In this document: piece by piece, positions 1-64,000 of the stretch
Layout of the letters: the number at the start of each line of letters is the position of its first letter
Position numbering within the stretch: the stretch's first letter is position 1
Source of the DNA: Dactylorhiza incarnata
Lineage: Eukaryota > Streptophyta > Magnoliopsida > Asparagales > Orchidaceae
Assembly: GCA_033032865.1 (NCBI GenBank)
Contig: JAWHQI010000263.1
Span: 2,108,001-2,172,000 of the forward strand
Length of the DNA stretch: 64,000 nucleotides
Direction: 5' to 3'
Translations under genes and position numbers: made by a program
Notes under the pieces: generated by a model
Databases searched by the model: none
Told to the model about the DNA's origin: nothing
The model's input: the letters and a program-made list of their open reading frames with translations, nothing else

Positions 1-66
1 AATGTAGAGGGCGCATTAGTAATACCAAAGGGCATGACAAGGAATTTATAATGCCCTTCATTAGAT

Positions 67-588
67 TTAAAGGTTGTCTTTTCGATATCTTGTGGTGCCA
101 CTCACTTGATAATATCCAGCACTTAAATCCAGTTTGGAGTATATGGTTGATCCTTGCAATTCATCTAGTAGATCTTCAATAATCAAAATGGGGAAGTTGT
201 CTTCAATTGTGTTGTCATTTAATCTTTGTAGTTGATGCACATCCTCCACGAGCCATCTTTCTTCTTTACTAGGACAATGGGGGATAAGAAAAAAAAACTC
301 TTTGTGTGGCATATAATCCCGGCATCCAACATTTCTTTGATCTGTTTTTCAATTTGTCTTTTGCATATATATGTATCTATATGGCTTGGAGTTGGAGTAT
401 AATGTTGAATCGTTGGGAATGATTCGATGGTCATGTGTTCTGTGCGGCGGCAGACCATGAGGGGCTTCAAAAACTTCTTTGTATTTTCCAGTATATGTTC
501 TAATGCCTCTGGGTTTCAGCTGGAACTCCTCGAGAAGTGTTGTCATCCTGACTGTAAAGACTTGTTGGGATTGTTGTGTTGGATACAA
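67..588 (-). pseudogene. Ty3/gypsy reverse transcriptase fragment
   Basis: Minus-strand reading gives the N-terminal part of a Ty3/gypsy reverse transcriptase. The segment before the core ends in VLVKKKDGSWRMCINY, followed by RLNDNTIEDNFPI and then DELQGSTIYSKLDLSAGYYQ, the usual motif order of this family. The reading is spread over overlapping frames, so at least one frameshift is present, and the catalytic YxDD block is not reached before the window edge. It belongs with the protease piece at 599-990 and probably with the gag piece at 4440-5490, which are in the same orientation. This is a dead element copy. Confidence 0.85.
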
Positions 589-598
589 CCTCCTGATG

Positions 599-990
599 TT
601 ACAGCCAACATATACTGAGCATGGTGCATTGGGCTGGTTTCTGAATCAGCTTTGACATTCTGCTCTTGTTAATGATAGCACTGCCCACATTCTTGTTACC
701 TTGCAAGGCAATATACCTATCGCCACACTTAAACTCCATATGCAGGTTGAGGAAGTCCCAATTAATGGTGCCCAATGTAATCAACCATTGAACACCTAAG
801 ACCACATCACAACCTCTCAAGGGTAAAATTAACATATCAGCCTCAAAAGATATTCCATGCCTAACAACAGAAAATATGTCAAATAGTATGAGATACTCCA
901 CTAGCGGTGTTTTCAAGGTGGTTTGGCGGAGCAATAAGTCGATGTGACTGTTAAGGTAAGATATAGTTGTCACCTTAATGCGGCACCTGG
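599..990 (-). pseudogene. Ty3/gypsy retropepsin fragment
   Basis: The minus-strand ORF contains GCDVVLGVQWLITLGTINWD followed by LHMEF, the C-terminal half of the retropepsin-like (RVP_2) domain of Ty3/gypsy polyproteins. The N-terminal active-site DSGAT segment is missing: recognisable sequence stops near position 990, where a different, plus-oriented gypsy segment begins. The order RT (left) then PR on the minus strand fits one Pol polyprotein with the RT fragment at 67-588. An in-frame stop at about 599 separates the two. Confidence 0.75.
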
Positions 991-999
991 GATTGATTT

Positions 1000-1742
1000 A
1001 AAAGCATAAAAGCTAAAATGATTCAGAAAACAAGGTACTAATTGAGGAGATTGAATTCGAAGATAGATCAGAAACAACGAATAAAGATAAACAACAAACA
1101 ATGAATTAAGAAAGAAATAATATGTGAATTGATTAGTTCGTGATGGATGTAAAATGGGTAGAATAAGTTAAGATCAAAATGATAGTTATTAGAAATTAAG
1201 GAAAGCGAACGAAAGACTCATTAGTTAGATACATGATGAACTAAGTTGGATAACCAAGGATTCTGACACGGGAAATTGAATTTGAATAACGATGGTAATA
1301 ATTGAATATGATTAACACGATTAGGAAATTTAAGAAAAATTGTACGAGGAATTGTAATTCCACCTTCTCTCTAAATAGTGTATCTTGGATTTCGGCCGGA
1401 TCCTTTATACAATATGTAGTTCTGAAGGAGGTGTTACAAAGATAATAGTAGCTTAATAAAGATAAAGAATAAAGATTTGTGAAAGCTAGGTCAAACATTG
1501 GTTAATTTGTAGGGAAATTTGAAACCACGATGATGTAAGGAACCGTAATAAGTTGTAACAGGATAAGGTGATAACGAAAAATCTGAATCAGCATAGGAAA
1601 GAAAGAGAAAAATGAGTCAAGAAAACAAACATTGAATATCAAGTAAAGTTCATTATAGGTTGGTTGATATGTTTGAGAAGTTGTTTTAGAATTAAAATAG
1701 CGTGTGATTTTCGAGGACGAAAATTCCTATTAGGAGGGAGTT
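1000..1742 (+). other. 3' end of a plus-strand gypsy internal region
   Basis: AT-rich sequence with no intact ORF. Its right end resembles the stretch before the 3' LTR of chromovirus-type gypsy elements: cgaggacgaaaattcct, then a purine-rich tract (aggagggag), then tgtaacagcccaaaatttta as a plausible LTR start at 1743-1745. I infer that this is a fragment of a gypsy element lying opposite to the RT/PR fragment to its left. No integrase motif was readable. Confidence 0.4.
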
Positions 1743-1845
1743 TGTAACAGCCCAAAATTTTAAGCGAACCCAAAAAGATATGTGGTTTAGTTGATTTGAG
1801 GTAAAATAAATGCTTGAACTGTTTATTTGAATAAATGTGAGGAGG

Positions 1846-1921
1846 TTTAAGTGGCTGATTGGGATAAGGTTAAGTAGCTGATTGGGATAAGGTTAAGTAG
1901 CTGATTGGGATAAGGTTAAGT
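1846..1921. repeat. 23-bp tandem repeat, three copies
   Basis: The unit taagtagctgattgggataa plus ggt is repeated three times almost exactly; the first copy has gtggctg instead of gtagctg. It lies inside the LTR-like segment. Confidence 0.85.
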
Positions 1922-3654
1922 AAGCTCTTGGAATAAGATAGGCTGCTCCTAAAGTCGGCAAGTAAACAAGTCGGCAAGTAAACCGACTTTAGGGACTATA
2001 ATATGACCCGACGGGCTCTCCCCTCCCCATTCTCGCTCGACGAACACTCCTCTCTTCTTGTTAGGGTTCGACGGCTCTTTCCCTCCAGGCGACGGCAGCA
2101 GCGACTATTTCCTCCTCTTCCCTTTTTGATTCCGACGTAGGAGTTCTTGGAAGAGCTCGACCGTCTGTTATGTTGTTTGGTAGTGATCGATTGAGGGTTC
2201 TTTACTTCTATGTTCACTGTAAGCCGGCTTCATTCTCCTCTCTTGTTCCTTTCTTCATCTTCAATTTCTGAAAAAATAGTACAATTAGAATTTCTGGTTT
2301 TGATGGACTTATATCATTAGAATTTGTGTGTGTGAGTGGATCTCTCAAATATGGCCTGCTGTTCTTCTATCCTTACTGGTTTAGACTTATTTCACTTGAT
2401 GTTAGCCGGCTGTATTCCTTGTGGGAGGTAATTTTGGAGGAGGTAGTTACTAAATTTAGTAAATTATTAATTATTAACTAGATACAGTTAGATATGGTAT
2501 AAATTGAAATGAAATTTGGGGTTTATATTTTAATTGGGAACCGGCTGTTGTACTCAGAGTAGATGTGAGGCTGTTTTCCTATTATCATACATCAAAATGT
2601 GAGGCTGTTTTACTTAAAATTAGAATAACTTAAATTCAAAAGATAATATTAGACATTTTACTTCCCGCTTATGGTTGATTTGGGCTTGTTTCCTGAAAGC
2701 TAGAACTGAACTTAATATTACAGGTTGGAAATTCATTATGAAGAGTTAGGGAGTTGAACTTAATTTTAATTTAGGCCCAAGCAAAGAATTATAGTAAGGA
2801 ATTAAAATTTAATTACTAAAAGTAGACGATTAGTTGGCTGCTTCAACATCTTGATATGAGGGAATTAATGTTGGTGATTGTTGTTTGGTTAGCTGATGGT
2901 CCGAGAGTGAAAAGTATGGCTTAGAAAAAGAGTGAAAGGGGTTTAAAACAATGTTTTTATAAGAATTAGGTAAAAATAAGATATAGTATGGCTTTCATGA
3001 AGTACTTAAGGTGTGTCTGTGCATAGGATGGGTTTAGAGTTTTGGGGTTTTCTTTTAGGGCTATCAGAGTAGAAATCTAATATGGAGATTAAGTTGGTTT
3101 TGGCTTGGAACTAAGTAGAGGGTTTTAATATTTTTTGTAAGTCAACATGTAATCCCACTAAATCGGATACTTAATAACAGATATTTCAAAGAATGGTGTC
3201 CTCGGAAGGTGTGATGATACTCCAAGAAGATTTTGGTGAGTACTTATCTCTTTAACTATTAGTTTTGAATTATTTTCATAATCCACTTATGTAGTTTTTT
3301 CATACATAAAGTATTTTAGTGATTGTGCATTGACATGAAATTGAAATAGTTCAAATCATTGATAAAGTAAATGGAAATCGCTAAAAGATGCTAAATATGA
3401 AATAGCAAGAATCAAGCTATGAAAGAATTCTGAGGGGAATTTTAATAAAGAACACTTGTGCTTGCACACGAGAATTCGACGTAAATACAAAGATTGAAAA
3501 TGAATATATGTACGTAAATAAGAATTTAAGAAAAAAGAAAAGATATAAGACGAATAAAAGACAATATGCATTGATGCATAGGAAATGATAAGGGTACCCA
3601 ACAACCGTAGTAGGGGTGTGAATACCCTACTGCAAACTGATTTTGAGAATTATA

Positions 3655-3782
3655 TGAGGCCGTTGAAGGCGAGAGGCCGTTGAAGGCCAGAGGTCGTTGA
3701 AGGCCAGAGGTCGTTGAAAACCAAGAGGTCGTTGAAGACCAAGAGGTCGCTGAAGACCAAGAGGCCGCTGAAGACCAAGAAG
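3655..3782. repeat. About 18-bp tandem repeat array
   Basis: About seven degenerate copies of gaggtcgttgaaggccaa (variants with cgctgaagacc). The first copies start after atatgaggccgttgaaggcg. The array lies inside the LTR-like segment and has no coding meaning. Confidence 0.8.
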
Positions 3783-4439
3783 GGATGAATCTACAGCTAC
3801 CCTTCTGATTTCCTAGATTAATAAAATTAAATGATAAACGAGAAATCTGAATTAGATGATTGAATATGAATGAAAATTTTGATAATTGAAAGTGAATCAC
3901 ATGAATGAATATGAATGAAGTTTGAGTATAAACGAACATGAACCTGATTGAATATGAAAGAAGATTGAATATGAACGAATATGAACCTGAAAGAATCAGA
4001 ATGAAGATTAACTATGAATAAAGATTAAAACAAACTTGAAGAATTGGATGTTAAAGAATACAAGAATTTGGAATATAAATATTATAAAATAAAAACTGTA
4101 TTTTCTTTTATTGATCATTGCTGGTACCGCACTTTCCTATACTGCAATTTAAAACTCATGCATATTGCTACTGATGTTTCTTGTCTGCATGTACAGCGGT
4201 TAAAGAGGTATGTTACTCGCTTAGTCATATTCTTTATGACTAAACCTGTTGGTTTCACACTTTTTAGGAAGACGAGGTTCCCAAGAGCCAGAAGTCTCCT
4301 AAGAGAACAGAGTTGACCAGAGTAGAAAAGCAAAATAAGAAAGAATGGGCTAAGGTATGGGTTAGAATTTCAAGAAAAGTTTTTATTATGTGTTTTATTT
4401 TGTACTCACAGTCCATACTTCTAGAGCAACCTGAGACTA

Positions 4440-5490
4440 ATGAATTGAAAACAAGTTTAGATACAGAATTCTTGTGGGGTCTGAATTGGGGCCTCACATT
4501 TGTGCCCTTTGAAATATTTCTGGTAATACCAGAAACAAATACCCTTGAGCCACTTCTCGTCCATCTCTTTGGGGATAATCTTTTAGTGGTTTTTGAAGGT
4601 TGTAACTTGCTTGAATTGGCGGGTAGGAATCTTGTTAGATGACAAGTTGCCTTCAAGAACTGGATTTACAACCGCTGCTCCCTGATGATGAGAGCCACGA
4701 TTGCCCCCAAGTGAACACTTTTGTTGTATTCTAGCCACGGCATGTGCTTTCTGAAGGGAGGAAGGCATAAACATGCACACAACCAATGAAATGTTCTTCT
4801 GGAGACTCATGAGGAAGAGGTTGATTGTGCATTCCTCATAAATAAGGAGCTTATTGCGTAAAGCTTTCAATTGATTCAGTTATTGCTGGACTGTGGTAAT
4901 CTGCTTCAACTCTTTAATCTCACTCAGTGGTTCTTCATAGAGAGTGGATGCAAAGCACTCATGGATGGCCATCGAAAATTCATCCCACAAAAGATCAAAT
5001 TTCGAAATTTTGGCTTTGGATAAAATTTGAAATAAGCCAAGGCATTGCCTTCCAGATTCACGGCCATCAACGTCACCTTAAATGACTCTAGCGTGCCATC
5101 AACTTCAAAAAAAAGGCTCACTACGAAATAACCAGTCACGGACTGCATCTCCGAAGAAGCGGGGAAAGTCCAATCTTGCTCCTCGGGTCGGAATTGAGTA
5201 ATGTCGATGACTTGAAGATCCCTATTTTTTGAGATGTTATTGTAGGGACCATTAGCATGTCTCTTCTCCACTGTCAGGGATGTAAACATTTGTCGCAACT
5301 CATCCATTGCAGATGAGTGTTGTTGCTCCATTTCCTGTAGTGTCGACTTCAAATTTCCATTGTTGTCATCCATTGCTTTCAGCGCATCATTCACGGCATC
5401 AACATCCTTGCGTAAATCATGGTTGTGGGTGCTATGATCACTCATGATTACAGTATTGCAACGGCACGGGTATGCTTCTGATATCAATTG
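4440..5490 (-). pseudogene. Ty3/gypsy gag fragment
   Basis: Read on the minus strand, the start at about 5444 (MSDHSTHNHDLRKDVDAVND) opens an acidic coiled-coil-like leader typical of plant gypsy gag. It is followed by the capsid core around LMAVNLEGNALAYFKF, then a segment with MFMPSSLQKAHAVARIQ, and finally a zinc-knuckle remnant (GICFWYYQKYFKGHKCEAP, close to the CxxC..GHxC pattern but with the second Cys changed). Frame changes near 4925 and 4590 break it. It faces the same way as the protease and RT fragments further left and is probably the 5' part of the same element. Confidence 0.8.
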
Positions 5491-6440
5491 ATATGCTCTT
5501 GTTTTGAAATTGCATGAAACTAGAGAGACAAAAGGTTAATGGCGCACCACCAAAACAAGAAGGTGAGGAAGGGAAAGTAAAGATTGTAGGTAAAACTTCA
5601 TAATAATACAATGCACACATACGGCCTTGATTTGAGGCCTATACATGCATCACAGCAGACGGTTTGGGCGGTTGAATAACTTCTCCACCTGAATACAACT
5701 CCCGCCTCTTTCAAACACAATAAGTTTTAAATTCACACACATACATTCATACGATAACAGAATTAACGGTTGAATTACAAAATATAATATAACAGAATCA
5801 TCTATAGAGCTTCTTCAATCTGACATAACCATTCAAAAATGACAAAACAGCCCATCAATTTTCAAAATCAGCAAACATAGAAAGTGGATGGTAAGCACAA
5901 TAAAACCTGAAAGAAAATTAGGGAGGATAGGGATACGCGTCAATAAATGAAGTTGAGATCGCGTGCCACTTTCACGGAAAAGAGAAAAGAGAAGAACGCC
6001 TCCATGAGAAGCCGTCAGCCCGTCGGCCTCCAAAATCATGCAAATAACCAATAATTCTACCCAACACCACATATCCAAGGAACATTTGCCTAATTACAAA
6101 CCCACCCACCCCGCTAAAAAAAATCTTCTCAATATTTTAAATCTACTTGCTAACTTTATATATTACAAAGCAAACCCCTTGAGTTTTTAAATCCAAAACA
6201 CACTATAAAACTTCAGAAAGAATCCCCAGGCCTTCAAAAATTGATATGAAGCCACTGGACTAGTAATAGGATGCCAAATTAGTGCTAAGGATGCCCAATG
6301 TTTCTGTCCTTGTGCTTTGGGATGAACTTCAAAGCTCCTCCATCATCTTTCTTTACCTCCAAGATAAATTGATGCATTCAAATATGCATTAATCCCTCTT
6401 CCTGAGAAGAATTAGCCCTGCCGCTACCTCCTCCTAGTCA
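5491..6440 (-). other. Probable 5' LTR/leader of the gypsy remnant
   Basis: No gene seen. Just upstream of gag on the minus strand is ttgatatcagaagc, a relaxed match to the usual tRNA-iMet primer-binding site (TGGTATCAGA), so an LTR end probably lies near 5500. The opposite LTR boundary could not be placed. Confidence 0.35.
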
Positions 6441-6442
6441 TT

Positions 6443-6640
6443 TTAGCAACTGAACAAAATCAAGCACTCTAAACCCTCTTGAATAACCACTCTCAAATAG
6501 AACTTGTCCAGTATCCCAAATTTTCCAACAATTCTTCCACCTGATTGTAACATAAGAAATGGCTGGGGAATAAGGGTCAAACAACCCCAAACCACCAAGA
6601 ACATCATGAATAACCAGCTTTGAAATCTACTTGGCATCAT
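6443..6640 (-). other. Unrecognised coding-like stretch
   Basis: A minus-strand reading frame free of stops over about 60 codons includes VIHDVLGGLGLFDPYSPA and FESGYSRGFRVLDFVQLL. The composition looks protein-like and not like translated AT-rich noise. I do not recognise the family. There is no start codon in this frame, and it may be a transposon fragment lying in the presumed SEU intron. Confidence 0.25.
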
Positions 6641-6817
6641 ACATAGGTCTGCCAAAAGATCACGAAACACAATGACGAACTTGTCATACCTAATATAAAC
6701 TCCATAACATAAGAAGTCATCACAACAACTAACTCGTCAGTCACGGGAGCATCTTCAAACTCTTAATCCACTGCAATACATATGAGATGGTCAGGTGTGA
6801 CAAAGACATGCACGGCT

Positions 6818-6868
6818 TGTAACGCCCCGGTCAACTGTAGCGTACTCACAGTAGACCGGGGCGTTACA
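6818..6868. repeat. Perfect 15-bp inverted repeat (hairpin)
   Basis: TGTAACGCCCCGGTC at 6818-6832 pairs perfectly with its complement at 6854-6868 across a 21-nt spacer, which itself contains ACTG/CAGT pairing. The arm is much more GC-rich than its surroundings. Confidence 0.85.
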
Positions 6869-6949
6869 CGGCTCATAACAACTGTCTCAGCATCTTCTAT
6901 TGACATTAGATCCACTACAAGACTAATAAAGCGGCCAGGAAGTGCCAAA

Positions 6950-9900
6950 AAACCTGGACATCAATCTCCTTCGTAGCCACAAACTCCAACAAAGATGAGA
7001 TCACAATAGCTATAGGTGGTACGACAATCTCAACATCAACTAACAATTCATGTGCTGTGTGCTCGAGAATACAAACTACTCCACATATGTTGGACGACCA
7101 GACAACCGGATTTTGAATGAAACTTTTTCCCCAAGAGATGCAAGGCATCCCTGTTGTTGAAACAAGGTTGGAGATTAGGGAGAGAGAGAGAGAGAGAAGG
7201 ATGAAGGAGAGATACTTCAGATCTCACCTTGCAAAAGCAGCGTCATTTGGAGGGAAGTAGGGGTAACTTGCACTTGCGCTACGTCAGGAGCCACAAACCA
7301 CAATGACTTAGGGTAAAAGTTTATATCCCCATTTCACTCCATACACAGAACTTTTTTACTTCGCAATTTTTAAAGAAAGGTAGGAGGGGAGAAAGATATG
7401 AGGGACCCGTTGCTTGGAAATTATGCAGAGGAGTCTTGGGATTTATCATTCTTCTAATGAGGGAATACATCTGACTCTCCATAAAAGGTGAATACATTTA
7501 ATGATCTAGCCATTATGGCAAAATAAGGAGATTGAGTAATGTGTTCAGCAATAAAAACCTATCATCAATTTGACATCGAGACCAGATTCTTCATCAATTA
7601 TTATTAGAGCTAAAACCCCAAGCATAAAACCTAGCAAACTCCATCTTCAGGTTTCAACAAAGCTAAAGTCGCTAATTTGGGCATCGAAGCCATCACCATC
7701 TAATTCAAAGAAGATGAAACATGGCTACATGAGAATTAGAAATTATTCCCTGGACAGTCATCAACTAGGATGAAAGATGCCTAAGCATGCAACAAGAATA
7801 ATACTCAATCCATACATTTCAGCTTAGAAATCCAAAGGATTTTCTTTTAACTAAGAGAACTGAAAATTATAATATTTAATCAGTTAAAGAGTGTCCTCGA
7901 AATTCAACAAGAGCTTCTATTCATTAAATTCAATAATGATGAGATGGTAAATGGAAAAATGGGCAATTCCTTGTTCAATATTCAAAAAAGCTTTATAACA
8001 TGAAATCATGCCTGACAATACCAACTCGATTATACAAAACAGTCAAAAACAATCGTAGAAAACTGGTCTCCTGCATAATATATTGGAGAAAACATATACA
8101 CTAGGAGCCCTTGCCCATTAGATTTCATAAAAAAAATTACATAGAAAATTGACGATGATTTTTATTCCCTGGTCAGGAACATCATTCGAGGGTTATAGCA
8201 GGCACAAGAAAGCATGCAGTTCAAATGGGCACGCCCTTATTTAGAGAAATAAAGCATGCCCCCTGCCCCCTACATTTAAACATATAATCTTTTAAACATG
8301 TCATCTCAAGACAGATAATGACAGACTACTACATGAATAATTAAACATTAGGAGCACCTACGTGCACAAGAAAAAAAACTTATCACGCATGAAAATAATG
8401 CCACATGATAAGTTTAAACTTCAGCAACATAATGAAATTTCTGCAGAACAATTATGTGTAGCCTAGATCATACACTCAGCTAATTTACTGATTCGTGCAT
8501 TTATTGACATTATTTAAATATTGTTAGTTTGCTATTTTTATACATTTCTCACACCATAGTACCATACACCCGACTCACCTTTTAATTCGTATTCAATTGT
8601 TAATAAAATTTTGAAGTGCTCGTAAAAATCATCCTTGCATTGCTATTCTCATCATTATATCACCTGAGTTACTCATCATCCAACATAACATATTAGTTTG
8701 CACTACTTATAACATATTTGACAAAGTATTTAAACTAATTGTATTTAGATTAATCATCCCATATATTTACAATTTTACTCTACTTGTTCATTTAATGACA
8801 AGTAATTTGTTTTTATTTAAAAATTGTAACCCAAATATATTGTTGTAAGGATCACCCACCCATCCTCTTCTTTTTTGGGAAGAGAAGTAAAAGGAATCAT
8901 CATAGTGAAAGGGGTGTGTTGAGCGTGTTAGTCCACCTATAAGATTAGTAGAATTCAGTGATGTTTGAGTAACCTAATGTATCTTATCTTGATAGTTTTG
9001 TTGTTGTCTCACTAATTTTTTTATTGTATCTAGTTGTAATTAAGAAAATATAAACTAAATATTAATAGAAAGGTTCGGCACAATTAAATTGATAAAAAAT
9101 GGTTGACTTATTCTTAAATAAATGAGTATAAATAAATTAGAAATCTTAAATTAATCTAATACAAATAATTTAAACATTTTGTCAAGTATACTAAGAGTTA
9201 CTCGAACTATTATGTTATGAATGATAATGGATAACTTAAGTGATTATAGTGATGAGTAGCATGGGAGTGAAGAACACAAAAACTTAAGTATGATGACCGA
9301 ATGATTAAGATGAAAAAGGGCTAGGCATATGAGACTACACACAAGGATGTCTCAATAGAATATAGCTTAAATAATATTGATCAACATATATATCTCCTAA
9401 TAAGCTAAATAAAAGAACCAAGTTACACTAAGGTCAAATCTGAACAAGACTATACAAGGATGTCTCAATAGAACTAGGTTAAAGTTTCTTGATGTGTCAA
9501 CCATTAGGATTGCCTTGGTAAGATGACTAAGGTCATTTCTTAACTACAAGCAATCACAATTATACACAAGTACTAAGCTTACCGCGAATTAATTATAGCT
9601 TATATAATAAATAGTAACAACACTTCAAACTTTTACATCTATTAAAATATTCACCAAATTAAGAGTTCTATTTTTTGTAAAATAAGTAGATAAACTACCA
9701 GTAAATAACAATAAATATTAGGATCAAAATATTCAAACCTTGAGCAAATAGTATATAGAAGTTCAAAAATTATTTTTTCACTATGAAATATAAGTTAAGA
9801 CTCTGAAATATCCATGTATAGAAACATCCGAGCACAATTCCTGGTGGATAACAATGATAGGCCCACAACAGCAAGGATAGAACACAGAAAAAATATAGAA

Positions 9901-9985
9901 AATTGATTCCCACTCTTAAGGTCCTGGACCTAACCTTTCCTGCAAGGACTAATTCATGTGTAAGAACTAAGAAGATAAATCATCT
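6950..9985. other. AT-rich non-coding stretch
   Basis: No gene, RNA or intact element recognised. A short (GA)n run lies at about 7168-7188. A motif close to acaaggatgtctcaatagaa occurs twice (near 9349 and 9454). The stretch lies downstream of the last visible SEU exon and may be SEU intron. I searched it for the missing SEU exons on the minus strand and found none. Confidence 0.5.
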
Positions 9986-9989
9986 AAAG

Positions 9990-10479
9990 AATGTGAAGTA
10001 AAATTCCTCGAATCCAGGCTAATCGTGACTCATGACCTTACAATCAAAAGAGTCTAGGACTCTTAAAGATCTTGCTAACCTTCTACTGGTTGGAATACGA
10101 CTTACCAAGAGAAAATAAGTCATTCAGTATCCGAGTGAGTCTTGTAAAACATTTATATAATTGAATCATTAACATTAAAAAAAGGGTAGCCCGGTGCACA
10201 AAGCATCCCCGCGCAGCGAGGGTCCGGGGAAAGATCCCACCACAAGGGTGAAATGTAGGCAAACCTTACCCAGCATTTTTGCAAGGGACTGTTTCCCGGA
10301 CTCGAACCCGTGACCTCAAGGTCACACGGAAACACCTCAATCGGTGCGCCAAGGCTCCCCTTCTTGTATTGATGAACTAAATAATTACTTTGACTGTCTC
10401 TAACCTCATTTATTCCCTCAAGTGTGATCACTAACTTGTTCCAGATCTCCTTACCATAAAACAAGTGCCACATACTCAT
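9990..10479 (-). pseudogene. Retrotransposon gag (UBN2-type) fragment split by a SINE
   Basis: Before the SINE, the minus strand reads FYGKEIWNKLVITLEGINEV then RDSQSNYLVHQYKK. After the SINE it resumes with FTRLTRILNDLFSLGKSYSN. Both match the consecutive blocks of the gag-polypeptide (UBN2) domain of plant LTR retrotransposons, where HQYE is followed by MF.RF..I...L..LGK.Y. Later stops show it is dead. No other part of the parent element is adjacent. Confidence 0.75.
10184..10360 (-). mobile_element. tRNA-derived SINE, Au-like
   Basis: On the minus strand the element runs from ggggagccttggcgcaccga to the diagnostic 3' end ggctacccttttttt. A pol III B box (GGTTCGAGTCC) is perfect, and an A-box-like segment (ttggcgcaccgattgagg) sits the usual distance upstream. 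The central part (tttccccggaccctcgctg) and the end (gtgcaccgggctaccc) match the plant Au SINE layout as I know it. It interrupts a retrotransposon gag fragment. A target-site duplication was not clear. Confidence 0.88.
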
Positions 10480-12118
10480 ACAATCCTAAGGCTCCAGGCG
10501 TAGAAAAGGCAGATAATGCCTCAAGAGTTCCATTCAGCCATCTCCTAATGTGCAAGGGTCCATTTTTTTACATCCCAAATAAATAAAAATAACGTTATGA
10601 GCTAAATGGATTCCTACTTGGGGTGAATTCCTTATGAAATTATTCGGTTGATTAATTTTAGATGGCCACCAAGACAGACCAATGTCACCTATTCATTATG
10701 TTCCTTTAAGTATGTTTAGAAGTCGGCGGTCGGATGTTAATAACTTAGGATTGCGGAATGAAGTGTGAACTGACATGGGAATAAAGGACTCCCTCAAATT
10801 TCTGCACATCAATTGGGTGATCCTTTTTATTCACAGCGCAAAAGCATGCGGGAAGATGAACAAATAAAGCCATACAATTAGGAATTATCTTTATAGCAAT
10901 TCAAAGTGCACAATGAATAACATGACGGAAAAACATGTCATGGAACTAATGGATGCAACAGTTTGAATCAAACTTAGCCAAAGAAAACATTATGGGTGTG
11001 AGATCATCTAATTAGATATCTTTGGGGGCATCAGTTTTCAAGAAAATACATGTTCGAATGTGATATTAAGAATATAATTACATTTTTGTAGGATAGTAAA
11101 ACATTAAACTGCTATTATATTACACTAAACATATTCTCTAATATTAACTTTTTAATAAGAATGAATATGTTTTAATGTTTTAGCAAATAAAATAATGTAT
11201 ACATAAGTCACCAAGAAGTATGTAAATCAACAGCAGTAATCAATATTATTCCCCTAAAATTTAACTTATATTCTCAAAAATAAGTTTGGTCTGCAAGTTG
11301 AGTAGAGTCGGCTCGAAAAAAACTCAACTCGAGCTCAGGCTTGATTACGAGTTCGGGCTCGATTACGAGCCGAGCTCAAGCTCACATATTGTTGTTCATC
11401 AGCTCGCAAGCCGGCTCGTGAGCTTTTTATTTGTGTGTTTTAAAAATATATATATGAAGAAAATAAGGCTCATGAGCAGCTCAAGCTCGACTCGAGCTCA
11501 ATAAGTAGCCCTTGAGCTCGAGCTCGAGCCGAGCAAAATGAGCTCGTCAGGCTCGAGCTCAAGCTCAAAATGGTTAGCTTAAGCTCGAGCTTGGAAAATT
11601 TTCCAAGCTCAACTCGTTTGTACCCCTACTTCCACGGTACAATTTAATCAAGATAATTACATATTTATATTAAAGGCAGCTAAATGACAATATCATTCAG
11701 AATTACTCACATAAATAGTTATTAATCATTTTTAATAGATCATTTTGATTATTTTGTATTATCATTTTAACTAATCAAAATATTACAAGCAATATTTGCA
11801 ATGTGTAAATATAAAATTATTTTTGAGGAGTTAACTATAAAATATAAATTCGTCATAAATATGGCAAATACTATTAACACTAGCAGTCATTTTAACTTTT
11901 TAACGGTACATTAAAATTCAATCATAAAACCTCTAAAGCATGTTTCATCAATTTATGGAAACCAAATAATTTGCCCATGAAAATATAATAAATTAGTTCA
12001 GTTCAAACATGCTCTATGTAGAGATTTTGATTTTTAGAGTAGAAAACTAAAATACAAAAGAGCATTTATAAATGGGCAAGGCAACACAAGAAGCATCAAA
12101 AAGAACAAGCCTACTTAC
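10480..12118 (-). other. SEU: Probable SEU intron sequence
   Basis: This AT-rich sequence follows the GTAAGT donor of the sixth SEU coding exon. Apart from the gagctc repeat, no feature was seen. No acceptor followed by the expected next SEU block (ARQLAKALE, then NDLGYTKRYVRCLQ) could be found here or further left. Confidence 0.45.
11286..11630. repeat. gagctcgagctc-rich degenerate repeat
   Basis: A 340-bp stretch dominated by variants of gagctcgagctcgagcc, with imperfect self-complementarity. It ends in caactcgtttgtacccctac, which resembles one terminus of a common plant non-autonomous DNA element. A matching opposite terminus was not found. The ORF running through it is a by-product of the repeat. 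Confidence 0.5.
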
Positions 12119-14472
12119 GAATTACACGTATTTTGGAGGTCTTGTAAAGAGAGGCCGGACGAATTTTGGGAAGCAGTTTGGTACTTCTGCACAACAGTGC
12201 CTAATTGACTCACCTAAGCATACAGATTTAAAAATAATCATTTAATGGTATATAATCAAAAGAAATAAGGTAATATACTTTCCGGAAACATTAGAAAACA
12301 TATAAATTCCAAATAACATACGCCTGGCCCCGTCAACGAGTAATGTTATACCTGGGGTATTATCAGTCTTCGGGGGATAAGTTCTTCATGCCTTCTAGCG
12401 CAAAACTCCCATGAAGATATCTAGATTTTCAACAACAACAAAAAAGTTTCTAAAAATTAAATTTTCAGTAGGAGGGGCACAAACAGTATGTTTAAGACCT
12501 GACTTATACCTTCAAATCTGGATTGAAAACAATTCGTAATTGACCATCACGCACAACACGCAATTGTTCAAAAACACTCTCCTGGACCGCTTTGGCGTAG
12601 TCTAGAACAATCTGGCCTGATGTGTTCTGAGACTCGTGAGGCATGTCAACATAAAGAAGTTCCTCCAAAGTGCCACTTGCATATTTAATTTGTAATAGCC
12701 TTGGCAAAACCTCAAAAGTTGCCTCTACAAATAGATCGGGACAAAAAGTATCAATAAGTAAAAAGAAGTCATCTCAATACCAATAAGTTCTGTTCACAGT
12801 TAGTTGAAATAATCATTATTAGGATCCAATATCTCTGTTGGAAATTCCAAAAATACATACCAAAGCCGCGGCCAGGCTTACGCTTGCATAATTCGCAATG
12901 CCAGACATCCTGAAAAATTAAGTTACCCATTCAGTAAAAGACATGAAAAATAGGTTTTTGTTCACATGTACTGAGAATTTGCAAACAAATGCCATAGATG
13001 AACAAAATCAACACCTAATGTCAACTGCAGTAAACCAACCTCAAAACCAAAGTCTGCTCAAATTTTCACAAAAATACAATCTTATTACTTTTTTTGTTCT
13101 ATTAAAGAGTGGCTATCCCCTGCATCAAATATTCCTATATGCTATCTATAGACACATAGCATACCTGCGGAAAAACACCGGTAGTCTGGCGACCACTTCC
13201 ATAAAGAGAAACACACCATCTTTTTTTAGCATTTGGAGCAAAGAATTCTTGTACAAACTTCCCCCAAAATTCAATATTGTTATCCTGGATTTAACAATAT
13301 AGACTTTAATTAGATGCTATAAAGGATAGATGGAGAAGACATACAAAATGCAAGACAATTCACCTCCAAAAAGATCATCCAGTACAAAAATTGCAAAGAT
13401 ATAAAATTTTAAGAAAAACTTATAAATGAAAATGTTAGCATACTTCGGGCCTGCGCTGCTGGTGAAACATGTACTGGGTCAAACGCCTTGCGCACATTCC
13501 AGGCTCGTAAATAGTTGGTTTCAATTGAGTTCTGATCGGAAGACCATGTTGAAGTTGTTGCAACTGTGCTCGTTGGGGAAGCGTCTTAAAAAGTTGTTGT
13601 TGTTGTTGTTGCTGTTGTTGTTGTTGCTGGAGTTGCAATAACCGTTGTTGTTGCAAAAGGCTCATTTGTGCGGCTGCGGTAACGGCATGGGAATTCGACC
13701 TCGACATTTGCATTAATTGTTGTTGTTGATGTTGTTGTTGTTGATGTTGCTGTTGTTGTTGTTGTTGCTGTTGCAAGAACAATGAAGAATCTGTATGTTG
13801 TTGATGCTCTAACTTCACTGGAACTAAGCTCCGCATGGATTGTAGTTGTTGAGAGTCCATTTTAACCTGACCTCGCATGGTCTGCAACTGTTGCCCGGTG
13901 ACACTCTGATCACCAGATCCCATCTGTTGCTCCAACTTAATATGTCCCATGCCACTGACATTTCCGATACCTCCTCTGAGTTGTTGTTGCTGCTTCTGCT
14001 GGAAGCTCTGGGCGGCATCAAGTTGTTGAGCCTGAGATTGAGAATGGTCAGTCCCCATCTGGTTCCCTGAAGTGTTCTGCAAATACTGCCCTTGAAGTGG
14101 GCCGGCGGACAGAGGAAATGAGAGGGTATCGGGCTCCGTGGAACCAAGCATATCAACAGAGTTGTTGCACACGCCTCCTCTCTGCTGAGAACTCATTTGC
14201 TGGGCAGAAATTGCCCCGCCGGAAGAGGGGACTCCATTTCCGAAGGAATGGTTGAGAAGAGAAGACACATTCGTGATTCCCCCAAGCAATGGAATATTGT
14301 TACCATTTGCAACGCCATTAAATTGAGCCCGGGGGGAAACCATAGAAGAGAAAGGCTGCTGAGAAGGGATGGAGCCCGGCTGAGCTCCTCCCAGCAAGCC
14401 GGAGTTCGTCCTCAAAAGAGACGGGATGGACTGGGCGCCGCCAACTCCACCCGGCGCTCCAGAAGGCACCAT
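12119..14472 (-). CDS. SEU: SEUSS transcriptional co-repressor, 5' six coding exons (partial)
   Basis: SEU is a plant LIM-domain-binding adaptor of nuclear co-repressor complexes (with LEUNIG) that act in flower and ovule development. Coding exons on the minus strand: 14472-13444, 13284-13165, 12909-12861, 12724-12510, 12420-12352 and 12213-12119. All have GT..AG borders and continuous phase. Exon 1 starts MVPSGAPGGVGGAQS and carries LLRTNSGLLGG, SLLNHSFGNG and long Q tracts (around residues 230-290), ending RLTQYMFHQQRRPE. The next exons give DNNIEFWGKFVQEFFAPN, KKRWCVSLYGSGRQTTGVFP, DVWHCELCKRKPGRGFEATF, ELLYVDMPHESQNTSGQIVL, SSWEFCARRHEELIPRRLII and VSQLGTVVQKYQTASQNSSG, the conserved LDB core in order. 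The last exon ends mid-codon at a GTAAGT donor. The rest of the LDB domain (ARQLAKALE onward) and the N/Q-rich C-terminus, roughly the last 45 percent of a usual SEU of about 880 residues, is not in the window. Confidence 0.95.
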
Positions 14473-15400
14473 TCCTTCACCAGTCCGACGAATCCAGTTA
14501 AATGAACTAATTCTGGAACGGGAAAAAGCCTACTGTATAGATACCAATGACTCTTCTTCCCTTCGAAAACCCATCAACACAGCCGCCGGGAAGAACAAGG
14601 AGCAAAGCAAATACAGCATGCAGAGCCCAGCATTCCCCCTTTTTTTTCAAATTCCCAAACAGTAGGACGAATAGTATATCCAACGCCGAAATCAATACAG
14701 CAAGAAGAATTAGGAATGAATAGTGCGTAAAGAAAAGGGTTAAAGTTAGATCTTCCTGCCACAACTCGATGCCCAGTAGCTGGACCAGACAGAAAAATCA
14801 ATCATTCCCCCTTTCCGGCTCTTCCGGATCAAACCTTTGTCTTCTCCCACCTCGCCCCCACTCCACGAGTCCTTGAGAGAAACACACGGACAGCACGAAA
14901 CAACAAACCCAATCGCAATCACACGTCCAGCGACACAGCCGATCTACCTGGACATACTCATATGCGCCAACACAGTAATCCTGAGCTCCAATAAACCCAC
15001 CAGTCGAAAGACATATTACTGTGTAACTGCGTAAAATCCCTGCCAGCACAGCGCGCTCCACGGCCTCCACTGCATCAGATAAGTTATGATTCCTTCACGC
15101 CGGAATCACAGACTCCTCCTCCTCCTCCTCTTCCGCTGCCTTCTGCTTTCTCTCACCTTCACTCTTCTATCTCCTCTCTCCGGCGAGGAACAGCGAGAAC
15201 GCAGAGGATGACAATACTCCTTGCGGACTTCAAAATCCCATGAAATGCGATTAAATTCCTGCCATGTAGATATTCATATACATTCTCCTTTAGGTCTCTA
15301 AACTCGCGGTCTCACTTTCTCTCCCCGTCTCCCGGTAATGGACCGCCTGTCGCCGGTCAGAGTCAGCGTTCCGCCCGCAGCGTCAAGTGCGTAAATAGAT
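14473..15400 (-). promoter_or_regulatory. SEU 5' leader and promoter region
   Basis: Sequence immediately upstream of the SEU start codon. A pyrimidine tract ending ttcccgttccag, about 45 nt before the ATG on the minus strand, could be a 3' splice site, consistent with a 5' UTR intron, but I could not fix the donor. A GAGGAGGAG run (15113-15135) lies further up. ORFs here are short and unlike known proteins. Confidence 0.45.
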
Positions 15401-15641
15401 GGAATATTTTCTGAACTTATATACCTCTACTTTCGTAACTTATAAACATTCGTGTGTAGCCATCATTTATAATGGCGGCCCTGTAAATTGCTTCTCCCCC
15501 CTGCCGGCCGGTACACATTACGTAATTACGTTTTTCTCCCGCTGAGCTCTGAACAATTCCACATGAAACGCCTACGACACACTTTATTGTCCTCCTCCTC
15601 TATATAAAATATATATATTATAGCTATATATATAAATATTC

Positions 15642-15783
15642 GGCGATGTTATTAGCAGTCCTATAACGGCTATTTGCAGTCTTAAAAATGGCTATTCGCA
15701 GTTCTAAAAGCACTAAAACTCATTGGACTGCGAATATGAATGGACTGCATTTAGTCGTTATAGGACTGCTTATAACATTGCCC
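15642..15783. mobile_element. 142-bp MITE with about 27-bp terminal inverted repeats
   Basis: The left end ggcgatgttattagcagtcc tataacg pairs with the right end cgttata ggactgcttataacattgcc with only two mismatches. The middle contains short direct variants of ggctatttgcagtc. There is no coding capacity and the target-site duplication is unclear. It lies about 1.2 kb upstream of the SEU start. Confidence 0.8.
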
Positions 15784-15793
15784 TAGATATTTA

Positions 15794-16011
15794 GGCTCCG
15801 TTTGACACGGCGGTGGAGGTCAAGAATCGTTGTGGTTATGAGCAGCTGAACGGCCGACCTCGCTTAAGGAACGTCGTCTACTTTTTATGCTCAAAACTAG
15901 CTTTCCTTTCGTGGTGGCGGTCATGACCGTTGTCATGCCGAAGATAGATTCCATGACAGCGACATTTTTGTCAAAACTCACCGGAGCGAAAACGCCGCAG
16001 CAAACGGAGCC
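15794..16011. mobile_element. Tourist-like MITE, family 1 copy A
   Basis: Ends GGCTCCGTTTG / CAAACGGAGCC. It shares its interior (gtggcggtcatgaccgttgt, attccatgacagcgac) with the reverse complement of the MITE at 33183-33405, and its caccggagc end segment with 19106-19300. Left flank TTA, right flank TTG. A 3-bp TTA target duplication, as in PIF/Harbinger elements, is plausible if the right copy mutated. Confidence 0.8.
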
Positions 16012-16014
16012 TTG

Positions 16015-16232
16015 GGCCTCATTTGGTAAGGCGGCAGGAGACGGCGCGGGAGGAATCGCCGCGGGGGTTCAAGACGGAGGTGGGGGCGGGGTTGGAAACG
16101 GAGCTTTCAGCCCTCTTTTTCGCTTCGCTGCGGGAGCAAACGCCGCAAACGCCGCCGCCCGGCGTTTGTTTTTCCGCCTTGCGGCGGCGATTGCTCCCGC
16201 GCCGGCGTGAAAACGCCTTACCAAATGAGGCC
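16015..16232. mobile_element. GC-rich MITE, 218 bp
   Basis: Terminal inverted repeats GGCCTCATTTGGTAAGGCG / CGCCTTACCAAATGAGGCC are perfect over 19 bp. The interior is very GC-rich and has further inverted repeats around gccgcccggcgtttg. The flanks are TTG (shared with the neighbouring MITE) and TTA, so it seems to have inserted into the target duplication of the copy at 15794-16011. Confidence 0.85.
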
Positions 16233-16930
16233 TTAATCTAAGTGATTTAGGGTTTAGATATATATGTATTTGTGGGCTTCCCGTGCGGCCGTGACAATAC
16301 CTATGTCGGTTGCGAACGGGTTCCGCCCATCCGTGAGTTGCAAATAGGCTCCGCATGTTCATGGGTTACCTCTGGGCATGCGCCCTACTCTTTGCATTGC
16401 TACCACTCATAAATTTCAAAACAATACTCAAAGGTTTACTTTTGGCAAACCTAAAATTAACTCAAGAATGAGTAAAGCAAGTGTCTACTTTTATATGCAA
16501 GAACTTGGAATTGTCTATGCTCCTGTGTGTTAGAGTGCTAGAGTTTACTTTGGACAAATCTATGATTAACTCAAGAGTTCGGCATTGGAATCGGGATGAG
16601 TAAAGCAAATCTGAGCTTTATATGCATCAACTTGAAATTTTTTGTACCAATATTTGTTCTTTACTTCTTTAGATTTTGTTCTGAAAACTAATATTTTCAA
16701 CTCATTTATTATAGACTTGGGAGATAGCAGAGGGAATTCAAAGCGAAGGAACGATCTAAGTCGCCTTTCGGGCGCATTCTTTTCTTTCTCCATTTGATTG
16801 CTTGCCTTCAAATGAAGGTCTGAGGGATTTTTTATAGTTTTCTGAAAGGGTGCGTTGGTAATGACGTCTGGCTGAATCTGAAGTTGACGAATGGCGATGC
16901 TCGGGTTCCGGTCACCTAGATCACCAATTT
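16233..16930. repeat. Intergenic sequence with a diverged tandem duplication
   Basis: No gene. Segments 16434-16515 and 16549-16640 are diverged copies: both run tttactttgg(c/a)caaa, attaactcaaga, gatgagtaaagcaa, tttatatgca, acttgaaatt. The second carries a small insertion. Neither copy codes for anything recognisable. Confidence 0.55.
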
Positions 16931-16934
16931 CACA

Positions 16935-17200
16935 AAAATGACATGCATGCCCCTCGGGCAGTCCGGGGCGGCCCGAGAGTTTGCCTGGCGGCGGCGGCCG
17001 GTGCCTGTTGCGGCACCCCGATGCGCCGTCGGCCGGCGCAGGAGGTGTGGTTCGGGCTTGCGAGACTTCACGCGCGCGGTTATTTCCCCACTTGGGCGGC
17101 CTTTGGATTCCTCTAGCGAATGCGGCCCAAGCGCGCAGTTCTCTTGATCGAGTCGGCTCGCTTGAGTGCTTCGGCCCGGTTTGTCCTAGGAAAACTTAGT
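16935..17200. other. GC-rich island of unknown origin
   Basis: A sharply bounded GC-rich block in an AT-rich neighbourhood, with motifs such as ctggcggcggcggccggtgc and cgccgtcggccggcgcagg. ORFs cross it in several frames, which is expected from composition alone. I do not recognise rDNA, organellar or transposon sequence in it. Confidence 0.4.
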
Positions 17201-17290
17201 GGGAACCCCATCAAGCAATATTATATTAGATAACTTAATTTCAATATTTTTTCTTTGCAAATCTATTTATGTATTGTTCACAATATATTC

Positions 17291-18754
17291 TGTTGGATCA
17301 AGCGCAATCAACTGCCTCAAAAGCCCAGACTTATGGGAAGACACTACTTTTTCTTTATGGAAGTAGAAAAGAGCGTTACGAGTCAAGTGAAGGAACGTTG
17401 GACACAACAATCCCCCCCCCCCAGCGTCCAGCACGACCTGCAAGCTCCGAGGTGCTCCACATGGCTCAGAGGTGGCGCACCACATGGCTCAGAGATGGTT
17501 TTTCACATGGTCGCGGTCGCCTGACCCACCGGGACCCATACAGGTAGAGAAATTTTGGGATTTAATCAGCACCCCCCCCCCCCCCTCGGGTCTCAAACCC
17601 GCAACCTCCTTCTGGTGTCACTTGTAGGATCAAACGCAACAAACTATCCCAAAAGCCCGGACTGATGGGAAGTGCGCTACTTTACATTAAGGAAGTAGAA
17701 AAGGGCGATACGGGTCAAGTGAAGGAGCGTTGGGCCCAACAATCCCCCCCCCCCCAGCGTCCAGCACGACCCGCAAGCTCCGAGGTGGCACACCACATGG
17801 CTCAGGGGTGGTTTTTCACATGGTCGTTGTTGACGTCAGGAAAATCCTGACCTCAAAATTCGGATCAATGCAGTCCAAGGTTACTGATCCTGCGGTCCAA
17901 CTCCACGGCTCGGATAGCTAAAATAGGAGAGAGAAAATGACTAAGCGCACCCCAGGTGCTCCAGCAGGGAGGTCCCACCACATACCCGGAAGTTTGGGAG
18001 AAACTTCCCCTCCGCAACCAAAAGCTGGGCGAGGTACTAGACGGGCATGGACTTGACGAGTATCCAGCTTGGGGGGACCTCGACCACTTCCAAAAGTCCA
18101 TTTCTAGTACCCCTGGGGGGCTATTTTTAGAGAAATCCTGGGGGGGGGGGGGGGGGGGGGGGGGGGGTCCAGGCGAGTATACTGCCTCTGCTCGGGAGTT
18201 ACAAGGGCTACTCGCCCATACTCGCGAGATACTCGCCCAAGCTCGCCTCTGCTCGCCCCTTGCTCGCCATACTCGCCCCTTGCTCGCCATACTCGCCCCT
18301 TGCTCGCCATACTCGCCCCTTGCTCGCCATACTCGCCCCTTGCTCGCCATACTCGCCCCTTGCTCGCCATACTCGCCCCTTGCTCGCCATACTCGCGCCT
18401 TGCTCCTGCTGGCTGAGTTGCCTTGTGTCTTGGACTGCCGGCTTCTGTGCTGACCTTTTGACCTTGACTTCAGCCTATGTGGCTTTAAATGGGCCTACCC
18501 TCGGAGAATGAGGGTTGTACAGTCGTGGTCGCCTGACTCGCCGGGACCCACACGGGTAGAGAAACTTCGAGATTTAATCAGCACCCCCCCCCCCCCCCCC
18601 CGTCTCGAACCCGCAACCTCCCTCTGATACCACTTGAAGGATCAAACGCAACCAACTGTCCCAAAAGCCCAGACTGATGGGAAGAGTGTTAATTTTTATT
18701 TAAGGAAGTAGGAAAGGGCGTTACGGGTCAAGTGAAGAAACGCTGGACTCAACA
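17291..18754 (-). mobile_element. TRIM retrotransposon with three LTRs
   Basis: Three related copies of a roughly 120-bp LTR lie at 17291-17409, 17623-17741 and 18635-18754 (plus-strand ends TG...CAACA). Read on the minus strand, the two right-hand copies are followed by an initiator-Met-type primer-binding site: agTGGTATCAGAG beside LTR 3 and a mutated TGACACCAGA beside LTR 2. Two internal regions share ctgac(c/t)c(a/g)ccgggaccca and gatttaatcagcacccccc. The whole unit is flanked by a perfect 5-bp duplication TATTC (17286-17290 and 18755-18759). There is no coding capacity, as expected for a TRIM. Confidence 0.88.
18139..18400. repeat. Poly-G tract and 20-bp tandem array inside the TRIM
   Basis: A run of 28 G residues at about 18139-18166 is followed, from 18252, by about seven exact copies of ctcgccccttgctcgccata. 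ORFs through it on both strands are products of the array. Confidence 0.9.
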
Positions 18755-18759
18755 TATTC

Positions 18760-19105
18760 ATTGGCTAACACATAGTAACATAAAAGAATGCTCTAAGATA
18801 ATACAAAACTATACTATGTTATAATATAACTTAGTAATCAATGCAAAAAGAAGGGTAACTACCAAATATTACATACATTATTTCATTTTGTGGTCATCAT
18901 TTAGCACACTTGATGATTACTTGTGAATTATTATGCAATACAAAATAACTCTTAATTCTGGAAAATGTGGTTGCAGACAAAAGTTTAACTAGGGGCGGAA
19001 TTAAAAAGTTTAACTAGGGGGGCCAATCAAAAGGCGAAACAAAGAAAATAAATTGATAACCCCATGTTCTTTAAATTTTTGTAGGTTTTTTTTGGTCTTT
19101 TCTAA
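18760..19105. other. AT-rich intergenic sequence
   Basis: No gene or element recognised. A short local duplication of aaagtttaactaggggg occurs near 18985-19020. Confidence 0.5.
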
Positions 19106-19300
19106 GGATTCGTTTGGCTCGGCTTATTTGCTCCGGTGAGTTTGGACAAAATCGTCATTGTCATAGAATGTATGTTTGGTATGACAAATGTTACTACCAT
19201 TATCAAAAAAAGAAACTAGTTATAAGCATAAAATGTTTGGTATGACAATGACGTTTTTGTCCAAACTCACCGGAGCAAATAAGCCGAACCAAACGAAGCC
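19106..19300. mobile_element. Tourist-like MITE, family 1 copy B
   Basis: Long imperfect inverted repeats: ggattcgtttggctcggctt / aagccgaaccaaacgaagcc, then ctccggtgagtttggacaaa and its complement. It is flanked by TAA on both sides (19103-19105 and 19301-19303), the target preference of PIF/Harbinger-type elements. It shares tgtcatagaatgtatgtttg with the copy at 33183. Confidence 0.88.
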
Positions 19301-19869
19301 TAAATGCATGTAGCATTAGAAGCTCTCAACTTAAAATCAATATCTTGTAACTTGTGCTTAGCATTTCATTAAAATTGACAGTTTCAAAAAATCAAACATA
19401 AGCTACAAGTCTGAAACTATCATCTATAAAATGAAAGTCTGGAACTATTATAAATTTATAATGGGATCAAAAAATTATCTCATCTCAAAAATATTATCAT
19501 ATCTCAAAAAATTATCCTATCTTAATCTATAGATCATCTTGAAATTGAAAAAAATAGATGAAAACACAAAAAAACTTTAGGAATTGAAGTTACCTTGAAT
19601 CTGAGGTCTAAATGGTGGTTGTTGCTTGTTGTCTTGGAAGATAGAAATTGAAAATTTGAGATAAATGTTGATTTTTCTGTAACACAAATATATATTTTCA
19701 TTAAGAGCCCGTAAAAAAACAGCAGCATTAACACTTGTCCAGGAAGAAACAAAGAAGGAAATCAGCCCGTAAAAAAGTAGCAGCCTTAAGACTTGTCGAG
19801 GATTGTTGCTCACTTTCTCTCTCTAATTTCTCTTTAGTTTCGTCGGTCCCCGTTTCCAATGATTGTTAC
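19301..19869. other. Intergenic sequence with a short duplication
   Basis: No gene. A diverged direct duplication at 19704-19800 repeats agcccgtaaaaaa-agcagc-ttaa-acttgtc twice. The short minus-strand ORFs across it have no recognisable domain. Confidence 0.4.
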
Positions 19870-20808
19870 TGTTAAATTTCGTGCTGCTACCAATCAAGTA
19901 TACCAACGATGGACAAAGAGAGCTATATTATAACTAGGCAAACAATTTACAAGTAAACAAGCTGAATACAAGGTGCATACACCTTGATTCACAACAGCTG
20001 AGATAACGATAAAAAATAAACTTGTCGCGGACAAGGTCCGCTTCTCCACTATGTGTCGTTGAGCTTGTCAACGCACTCTCCACTTCACAACACACTCAAC
20101 CTTGCACTCTCCACCTCACAGTGCACTCTCCACCTCTCGCTGAGGTACGAGTTGGGGTTGAACTCTCTTGGGGTGTAGGCACACTCCCACTCACTAGTTC
20201 TCTCTCTCTTCTCTTCTCTCTCTCATCACGTTCTAAACACGCTAGGGTGGGGGTATTTATAAGAAACACAAATATAGGAGAGAAGATGGGGGAGGGGGGT
20301 ATGGGGTGCACACACCAACCTCAAAGGCTTCACTCGGCCAACCCACTCCCCCCCCCCACTTGATGCACTCACCCCTCCTCCATGCTCCACTCGCCCGGCA
20401 CCCACTCGCCCGGCTCCCTCTCCTCACTTCCACTCGCCACCATGCACTAGGCAGCCCCCCTCAAGGAGCACTCGCTAGCCACAAGTCAGCCCCCCCTGCT
20501 TCTTCCACTCGCCACCTATACAAGGAAGCCCCCCCCTTGCTTCTTCCACTCGCCACCTATACAAGGCAGCCCCCCTCCCTTGCTTCTTCCACTCGCCACC
20601 TATACAAGGCAGCCCCCCTTCCCTTGCTTCTTCCACTCGCCACCTATACAAGGCAGCCCCCCTCCCTTGCTTCTTCCACTCGCCACCTATACAAGGCAGC
20701 CCCCCTTCCCTTGCTTCTCTCGGCAACCCACAAGCTTCCACTCGCCCAAGCATGGACTCGCCCTTGCACTCGCCTCTCCTCCTTTGCACCCTCACTTCAA
20801 CTTCAACA
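19870..20808 (-). repeat. 3' LTR of the truncated copia element
   Basis: On the minus strand a polypurine tract (caaggggga) is followed by TGTTGAAGTTGAAGTGAGGG. The likely other end is ..aaatttaaca near 19870, giving about 939 bp with TG..CA ends. A TATA-like ttataaatac lies at about 20254-20263 in the middle, where an LTR promoter would be. No partner LTR is present because the element is cut off at 23290. Confidence 0.65.
20480..20712. repeat. About 42-bp tandem repeat within the copia LTR
   Basis: Five near-identical copies of a unit containing cttgcttcttccactcgcca followed by cctatacaaggcagcccccc. It sits in the U3 side of the LTR, between the TATA-like box and the LTR start, which is where tandem enhancer-like repeats are often found in LTR elements. 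Confidence 0.85.
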
Positions 20809-20812
20809 CTCC

Positions 20813-23290
20813 CCCTTGAAGTGAGCTTCAGGGACAACTCCAAGGCAAGCGCGAAGCTTCTTGAACGGCCCCGCAAATAGGGGCTTTGTGAATATGTCCG
20901 CCAGGTTCTCTTCACTCCGCACATGCTCCACCGCAAGCGAGCCACCCAACACCTTCTCTCGGATGAAGTGGTGCTCGATCTTTATGTGCTTTGTTCTTGC
21001 GTGACAGACTGGGTTGGTTTCCAGCTTCAGAGCACTCTCGTTGTCTCCATGCAGCACAGTAGGTCATCTTACCTTCTTATCCACATCTTCCACTAGCCTC
21101 CTCAGCCAGACACACTCCTGAGCTGCTAAGGATGACGCTTTGTACTCAGCCTCAGTGGTGCAAAGGGAAATGGAATCCTGCTTCTTGCTACACCATGAGA
21201 TGGCAGTGGCTCCACACATGAACACGTAACCTGATGTCGACTTGCGGTCATCAGCGTCATCTGCGTAATCTGCATCTATGTAGCCATGCAGCTTGAAGTC
21301 GGTCCTCCCTTCATAGAACAACCCCATCTCAAGGGTCCCCTTCACATACTTCAGTATCCCCTTGGCTGCCTCCAGATGAGGCTTCCGCGGCTCCTGCATG
21401 TACCGACTCACTCGGCCGACAGCAAATGCGATGTCCGGCCTTGTGATGGTCAGATAGATAAGGCTCCCCACTAGTGCCCGGAAGATCTTCCGATCAGGAA
21501 GAATCCTCCCTTCTTCCTTCCGAAGCTTCAGCCCAACCTCCAGTGGAACGGAGCTGCTCTTCCCCTCCTTCATGCCGAATCTCTCGACGATTTTCTCGGC
21601 ATACGCCTTCTGGGTCACGAGCAGTCTGCCACTTATCTTCTCCACTTGAAGTCCAAGGAAATGGTGCAGCTCACCAAGATCCTTCATCTCAAACCGGATG
21701 GCTAGTTGCTGTCTCAGCGTCGCGACCTCTTCACCGTTGTTCCCTGTCACGATCATGTCGTCGACGTATAGCAGCACCAGCAGGTGAAGATCTTCACTCT
21801 TCTTCACAAACATGCTAGAGTCTGAGTCTGAGACATCATAACCACGGAACTGCAGATACTCTGCAATCTTCACATACCAGGCTCTCGGCGCCTGTTTCAA
21901 CCCATAGAGGGCCTTCATCAGCTTGCAGACGTGACGTGGCTGAGACTTGGACACATACCCAGGTGGTTGCACCATGAATATGTCCTTGTCTATCTCTCCG
22001 TATAGGAATGCGTTCTTCACATCAAACTACCACAGCTTCCACCCTCTGCACGCTACTAGGGCAATGACCGTCCTCACCGACGTCATCTTCGCCACAGGAC
22101 TGAAGGTCTCCTCATAGTCCTCTCCATAGGTTTGTGAGAAACCTCGAGCGACAAGCCTAGCCTTGTACCGCTCCACTCCTCCATCAGCTCTCTTCTTCAC
22201 CTTGTACACTCACTTGCAGGTGACAGGTTTGATGCCCTCCACCATGGGAACAAGGTCTCATGTCTCATTCTTCTTCAGGGCCTCCATCTCCTCATCCATG
22301 GCCACGTCCCACTCCTTGGTGCCAACAACATCTTCAAAGCGGGCAGGTTCCCTCTCGTCGAGTGGTCCTGCGAAGAAGTAAGAGACCAAACTCACGAAGT
22401 TCCCCTCCTTATAGCGAGCAGGCGGGACGATGGTCTGCTTCAACCTCCTCAAGGCTTGGCCACTTTCTACCGCTCCGGTAGACACCTCCTCTCCAGCTCC
22501 TCCTTGAACTTCTCTTGAAGCAGCGCTCCCCCTGCTTCTAGAGCTTGAAGCTCCACCTGAGCCAGAAGCCCCCCTTGAGCCAGATGGCGATGGGGCACTT
22601 GGAGATACCTCCAACTCTACCATAGAGTCCCCAGTGACTCTCTCTTCTTCTTCCCTGCTTGATTCTCCACTCTCCGGCAACACCACAAAAGAGACTCTCT
22701 GATACGAGATCAGTTCTTCAAACACAACGTCGCGCGAGACGACGAACATGTGGGTCTGCGGGTTCATGCACTTCCATCCCTTCTTCCTCTCGTCGTGGCC
22801 GATGAAAACACACTTCCTCGCTTTCGGCTCCAACTTGGTTCTCTCAGCCTCTGGAACGTGCACGAATCAGGTAGAGCCAAACACCCTCATGTGACTCACA
22901 TCTGGCTTCTCCCTGAACATGAGTTGGTGTGGAGACACCATCCTGTTGGGGCTCAAAGGTAGCCGGTTGATCACATGGGTGGCACATGTCATTCCCTCCG
23001 CCCATAAGGCTTTGGGAATCCCCTTGGCATGTAGCCAACTCCTGGTAGTCTCCACCAGATGGCGGATCTTCCTCTCTGCGACCCCATTTTGCTGAGGGGT
23101 GTGGGCGCAGGAGAGCTCTCGCCGGATGCCGAACTTCCTGCAGAAAGAGTTAAAAGCGTTAGAGGTAAACTCTCCCCCCCCCCCCCCCCATTATCACTTC
23201 TTAACTTCTTCACCCTCAGGTTCAGCCTCCCCTCCACTAGTTCCTTCCACTCCTTGAACTTCTCAAGCACTGAGTTGAAAAACTAAAAAT
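20813..23290 (-). pseudogene. Ty1/copia pol, 5'-truncated, with nonsense mutations
   Basis: Minus-strand order: integrase core fragment (KFKEWKELVEGRL, LRSDNG), the integrase C-terminal half (HAKGIPKALWAEGMTCATHV, RKCVFIGHDERKKGWK), reverse transcriptase ([31 protein letters not shown]) and RNase H (YIDADYADDADDRKSTSGYV, CTTEAEYKASSLAAQECVWL, then VRSEENLADIFTKPL). In-frame stops replace the expected residues after KKNET (W), CK (W), GWKLW (Q) and DKKVR. At least the Trp and Gln changes are explained by C-to-T or G-to-A transitions. Gag, protease and the 5' LTR are absent, and sequence identity ends near 23290. It is a dead copy with its 3' LTR at 19870-20808. Confidence 0.92.
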
Positions 23291-24249
23291 AATTAGTATA
23301 CATACATTTTGATTTTCCAAACAATAAAAATATAAATGGAAGGACAAAAAATAGGTTTGTTGATAAATGCAAGTGCAAAATCTATGTAGGTAAATATAAT
23401 TAGAGTGAAATACATGTAAGTAATCCAGATCCGAGTGAAATACAGGTAAGGAATCTAAATATTCCAGAAAACTAGCTGCAAGCACACAGATTTTTCGAGG
23501 AGAAATGGAGAAATCGCAATACCAAAAACTCTGCAGTTGACGGCGAGGAGAACGAAGGGTTGGGTTGCATGTGGAGAATGAAGGGCTAGACGACGAAGAA
23601 TGAAGGGCTGACTGGCGAGTAGAACGAAGGGCCAGCCGGCTATAATACATCGAAGGAGAAGGCACTCGCAGACTCTCACGAAGACTGACGTGCTAGGGCG
23701 AAAACCATAAGACACGGTTCGCGGACTGGAGTCGTGAAAAAATCACGACTCCAAATCACGAAAATTTTGCGGGTTTTGGGCGGTGGATTTCAGCACCGCT
23801 GACCCTAAAACTCTTATTTGGCGGGGTGGTGGAATAAACTGCAGCACACCGCTCCCAAAATGCCCCGCCAAACAGAGCCTACATTTGACAAGAACGGTCT
23901 AGACATGAATGTCAGATTCAAAACCAAGTCCAAAAAACATGCCCATGAATCCCTCTACCTAATCCTGGGATGGATAGATATGTGCAATGATTTTCAGCAC
24001 GAAAAGGAAAAAAGTAGGCTGTCAGGTTGAAATCCCACGAGCTGAATCATGTTGAACAGATCAATGGCGTCTCCTGCGGAATCTGATTGAAAGAGGCATT
24101 TGATCATGGTGCTGTACAAATATATGTTGGGATTTTGTTCAGAGTTCTAGGATTCTGAAGGCGTAATAGTTAAAACTCAGGGAAGATGAGACGCGGAGGG
24201 GCGAGCCGGCAAAAGTGAGAATCTTGAAGTGGAGTGGCTCTGCATCTAG
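23291..24249. other. Intergenic sequence with hairpins
   Basis: No gene recognised. An 11-bp perfect hairpin (tggagtcgtga / tcacgactcca) is at 23728-23752. A second inverted repeat (tttggcgggg / ccccgccaaa) spans 23817-23874 and ends ccaaacagagcc, a MITE-like terminus without a clear partner. Confidence 0.45.
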
Positions 24250-24408
24250 GAAATTTTATTTGTGCGTCGGACGCACCTTGATCTTTGTGTGCACCAAAAT
24301 AAGCGCTTATTTTTTTGCAACGTGTCCTACATGCACTGTTTCAAACGCTCAACGAAAAGAAAAAAAGATTCTTCCCCCAAAACTTCTCCCGACGAAACCT
24401 GGAATACG

Positions 24409-27400
24409 ATCGAAAAATCCTCATTGCGCCCTGAAATACTCGCTCGTCTAGCCGGTCGTGTTCCTCATTTGGAAGAAAAAAGTGCAATCTTTTCTTCCCA
24501 TCCATTTAGTACAAGGTATGACTTCTGTCATTAGGGTTATTTATATTTTTTGTTCAATTTCGCTTACATCTTTTACAGTCCAGTTCGATTCTGCCATTAT
24601 TGTTCCTGTTAGTTATCAGTTCGGTAAAAATACGTTACAGTTATATATTCCAGTCCGGGAATAACTTTTTGGTTTATTTATATGTATTAGCCGTCTATAT
24701 TTTTTACGATTGTAATTTCCAGTGGTGATTATTTTTGTACAACTAGATTTCATCTTTGCAGTCGAAAAATTCAATCGTAAATCTGTGTTTCTATATATAG
24801 TTCAACTTTGTGGTTATAAATTACAGTCTGAAATACTCGCTCGTCTAGCCGGCCGTGTTCCTCATTTGGAAGAAAAAAATGCAATCTTTTCTTCCCATCC
24901 ATTTAGTACAAGGTATGGCTTCTGTCATTAGGGTTATTTATATTTTTTGTTCAATTTAGCTTACATCTTTTACAATCCAGTTCAATTTGCCATTATTGTT
25001 CCTGTTAGTTATCAGTTCGGTAAAAATACGTTACAGTTATATATTCCAGGCCGGGAATAACTTTTTGGTTTATTTATATGTATTAGCCGTCTATATTTTT
25101 ATGGTTGTAATTTCCAGTTGTGATTGTTTATGTACAACTAGATTTCATCTTTGTAGTCGAAAAATCTAATCGTAAATCTGTGTTTCTAGATATAGTTCAA
25201 CTCCGTGATTGTAAATTACAGTTGTAATTTCTTATTGTTCTCTAAGTTTAATCTTTGCAGTTGTTTGTAGATGCGAGGTAGCAACTATTTGTATTGCAAA
25301 TGTGCTATTTTGTCATTTAAAGAAAATGCAAAACCGTTATTGAATGTTTTATCAAAGTAATCAAAAGCTGCTCTTCAGGATGCACGTTTGTTTTCTATAT
25401 TTAACATGACAAACACCCCCCAGAACATCCCCCCAACTCCATTATTTATTCCTACTCCGTTGAGAAGGAATTTTTTTTGTTATGAAAGTTTTATGTTAAA
25501 TTTACTGTGAATCAAGTGCCCCTTATTTTAGGACTCCCTAATCAAGGCAAGATCTTTGATTTTAAGAGCACCACTTGTCGATTTTAAGCAAAAAGACTTG
25601 ATTAAGGAGGTGCCGGACCTTGGAAATGAAGATTGATCTCCGACATTAGTCAATTAATTAGTCAAACATGTATTGTGCGCATTTTTCTTCCCATTGTAGA
25701 GGATTCAATGTTCTTGTTTACGCAGATAGAATTTTTATATGATGATGTAAGTGAGTTCATGCAAGAGATTATTAGAAGATGAGTTATTTAGACAGCCAAG
25801 GGAATCCCAACAACGTTGAAGGCTGGCAGAAGGACATGCCAAGGATCAGAGGTTCAGTAACGTCAAAAATTCTCCAAGCCTTTTGAAGCATTATTACTAA
25901 GAAACTTTGAAGAATATATATTTGAATATGTATAATGCTAGAACAAATCATTTAGTAATCATTAAACAATGATGCATGAAATTATGTTGAAGCAATTATG
26001 CATGAAATTATGATGGATGTTAATATGTTAATATTTCTAGAACAAATCATTTACTTATGTTTACTGCTAGGTTTTGTTATGCAAGTGATGTTCTTAACTT
26101 CTATGTTCAGTTCTATTCATATAGCTGCTTGATACTGGATCGTAATATCTACTTGTTACTTGTCATTAGTTTATAATTCAAGTCGAATTTTTTAGTTTTA
26201 TGTTCAGTTTTCAGAATTCCAATCTGAATATCCAATCGACATTTCATAATTCTAGTCGGAATTTCTAGTTCTTAAATTTGTTCAGCCATTGGTTGTTTTG
26301 TAAACAAATAGACACACTCAGCCATTTATTTTTATCATAGCCGCTGAATGAGCTTCAATAACTTATATGAATACTAGCCTTCAGAATGCAAGTTGTATTA
26401 AAAATAATACATCATATATCATTATAGGAAACCATTAGATCATTTATTATAAGAATCCATTACAATTGTTGATACACAACATAGGCTCCGTTTGGGGGGA
26501 CTTATTTTCACCGGTCAAGCGGTTACGATCGCATGAACCATGACTTAAATTAAGGCCCGGTTCATGTAGTCGTAACCGCTTGGCCGGTGAAAATAAGTCC
26601 CCCCAAACGGAGTCATAGACACAGGCTCTGTTTGGGACAGCTCTGGCAGATCGAAAAAATCCTCATTGCGCCGTGAAATACTCGCTCGTCTAGCCGGGCG
26701 TATTCCTCATTTGGAAGAAAAAAAGTGCAATCTTTTCTTCCCACCCATTTAGTACAAGGTGTATGGCTTCTGTCTTTAGTTTTTTTTTTATATTTTTTGT
26801 TCAATTTCGCTTACATCTTTTACAGTCCAGTTCGATTCTGCCATTATTGTTCCTGTTAGTTATCAGTTCGGTAAAAATACGTTACAGTTATATATTCCAG
26901 TCCGGGAATAACTTTTTGGTTTATTTATATGTATTAGCCGTCTATATTTTTTATGGTTGTAATTTCCAGTGGTGATTGTTTATGTACAACTAGATTTCAT
27001 CTTTGTAGTCGAAAAATCTAATCGCAAATCTGTGTTTCTAGATATAGTTCAACTTTGTGGTTGTAAATTACAGTTGTAATTTCTTATTGTTCTCTAAGTT
27101 TAATCTTTGCAGTTGTTTGTAGATGCGAGGTAGCAACTATTTGTATTGCAAATGTGCTATTTTGTCATTTAAAGAAAATGCAAAACCGTTATTGAATGTT
27201 TTATCAAAGTAATCAAAAGCTGCTCTTCAGGATGCACGTTTGTTTTCTCTATTTAACATGACAAACACCCCCCAGAACATCCCCCCAACTCCATTATTTA
27301 TTCCTACTCCGTTGAGAAGGAATTTTTTTTGTTATGAAAGTTTTATGTTAAATTTACTGTGAATCAAGTGCCCCTTATTTTAGGACTCCCTAATCAAGGC

Positions 27401-28345
27401 AAGATCTTTGATTTTAAGAGAACACCACTTGTCGATTTTAAGCAAAAAGACTTGATTAAGGAGGTGCTGGACCTTGGAAATGAAGATTGATCTCCGACAT
27501 TAGTCAATTAATTAGTCAAACATGTATTGTGCGCATTTTTCTTCCCATTGTAGAGGATTCAATGTTCTTGTTTACGCAGATAGAATTTTTATATGATGAT
27601 GTAAGTGAGTTCATGCAAGAGATTATTAGAAGATGAGTTATTTAGACAGCCAAGGGAATCCCAACAACGTTGAAGGCTGGCAGAAGGACATGCCAAGGAT
27701 CAGAGGTTCAGTAACGTCAAAAATTCTCCAAGCCTTTTGAAGCATTATTACTAAGAAACTTTGAAGAATATATATTTGAATATGTATAATGCTAGAACAA
27801 ATCATTTAGTAATCATTAAACAATGATGCATGAAATTATGTTGAAGCAATTATGCATGAAATTATGATGGATGTTAATATGTTAATATTTCTAGAACAAA
27901 TCATTTACTTATGTTTACTGCTAGGTTTTGTTATGCAAGTGATGTTCTTAACTTCTATGTCCAGTTCTATTCATATAGCTGCTTGATACTGGATCGTAAT
28001 ATCTACTTGTTACTCTTTATTAGTTTATAATTCAAGTCAAAATTTTTAGTTTTATTTTCAGTTTTCAGAATTCCAATCTGAATATCCAGTCGACATTTCA
28101 TAATTCTAGTCGGAATTTCTAGTTCTTAAATTTGTTCAGCCATTGGTTGTTTTGTAAACAAATAGACACACTCAGTCATTTATTTTTATCATAGCCGCTG
28201 AATGAGCTTCAATAACTTATATGAATACTAGCCTTCAGAATGCAAGTTGTATTAAAAATAATACATCATATATCATTATAGGAAACCATTAGATCATTTA
28301 TTATAAGAATCCATTACAACTGTTGATACACAACATAGACATAGT
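24409..28345. repeat. Three tandem copies of a MULE internal segment
   Basis: Copy A (24409-24827) is a partial first copy. Copy B runs from 24828 to 26483 and copy C from about 26649 to 28338. All start around tgaaatactcgctcgtctag, and B and C are nearly identical over 1.65 kb, differing by scattered substitutions and small indels. Copy C also carries the gatcgaaaaa(a)tcctcattg lead-in seen before copy A. No copy contains a long ORF. Other small elements interrupt the region (26484-26613 and possibly 28472-28833). Confidence 0.88.
26484..26613. mobile_element. 130-bp near-palindromic MITE
   Basis: The arms ggctccgtttggggggactt and aagtccccccaaacggagtc, continuing through attttcaccgg, are complementary almost to the centre. 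The direct repeat ATA (or CATA) flanks it. The empty site is preserved in copy C of the surrounding duplication (gatacacaacatagaca near 28324-28340), which fixes the insertion point. Confidence 0.9.
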
Positions 28346-28471
28346 TACATGAAAATGGAGAACGTGAAGTTAGATTATATTAAAATTTAAATATTTTCGG
28401 AATACTTGAAAAAATTGAATGACATATCCAAAGAGAAATCATCATTTAGGTCAAAGCATGGAGGAGTCCAC

Positions 28472-28833
28472 GGGCAGATTTAGAGGGGGCCCGAGAGACA
28501 CTGACACCCCATTATTTTTCAAAATTGTTAGTGAATTTGGATTCCTCTCGTCGCGGCAATGGATTTTGATACTTATATGTCAAAAACGGTGGCTAGATGA
28601 GGGAGAAAGAGCTCTGATAAGATGGAAGCATTCTCACGTCACGTGACTAGTTTGTTTTGGGACAAATATTGGCTATTCGCGGACCAAAGTTGGCTATTCG
28701 CAGACCAAGTTCAGCTATGTGCACCCCCAAAATTAATTTCCAACATGTGACCCATGACCCTCCTACTCACCCCACTAGTATTTGTGTTTAGATATTTTTT
28801 GTGCACCCCTATTTATAATTTTCTAGATCCGCC
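28472..28833. mobile_element. Possible MITE
   Basis: Left end gggcagatttaga and right end tctagatccgcc are inverted repeats if the left is read as a CpG-decayed form of gggcggatctaga. The interior has two copies of ttggctattcgc(g/a)gacca. No target duplication was confirmed. Confidence 0.4.
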
Positions 28834-28929
28834 ATGCCCATAAGTCAATGGAGTTGAGTTGCTTTCAAAAGCAGAATTGTCCATGAAGTTAAACTCATTT
28901 GTTTCTGGTGCAACGTCATCCACGACAGG

Positions 28930-31060
28930 TGACTTTTCCTTCGAATTTTTTTCTATGCAAAATAATATAATGCCAAAATCACTACATACATAAAATTAGA
29001 TCTCGAATAAAGACATAATATTAGAGTATTACTAAGTTTCTTTGTTGGCTTCCCCTAATGATTTTCAAACGTGCATTTGATAGACCTTTAAAGCGCATTG
29101 TAGGTGGATCCCTAACCACTCCTTTGTTCTTGTGGTTATCGTTAATGAAACCTTTTTTTTCATATTCTCATCATAATCTATCATCTCTTCAACTTTCTTC
29201 CCCATATTGTTCATGACACATAAAATATATTCCTTGACAATCTTGCAGTCCTCAACTCAATGGGCTAAGTCATACATGAACCACATCATGTGGTTTCTAC
29301 AGACTAAATTGGAATCGAAGTCATTTAGGCTTATAGTTTTGGAAATATACAAACTTTTCTTTGCTTTTAGAGTGAATCTATTTAGTATGTACTTATGACG
29401 AATTTGTTTTGCATTTTTCAAATTATACACTCTTAATAAATGTTTGCATAAAATTCCTCAACTTTCAAAACTTCTGCGAGAACATTCAACATCAAGTGTC
29501 GTTGAATTAAATTTGACGTATCATTGCTTATCATCTTTTGCTCCGTTACAATTCCGTGTGACATATAAGACATCATTATCAACATATCTTATTTCCTCTA
29601 CGATGTTAACGCCAACAACACCATCCATACATGATTGCTCAAAAATAGAGTAAATCCTCTTAGTGTAAATCTTTGACATTTGTTTAAGTAATAAACAATT
29701 TTTGAATTGTAAGGTTATACTACCTTGTTTGCATCTAAAGTCTCCATCATGCTCGGATCGACTCCAAGTTGATGTCATTTTAATCAACCCAGTAAAACAT
29801 TCAACAAGTGAACTTGTTGCTTTAGAACATCTATGTAAAATATTATTTGTCGATTGACTTCTTGTGTGGACAATATGTCAAGATCTTAACAATCTTTATT
29901 GAAAGCAGTTGATAATTTCATTCTTACCTTATATAAGTTACGCAACCATCTGATATCCTCCAAATTTTCTATTGATATCATATCACTCCAACACCTCTCA
30001 TATCACATTTGTTCATGCATTGGTATAATAAGGATTTTACACTTTTATCATAATTGAAGGTGTGTACTTTTGAAGGTGTTTTCTTTGAAATGTGTCATTA
30101 ACACAAACGATGAAGACTTGTAGTAAAAATCTTCTTAATGGCAATGACCATCACCTGGTCTTGGTCCGTAAATATCGTGGTGGGTTGTTTGCTGATAACA
30201 AATGTCAAGAAAGTCTCAAACATCCAACAAAATGATTCAATGTTTCTTGTGCTATAAAAGTCTCACCTAAAAAAATATTCTGCCAATTGTGATTAACTGC
30301 AATAAATGACGCAAGCCAAATTATATATGTTCAATCTATATGTCGTGTCAAATATGATAACATCACTGAAACAATCATAATCAATTTTATTGTGCTTATC
30401 AATTCAAAAGAAACTGGTAAACCTGTACGTTTCATTTGTTTGAACATCATATGAGAACATGCTATCATTCGATTGTCATTCATGTAATATTTTTTAGCAA
30501 ACTAATTGCATCACCACTTTTCTATTATTGCTTTTTTTCTCTCTGAACAAAATTGTAAGCATCACTCTTATTGAGCCCCACATTTTCAACACTCCAAACT
30601 TCATCGACTAGGAACTTATATGCGTTAACTGTTCTAATACCAACTCCGGTTATATTCTTAAGAAGACTAGTTTGGACATCAGATATACTACGATGAGACC
30701 AAAGAAATGTGTGACATTTTCTGACGCAAATGGGTAATTATATACTTTTAAGAACTTTGTTATCTCCCAATTGTTACCATCTTTAACGGCAGTGAAGTAT
30801 ATGCATGTCAAACATCCAGTGCTGGTACTTTTTTGTTCATCGTTCAATGACTTTTAATTCTTTAGATTAGCTTTGAAGAAACTATACCTTCGGCCCTTAA
30901 TAATCTTGATGTGTCCAATACACAATGTGTTATTTCTACACACTAAATTCGGTATTATGAACATACTCACAGTGCATTTTATATGCCTCTTCCTTATTCT
31001 GCACAATTGGGAAGATAACGTTTGCTTTCTGTCCAATGAGAAAGATATAACTCCATAAGT
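28930..31060 (-). pseudogene. FAR1/FRS-like MULE transposase, degenerate
   Basis: Minus-strand pieces appear in the order of the FAR1 family: a FAR1 DNA-binding segment (TGCLTCIYFTAVKDGNNWEI, then FLKVYNYPFASENVTHFF), a linker (TGVGIRTVNAYKFLVDEVWS), transposase-core remnants (IAVNHNWQNIFLG, FVGCLRLS) and the post-core block (KQMSKIYTKRIYSIFEQS). A C-terminal tail follows, with VVRDPPTMRFKGLSNARLK, close to the DPP..R.KG motif of FRS proteins. Several stops and frame changes interrupt it. In active elements these proteins are the MULE transposase; FAR1 and FHY3 are host proteins derived from them. This copy cannot be functional. Confidence 0.8.
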
Positions 31061-31631
31061 TGCAATAAATAATACACGAATGCAGACATCTTAAAAGATC
31101 CAAGAATATAAAATCAGTCCTACCGAAAAATCAAATTCCAATTGTAAATTACAGTCGCAACAGTTAACTCACATTACAGTCATAATTGAAAAATATGACT
31201 GAAAATGCAACCGGACTGAAAATATTCAGGATTTGTCTTCATCCAAACTGAAAATACACACATATGTAATGTCAACTCTACTACTCGAGGTTAACAACTT
31301 ACATTGCCAAAAATATCGACGTTTTTCTCGGAGGCGGGCTGCATAATCCATTGCTTTTATTTTCATCATTTTAGGGTCGAAAGCAGAACTATAGCGATAA
31401 AGGGAGAAGAAGATAGTTGGTACCGTCGGTAATGGTGGGATGAGTGAGCGCAGAAACGAGGAAGAAGACGCAGTGGCGAGGCAGAGTTTCCGAATAGGAG
31501 AGTGGAATGCTTTTTTTCCGAAACCCTAGAGAAAAACATGGGATCTGCTTGATCCGTTGCGATAAAAATAAGCGTCTATTTATGTTCGCACGAAGAGCAA
31601 GATACGCCCGGACATACACAAATTTCTTCAT

Positions 31632-32148
31632 GGCATGTAGGGTTTTTGAGTGATTTAAATATTAAAAAATAGTTTTTTTTAATTCCTATTTATGCAGTGG
31701 GAATAGCCAACGGATCTGCCTTAGGATCCGATCACCCATATTTATTTATTAAGGAAAAAAAAAGTATTTTGATTTTTCGAACAAGCCACCAATTCACCAA
31801 ACGAATTTCCGGCGTCATCTCCCTCTCACAAAGTTCTCCGCTCCACCGTCTTCCTCCACAAACAATATATAGTGAAGAAGAGGGAGAGAGAGAGAGAGAG
31901 AGGGAGAGAGAGAGAGAGAGAGCAACAGGGCCTTTCGACAATCGGCCGGTAAGATTTGATCCACCTTTCATCAGCGAAATTTCGCCCTTCATCACGAGGA
32001 CTCGGTGCCCGCCGTTCCCGATTGAAAGTCAGATCCCCAATCTTGGTCTTGCTTCCCGAAGGTATCAGTGCCATGGAGTTTCAAACATCGAACTCAAGCC
32101 AATTAGAAGATCTCATGCTCTCTAAGCCCTCACTGGCACTGCAATGAA
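31632..32148 (+). promoter_or_regulatory. TBL promoter/5' leader with GA microsatellite
   Basis: Between the MULE end and the TBL start codon. A (GA)n run interrupted by single G residues spans 31871-31922. The leader also holds a small upstream ORF (32073-32147). The transcription start is unknown. The MULE terminus lies about 500 bp upstream of the ATG, so it replaced or displaced any more distal promoter sequence. Confidence 0.5.
32073..32147 (+). CDS. Upstream ORF, 24 codons, abutting the TBL start
   Basis: ATG at 32073 opens MEFQTSNSSQLEDLMLSKPS plus four residues, and stops with TGA at 32145-32147, one nucleotide before the TBL ATG (tgaaATG). The frame is different from TBL. If the leader is transcribed from upstream of 32073, this uORF would be read first, and the tight spacing would favour reinitiation or leaky scanning. 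Its translation is an inference from position only. Confidence 0.4.
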   Translation: MEFQTSNSSQLEDLMLSKPSLALQ

Positions 32149-32960
32149 ATGGCAAGCGCTGTCCTTAGCCGGAGCGTATCCGCTCGCCTCAGCTATCGCG
32201 CCGTCAGCGTCAACAGTCCTCGAGTTTCCAATGTCGCACATCGAAAATGGTTGGTGCCTGGATCTTTCGTTAACGTTCTTGTCATCGTTTTCTTCCTCGT
32301 TTCGCTCGTCCTGGCTATGGCTTGCGTCGTTTACCTGTACTGGTTCCGGTATCTATCCCGCGGCGGCAGCGGCTTCATTTCGGCGTTCAGCAGTATGGCC
32401 GAGGACTGCGATGTCTTCCAGGGGAGCTGGGTGCCGCACGACTCGTACCCATTGTATAATAGCTCCGTGTGCCCATTTGTAGAACGAGGCTTCAATTGCT
32501 TGGCCAATGGAAGGAGAGACACGGAATATCTTCGATGGAGATGGAGGCCTCGGCTCTGTGAAGTCCCCCGGTTTGATGCGCATGAGATCCTGGAGAGGCT
32601 CCGGGGAAGAAGGATTGTGTTTGTGGGTGATTCAATGAGCAGGACACAGTGGGAGTCCCTAATCTGTCTTCTTATGACAGGAGTGGAGGATCCTCAGAGT
32701 GTGTATGAAGTTAACGGGAATAATATCACGAAAACTATTCAGTTTCTGGGAGTTCATTTCAGGTCTTTCAACTTCACCGTTGAGTTTTTTCGTTCAGTGT
32801 TCCTGGTGCAGCAGGGTCCACCGCCTAGTCATGGGCCTAAGAGAGTGAAGATGGCACTGAAGCTTGATAAAATGGATACTATACATCAGAGATGGGTTGA
32901 CTCTGATATTCTGATCTTTAATTCTGGGCATTGGTGGACGGAAACTAAATTGTTTGATGT
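32149..32960 (+). CDS. TBL10: TBL10-type O-acetyltransferase, exon 1
   Basis: First coding exon (270 codons plus 2 nt) of a TRICHOME BIREFRINGENCE-LIKE protein, a Golgi type II membrane enzyme that O-acetylates cell-wall polysaccharides. Residues 38-62 (GSFVNVLVIVFFLVSLVLAM onward) form the membrane anchor. The TBL domain starts at CDVFQGSWVPHDSYPLYNSS and continues with CPFVERGFNCLANGRRDTEY. The catalytic-type GDS motif is in RRIVFVGDSMSRTQWESLIC (GDS at 160-162). The exon ends KLFDV at a GTAAGT donor. The wording of these blocks is closest, from memory, to Arabidopsis TBL10; TBL8 or TBL11 relatives cannot be excluded. The DxxH motif that completes the active site would lie in a later exon outside the window. 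No stops or frameshifts were found. Confidence 0.93.
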
Positions 32961-33182
32961 GTAAGTTCTGATTCCAGATTTTTAGAGTTTTTTCTTTCAC
33001 TTCCAGCTAAATTAGTCATCTATTGGGCTGGATAACGACTCTTTTTACTGATTAGGGAGTTTTTTTTTGCTTATTGATGTTTTTCTGGAGTGAGGATACA
33101 ATTGCCCCTTGCTGTACATTTTGAATAAATTTATCATTTTTTGTTTAAGCAGGTATATGACGCATTTTATAATGTTTTCTTA

Positions 33183-33405
33183 AGCTCTGTTTGGCGACGT
33201 TTTTACTCTGGCGATGTTTTTACTCTGGAGAGTTTGAACAAAAACGTCACTGTCATAGAATGTATGTTTGGCATAACAACGGTTATGACCGCCACCAAGA
33301 AAATAAAACTAGTTTTTAACATAAAAGTGGAGAAGTTCCTTAGGTGAGGTCGGGCATTTAGGAACGACCACGTTCACGACCGCCACCACCGTGCCAAATG
33401 GAGCC
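33183..33405. mobile_element. Tourist-like MITE, family 1 copy C
   Basis: Ends agctctgtttggc / gccaaatggagcc with TTA on both sides (33180-33182 and 33406-33408). The interior, read in reverse, matches the copy at 15794-16011 (gtggcggtcataaccgttgt, acattctatgacagtgac). It lies in the TBL intron about 220 bp after the donor. Confidence 0.88.
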
Positions 33406-33810
33406 TTAAGCACGGGAGGTACTTTTTGAAGCTTAAGTTCGAGGAAGATTCGGTGATATTCTTGGCACATTTGGATCCTATCTATTTGGGAAGAAATCTT
33501 AATATTTCTCATGTAAGAGGTTTAGAGGAAGTAACTGCATTCTCCATAGAAAATGAGCAACTGTGTCGGCATGCACCGATTTTATTAATTGTTTAATCAA
33601 CTGAAATTTGGTGTCTCTGAGTAAATTAATGATTTAAGTTCCTTGCTTTTTAATACATCAAATGTTCACGTTGAAGAGGCTTGTGCGTGTTTGATTTTTT
33701 TGTTTGTGAGTAAAATTGTTTATGAGGATGATAGGGATTGAAAGCCATAGTTAGATATTAGTTCCGATGAATGAGAAATTAAATAAAAAAAAAGAAGATA
33801 TGAAAACAAC
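33406..33810. other. Intron sequence
   Basis: AT-rich; no element or gene recognised. Confidence 0.5.
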
Positions 33811-34090
33811 TATGAAGCACCGGTACGGGTATGGGTACCGGGTACGATATGTATCCGGTACGGCGATATGACAAAATTAAAAAAAACAATGATACGGGTA
33901 CGGCGGGGTACGTTGTATTAAATATAATACATATATATATGTATATATCACAATTGCAATTATAAATTCTCAAAACAATAAAACATGAAACATAAATAAT
34001 CAATTGAAGTACAAATCCACAGTTAATGCAATATAACGTGAAGTTCTCAAACTTAAAATATTCATAATCATTTCAATTTAAGAATGTTCA

Positions 34091-34765
34091 TCACTCATTT
34101 TCTTCATCTTTTTTCGTATTGTTGGAGATTAACGCATCTTCAATTTCTGGTTCGTCTAGAGAAAAATTGGCAATCGTAAGCATGCCAACTCCATCAAAAG
34201 GATTTGCCCATTCATCTCCTCCAATATCCCATATTCTACTCCTTCCCTGATTGTAGATTTCATTTCTCCTCAATAATAGTCGTAGATTACTATGCACATA
34301 CACCAAATCATCAACTCGTTGTGGTTGAATTTTGTCTCTTCTCAAAGAGTGAATGAATGAGTATGTGCTTCAATTTCTCTCATAGCATGAGGATGAAGAA
34401 GGTTGACCTAAAAGTTTCAAAGTAATTTTTTACAATTTAGGTGTTGAAGTTCCATAGTAACTCCACCAATCTTTGGGCAATAATGAAGCTCTACTCTACA
34501 AACTATCTGGCTCATTAAAAGCTTGACCAAGCCCCGTGAACCTAGAGAACTCATTGATTACTATATACGAGCCGCTGAAATCAACCTCACAAAAATTGCA
34601 TTTCCATTTTCTATTTCCACCACCAACTTCTCTACTATGAATAAGAGACACATAAGCCCAGAGCAGAGCATTATTATCATTGTTTGCATCATCAGAAATA
34701 AATCTACTTGTTGCTGAGGTAGAAGTTGAACCAATGATACTAATAGGAGACTGTGATTTAGACAT
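34091..34765 (-). pseudogene. hAT transposase remnant (BED finger plus C-terminal region)
   Basis: The minus strand begins MSKSQSPISIIGSTSTSATS and has a BED-type zinc-finger half (RKWKCNFCEVDFSGSY). It then jumps directly to the hATC dimerisation end (FIHSLRRDKIQPQRVDDLVY, then VHSNLRLLLRRNE). The catalytic RNase H-like core is missing, so this is a deletion derivative. The C-terminal block is homologous to the end of the intact transposase at 43982-44416. Confidence 0.75.
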
Positions 34766-35189
34766 AACTGCTGCAATAGGAAGAAAATGGGAAAAAACAC
34801 ATCAAAACAATAATAATAAGAAAACAACAATACATCTGACACATAAGCTGTATATGAAATCTGTACAGATTTCCCCAAATGAAATCTGTACAGATTTCTC
34901 CAAATGAAATCTGTAAGTACTTAAATTATGTTAATAAAAAAAGTTAATGAAAACAATGTACAGATTGGATCTATAAAATGTACAAATTTGTTAATAAAAA
35001 CATTGTACAGATTTCATTCTAAACAATGTACAGATTGTTAATAAAAACAGTGTACAGGTTTTTGCATAATTGATTACAATTGTTAATAAAAACAATGTAC
35101 AAATTTCTGAAATTAAGAGTGCTTTAACGAGTCTCTGTTGACAGATTTTTGTACAGATTTCTGAAACTTGAGGAAGATAAATAAGAGTA

Positions 35190-35402
35190 GAAGAGAAGAA
35201 GAAAAGAAGAAGAAGAGGAAGAAAAAGAAGAAAAAGAAGAAAAAGAAGAAGAAGAGGAGGAAGAAGAAGAAGAGGAAGAAGAAGAGGAGGAAGAAGAACA
35301 AGAAGAAGAGGAGGGGGAAGAAGAATAAGAAGAGGAAGAAGAAAAACTTACGAGCAAGAAGAAGAAAAGGATCGGCAGCGGGAGCGGGATCGGGTTCGAA
35401 CA
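35190..35402. repeat. GAA-type microsatellite
   Basis: About 200 bp of (GAA)n with gag and aaa variants, inside the deleted hAT element. Lys/Glu- or Ser/Phe-rich ORFs across it are artefacts. Confidence 0.92.
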
Positions 35403-35530
35403 AGGAGTGAACCGAAGGAAAAACCTAATATCGTGATAAAACCCGTGTCCGCGCGTCCGGTATGCGTACCCATACCGGAAACTCACCCGGTACGGGCACG
35501 GGCCTAATATTGGCGTATCCGTGCTTCCTA

Positions 35531-36919
35531 GGGAAACAATAAGGGTTTATAGGTCTTAAGATTAACCTATGCTTTGTTTATTTTTCTTGCTGAGATAATT
35601 ACATGTATACTAAATGCTGTAAATTATTCCTTGACCAATGTTGTCAACATGCAAAATGCAATGCGATGAGCATAAATATTAAAGAAAGCCCGCACTTTTA
35701 TTTCATTGAAGCGCACATATTGGAGTAAACATCACATTATCATTTTTATGTAAAAACCATGTTTTTTAAGATTGAAGCAATTTTATGTAAAAAATGATTT
35801 TGTGTGTGTGAAATTAACATATTACAATTGACTTGCAAGAGCCAATTAAGAGGATGCAATGTGCAAAGGGATTTGATATGTGTATTAGGTGTTAGAACCT
35901 AAACATTCAACCCAAAGCCAATTGATTGTAGGTGGAGGGGCCTAGGATTTATATTAAGTGCAGAAAGCTACATGTGTTTCCCGTTGCCAGATTATATTTT
36001 CAACACACCCCTCACATAAATAGGTTATTTGGCTTATAACATGTAGAATTATTATTTTTAGTTGGGCAGTGTGGGAGTGGGTAGTGGGCTGTAGGCCCTA
36101 GGCCTAGCTGCCATGATACCATATTAAAATCTAATAGTCAAACCAATTTTCATACATAAAATAAAATAAAAAACAATTGGTTGTAGGTGAAGGGCTCCAT
36201 AATTTATATCAAGGGACAATGCTACATGAGTTTCCTGATGTGAGACTATATCTCTAGCATTACGCTTGCGGTGTGAAAGTTAGTGACATGTATCTATTTT
36301 TCTTCTCAATTTCTCAAGGACTCCGAGTTGTTGGTCAAATAAGGGAGTTAAGGAGATCACTTTCCACAGGAGATTGAAGACTTATGCCAAATTTAGTCTG
36401 GATTTTGAGGTGCGATGAAGGCTTATTGTTTCCTCTAATCTGGAAGAATCGCAAGCATACATGTTTTAAATTATTTACTCGCTAAGTGTGTCAAGTACAT
36501 TTGGTTTTTTGGTTCTCAGCATTTCCCATGACTGAGTCAACCACCTGGGTGGAACAAATAATTCAATATGCTTTATCCCATTAGTCTGGTTCATCAAGCC
36601 TTTTACCGATTTGTTTTTTTTGTCTAGTTCTCCTTGCTTCATTAAAATGCAAAACCATGACATTTGACTTTCTGATCTTCGTTTGCTCCTTCTAAGTAGT
36701 CTCCAGATGAATTTTTTATGATGTGTCGATTTTCGAATTCTCCCTTTGTTGAAAAACAGTCATAGCCTCTTTGGCTAGCATTGTCATCTTAGTGCCAAAT
36801 TACTTTAATCCACAATTGGTTGGCGACTTCTTTCTTTCATTGGAATTCTCTTGGATTTCCTGTGATTTTTACTATATCTTGGCTTTGGCCGAGTGCTTTT
36901 GGTTTCTCTCCTCGGTGGG
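35531..36919. repeat. Intron sequence with a diverged direct repeat
   Basis: Two diverged copies (about 35918-35996 and 36172-36257) share caattg(a/g)ttgtaggtg(g/a)ag, then atttatat(t/c)aag and gctacatg(t/a)gtttcc. A ccatgatacca motif between them (36110-36120) resembles the complement of an initiator-Met primer-binding site, so a decayed small LTR element is possible. 36770-36919 looks like the 3' internal end before the LTR that follows. No gene seen. Confidence 0.35.
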
Positions 36920-37081
36920 TGATGAGTCCGGTTTATATAGTGATTTCCGGACTCATTTGGGTCGTTTTTCTCGCCAATGCACTTCACTTACTACTCATAA
37001 ATGCTTCTATTGATCACATTTCGTATTTCCACTCTTAGTGCACATTTATGCCCATTTTTGTGTGATTCCTTGTATTCCAGT

Positions 37082-37739
37082 CAAGCTTGTAGATGTCGGC
37101 CGACATGTCCGACATGTCATTTTTGAGGGGAAATCGCAACGTTAGCGACACAAATGAGAAAAATGACGTTTTCCAGTATGGCGGACGACATGTCGGACAT
37201 GTCGGCCCGTTATGGCGGGTTATGGCGGGTTATGGCGGTCATTAGAAATTAATAAGTTTTTTTATTAAATTTATAATTAAATTAGTTTTTATTATATACT
37301 TATATAGTTATACTACGTTTGCCCCTCACGATGACTCCTCATCTCCCCCGCGTCCTCCTCACGACGTTCTGGGCTCTCGTCTTCTTCGCTTGCCCTAATC
37401 TCCGCTTCTGACTCTCGTCTTCTTCGCAACTCTCGTCCTCTTTGCAGCTCTCCTTTGGTTACACTTCGACATTTTGAAAGTATGCAACATTTCTTATTTA
37501 TTACAAATTGATTAAACACTTGTTAGTAGATTCATTTTCTAATATGATTTTTAGTGTATACTTCATTAAATAAAATAATTACTTTCTAATTAAAAAAATA
37601 TTATGATATATAATATATATATACATATAATATTACAATCCGACATTTTGAAATGTCCCCGATATATCCCCCGCAATCCGACATCCGACATAAAAAACCC
37701 AAACCGACTTGAGTCCGACATCCGACATCTGCAAGCTTG
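37082..37739. mobile_element. 658-bp non-autonomous hAT element
   Basis: Terminal inverted repeats caagcttgtagatgtcgg / ccgacatctgcaagcttg with one mismatch, and a perfect 8-bp duplication ATTCCAGT (37074-37081 and 37740-37747). The interior is rich in cgacatgtcggacatgtcgg-type motifs. It is related to the longer element at 56785-58550, which shares gtagatgt(c/t)ggccgacat. Confidence 0.92.
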
Positions 37740-37860
37740 ATTCCAGTGGTCCTGGATATTTTCATGCATGTTCAAGGGTTGTGCGACACTCGGGATTGGT
37801 TCTAGGGGATTTTCGGCCGAAAAAGCCACTGGTCATGCGCTTTCATTCGCGCATGACCAG

Positions 37861-38051
37861 GCGCACGACCACTGGTCGTGCGTTAATTCCCCTTATCAAA
37901 CAGAGAAGTTCGCACGATCACTGACCTTCTTCGCGCACGACCACTGGTCGTGCGCCACTGACCGTGCGCTATTTTGCAGTTCAGGACTATGCTACAGGTT
38001 CTTCGCGCACGATCAGAGGCATTTCTTCGCGCACGACCACTGGTCGTGCGC
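37861..38051. repeat. Three copies of a 21-23 bp palindrome in the LTR
   Basis: gCGCACGACCACTGGTCGTGCG (10-11 bp arms around a single C) occurs at 37861-37882, 37933-37955 and 38029-38051, with partial copies between (gcgcatgaccaggcgcacga, gcgcacgatcag). It precedes a TATA-like cttataaataca at 38080-38091, so it lies in the U3 promoter part of the Athila-like LTR. Confidence 0.9.
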
Positions 38052-39046
38052 CTGACCGTGCACACTGTTAATTTCTGCACTGCTTATAAATACATGTGCG
38101 CGATTTTAGGTCAAAAGAGTTGTGGCAGACTCCGCCCGCTCCGCCGTTTTCCGCCATTTTCGCTGGTTTCCGCCCCTTTTAGCCTCCTCCATCATCCTCA
38201 AGCTTCAAGGAGAGGGATCTATCCCTACATCCACCATTAGCCAAGGAGAAGGGAGCTAGGTTGTGCGGCCAGATCGTGACACGAAGAATACGGGCCATTA
38301 GAAGGTAGTGACAGCCTTCTCTACCCCGGACGCAGTTGAGGACCGAGCTTGGACGCGGATTGACAACCCGGCGATTCCAACCGTGAATCTTCGACAAGGC
38401 TTCGGATTGGGTCAATTCCTTGCTTTCTCCTCTTTGTTTTGATGGTTGTAAATGTTAGATTTCTTAATATTTGGATGATGTGCACTATGAACCATATTTT
38501 GTAATGTTTATTTCATTTTTAATGAAATTATATTGTTCATCTGTGTGTATGAGGTGCGCCCCCATTCCATCTTCCACATCCGCCATTACCCTTCACTTCA
38601 TTACGCTAGCCTACTCTTCCATTCAGTAAGACTACTCTTCCATCCGCCTAGCTAAGAGGTGCTAACGGCCCTCAAAACCTTTCCGCAGTTACATCCACCT
38701 CATCCACTTGCCTACTCGCCCATCCGCCTTGCGAAGCAGTGCGCTCAAGGCCTGCCTAGTTCCCATCTCGCCAAGCGAAGCATTGCATAGCGGCATTGCA
38801 TAGGAGTAGTTTAGTTATTTTCTTTTATTTCCACAAACCAAATCAACCACCCATCGTAACCCCGACCTATAGGACTTCGATCTCAAGTCCTGCCTCAATA
38901 GTTAACTCCACCTTTCTGTGTTCCTTCGAGATTCGATACTCGGGGATTCACTCCTCGTTTTATATTACTTGACAATGACCGGTACACTGCCGTTTCGTGC
39001 CGCAGTCTCGCTACCGCCTATAGCGGTGTGCTAGATTTGCGCGTCA

Positions 39047-39560
39047 GTAGGCAACGCCGAGGTTTAGTTTTATTTATTGTCAATTTGTCGGTTGCCAGTG
39101 TTGACGGTTGAGTCCCTTGCATCTGATTGTTCTTCTGGTAATTGGCATGATACCAAGGGTGGTACTTGACAGATTTTTGAATACTTCTATTTTGGTTACT
39201 CATAAGCAGCCAATGTTATCATTGTTAGAGAGTTGACTTATTTTGTTTCCTCGCCTTTTTGAGGATTTATTTTTATTCCTCTTGACTTTAGTGTCAAGTG
39301 TTCTAGTTTTGTATTCTCCTCGGCGGAAAGCGCAGAGGGCGAATTTTTCCCTCGATTGGATCATACTTGTACATATATTTATATACATACAATTATATGC
39401 ATACAATTATATGCATACAATTATATGTCATTATTATTGATATAGATGACCTTGATTCATCAGATATCACTTCCACCACCAATAATACTGATTTCGTCAA
39501 CTCATACAATCAATAAAATCCGCTTTCCTGACTCAGATATGTGATGAAAAACGAAGTGGT
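39047..39560. other. Athila-like leader, then unassigned intron sequence
   Basis: Sequence after the LTR resembles the start of an Athila internal region to about 39370. It is followed by tandem atacaattatatgc repeats (39385-39426). No gene. Confidence 0.35.
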
Positions 39561-39872
39561 CAAACATACTTCTAATCATGCCAAACTATATGACCTTCTA
39601 GTTGAATCTGCTGAATCAGACTTGCGGTGACTGTTTTAAGCTATATAAAGATTTCTTTCATCTGCAAATTAACCTAAACTTCCTTTGAGCAACAAAATAT
39701 GATGTTGTTCCATGTAAACTTCATACTTCAAATTACGATGAAGAAATGTATTCTTGATGCCAACTTGTTAACTGAACCATCCAGGGAGTATTTGATTGTA
39801 TACTGCCAACAACCACCAACAATAGTCTTCTTGGAAGGAAAGAGGAACCAAGTCTCTTATGCCATTTAAATA
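39560..39872 (-). pseudogene. Old copia reverse transcriptase fragment (part 1)
   Basis: The minus strand reads KYEVYMEQHHILL, LASRIHFF and TIKYSLDGS, the copia RT N-terminal blocks (V.GC.WVYTIKY..DGS, then DVKNAFLHGDLEEEVYMEQP) with an internal deletion. It is the left part of the target into which the short-LTR copia inserted; the other part is at 51821-52010. Confidence 0.5.
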
Positions 39873-39929
39873 TGTTGGAAATCTGAAACCTTGATTAATT
39901 CATTAGTGTACACTCATAAACTCATAAAT

Positions 39930-42900
39930 ATATAGGAGTGAGAAAATACAAATACAAATACAATAGATAAAACAAATAAATCATAAACTCCATCCCCCCT
40001 CAAAATTGTGCTTGTGATGTATGTCAAACCCAACTTGCTCATAATATTCCCAAAGGCTCTCTGACTCAACCCTTTAGTAAGAACGTCAACCAACTGTTGA
40101 TCAGAGGGGACAAATGGAGTGCTCACAACTCCCCTTACTATGTTTTCCTTGATGAAATGTTTGTCAACTTCAATATGTTTAGTGCGGTCATGTTGAACAG
40201 GATTGTGTGCAATGTTGATAGCTACATTGTTGTCACAATAAAGCCTGATAGGCCTCCTGCTTTGAATCCCAAGTTCTTACATAATGGACCGAATCCACAT
40301 TCCTTTACATATCCCATGAGTTATAACTCTGAATTCAACTAGACCTCACAACAACATGTTTTTTGCTTCTCCAGGTTACCAAATTATTTCCAACCAGGGA
40401 ACAATATCTAGAAGTGAATCTTCGGTCATCAATAAATCCCGCTCAGTCAGCATCTGTGAAGACTTCAATGGTTAACTCTTTACTTGAGGTGAACAAGATA
40501 CCTCGTACATGAGAGGATTTGAGATATCGTAAGATCCGATGGGCAACATTCAAGTGGCGAGACCTAGGAGAATGCATAAATTGACTGATAACGCCAACAA
40601 CATAAGAGATATCTGGGCGGGTATGAGATAGGTAGATAAGCCTCCCTACTAGCCGCTGAAACCCAGTGATGTCCACAATAATTTCTCCATCATTTCTCCC
40701 CAATTTATGGTTGACTTCAATTGGGGTATCAACAGGTCTACACCCACTCATCCCCGATGTCTCGAGCAAGTCAAGGATGTACTTCCTCTGAGAGATAAAG
40801 ATCTTGTGCTTGGATCTGGCGATTTCAATGCCCAGGAGGTACTTGAGATTCCCAAGATTTTTTACCTCGAATTCGCTTGCCAATCTTGTCTTCAGGCTTT
40901 GGATCTCCTCCACGTCATCCCCAGTTATGACAATGTCGTCCACATAGACAATAAGAGCGGTCAGTTTTCCTTGCATGTGCTTTATAAACAAGGTGTGGTC
41001 AGCATTGCTCTGAGTGTAACCAAATGTCATCATGGCTCTATGGAACCTTCCAAACCAAGGCATATGAGATTGTTTTAGGCCATATAAAGCCTTTTTCAGC
41101 ATGCAAAACTTTTCCTAGATCCTTCAGCGGCCAGACCCGGAGGTAGAGACATGTATACCTCTTCTTCCAAATTCTAATGGAGGAAGACATTCTTCACGTC
41201 TAACTGACTGAGATTCCACCCTTTGCATACTACACATGAGAGGAAGATTCTAATGGAATTCATCTTTGGCTGTTTGCTATAAGAGCAAATGTTTCCTGAT
41301 AGTCAATCCTAGCAATCTGAGTATAGCCTCTGGACACCAATCTAGCTTTGTAACGTTCAACAAGTCCCTGAGAGTTTTTCTTTACGGAGAAGATCCACTT
41401 ACACCCGACAACAGTCTTTCCTTGAGGAAGATGACCAGATTCTACGTGCAATTTTTGTCTAGAGCCATCATTTCTTCAAGCATAGTATCCTTCCGTTTTT
41501 GGTCCCCCAGAGCTTCCTTCTAAGAAGAGGGGATGAATATGAAAGACAAAGAGATGACAAATGCTCTATGTGAGGAAGACAAAGAGTCATATGTCACATA
41601 ATGAGATAGGGGATGCCGAGTGGGTGCACAGTTACCTTGAGGACCAGAAGATGGATCTGCTGTTGGATTTGGTATGATGGGCGAAGCCTGAGTGTTTGTG
41701 ACCATGCATCTCCGAGTATAGACCAACAAAGGAGGAGGAGGCCGAGGAGGCAAAGGAGGCAGAACTACCAGACTAATAAGATGAATAGAAGGACTAGCAG
41801 GAGAATATGAAAGGAAAATAGGTAGAGAAATAGAGGAAGAACTCACTTTCATGGTAACATACTCCCCTTGAAGTGAGCTCCCATAGTAAGATTCAGATTC
41901 ATGAAAGGTGACATCCATAGAGACAAAGGTCTTTTAGGTTACATGATGAAAGCACTTCTACCCTTTTTGGGTGGGGGAATAGCCGATAAAGTCGCACCGC
42001 AATGCACGAGGGTCAAGTTTGTAAGTGCAAAGGATACGAGTAGGCACGCTGTTAATAAGATGCGCCGTCGTAAATACGACATCCCCCCAATAATATTTTG
42101 GAAGATGCATCCTACGCAAGAGACACCGGGCAACCTCAAGGAGGTGTCGATTCTTACGGTCAGCGACCCTATTTTGAGCAGGGGTGTAAGCACATGAAGC
42201 TTGGTGAATGATGCCCAGGTCACTGAGGTAGCGCTCAAAGTGAGAGGCAATGTACTTGCGGTCACAACGAAAAATTTAATGGTAGCAACTAGCATGAAAT
42301 TGAGTCATTATCATTTTATGGAACCGATGAAACAGGGGAATCACTTCATTTTTGTTTTCCATCAGGTAAACTCATGTGCAACGAGAAAAACAATCTATGA
42401 AAGTAACGAACTAGTGACAACCAGAAATAGAACCAACCGGGCCTGAGCCCTAAACATCCGAATGAATAATCGCAAAAGGAGTAGCACTAGGTGGGAAAAC
42501 ATGAGTAAGAGAAGTGCGTTTGTGCTTATTAAGTTCACACACATCACAAGTAAAATTATTAGACAAAGAGTTGGACATAGCAAGTAATAAAAGTTTCATA
42601 GCAGGGATAGACGAATGTTCTAGGCGACAATGCCAGGAATCCAAATCGGAAGGCTGGGCCACATGAAGAGCTTGCAGAGGAAGAGCTGTGCTGGAGGGAT
42701 CAAACACATAGAGACCTTCACACAATTTACCAGAGCCAATCACCGTCCCCATCTTCAGGTCCTGAAAGATACAAGAAGTGGAGAATAAAGTCACTTAGCA
42801 ATTCATAGAGTTAGTCAAGTGACTAATAGAAAGCAGGTTTCGAGTCAACTTAAGAACGTGAAGAATTGAAGAGAGAGTGAGGAAAGAGCATGAAATGGAT

Positions 42901-43344
42901 CCTTTTCCAACAATAGAAGAAAAATATCCATCGACAATGCTCACTTTGTCTCTACCAAACAGAGGAAAGTAGGACACGAAACCTGTCGCAGAGCCAGTCA
43001 TATGGTCGGTAGTTTCAGAGTCGATGATCCACTGGGTGGTGGAGCGGGTGGTAGCAAAATGTGCACCTGGGAGCCCCTGGTGGGCATAAGAGGACGATGA
43101 AGAACTAGATGGCTTAGACGGTTGACCATGCTTCAGGCGATGAAAAGCTTGGATCTCGTCAGCAGAAAGGGCAGGAGGAGCTCCCGTAGTAGCAGGGCAA
43201 CCATGAGGAGCAATATCTACAATGGCATTCGAAAGATGTGCAGATCTGGATGGAGGTGGTCGACTTGGAGAACGATCATAGCCACAACCTCCACGAGAGT
43301 CAGGTCCTCCTCTTGGAGGGGGAAAGCCGTGAAGCTTGAAGCAT
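39930..43344 (-). pseudogene. copia pol (zinc knuckle end, PR, IN, RT, RNase H)
   Basis: Minus-strand order from 43344 downward: the last part of the zinc knuckle (CFKLHGFPPPRGGP), protease with DSETTDHMTGSATG (the active-site DSG is changed to DSE), integrase (DSWHCRLEHSSIPAMKLLL, CDVCELNKHKRTS, RKNRHLLEVARCLL), reverse transcriptase (GKTVVGCKWIFSVKKNSQGL, ALIVYVDDIVITG) and RNase H (STPFVPSDQQLVDVLTKGLS). The reading changes frame several times. With the mutated protease and the insertion upstream it is non-functional. Confidence 0.9.
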
Positions 43345-43483
43345 GTTCTTATCATGGCGTCAAGGCGTACCATGGCGAGCCCCGTCCGCCTTGACGCTTA
43401 GGCGACAAGGCGGACGCCTAGGCGACAACAAGGCGAGCAAATGCAATGCGACAATATTAATTTTTTTTAAAAACAAATGAAGA

Positions 43484-43601
43484 TATAGACAGCGGTTATT
43501 ATAATAACCGCTGTCTATAGTCACTTGACAGACACTATAGACAGCGGTTATTATAATAACCGCTGTCTATAGTGTCTGTCAAGTGACTATAGACAGTGGT
43601 T
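43484..43601. repeat. Left subterminal palindromes
   Basis: A perfect 36-bp palindrome (tatagacagcggttatta and its complement) is at 43484-43519. It overlaps a 96-bp palindrome centred at 43553/43554 (43506-43601) with a single mismatch. The arms are agacagcggttatta, then ctatagtgtctgtcaagtga. Such DNA could form a long cruciform or a hairpin RNA. Confidence 0.95.
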
Positions 43602-43981
43602 CTCTTTTTAGGCAAAAGAGAACCATCATTCAGCAGAGAACCATCATTCAGCATTAACTTTTTAAACTGCATTCAGCCCAAGTCAGTACTCAACATATCA
43701 AGCATTCATGAATGAACAGAAATCCAAACCCAACATATCAAGCATTCAGCCAACACAGTATTTTTAAACTGCAAGTCTGCCACCCAACATGAATCACAAC
43801 AAGCCCAAGTCAGTACTCACTAAGTATTCAGCAACATGTAAATCTAAAGTTTGACACATTGAAAAGCAAAAGAAAAGAATACATTTCATAAATATAATAT
43901 AAACAAGCCCAAGTTTCAAACTTGACGTATCAAATAACTTGAGATCAAGAATACATTTCATGAATGAACATTGTTTTTAGA

Positions 43982-46690
43982 TCAATTAGAATCATCATCT
44001 AGTAAATCATTATTGGCATTGCAGGTGCTGGGTTGGTTTGAGGCACTTGTCATTTGCCCATAATTATCTACAAGATCTTCATCATCATTTGCAACTCCAA
44101 AGTGATCTAAATCTTCATCCCCTTCAGCTATTAGTTCAAGATTAGCTCCACTTCGTAAATTTCTAGCCCCGGTTCCAACAGCTCTCCCTACAGCTTCCCA
44201 TGTGAGATCATCATCATCATCAAATACTAGAGTATCATCTGGTTTGTTTATCATCCACTCATTACTCCAATCTAGCTCATCAAGCGCTAAAGGGTTGTAA
44301 TTTCTTCCCTTTTCACGTCTTTCTTGAAATCGTGCTTGTAGACGACGATTGTATTGGATGTATACAAGATCATTAAGCCTTTGATGCTCCAATCTATTCC
44401 TTTTCTTTGTGTGAATCTAAAACAACATAATTGCAAACTAGTTAGTAGTACTTAGTACTTACTACTTAGTACTTAGTAGATATTTGTAAATAATTTTAAT
44501 TTTATATGTATATTGATTATTGAATATTTGTATACTTACAAACTCAAAAGTACTCCAGTTGCGCTCACAACTAGAAGAGGAACGACATAAGCCAAGTATG
44601 CGCAATGCTATCTTTGTAAGTTCAACATTCGGTCCTCCATGTGCACCCCACCAATCCACTATTTATTTAAGACGAATATAAATTAGTTAACAATTAACAT
44701 ACATATAGTTTAATAAAATATAAAAACGTAATCAATACTTACTTGGATTTAAGGTGGTTCGTTGCCTAATAGCCATAAGCTTTCCAAAACTATTTCGAGA
44801 TGCTTTATAGTTAGTGCCTTGTTCTGCGATCTTGTCTTGCAAGTGTTGATCGGGCACTAGTCTTGCAATAACGTCATTGAAAACATCTTGAAATTTCCAA
44901 GCATCATCATTATGTTTTTCCTCATATTGAAAATATTTGCTTGGATTTAAAAACAAAGCCGCCCTATACAATTTTTGCTCCATTTGATTTGTCCATCTAT
45001 TTTCAACAATGTCTATAATCTTTTTATATAACCTTTCTTTATTATCAAAATGTTCTTTGATCCTTTGTTTTGCCTCTTCCATTGCCACATAAACCTTAGG
45101 CATAGCTGGTCTTTCATCTCCATCTACTAACCGCAAAACAGCCATCAATGACTTTCCTCCTTTGAGGCAATCTCTTACTCCATTCCAAAAGACAGTTGAA
45201 AGTATTACTTCAACAACTTGTTTTCCGGCTTCGGTTTTTGCCAAATTAGCAGCATTCCACGAAGGCGAGACAAAGAATAATTTCAGCTTCTCCTCATGCT
45301 TAAGCACACTTTGTAGAGTAAGGAATGATGTTGCAAATCTAGTCACTGAATGCCTCACTAGATCACCACCTATTGTACTCCTTACTGCATCAAGTAAACG
45401 AGTGTGCCTGTAGATGAAATTTGTAATCATTCTTGCCTTTTTTATCACCATTTTGTTTTGTCGAAGCTTTCCAATGTCTTCTAGCATGAGATCAATGCAA
45501 TGAGCTGCACAAGGAGTCCAGAATAGAGTGGGTCTTCTCTCCATTAAAATTCTACCCGCTGCCTTGTAATTTGAGGCATTGTCAGTCACTACCTGCATAC
45601 AAGTATACAACATAAGTACATAACTTTGTATATATCTATAATCTATACTCTAGAGTTGTAAACCATTGAACATGAAATACTATGTTCAATTTACCTGGAC
45701 AACACAATCTGTTCCAATCTCTCTAATCTTACTATCAAGCAACTCTGATAGCATTGTAGCATCTTGAATATGACCGGATGCATCTACGGAACCCATAAAA
45801 TAAGTTCCCTCTGGACAGTTGACTAGGAAATTTATCAAATGTCTCCCTCTCCTATCTGTCCAACCATCTGACATAAGAGTGCAACCGTATCTCCTCCAAT
45901 ATGCTTGATATTTTGTCTTCATCTCGTTAACTTTCTCTTTTGTGTTTAGTAACAAAGGAACTCGTAAATCATGATAACTAGGGCCTTTATAACCAGGCCC
46001 ATATTGTCCAACTGCTTCAAGCATGATTTCAAAACTTCGTGCCTTTGCAGCATTGAATGAAATTCCACATTCATAGAACCAATCAGCAACATACCCATCA
46101 ACTCTCTTTTTCTCTTCAGGAGATCTAAAACATCTCTCAATAGTTGTTTGTGCAGGTCCTTTAGCACGCCTATCATCAACAACATCTTCAGGTGCACGTC
46201 TCACATGAGCATCCATAGGGCCTCTCTTTTGTGGAAGGTGGATTACTTTTCTCTTTTTGGCACCTGTCCCAGAACTTGGGACAAATGAAGATTTAGCTGT
46301 AGATAATGCCGGGGATACTTGTGATTGTGAACCTAACAACTCAACTTCTTGTTCACTCTCATTATCATCATCATCATTCAAATCGACCTTGTTCTTTTTT
46401 TTGTCATTTAGAGCTGCATACATTTCAGTTGCTATGTCCGAAGTAGTCTTCATACATTTTGATACATCACCATACCCGCCACACAAGTGTTGTTTCAACC
46501 TTTTGATTCCACCTTTAATCAACCGATCACACAAATTACATTTAACTGTATTTTTATCCTGTATGTCGGGCCAATGCCCATACTTCCATCCAGGATCCTT
46601 TGACTTTGCTTTTCTTTTAGGGTCAATTTTTGGATCAAGATCATTGCTATCAACGGATGGAGCAAGACTGTTGTTGTTTAGGTCCTCCAT
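43982..46690 (-). CDS. hAT-superfamily transposase, apparently intact
   Basis: Four exons: 46690-45695, 45592-44743, 44658-44540 and 44416-43982. All have GT..AG borders, and the total of 2400 nt makes 799 codons plus stop. Exon 1 carries a BED zinc finger (WPDIQDKNTVKCNLCDRLIK, then RLKQHLCG) and the start of the DUF659-type core (YWRRYGCTLMSDGWTDRRGR). Exon 2 begins VVTDNASNYKAAGRILMERR and includes LFWTPCAAHCIDLMLEDIGK, the conserved CxxH segment. Exon 3 ends in the hATC motif (LCRSSSSCERNWSTFEF). Exon 4 continues IHTKKRNRLEHQRLNDLVYI, then an acidic tail. hAT transposases cut and paste DNA through an RNase H-like DDE fold. No premature stop was seen. It shares its element with a CACTA-type gene upstream. 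Confidence 0.92.
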
Positions 46691-46924
46691 CTTTCACAAA
46701 CTACATCCATAGAAAGAAGAGTTATGTCGGGCACATAACAAAGTGAATAACTACTAAATAGTTCTAAAGCTAAATAAATCATCATCCAACACATAAAGTT
46801 AAGTAATAACTAATAAGTAGGGTCAATCACCATCACCATAAACAATTACACAAATAGTTCATACATCATAGACAATTACACAATTACATTTGATTAGCAA
46901 TAAGACAAAATATGTTTCTACTTT

Positions 46925-49848
46925 CTAACTTTCAACCGTTTTTCTTGTCGCACATGTATTGATTATATATTCACAAATCTTATTTCGCATATTATTTATT
47001 TTCTCAGGCGAAAATTCATTCACTCCATCATAGATCTGCAATAAAAACAAAAATATTTGTTAAAATAAATTCAACACAATTATTATCATGTATGAAACTA
47101 TATGCAGTTAACTTACCCTTGATGGCATTGTCCTACTCCTAAGACCATCAACTATGTCAATCATGTAGCACATGATATAATACCCACATTGAATACTATC
47201 CGGTTGTTTAGGGCACTAAATAAATAAACAAATGGTAAACATTAGAATTTAGAATTGTAAATATGAAAATAATTATATAACATATACTCATATAGGTTAT
47301 AGCTTACCGGCTTCCACCTTAAAACCTTTGGTTTTAGAAATTTGAGACTCCGGTCCTTTGCCAAATCCTTCAATGCACTTCATAAAATATTAAAAAAAAA
47401 TAGTTTACAGCCGAATCTAATAAATAAACATTTCTTGTGTCATTGCACTAATTAATAAACTTACAGTACAATGACACTTTTAAGATCATCACGAATGTCA
47501 TTATTTAAATGATCAAGCCAATAAATGGTATTGTTATCGTAATCAAGAATCACCAACATCCAATGTACTCTGTGTAACAAATAAAACCATTAATAAGTAA
47601 TAACTTAATTAGAATAATAAATAGCAATAATTATTGATACTTACTCTCTATAATATGACAAAAATAATAAAGAATCCGATTGTAGTTGAGCAAGCCTATT
47701 TTTTAGCTCTTGTGCTCGTGATATAATACGATCCTTGGCAAACTTATCATTAAAAGCAAAAATTGATGTCGGATTATGAAAATATACATTTCTTGTGTAT
47801 CTAAACTTGTTTAGTTGTGAATCTATGTACCTGTAAAAAAACATGTAAATTCATAATCAATATATATATTAACTAAAAATCTTAGGTTTGTAATATTTGA
47901 TAATCATTACTCACCCAATACATGAGAATATGATGTTAACTCCAATCTTTTCCATATTAAGAAAATCAAGCAACTCTGAAGCTTCAAAGTATGTACATGT
48001 TGATGTTGTAGTTCCAAATACATTTGGATGTAATACCAGAGTTATTATTTTGTCCTGTGTCTCCATCATCTTAATGAAATTGGGTAACATGACAATGACA
48101 TTATTGACATTCTGTGGAATTAAAAATAATTAGTATTTAGTATTTCGGGCAAAAAATTTAATTACATAAAGATAAAAAATAATAATTATAAATTTATAAT
48201 ACCGAAGACGGTAAACACCCATGTGATGTTTCAAGCTGATGTGACGTTTCGGGTTGATGTAATGTTTCAGGCCCTTGTGAGGCTAATACAAGTGTCTGCT
48301 GACAAACCAAAAATAACAAGTTAACTATAAATAAAAGTATAAAGATAACATGATATTTCATAAAAGTATAAATAATTAAACATAAATACATAATAATACC
48401 TGAGAAGTTTCAGTTCTAGCACTAAATATGCGCATAAGATCATCCATTTTCATTTTCATACTAGCCATCTCTGCTTGATACGCTTGTTGTTGTTGGCTGA
48501 GTTGGCTCTGAAAAGCCTGCTCATGTTGTTGTTGTTGTTGTTCGTTGAGTTGTCTTATTTGGCTCGCATAGGCCTGATGCTCTTGTTGTTGTTCTTGCCT
48601 CCACAACTCTTGTTGCTTGCTCAATCTTTCTTGAACAATAGACTCCACATCATCAATGCGAGCTATTGTACTTCTCTCCTTCCGCTTATCATTCTTGAAA
48701 AAATTTGTAATGGTGGAAAACTTGCCACCAGCTCTTACTCTGCCTGGATGTTCCTTGCCTAAAACAGATGCAAGGATGTCATCCCTTCCCTGTGGCACTA
48801 ATGCAGAAGACTGAGACTCTTGGCTCGAGACCTCATCCTAAGTGAAATCAAGAAATATTAATGCAAATGATGTAATGAAAATTTACAAATGATGAAATGA
48901 TAATTTAAACATACAATTCTAGCTGCCAAATCAGCTGCATCTTGACTAATGTATTCACCAGTCTTTCTTTTGTGACCGGCTTTCCATAGCTCCGCACGTG
49001 AAAGTGGTGTATTTGCACCTTGTTCAATCTTGACAATAAAATGCAAATAAATTATCATTTAAATTATTGAGAAAACCAAGTTTTAAAACAAAATATATGA
49101 GAGAGAAGTAGAGAACTAAATAGTAAATACTAATACCATCCTTTTTTCTAATCCAGAATAACCCATTCTGGAAGTAGTATGCAACGACTTTTGTGTTTTT
49201 GCTCTCTCTGAATTAGCTTTACTTTTCTCCTACACAAATGAATATCTGTTAATACTTAATACGTAGAGTAGAATGCTATAAAACATTGAGTTTATTAAGA
49301 AAACATAACCATAGATTCTGGAGTGGTGCGACTGTCGACAAAAACTTTCCAATCGTCGGGAGTTATGAAATTATACTTGACAGGAACATTGTAAAGATGC
49401 TCCAAATCAACATCCTTTACATAAGTGACATACAGTTTGGATTTCCAAGACCTCCAACTTTCACCCATGCTTTTTCATTAATTGATGGCGAACACCATCA
49501 ACATTATCAAAATAATTCTGAAAATAATAGATAATATTAATTAATAATTAACTAAAAAAACACAATTATGTAATCACTAAAAATGAAATTACGTACATTT
49601 ACTTCTTGCCACATTCGATCTTTAATTTGTTTATCAACTTCCTTCCATCTAGCAAATGTAACTGGCACATGCATCCTCACAAGAGAACCAATTAAACTCA
49701 TCAATTTATTATACTCAGGCCCGAGAATAATGTGGCCATCATCACTAACAGAAATATAAAGCTTCTTCCCCTCTACTATAAGCTTATTCAATCCGTACAT
49801 CTTAGTGTAGCCTCTTGTTGACTTTGATGAAGATCCTTTATCAGCCAT
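46925..49848 (-). CDS. Transposase_24 (TnpA-like) fused to Ulp1/C48 protease
   Basis: Twelve exons can be traced: 49848-49597, 49517-49310, 49229-49137, 49028-48915, 48837-48400, 48298(or 48295)-48203, 48111-47915, 47830-47645, 47569-47465, 47377-47308, 47215-47117 and 47035-46925. The protein would have about 655 residues. The first half is the plant En/Spm Transposase_24 type: ESWRSWKSKLYVTYVKDVDL, FITPDDWKVFVDS, AELWKAGHKRKTGEYIS, LVPQGRDDILASVLGKEHPG, then a Q-rich coiled coil. The second half is a Ulp1-like SUMO-protease fold with the H/D/Q/C residues in place: VHWMLVILDYDNNTIYWLDH and CPKQPDSIQCGYYIMCYMID. Phases agree throughout, except that exon 2 has one extra A in an A-run (at about 49474), which shifts the frame before ESWRS. 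This may be a real mutation or a sequencing error. In CACTA elements such a gene accompanies the TnpD transposase; here it accompanies a hAT transposase. Confidence 0.85.
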
Positions 49849-50253
49849 TTTCCTGGAATAAGAAAACCCTACAAAAATCCTAAACCATCAAAAACACCTA
49901 AACAAAATACTTAAAAAACAACAATAATATTGAGGTAAATAAAGAACAGTAAAACACACATATAACTGTCATAGAGAGACAGAGAGTATGCTTGGCAATC
50001 ACACATATAAATAAAGCAAAAAACCCAAACCACAAACAGTGAATCGTAAGAAAAAAAAACCCTAAACGGCTAAACCACAAACAAGAATTTGGAAATTATA
50101 TGAGCAAGTAAAAAATCGTAAGAAGGAATTAACGAACCAAAGGAGATGAGGATCTTTGAAAAAATCGCGGTTAGGGTTTTCGCACAGTCGAAAGTCGAAA
50201 CAGAGCAGCAGCGAGTAAAAAGTAAAATGTCGAGGTTAAAATGATATTTTATT

Positions 50254-50339
50254 TAGACAACGGTTTATATATAAACCGCTGTCTATTATATCATTCCTGA
50301 TACAATAGACAGCGGTTTATATATAAACCGCTGTCTATT
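50254..50339. repeat. Right subterminal palindromes
   Basis: Two palindromes, 50254-50285 (one mismatch) and 50304-50339 (perfect), have arms atagacagcggttta and a TATATA centre. They mirror the left-end palindromes of the composite element but differ in core (tttatatataaa versus ttattataataa). Confidence 0.95.
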
Positions 50340-50426
50340 CTCCTATTATTAAAAAAAAAATAAAGCGGCCGTCGCCATGTTTCCAATCGGCCGACTGGAC
50401 GCCTAGGCGTCACGCCATGATAAGAA

Positions 50427-51690
50427 CTCCCTAGTATGGCGGGCCTTCCCGCAAAAATCACACATCAAATAATTCTTCTTCGTAGGTTTGGGCCTAGTGT
50501 CACGAGTAGGACGATCACTGAGGCTGAACTGAGCAACAAAGGCCGAGCCCTCCGAGCCAGAGTCAGGGAGTAATGTTTGCCGACAATCAAATTCTTGCTG
50601 CGTAAGGCTGTAAACTTCTGCCAGAGAGGGGAGAGGAGAACGCCTAAGAATCTGAACTCTAATAGGATCAAAATCACGATGCAGACCATGAAGAAATTCA
50701 AAGATCCGGTTGCGTTCTTCTCGAGCCCGAATAAGCACTTCATATTCCGGAGAGACAAGAGTAAGTGCAACCAAGTGATCATATTCTTGATAGAGCTGCG
50801 TAAACTCCAGGTAGTAGGCGGAGGGGGAACGATCGCCCTGCCTCAAAAGGAATATCCGCTGTCGAAGTTGAAAAATTTGAGCAGCATTCCCATGGCAAGA
50901 ATAAGTAACCTCAGTACGCCTCTAAATATCGGCCGCAGTGTCCAAGAATAGGTAATTGCGAGCGATAGAGTCCTGCATGGAGTTGAGCAACCATGACATC
51001 ACCAAGGAGTTTTTAGACCCATTGCGGCCAATCCGTGGATGCCTGGGCGGGCGCCGCGGTTGTGCCACTAACATATCCAAACATACGGCGACTTTTGAGG
51101 GCAAGAGTGATGAAAAGAGCCCACGGGAGGTAGTTGGTGCCATTAAGTTTCATGGTGGTAATTTGAGGAGTCCCATGGTCATGGGTTGCACAGCCGGATA
51201 CCAAAGCCGACATTGGGGTGGTTGCAACATGAACTCCGGAGGACGTGTTTGTAGAATCAACACTCTCATCCATAACAATCCAAGGATACAAACCACGGGA
51301 TCGCAGAAATGAGGAGAAGGGGCGCAGCCTTAGGGTTTTCTCATAGAAAGAGAAGAACCCGAAAAAAAGTTCCGGCAACCGAAGCAAACGAAAGTAGCAA
51401 ATCAGGTATAGGAAGAAGGAGGAAGAACCATCCTCAACAGAAGAAGGAATGGACGCCGGAAAAGTGAGATTCAAGGCCTCATGCTGCCGACGCCCGGAAG
51501 CAGCGGACGGATCGGGCGCAGAAACGACGCGGGAAGAGCGGACGGAGGAGAGGCAGGCACTATAGCGAGGAGAGACGAGAGGGGCTGGTTTGGCGGAGCA
51601 GAAGCGGGATGCAATGTACATGATCGAGCGGGAGCGTACACGGTATCGAGCGGCGAGCGGAAACGGGATGCGAGTGGGAGCGGACGAACG
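50427..51690 (-). pseudogene. copia gag, 5' part of the split element
   Basis: Gag probably starts at MDESVDSTNTSSGVHVATTP. It continues ITTMKLNGTNYLPWALFITL (UBN2 N-terminal block) and, after a frame change near 51000, FTQLYQEYDHLVALT and IFEFLHGLHRDFDPIRVQIL. It ends in the zinc knuckle (CDFCGKARHTRE), where the composite element cuts it. The capsid blocks are in the right order but in different frames, so the gene was decaying independently of the insertion. Confidence 0.85.
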
Positions 51691-51820
51691 AGAGAGGGAT
51701 TAGGTTTACTCTGATACCATGTTGGAAATATGAAACCTTGATTAATTCATTAGTGTACACTCCTAAATATATAGGAATTGGAAAATACAATAGACAACAA
51801 ATAAATCATAAACTCCAACA

Positions 51821-52010
51821 AAATTCAATACTTTCATTTCCTCAGTTGCAACATGTTTACATTTAGGATGGGACAACATATAATAATGTCTTAGGAATTG
51901 CAACAAAAGATTGTGAAATGATGAAAGCAAGATAACTCAGAAGATAAATGCTCATTTTAAACAAAGTATGTAGTGAGATGATAAGTAACATAATGGTGGC
52001 GAAGCTCATT
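51821..52010 (-). pseudogene. Old copia fragment (part 2)
   Basis: The minus strand reads SFVAIPKTLLYVVPS and GNESIEF. Joined to the piece left of 39872 (NGIRDLVPL), it resembles the linker before copia RT (..A....P.W..AM..E..AL..N.TWELVPL). It marks the older element that received the short-LTR copia. Confidence 0.4.
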
Positions 52011-52171
52011 TAGAACTAGTGGCAATCTTTGAATGTAGAAATAAATGTAGCATCTTTAGTTGCTGTAAGATTGTCAAGTGGAGGGGTACTTGTCTTATGC
52101 ATAAGATACAAAGGTGTTGTCTCAACATCCTTCGATCAATGATGCAATGGAGATGTGATTGTCGGCTACAC

Positions 52172-54321
52172 TGTTACGCTCACATATTCGTCCATGCGGA
52201 CCCCCTCATCGGAACCACTAGAGCGCGCATATGGAAGTCGCGGTAATAAATTCACGGCGTAATATAATATCTTAGTATTAATTAATTAGCTAATATTGAT
52301 TAATTATTATTGATTTAATAATTAAATTAATTAGTATGTTTGTACTTCCTTATTATGTGCGCCCTCCCTCATCTTTATAAGGGGGAGGGGTACGAGGGTA
52401 TGGATATCTTTGGGATCTCTTGGTTTAGGCTCTCTTGTGAGAGAAGCTCTTTGGAGGACCCAACCTTCGAGAGTTGGCCGAGGCTTGCTTCAGATTGTAT
52501 CATGTGTATTTGTGTAAGTTAATGTAATTTGCTTTCAGAGTTCATTCTATGACCTCACGATCGCAAAAAGCTGTTGTTCGTAACAATTGATCCGACCTGC
52601 CATTTTTCGGCCGCGATTTCCGTCGTCGGATTTCCACCAGTGCTTCCTTCGGTCGCCGGTAAAAAGCCATCCTCTCTGGTCATGTCCTCCATTGCCGCAT
52701 CGGTCCATGAGAACCTTGATCAATACAACACTATCACCAACATCCTCGCCATGGCTCAACGTCTCGAGGCCAAACTTGATTGGCTCGCTGTGGGCTTGCC
52801 TCTTCTACCTCCATCCGTCATCATCCCAGGTGCTCCTTTCGGCATGGCGTCTGCCCTTGCTGTGCAACCATCTGCCACCGCTTTCAACCGGTAGGGATGA
52901 CAACAACACTCCATGTCCCCGCTCTAGGACGCAACTCTCATTATTGAGCATGTGGTCGCACTATCAGCTGCTGCGGACGGACCCACGATGATCAAGGGAG
53001 GATGCTCACTCACCGACGGGCTCAAAGATGTCCCACACGATCCCCGTAGTCCAGAAACTACCCGTTCTGACACAGACGCCGACGAAAAGGGGCCATCACA
53101 TGTTGGAGCCTCTCTTGCTCTTTTTTCCATTAGCGCTCAGGGCTCCACCGTCCCCCTGTTGCGTACGAAACAAATGTACAACGCCACCAACACTCAGTAG
53201 CCGGGACTTCCCCTTCATCTATGAACTCCAGGTTCTGCCAGCGAGCGCTCTCACCACATTTCCCACAGGCATTGGTCGTCTCAGCGTCAAACCACTGCGA
53301 ACGTCTGCACATGCGGCTCCGCATTCCTCGACGCGGTCGTTGCCCCCTCCATCACGCCTCCTGCCCCTCTAATGGACTTTATCTGCCCTGTGAATCGCCT
53401 CTCTGTTCTTGAGCCGCACGCCCCTAGGGCTCACTTCCTCGACCACAACTTCTCCCATCCTGCATTGATTTCCCTTTCCTTTCTCGAGCCCCAACGCAAC
53501 AGCTTTGTCGGGCTCACCTATCCTGCACGTTATCTCTTTTCTTGCACATATTTTTTTTTTCTTTTCCCAACTCAGTGGGCCCCACTCTCCCCTTCCCATC
53601 ATATCCTGTCAGCCCCCTAACGCCACATATCTTTCCACCTAAAGCCCCACCCGATTGTCCCCATCAACATTTCTCCGGTTTCTTTCTCTCAACTTTTGCA
53701 TTCATCTCACCCTCCCCCACCTCCACTACTTCCTCCGCTCCCCCATTTAATTTTTCTATTTCACCACTCTTTCGCCCGCTCCTTCCGGACATTGCCTCTA
53801 ATCTGTTTCCCCAAATACCGTACACCATCAAGATTTTTAAGATCCCGACAAAGATTGGAGCTTCGACCTTGAGGGTATGGTCAAATTTTAAGGGCGGTAT
53901 AGTATTACGCTCACACATTCGCCCAAGAGGACTCCCCTCATCCGAACCACCGCAACACGCATAGGGAAGCTGCCTTAATAAATTCACTGCGGAATATGAT
54001 ATCTTAGTATTAATTAATGAGTTAATATTGATTAATTATTATTAATTGATATTGATTTAATTAATTATATTAATTAGTATGTTTGTACTTTCATTGCCCT
54101 CCCCATCTATATAAGGGGGATGGGTATGAGGGTATGGGTATCTTTGGGATCTCTTGGTTTAGGCTCTCTTGTGAGAGAAACTCTTTGGACGACCTAACCT
54201 CTGAGAGTTGGCCGAGGCTTGCTTCAGATTGTATCTTATGTTCTTATTTAAGTTAATATATTTTACTTTTAGTGTTCATTCTCTCGCCTTACGATCACAG
54301 AAAGTTCATGTTCGTAATATA
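52172..54321 (+). mobile_element. Non-autonomous LTR retrotransposon (LARD-like)
   Basis: Two LTRs of about 415 bp (52172-52585 and 53903-54321) share tgttacgctcaca, ttagtattaattaatta, ggatctcttggtttaggctc, gagagttggccgaggcttgc and ctcacgatcgcaaaaag-like ends. The perfect 5-bp duplication TACAC flanks the element (52167-52171 and 54322-54326). The LTRs contain tttataagggggaggg / tatataagggggatgg, a TATA-like promoter. The 1.3 kb interior has no pol gene. It contains a short ORF (52574-52894; LDQYNTITNILAMAQRLEAK) of unknown type, possibly a gag remnant. The primer-binding site after LTR 1 (attgatccgacc) is not the common iMet type. Confidence 0.88.
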
Positions 54322-54875
54322 TACACCCTATCATTAAATTACACACTCTCAGTCTCAGCTTGGGATATCTTGCTCGGGAAAGGATACATAAATGGAAGTC
54401 GGAATTGGGATAATGAGGTGAAACACGATCAGGTAGGGCAACTTGCTTCGAACAACACGAGGAGAGAAACAATTTAGTGCTTAATCTTTTTCATTTAACT
54501 ATGATAACCTTCAACGCATATATCATTGATTAATTATAGTCCTAAGCACTTAAATCGAATGGGACAATTACACCATAACAAAGGAAGGACTAAAAAAAGC
54601 TTAAAATAAGATAAATAGTTTTGAACCTTACTTGATAACGCCACATCACTTGTGTTCTTTAGCCGTCGAGAGTAGATTTTTCAAACTCGATGCGATTTTT
54701 CATGCTAGGACCCGTTATATTAATACATTCCCAGAAAATTTGCGTTGTCCTCTAGACAGAAGTCTGGAAACTAAAGCATGAAGTCATCGTAATCAACCCA
54801 TGTAGCATAAAAAACAGAAGGGTTGTTCTACTGCACTAGAACCTACAAGACTATATTATCCCCGCTCTGTGTCTC

Positions 54876-55980
54876 TTAGGTGCCTATGATGGTCTCCAGT
54901 TCGCATGGGGAAATCAAGCTGATTGTGAGATCCGCTGGAATTGTGGTTTTGATGTTGTGATTTTCTATCACCCGCTTGAATCGGGACACATGAAAAATCA
55001 GATGTATGCGGCTTTGGGGCGGTAGTTCGAATAGGAAGGCCATCTCATTATGCTGCCTACAATAGAAAAAGGTCGTAGTAATGGGCCGATAGCTTAGAGA
55101 GGACACGACGCCAATGATTTGGCAATGTGGAGGAGCTTCACGAACAACTTGTTGCTCATATCAAATAAAAGGTGTCTGCGTTGCATATTGGCCTATAAAG
55201 CCATCTGGGCATATTGAAGGCGAAACTTCAGCTGGTGCAAGATCTCATCACAATCTTGGAGCTAGTGGGCAAAGCTCTCCACCTATTGCTTTTCTGGTAA
55301 TTGTTGTGTTAAGGTGGTAAGGGGTAGTCGTAGGCTGGCTAGAAAGAAGTGGTATTGGCTGCCATATGAAAGGTGTTATTGTATGAATACTCTGCTCGGT
55401 GGAGCCAAGCAGCCCACTTCAGGTGTGTTCACACGCGAAACATTGAAGTTATTTCTCCAAGTTGCGATTGAGTACCTCTATTTACCCATCACCCTGCGGG
55501 TGGTACGCGATGCTCATGTGAAATGTGATTCCCTGAAGTTTGAATAGAACTTACCAGAAGGCACTCATAAAATAGGCTCTCGATCGCTGACAATGGAGCG
55601 ATGGAAAACCGGGAAGTCGCGCAATCCCATGTACAACTGCAGTTGTGACAGACTGCAGTGAAATGATAGGTGAGAGGAATGGAGGGCCCATACTTTGAGA
55701 GGTAGTCCACCATAATAAAGATGCAATTGTAATCAATGGATTTGTGTAGCTTGATGATGAAGGCCATGGAAATACCTTTCCAAATGAGCTCTGGTATTGG
55801 TAGTGGCTGCATAAGGTCCATGGGAAAAACAATTTCATGTTCGGTGAAGATGAGGTAGGATACCGTGAAATGCTCCACATTGCGAAGCATATCATGTCGG
55901 TAAAGCGATGCTGCGATATGTTGGTAGGTGGGGAAGACAACCACATGGCATGCGGTTAGGGTGGAATGAAATTCAACCAA
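54876..55980 (-). pseudogene. Ty3/gypsy integrase remnant
   Basis: The minus strand contains LMQPLPIPELIWKGISMAFI, SIDYNCIFIMVDYLSKYG and FYECLLVSSI / FMSAFW (integrase core; the usual VVVDRLSKY is altered). Further downstream is the end domain LPPQSRIHLIFHVSRFKRVI. Stops and frame changes are frequent. RT and RNase H are largely deleted. Confidence 0.8.
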
Positions 55981-56360
55981 TAAGCGTGAATTGTATCCTA
56001 AGGTTTGGGGGGGGGGGGAGTACTAGGTGACCTTGATGGTGGAGTGGACCCCCCATTAAGATAGAATATGGGGTAAGCGACTGTGTCGACAGAAATGGGT
56101 TATCGTGTGGAACGAAGGTGTAGGTCGGCCTCCACCACCTATTGGATGGAGTTGATGTCTGCCCACAAGGACGGAGAAACATCCATGAGTGTTGGCGGCT
56201 CGAACTGTTGCGATAAAACTTTAGTTGATTATTTTTTCGTGTCTTCAATTCAACTATGAATTCATAGCCCCGATAACTTTGCCACCAACACTTGATAAGC
56301 TGTTAAAATCTTTTGGCTAGGTAAGTATCAAAGACTGTGGTGGTCTGTGTTGTGAAGTAT

Positions 56361-56784
56361 CTACCTAGGAGATGCGAGCGTTAATATTGAATTGCCAAGA
56401 CTAGCCATCAATGCTGGAGAATGCTCGACTGAAGTAAGTGATGGGTCAACCGTTCTGCATGAGCATTGCACTGATGCAATGGTTTGAGGTTGGGTAGAGG
56501 GAATTGTGGGTTTGCGATGAGGAGAGAGATTTGCGGTAATTGCTCGATGGACGAACTGCAAATTCTGCTTCAACCAAGAGAGTGATGTTCGTCGCTTGAT
56601 TGATGGCAGTGGGGTTGAGGTAGTGGAGGTGGGCACAAATGTGCAGTTGTGTGTTAGGCATGATGCAGATTGTCGTAGCCAATGGACCCAATATAGGGTT
56701 ACACCTTTCATACTGTTGAGTGCCATGGAGATTCGTTGTCCTTCATATATATTGTGGTTCTCAAAAGCTGCTCGACATAAATAG
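56361..56784 (-). pseudogene. Ty3/gypsy gag remnant (part 1)
   Basis: NIYEGQRISMALNSMKGVTL followed by YWVHWLRQ matches the capsid block of plant gypsy gag (..V..A...M.G.A..W...). The N-terminal part continues beyond the hAT insertion at 58551-59094. Confidence 0.7.
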
Positions 56785-58550
56785 TCATGTAGATGTTGGC
56801 CGACATAACGAACGTATCGGTTTCGTGAAGAAACCACAACGAAATCGATATTATTAAGTCAAAATGTCATTTTTGAAAATATGACATTATATATCCGACA
56901 CATTATTTTTTTAATCTTTATTCTTTTTTATAATTCCTATTACTAATAATTACTATTATCATCTCGAGCTCGTCCTGACCTATCTATCCTTATCTTTTGC
57001 TACTGGCTCTCGGCTTTCAAATCTCGACTCTTTTCCTCTCTTAAACCTTCTGACGACTTCGATTGTGGTTTCTCTGATCATCCCCGACATCTGGCGTACA
57101 AAATCTTCTCTCTGCGGTCGATGATCTCCTTTAGTTCTCTTTGCAGTTTTTGTGGCAGCTCTGGTTCTCTGATTCTCTCTGGTTTCCGCTCTCTCCTCTC
57201 ATTCTTTGTCGTCGAAAGCACCATGAGTTTTTTTAATGGCCTAGCTGCTGTGAATGTGGTGATTATCTTTACCTATTTGGTTTCTTAAACATCACGCTAT
57301 AGTTGTGAATCCTCTGTGAATGTAATTGTGAATGAAGGCATAATCTTCATTACTATTTTTTGCTTCTATTTTCTGACCCGACCCACTGAAATGCTGCTCC
57401 TCTTCTATCGGGTATTTGTATGTCATATTTTTTTTCTTCTGATATGGTTATTCTTCTGAGAGGCTTAAGGAATAAAAACTATATTATTTACAGTTTGCAA
57501 TGCATATTTAATAAATAAGAGTTCTATAGTTTACACTGCATTTAAGAAATAAAAATTCTATGGTGGCACTACATTTAAAAAATAAGAATTCTATGGTGCT
57601 TCTTGTAGCCGTCCAGGAAGTGCTTTTTCCTTTTTGCCTTCATACATGTTGTCGGCTAATAGAATCTATAACTTACATGCACTTACATAATGGCGCTTCT
57701 TGTATATTTATTTTTTATTGGACGATTGCCATCCATCCTCAAACAGTCAACAAACACATTCAAGTTACTCGCTTCAATATTTATATAAACCTTTGTGTTT
57801 ATTATGCTGATTATAATCATTAAGTCATGTATATTGTGTAACTTATTTATAAAATTTATATATACATATAACATATATTGTGTGTACACATATTTACATA
57901 TATATATATATCTTTACAATATTAAAAGGGAAAAGTTGCCTTTGGTTAATCATTCAAAATTGCCAAATATAGCCTTATTGTTTTCATCCAATGACCTAAC
58001 ATATATTATAATTTATTAAAAAAAAATACAATGCCCATCTAAGTAATTACACTCTATTTTCAAATTAAAAGTAATGATGAAAATCCATAAAATTGAAAAA
58101 GGTTAATAGAGCTCCTATACCTACTATGGTAGGCTATCATTAGACATGTCAACTTTATTAAAGTTGATTTGAAAAGTAACGATGAAAGCCAATTAATTTA
58201 ATTTATAAAAGTAATGATGAAAATTTAATAATATATGAATAATGATGAAGGTTTTTTAACAAAAATCGAAAAATGGTGTATAACTATTTTCCACATTAAT
58301 TAAGTAATAATGTGTTTATTTTAAACTGCATTAATTAATTGATAGGGGCGGAGCCCCGTGCCTGTTGCGGTCGGGGTACTGTCATAGTTGGGGTACTGTC
58401 GCAGTTGGCCGTAGGGGCGGAGTCCCGTGTTTGTTACTCGCATATATATAAGTATTAAAATTCGGCATTGTAAAATATCCCTGATATATTTCAAGCAATT
58501 CGACATCCGACATTTCAAACCAAAACTGACATGAATCCAACATCTACAAC
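56785..58550. mobile_element. hAT-type element related to 37082-37739
   Basis: The left end catgtagatgttggccgaca and right end aatccaacatctacaacctt are inverted repeats that share their sequence with the 658-bp element in the Athila-like LTR. Interior motifs atgtcatttttga and atccgaca also match. No transposase was recognised; the rest is AT-rich. A target duplication was not clear. Confidence 0.55.
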
Positions 58551-59094
58551 CTTGGACACTAACTTGCCTATGCGATTGTGTCCTTTGAAGGTGGGCACAT
58601 TGAGACGCTGTTATGGCTGAGGAGCCATTTGGTGGAAGCACGATCCATCTCATATGGATCAATGAAGCTACCTAGGTCGGAGTTCATAGGTTTAGGCATG
58701 ATTGATGATGCTGATGGTGGTTGCGGGGTGCAAGCTCGCTGGAGTTACCAGAGGATGGTGAGTTGTGGCGCTCTGTGAAGCGCTCATCAGCGGCACTAAG
58801 GTGCGATTAAAAGTTTGTCATGAGTTTTTCAATATCTTCGAGGCATTACTCTTACCGGTCAAGGGCATGCAACTAGTGGTTGGCCACAGAAGTTGTGGCA
58901 AAGAATCGGATCATGAATGGATGGTCTTGGGAAAGTGTCGTTGGGTGGTACGGAACGACACAAAAGATGGCTTGCAAATGACACAGGACGCACGCAATGA
59001 GGTGTCAAACAATGCGATTGGCCTTGAGGCTGGCGGCGACGGGATGAGGTGCTCCGGAGACTACAACTACAGTGAACAAAGGGGCAGGGTTGGA
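58551..59094 (-). pseudogene. Ty3/gypsy gag remnant (part 2)
   Basis: N-terminal gag-like minus-strand reading containing MNSDLGSFIDPYEMDRASTK and LLSHNSVSMCPPSKDTIA. No clear domain. It is assigned by position between the right LTR and the capsid block. Confidence 0.35.
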
Positions 59095-59439
59095 CCAATG
59101 TTAAGTATAATCGAGATTGGGTAGATCAACATGCTTCCAACATCATGAGGAGACACACAGATGGCCCAAGGCTCAATCATTTTCTTTCAACCTTGATAAC
59201 CCCTAAAGAATATATCATGGAGTAATTTTAGTTCTAAGTCGCTTAGACCCATTTAATCAATTACACAAAAATAGAGGAAAGACTAATGAAAGCATACCAT
59301 AAGATAAAATGGCGTCAATCAGGCTGCCTCACTCATGATTTTTAACCGCTAGGAGTAGATATGTTAAAATCGATTCCATTTTTCATTGTTGGAACCCGCC
59401 ATATTAGAGAATTTCAATGCTAAACTCAATTAACAAGGA

Positions 59440-60661
59440 AGATGAACTAAAGAGTGTAGACTCTAAAAAAGGTAAAGTCACCAGAGGTGGGAGCACACTA
59501 AAATGTATAAGAATAACCATGATATTTGTTTTTGATTACGAGGATACCTTAAAAGAGACTTAATGGTTTTTTTAAGTAGTTTATCAGGAAATAATCTTTG
59601 AACAAAGGATGCGCACCCAGTAAATTCAGGAGATAACTGGCGGTCCTAAATGTTGGATACTAGACACTGCCATATTTCCTCTTCAGGAAAATACAAAGGA
59701 ATCTGGTGATGTAGAGCGGATGAGGGAATGTGATTTATAAGATGACATATTGTCAACATTACATCATCTTAAAATTGAGACGAAACATGCATATGAAGAC
59801 TGCATTAACCAAGCGTTTGCGTTTAACAACCCCATTTTGTTGGGGTGTGTGAGAACAAGTGGAATGGTGAAATCATACCCTAAGATGACAATGATTTGAT
59901 TGATTTGTGAAAATATTTGTGAGCATTATCTGATCGAAGGATACGAGTTGATATACAAAATTGAGTTCTTATTTAAGCTCAAAAGTTTGGAAAATATTAC
60001 ACAATTCACTACATCCTTAAGAAGAATCAACCATGTTAGCTTAGAATAGTCATCAATAAAAGTGGCAAGATGATGAAAGCCAAAATTTGATACAACTCTG
60101 GCAAGACCCCACACATCTAAAAGAATTACAGAAAAAGATGCATAGGAACATTTATTGAAACTATTGGGAAATGAGGTACGATGGTGTTTAGCAATTGGCA
60201 ACAATCGCAGGATAGACTCCTCAGATGAGATAAAGAATGAACCATTTTTTGTAAACTCTGTAACCTGAATGTCTTAACTGACCGTTAATATATTAACTTA
60301 TGACAATAAGAGTAGTCAATGGAGAGAACATTCCACAAGATGGCACACACCTATGATTTACACCTATATCAATTACTCGTCTGATCTTCAAATTCTGAAT
60401 GCATACAGATGAATTGATTAATGTTGCAATACAATTGTAGTGTTGAATAAATTTATGAAGGTCAAATTGAAATGAATTTTTCGAAGAAAAACATTCGTAG
60501 AGGTAAAGATGGTGAGGTTGTGCACTACCAATGCCTTGAACTAGACCGAACTTTGACTCTTCTCTAATCGAGTTCTCAACATCCAAATTAGGGGTTGGTT
60601 GTTGGTTGGTTTGATAGTATGTCAAGATGAAATGAGAGAATTGGTATCTCTCTTCCTTCAT
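59440..60661 (-). pseudogene. Ty1/copia integrase and protease-region fragment
   Basis: Minus-strand blocks: an integrase stretch LPIAKHHRTSFPNSFNKCSY, then LLDVWGLARVVSNFGFHHLA and TFIDDYSKLTWLILLKD; then RILRSDNAHKYF, and ACHLINRMP-like sequence (TICHLINHIPSSAL). Upstream, 60661-60293 fits the region between gag and integrase. Many stops. No LTRs could be assigned. It lies directly before TBL exon 2. Confidence 0.75.
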
Positions 60662-60862
60662 GTAGGTATATTTGACACTTATATTTGAGATTCCTTAATC
60701 TACTTTTTTGCATTTATGTTTTGTCAGCAGCAGATGTTCTAAACAAATACTATTTACTTTTTGCAAATGATTTGGACCTGTTTATCTGTTTCTATTTAGT
60801 TATATCTTTTTGGCATTTTCTCTTGACTGCTTGTTAATCTTCGATCACATGTTTCACAATAG

Positions 60863-61021
60863 GGGCTGCTATTTCCAGGTTGGAGGCTCGCTGAAGCTTG
60901 GCATGCCCATAACTTCTGCATTCAGGATGGCATTGGAGACCTGGGCATCATGGGTTGAATCTATGATCAACACTAATAAGACACACGTCTTCTTCAGGAC
61001 TTTTGAGCCTTCCCATTGGAG
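60863..61021 (+). CDS. TBL10: TBL10-type O-acetyltransferase, exon 2
   Basis: The 159-nt exon encodes GCYFQVGGSLKLGMPITSAF, RMALETWASWVESMINTNKT and HVFFRTFEPSHW, the TBL block that directly follows the end of exon 1. The acceptor is ttcacaatag and the donor is ggag|GTACAT. The phase (1 + 156 + 2 nt) fits exon 1 and predicts a Ser codon at the next junction (EPSHWS, as in TBL proteins). No stop or frameshift. The remaining exon, with the conserved DxxH segment and C-terminus, is not in the window. Confidence 0.93.
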
Positions 61022-61085
61022 GTACATCTGTTACATAAGCAAATTAAATTCCTTGAACTGGTAGAACATGCCTGATAAATCCAAT

Positions 61086-61268
61086 TGTGAGAATTTGAAA
61101 CATTGAATATTTATTTCAAAAAAATTCTAAATATTACATGAGTGCTCTGCTCTTCATATAAAGTAGAGGAAGAAGAAGAATTTATATTTGGAGATGTGAG
61201 ACGAAATACAAGAAAGAGAAAATGTACAATAGACCTCTTTTTTGGACTTTTAACTTTGGGCTTTAACA
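61086..61268 (-). repeat. 3' LTR of the copia element at the window end
   Basis: On the minus strand a polypurine tract (ctttaggggaag) is followed by TGTTAAAGCCCAAAG, and the likely end is ..caaattctcaca, giving 183 bp with TG..CA. It lies 64 bp after the TBL exon 2 donor. Confidence 0.7.
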
Positions 61269-61289
61269 CTTCCCCTAAAGCTGGAGCAT

Positions 61290-64000
61290 ATATATCGATC
61301 ATTCCCAACTTGACACAAATATCTGAAAAAGAGGAAGAAAGGTTTGGGGAAGACGTCGACAACCTTTGTCTGAAGGAACAAACAGAGTGCATATTTGTTT
61401 TTTGATAATTTCTTCTCTGATGAAGTGACAATATGTTTTTTTCATGAAACATTGGATTTTTAGATATGTAGACGATAACTTTATTATCACAAAACATCGG
61501 TAGAGGATAATCGTAGATCTCTTCCAAGTCTTTTAGAAGTGTTCTCAACCACTTCAATTCACAAGCAGTCTGAACCATGCTTCTGTATTCAGCTTCGACA
61601 CTTGACCTGGACACTACTGCTTGTTTATTGCTTTTCCATATGACCAGATTTCCCCCGACATATGTGCAGAATCCAGAAGTGGATTTTCGATCTCCTTTAT
61701 CATTTGCATAGCTTGCATCAGAGTATGCGTTAATGCGTAGATGATTGTTTCTTTGAAACATCAGTACTTTTCCTGGAGACCCTTTGATTTATTCTAATAT
61801 TTTTAAAGCAACTTGCAGAGGGAGCCTGCATGAATTGACTGACCCTCCCTACAACATAAGAGATGCCAGATCTGGTTACAGTAAGATAGATGAGTTTACC
61901 GATCAAACACATGTATCGAGTAATATCTTGTAGGAGAGGGGATGTATGATCCTAAGTTATGAAGGCGCGCGCCTGAGGCACCGGGCGCACCCCGTTGCGC
62001 CCCGGCAAGGCTTAGGCGGGCGATGTGCCTGTGGTGCGCCAAGGCGCACCTAGGCGCCCAATTCGCAGAATTTCAGCGAATTGGGCACCCAAATCGCTGA
62101 TTTTCCATGAATTGGGTGCCCAATTCATTAATTTTATTTTTTTCTCCATTTTTGCGCCTCACGTGCCTCAGGCGCGCGCCTGCGCCTTGCGTCTAGGCTC
62201 CAGGGTCCCTTTGCGCCTCGATGCGCCTTGTGCCTTTAATAACATAGGTATCATCCCAAAGTTTGTCAGTGCTCATAGACATGAGATTCCGAGCAGGTTT
62301 CGTTCCAAGGAGACTTACTTCACTGAGTAGATCTAGGGCATACTTGCACTGAGAGAGAACTACATATTTATTGCGTCTCGCAATTTCAATTCCCAAGAAG
62401 TATCTTGGAGGGCCCATATCTTTGGTAACAAAATACTCCCGATGATGTTTCTTAGTTTTCTCTATTCTATAAGAGTCAATTTCCAGTAAGAAGAATGTCA
62501 TCAACGTAGGCAAAAAGAATAACCAGGTCACAATTGGTTTTCCGTATAAAGAGAGAGTGATCATCATTACTTTTGGAGAAACCAATGGTAGAGTCGATCT
62601 GGCTGAATTTGTCAAACCATGCACGAGAGCTTTGTTTGAGACCATAGATGGCCTTCCGACTTGCACACCTGAGACTTCCCCTGAGCAACATAACTAGGAG
62701 GTTGCTCTACATAGACTTCTTCGTGTAAGGCACACAGACATTTTAGACATCAAGCTGAGACATTTGTCAATTCCGTCTGACAACGACGGAGAAGAGGACC
62801 TGGATAGTATAAATACGGGCAATCAAAGAGGAAGTGTCAAAGAAATCAACACCATATGTCTGGGTGAACCCCTTGTCAACTAGCCGAGCCTTGTAGCCAT
62901 CCACAGTGTCGTTTGAGAGAAACTTGATAAAAAAGACCCAACGACAATTGACAACATCTTCCCCAGATGGAGCAGAGACAAGAGTCCAGGTTTCCGTGAT
63001 TTTAATGCATATATTTCCTCATTCATGACCGATTTCCATTTAGGTATACAAAGAACTTCCTCATGTGTAGTAGAAACGGTGGTGGTAGAGAGTGCCCAGG
63101 CAAACTTACTGCAAGTAGAACCAAGATTGGCATAGGAGACAACATTAGTAAGAGGATGTTGGGTGCTCCCCCTTACCCCTTTGCCCAAAGCAATGTGAAG
63201 ATCCAAGTTTGAGACTACTGAGGTGTGGGAACCTTTCGAAGAGGAGAGCGCTTGCCTGGGAGCTGTCGACGGGGACTCAGAAGTGGAAGGAGCGAGGATA
63301 GGTGGGGAAGCAGGTCGTCGATGATAATGATATGAAAATGGTGAAAATTGGAGGGGCATGTGTCGGAGTTGGGGTCGGCTGCGCGATATCTGGGGAAAGG
63401 GCATGAATGATTGTGAACGATGAAAAGAGGTGGGGAAGGAGAGTTGGTAGAGAAAGAAGGATTGTTCTCAAGAGTAAGAGTCCCACCGTCCTTAGAAAGG
63501 TAAGGGGTAGACTCAAAAAATGTGATGTCAGCGGAGACGTATTGACGTTTGATGATAGGGTCAAAACAACGATATCTATTTGAGTTGGAGTACCCCACAT
63601 TTGGTGGCGCAAGCGGAGAGTTTATCGTGACAAGATGCATGAGTGTGGACATAAGCTGTATAATCAAATACACGCGGGGTGAGGGGAAAAGGTGTACCGG
63701 TTGGATATAGAAGGGAGAAAAGGGTCTTGACCCGAAGGCTAGAAGAGGGTAAACGGTTAAAATGAGAAAACATGAAATGAGAACCACATGACCCCAATAG
63801 GAGCGGTGAACATTCATCTGACATAGGAGTCTGAATAACATTGAAGAGATGACAATTTTTCCTTTCGACCACCATTGGGACGTGTGCACACAACTTATCT
63901 AATGAAAAGTACCATTGGAGGTGCAGAAAGATAAGAATTGCTAGCTCGTGTATTCCTTCACATTATCTGCTCATAGAATTTTGAGCGACATATCAAACTG
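61290..64000 (-). pseudogene. Ty1/copia pol (continues past the window)
   Basis: Minus-strand order from the right edge: integrase (VPMVVERKNCHLF), the C-terminal linker (SNRYRCFDPIIKRQYVSADI, TFFESTPYLSKDG), reverse transcriptase (AIYGLKQSSRAWFDKF, FAYVDDILLTG, PRYFLGIEIARRNKYVVLSQ), then, after a hAT-MITE insertion, LIGKLIYLTVTRSGISYVVG. RNase H follows (INAYSDASYANDKGDRKSTS, SRSSVEAEYRSMVQTACELK). Frames change repeatedly, so the copy is inactive. It sits in the second TBL intron, and its 5' LTR lies beyond the window. Confidence 0.9.
61954..62249. mobile_element. 296-bp hAT-type MITE
   Basis: The ends aagttatgaaggcgcg and gcctttaataacataggt are inverted repeats. The interior is ggcg/cgcc-rich (gcgcctgaggcaccgggcgc). 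The flanks atgatcct (61946-61953) and atcatccc (62250-62257) form an 8-bp duplication with two changes. It interrupts copia RT between KLWDD and HTSPLLQD. Confidence 0.8.

What the first reader, a model, noticed from the sequence alone, without database searches (positions are those of the whole stretch)
43345..50426. Chimeric DNA transposon: hAT ends and transposase plus a CACTA-type TnpA/Ulp1 gene
One 16-bp perfect inverted repeat bounds a 7.1 kb unit with two complete-looking minus-strand genes. The downstream gene is a four-exon hAT transposase with no stop and a total length divisible by three. The upstream gene has a Transposase_24 domain and a Ulp1 protease with its catalytic H/D/Q/C residues, a gene type known from CACTA (En/Spm) elements. 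Subterminal palindromes of CACTA style lie at both ends, inside hAT-like ggcg-rich termini. A hAT engine combined with CACTA accessory protein and binding-site architecture would be a new kind of element. The alternative is a fortuitous nest of two elements whose inner borders have been lost.
Basis: partly seen in the sequence, partly recalled or inferred. Interest (0 to 1): 0.88.

Follow-up and report, generated by a model that had tools for sequence, protein, structure and literature searches.

The report
hAT transposon carrying CACTA-type regulator gene
A family of plant jumping genes shows the ends and transposase of one superfamily (hAT) but also carries a second gene and clustered repeat sites of the kind known from another superfamily (CACTA), and the two genes appear to have travelled together for a long time.

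Summary
The finding holds. The window copy (43346-50426) belongs to a multi-copy family in its own 3.27-Gb genome. Of 20 loci fetched by the left end alone, 14 carry both genes in full extent. Of 18 with both ends, 16 have 8-bp target duplications (7/8 or better; mispaired control 1 of 306), the hAT hallmark. Family ends are CATTCTTATCATGGCGT...ACGCCATGATAAGAATG. Of 20 loci picked by the TnpA/Ulp1 gene, 20 have the hAT gene beside it on the same strand; of 12 picked by the hAT gene, 10 have TnpA/Ulp1. A chance nest is excluded for the family. Lineages B (five copies) and C (one) differ by similar dS in both genes (hAT 0.29, TnpA 0.36; dN/dS 0.2 and 0.5). The window's type looks like a recombinant of B and C joined near 46,790, between the genes. 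AGACAGCGGTT sites cluster near both ends in all 19 copies checked, none in the middle. Against: the window's TnpA gene has a private frameshift; the window copy has no target duplication; no copy of 15 has both frames open; TnpA exons diverge as much as its introns, though exon length changes stay multiples of three. CACTA origin is inferred; no donor was found.

The parts
43346..50426 (-). whole element (gene sense is minus); lacks the outer CA and TG seen in other copies
   Evidence: other copies align from 43346 to 50426 and carry CA before and TG after, with 8-bp duplications outside in most
43346..43360 (+). terminal inverted repeat, arm 1 (3' end in gene sense)
50412..50426 (-). terminal inverted repeat, arm 2 (5' end in gene sense)
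43484..43601 (.). subterminal palindromes with AGACAGCGGTT half-sites (5 sites)
50254..50338 (.). subterminal palindromes with AGACAGCGGTT half-sites (4 sites), upstream of the TnpA/Ulp1 gene
46925..49848 (-). TnpA/Ulp1 gene, 12 exons: 49597-49848, 49310-49517 (private frameshift), 49137-49229, 48915-49028, 48400-48837, 48203-48298, 47915-48111, 47645-47830, 47465-47569, 47308-47377, 47117-47215, 46925-47035
   Evidence: exon borders placed by hand on GT/AG and reading frame, no transcript evidence
43982..46690 (-). hAT transposase gene, 4 exons: 45695-46690, 44743-45592, 44540-44658, 43982-44416; 799 codons open
46691..46924 (-). spacer between the genes; holds the switch point (about 46,790) between a C-like TnpA half and a B-like hAT half
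42795..43345 (-). flank: Copia gag-pol of the host retrotransposon, downstream part
50427..51699 (-). flank: Copia gag of the host retrotransposon, upstream part

Best explanation
This is a hAT cut-and-paste element that has taken on a CACTA-style regulatory module. The hAT transposase cuts at the CATTCTTATCATGG ends and makes 8-bp target duplications (duplications shown; the cutting inferred). A second gene makes a TnpA-like protein fused to a Ulp1-type protease (domains shown). It most likely binds the AGACAGCGGTT palindromes that sit inside both ends (sites shown, binding inferred), as TNPA binds the subterminal repeats of Spm, helping to pair the ends and to lift silencing of the region upstream of its own gene, where one array lies; the protease may strip SUMO from silencing proteins there (inferred). 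Both genes appear to have been inherited together since before the B and C lineages split (similar dS) and to reassort by recombination in the short spacer between them (mosaic shown; direction inferred).
For: Both termini and both genes in 14 of 20 left-end-selected loci. TSD 8 bp at 7/8 or better in 16 of 18, control 1 of 306; 7 of 10 in the TnpA-selected set. Gene linkage 20 of 20 and 10 of 12. Exon structure largely kept in 14 other copies. C (L027) against five B copies: hAT dN/dS 0.19-0.23, TnpA 0.51-0.53, highest bootstrap upper bounds 0.29 and 0.72. Between C and one B copy (L014) the four TnpA exon length changes are all multiples of three, while all 11 introns change length, 7 of them not by multiples of three. 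Of 15 full copies, Ulp1 H and Q are kept in 15, C in 14, the two hAT D and the E in 15 (the Ulp1 D was not checked there). Sites near both ends of all 19 copies, 0 in the middle. A 531-bp copy (L025) keeps termini and palindromes only, with a 7/8 duplication. Platanthera zijinensis gene model P0002 joins a stretch like TnpA exon 5 to one like hAT exon 4 in this order.
Against: None of the 15 full copies has both frames open: two have an open hAT frame, one an open TnpA frame, so present activity is not shown. TnpA exons differ as much as its introns between C and B (JC 0.22 against 0.21 in aligned columns; hAT 0.10 against 0.34-0.35), and between A and B (identity 0.808 against 0.810), so dS may overstate TnpA constraint. 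Within types the ratios show no constraint (TnpA 0.92 within A, 1.82 within B; hAT 1.17 within B, 0.32 within A where L027 dominates), and hAT A-B pairs have median 0.76, as expected for decaying copies. The Ulp1 part alone gives 0.60 (0.41-0.91; one pair). No binding, expression or protease test is possible here. No donor CACTA element was seen. L009, L011 and the window copy have no duplication.
Confidence: 0.75

Rival explanations
1. Fortuitous nest: a CACTA element (or its remains) inserted in a hAT element, inner borders lost.
For: The second gene and the palindromes look foreign to hAT; this copy alone cannot exclude it.
Against: Both genes and both ends recur in 14 of 20 loci, palindrome arrays in all 19 copies checked, and the pair in lineages with dS about 0.3; linkage 20 of 20 and 10 of 12. 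No CACTACAAGAA-like terminus in the element. As the origin event long ago it remains possible.
Confidence: 0.03
2. Passenger: the TnpA/Ulp1 gene is a captured gene that rides along without a role in transposition, like transduplicated Ulp1 domains in MULEs.
For: TnpA dN/dS is about 0.5 against 0.2 for hAT; TnpA exons diverge as much as its introns; many copies have broken TnpA frames.
Against: dN/dS bootstrap bounds stay below 1; exon length changes between C and B are multiples of three, intron changes mostly not; 12-exon structure and Ulp1 H, Q, C largely kept; strong linkage; sites at both ends also in a copy lacking the genes (L025).
Confidence: 0.17
3. The module came from another source than CACTA, for example a MULE of the VANC/KIU type, which also pairs a motif-reading anti-silencing protein with Ulp1.
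For: [quoted passage not shown]
Against: The gene matches Pfam Transposase_24, described as the Ptta/En/Spm family (E 1.3e-18); P0001, one of the two relatives found, has Transposase_24 plus C48. The donor was not identified, so this stays open.
Confidence: 0.15

Closest known systems
hAT superfamily (Ac/Ds, Hermes, grapevine Hatvine families)
   Same: 8-bp duplication, short TIRs, transposase with hAT dimerisation region that aligns to Hermes; grapevine high-copy hAT families with TIRs of 8-23 bp and 8-bp TSDs (PMC2528002, passages)
   Different: Second gene (Transposase_24 plus Ulp1) and AGACAGCGGTT palindrome arrays at both ends
CACTA / En-Spm elements with TnpA and, in some families, Ulp1
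   Same: Transposase_24 and Ulp1 domains, subterminal repeats at both ends; TNPA recognises the subterminal repeats of Spm (PMC2613891, passages); ULP domains in five grapevine CACTA families (PMC2528002, passages)
   Different: No CACTA termini, 8-bp not 3-bp duplication, no CACTA transposase domain in the proteins scanned
VANDAL / Kaonashi MULEs with VANC-Ulp1 (KIU) genes
   Same: Element-coded motif-reading protein joined to Ulp1 (PMC13317346, passages)
   Different: Different transposase superfamily and ends; different second-gene domain
Crypton elements with C48 peptidase
   Same: Ulp1-related peptidase added to an unrelated transposition enzyme (PMC3212892, passages)
   Different: Tyrosine recombinase elements; no TnpA domain is mentioned in the passages seen

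Membership tests
hAT superfamily | 8-bp target site duplication | tested here: met
   16 of 18 left-end-selected and 7 of 10 TnpA-selected loci at 7/8 or better, control 1 of 306; the window copy itself has none
hAT superfamily | transposase with hAT C-terminal dimerisation region | tested here: met
   PF05699 E 2.2e-10, with PF04937 E 2.4e-58; Hermes match E 7e-5
hAT superfamily | short terminal inverted repeats | tested here: met
   17-bp CATTCTTATCATGGCGT, with variants in some copies
hAT superfamily | transposase cuts its own ends | not testable with these tools
   needs an assay
CACTA (En/Spm) | CACTA/TAGTG termini | tested here: not met
   termini are CATTCTTATC
CACTA (En/Spm) | 3-bp target duplication | tested here: not met
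   8 bp
CACTA (En/Spm) | Tnp2-type transposase | tested here: not met
   no such Pfam hit in both gene products and the other stop-to-stop frames of 80 aa or more within the element; shorter frames not scanned
CACTA (En/Spm) | TnpA-like gene (Transposase_24), in some families with Ulp1 | tested here: met
CACTA (En/Spm) | subterminal repeat arrays at both ends | tested here: met
CACTA (En/Spm) | TnpA binds those repeats | not testable with these tools
   needs a binding assay
MULE with Ulp1 (KIU) | mudrA-type transposase | tested here: not met
   transposase domains found are hAT
MULE with Ulp1 (KIU) | 9-11-bp target duplication (recalled) | tested here: not met
   8 bp

The most novel reading that the evidence does not exclude
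A two-module transposon class: a hAT engine whose movement or de-silencing depends on a CACTA-derived TnpA/Ulp1 regulator and on acquired TnpA sites in both ends, with engine and regulator reassorting as cassettes across a fixed spacer.
Probability: 0.42. Interest if true: 0.88.

Novelty: new variant of a known kind. Interest (0 to 1): 0.74.

Why it matters
Transposase superfamilies are usually treated as separate lines of descent. Here one multi-copy family joins the ends and enzyme of one with a regulator-type gene and site arrays of another, and the pair has persisted across diverged lineages. It makes testable whether TnpA/Ulp1 modules are portable regulatory or anti-silencing cassettes that other cut-and-paste elements can use.

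Tried and rejected
Nest of two elements: rejected for the family on copy evidence. CACTA termini inside the element: only scattered CACTA words and one CACTA-ended 42-nt palindrome (43533-43574); no match to CACT[AG][CG]AA. Viral-contig scans gave no relative (7 pattern matches, none confirmed; none). The protein searches for TnpA gave only P0001 and P0002 and P0001; only the candidates sharing most words were scored, and glutamine-rich words may have crowded them. Of the 120 hAT relatives listed (of 2073) plus P0001 and P0002, only P0001 and P0002 match the TnpA protein. Literature searches: in the listings, and in the passages I opened, I saw no hAT element with TnpA/Ulp1; the listed papers were not read through, only open-licence PMC text was searched, and Repbase was not. 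Passages only were seen of PMC2528002, PMC3212892, PMC13317346, PMC4158355, PMC2613891 and PMC10398659.

Full report
Observation. The window copy runs from 43346 to 50426 and lies inside the gag of a Copia element on the minus strand (Retrotran_gag_3 in 51013-51696; Pol_BBD in 42795-43397). Its 16-bp perfect inverted repeat is real, but the outermost base on each side is flank. The hAT gene is open over 799 codons with DUF659, Dimer_Tnp_hAT and a borderline BED zinc finger (20.1 bits against a cut-off of 20.6), and its C-terminal part aligns with Hermes (E 7e-5). The second gene has Transposase_24 and Peptidase_C48, and its H, D, Q and C positions align with yeast Ulp1. Exon borders are hand-placed; there is no transcript evidence.

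The family. The left end (356 bp) gave 887 first-look candidates in the window's own genome, of which 40 were scored. Of the 20, 14 hold both genes in full extent, three are internally deleted (L012, L017, L024), one is a 531-bp derivative with ends and palindromes only (L025), and two have no right end within the fetched stretch (L015, L016).

Ends and duplications. In the 18 copies with both ends the left terminus is preceded by CA in 18 and the right followed by TG in 17; outside these, 16 of 18 have 8-bp duplications at 7/8 or better (12 exact). Pairing left flanks with right flanks of other copies gives 1 of 306. L009 and L011 have none. This is the hAT signature and not that of CACTA.

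Linkage of the genes. The TnpA/Ulp1 gene DNA gave 542 first-look candidates, 40 scored. The 20 best-scoring that had not been fetched were probed with 601 bp at the place where the hAT gene should lie: 20 of 20 have it, in the same orientation. The ends of 10 of these 20, chosen by hand, were read: 7 have duplications at 7/8 or better (5 exact), two lack one end in the stretch read, one has no match in register. The hAT DNA gave 587 candidates, 40 scored. Candidate numbers are not copy numbers.

Two lineages and a recombinant. Aligned full copies fall into types. B copies (L013, L014, L018, L020, L026) match the window at 96-100% per 250-bp window over the hAT gene but at 59-88% over the TnpA half and 80-81% over the last 250 bp. 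L027 (type C) is the reverse: 93-99% over the TnpA half and 80-95% over the hAT gene. Both switches lie at about 46,790, in the 234-bp spacer. The simplest reading is that the window's type joins a C-type TnpA half to a B-type hAT half. In 19 of the 20 TnpA-selected loci the probed hAT piece is 88.8-92.6% identical to the window, which fits the C type.

Selection, for and against. Between L027 and five B copies, hAT dS is 0.28-0.30 and TnpA dS 0.36; dN/dS is 0.19-0.23 and 0.51-0.53, with bootstrap bounds below 1. So the pair was probably together before the lineages split. For hAT, introns (JC 0.34-0.35) diverge far more than exons (0.10). For TnpA they do not: exons 0.22, introns 0.21 in aligned columns, though introns have more gaps (0.20-0.23 of columns against 0.06). 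What does support a coding constraint on TnpA is the length changes between L027 and L014: 8 of 12 exons keep their length and the other four change by multiples of three, while all 11 introns change, 7 of them not by multiples of three. Within types, ratios are near or above 1 in most comparisons (TnpA 0.92 in A and 1.82 in B, hAT 1.17 in B; hAT 0.32 in A is driven by L027), as decaying copies would give.

State of single copies. Exon structure is kept in the 15 full copies, with scattered splice-site losses and a shifted exon 6 boundary in B. The window's TnpA exon 2 has one base more than in the 14 others. No copy of the 15 has both frames open. High identity and exact duplications still point to fairly recent movement, perhaps in trans (inference). 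Ulp1 H and Q are kept in 15 of 15, C in 14 of 15; the hAT D, D and E in 15 of 15 (that these are catalytic is recalled, and the Ulp1 D was not checked across copies).

Site architecture. AGACAGCGGTT (up to one mismatch) occurs near both ends of all 19 copies (window plus 18), 2 to 15 times per end, and not once in the middle, taken as more than 700 bp from the 5' and 1000 bp from the 3' end; L025 is too short for this split and has 12 in all. Shuffled window ends give 0.013 on average against 9 observed. Numbers vary between copies, and the motif persists while spacers differ between A and B.

Another species. P0002, a gene model of Platanthera zijinensis, carries a RecA segment, then a stretch 54% identical to TnpA exon 5, then a stretch 76% identical to hAT exon 4; P0003 of the same species is a hAT protein 87% identical over 645 aligned columns. 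The same gene order therefore appears in an orchid, unless the model joins unrelated exons.

Mechanism. Shown: hAT-type duplications, linkage, site architecture, mosaic lineages. Inferred: hAT transposase cuts; TnpA-like protein binds the palindromes, as TNPA does in Spm (PMC2613891, passages), and may counter silencing as reported for Spm TnpA (PMC10398659, passage); the Ulp1 part may act on SUMO-bearing silencing factors. The function of Ulp1 in the comparable KIU MULEs is stated to be unknown (PMC13317346, passages).

The window insertion itself. The joined flanks matched 40 scored places (of 785 candidates); I read the 12 given as loci. Ten of the 12 read TG between the two flanks where the element sits (two of these have CAAG for CATG beside it), and two differ by small indels. 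The window copy has lost that TG and its own CA and TG and has no duplication, so it looks like an aberrant or repaired insertion.

Novelty. In the searches named I saw no report of a hAT element with TnpA/Ulp1; Repbase and subscription papers were not searched. I file it as a new variant of hAT, not as CACTA: three defining CACTA features were tested and not met.

Noticed in passing
43340-43346 and 50426-50434: The window insertion has no target duplication, lacks the outer CA/TG and replaced a TG of the Copia target, unlike most other copies read: an end-trimmed or repaired insertion.
   Followed up: partly
L025, about 531 bp of element: Miniature copy with only termini and subterminal palindromes, with a 7/8 8-bp duplication: a likely non-autonomous partner of the family.
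   Followed up: partly
subterminal arrays in L012, L013, L014, L017, L018, L020, L026: These B-like copies hold 13-15 half-sites at the 5' end against 2-10 in the other long copies; array length varies much between copies.
   Followed up: no
window 46700-46800 and L013, L014, L018, L020, L026, L027: Switch points of the A/B and A/C mosaics coincide near 46,790, as if the spacer were a preferred exchange point; equally, one single recombination in the ancestor of type A would give both.
   Followed up: partly
window 32107-32961 (+): PMR5N plus PC-Esterase coding piece, probably a host gene or fragment.
   Followed up: no
P0002 (Platanthera zijinensis): A RecA-like gene model includes stretches of a related element, suggesting an insertion within a host recA-like gene or an annotation artefact.
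   Followed up: no
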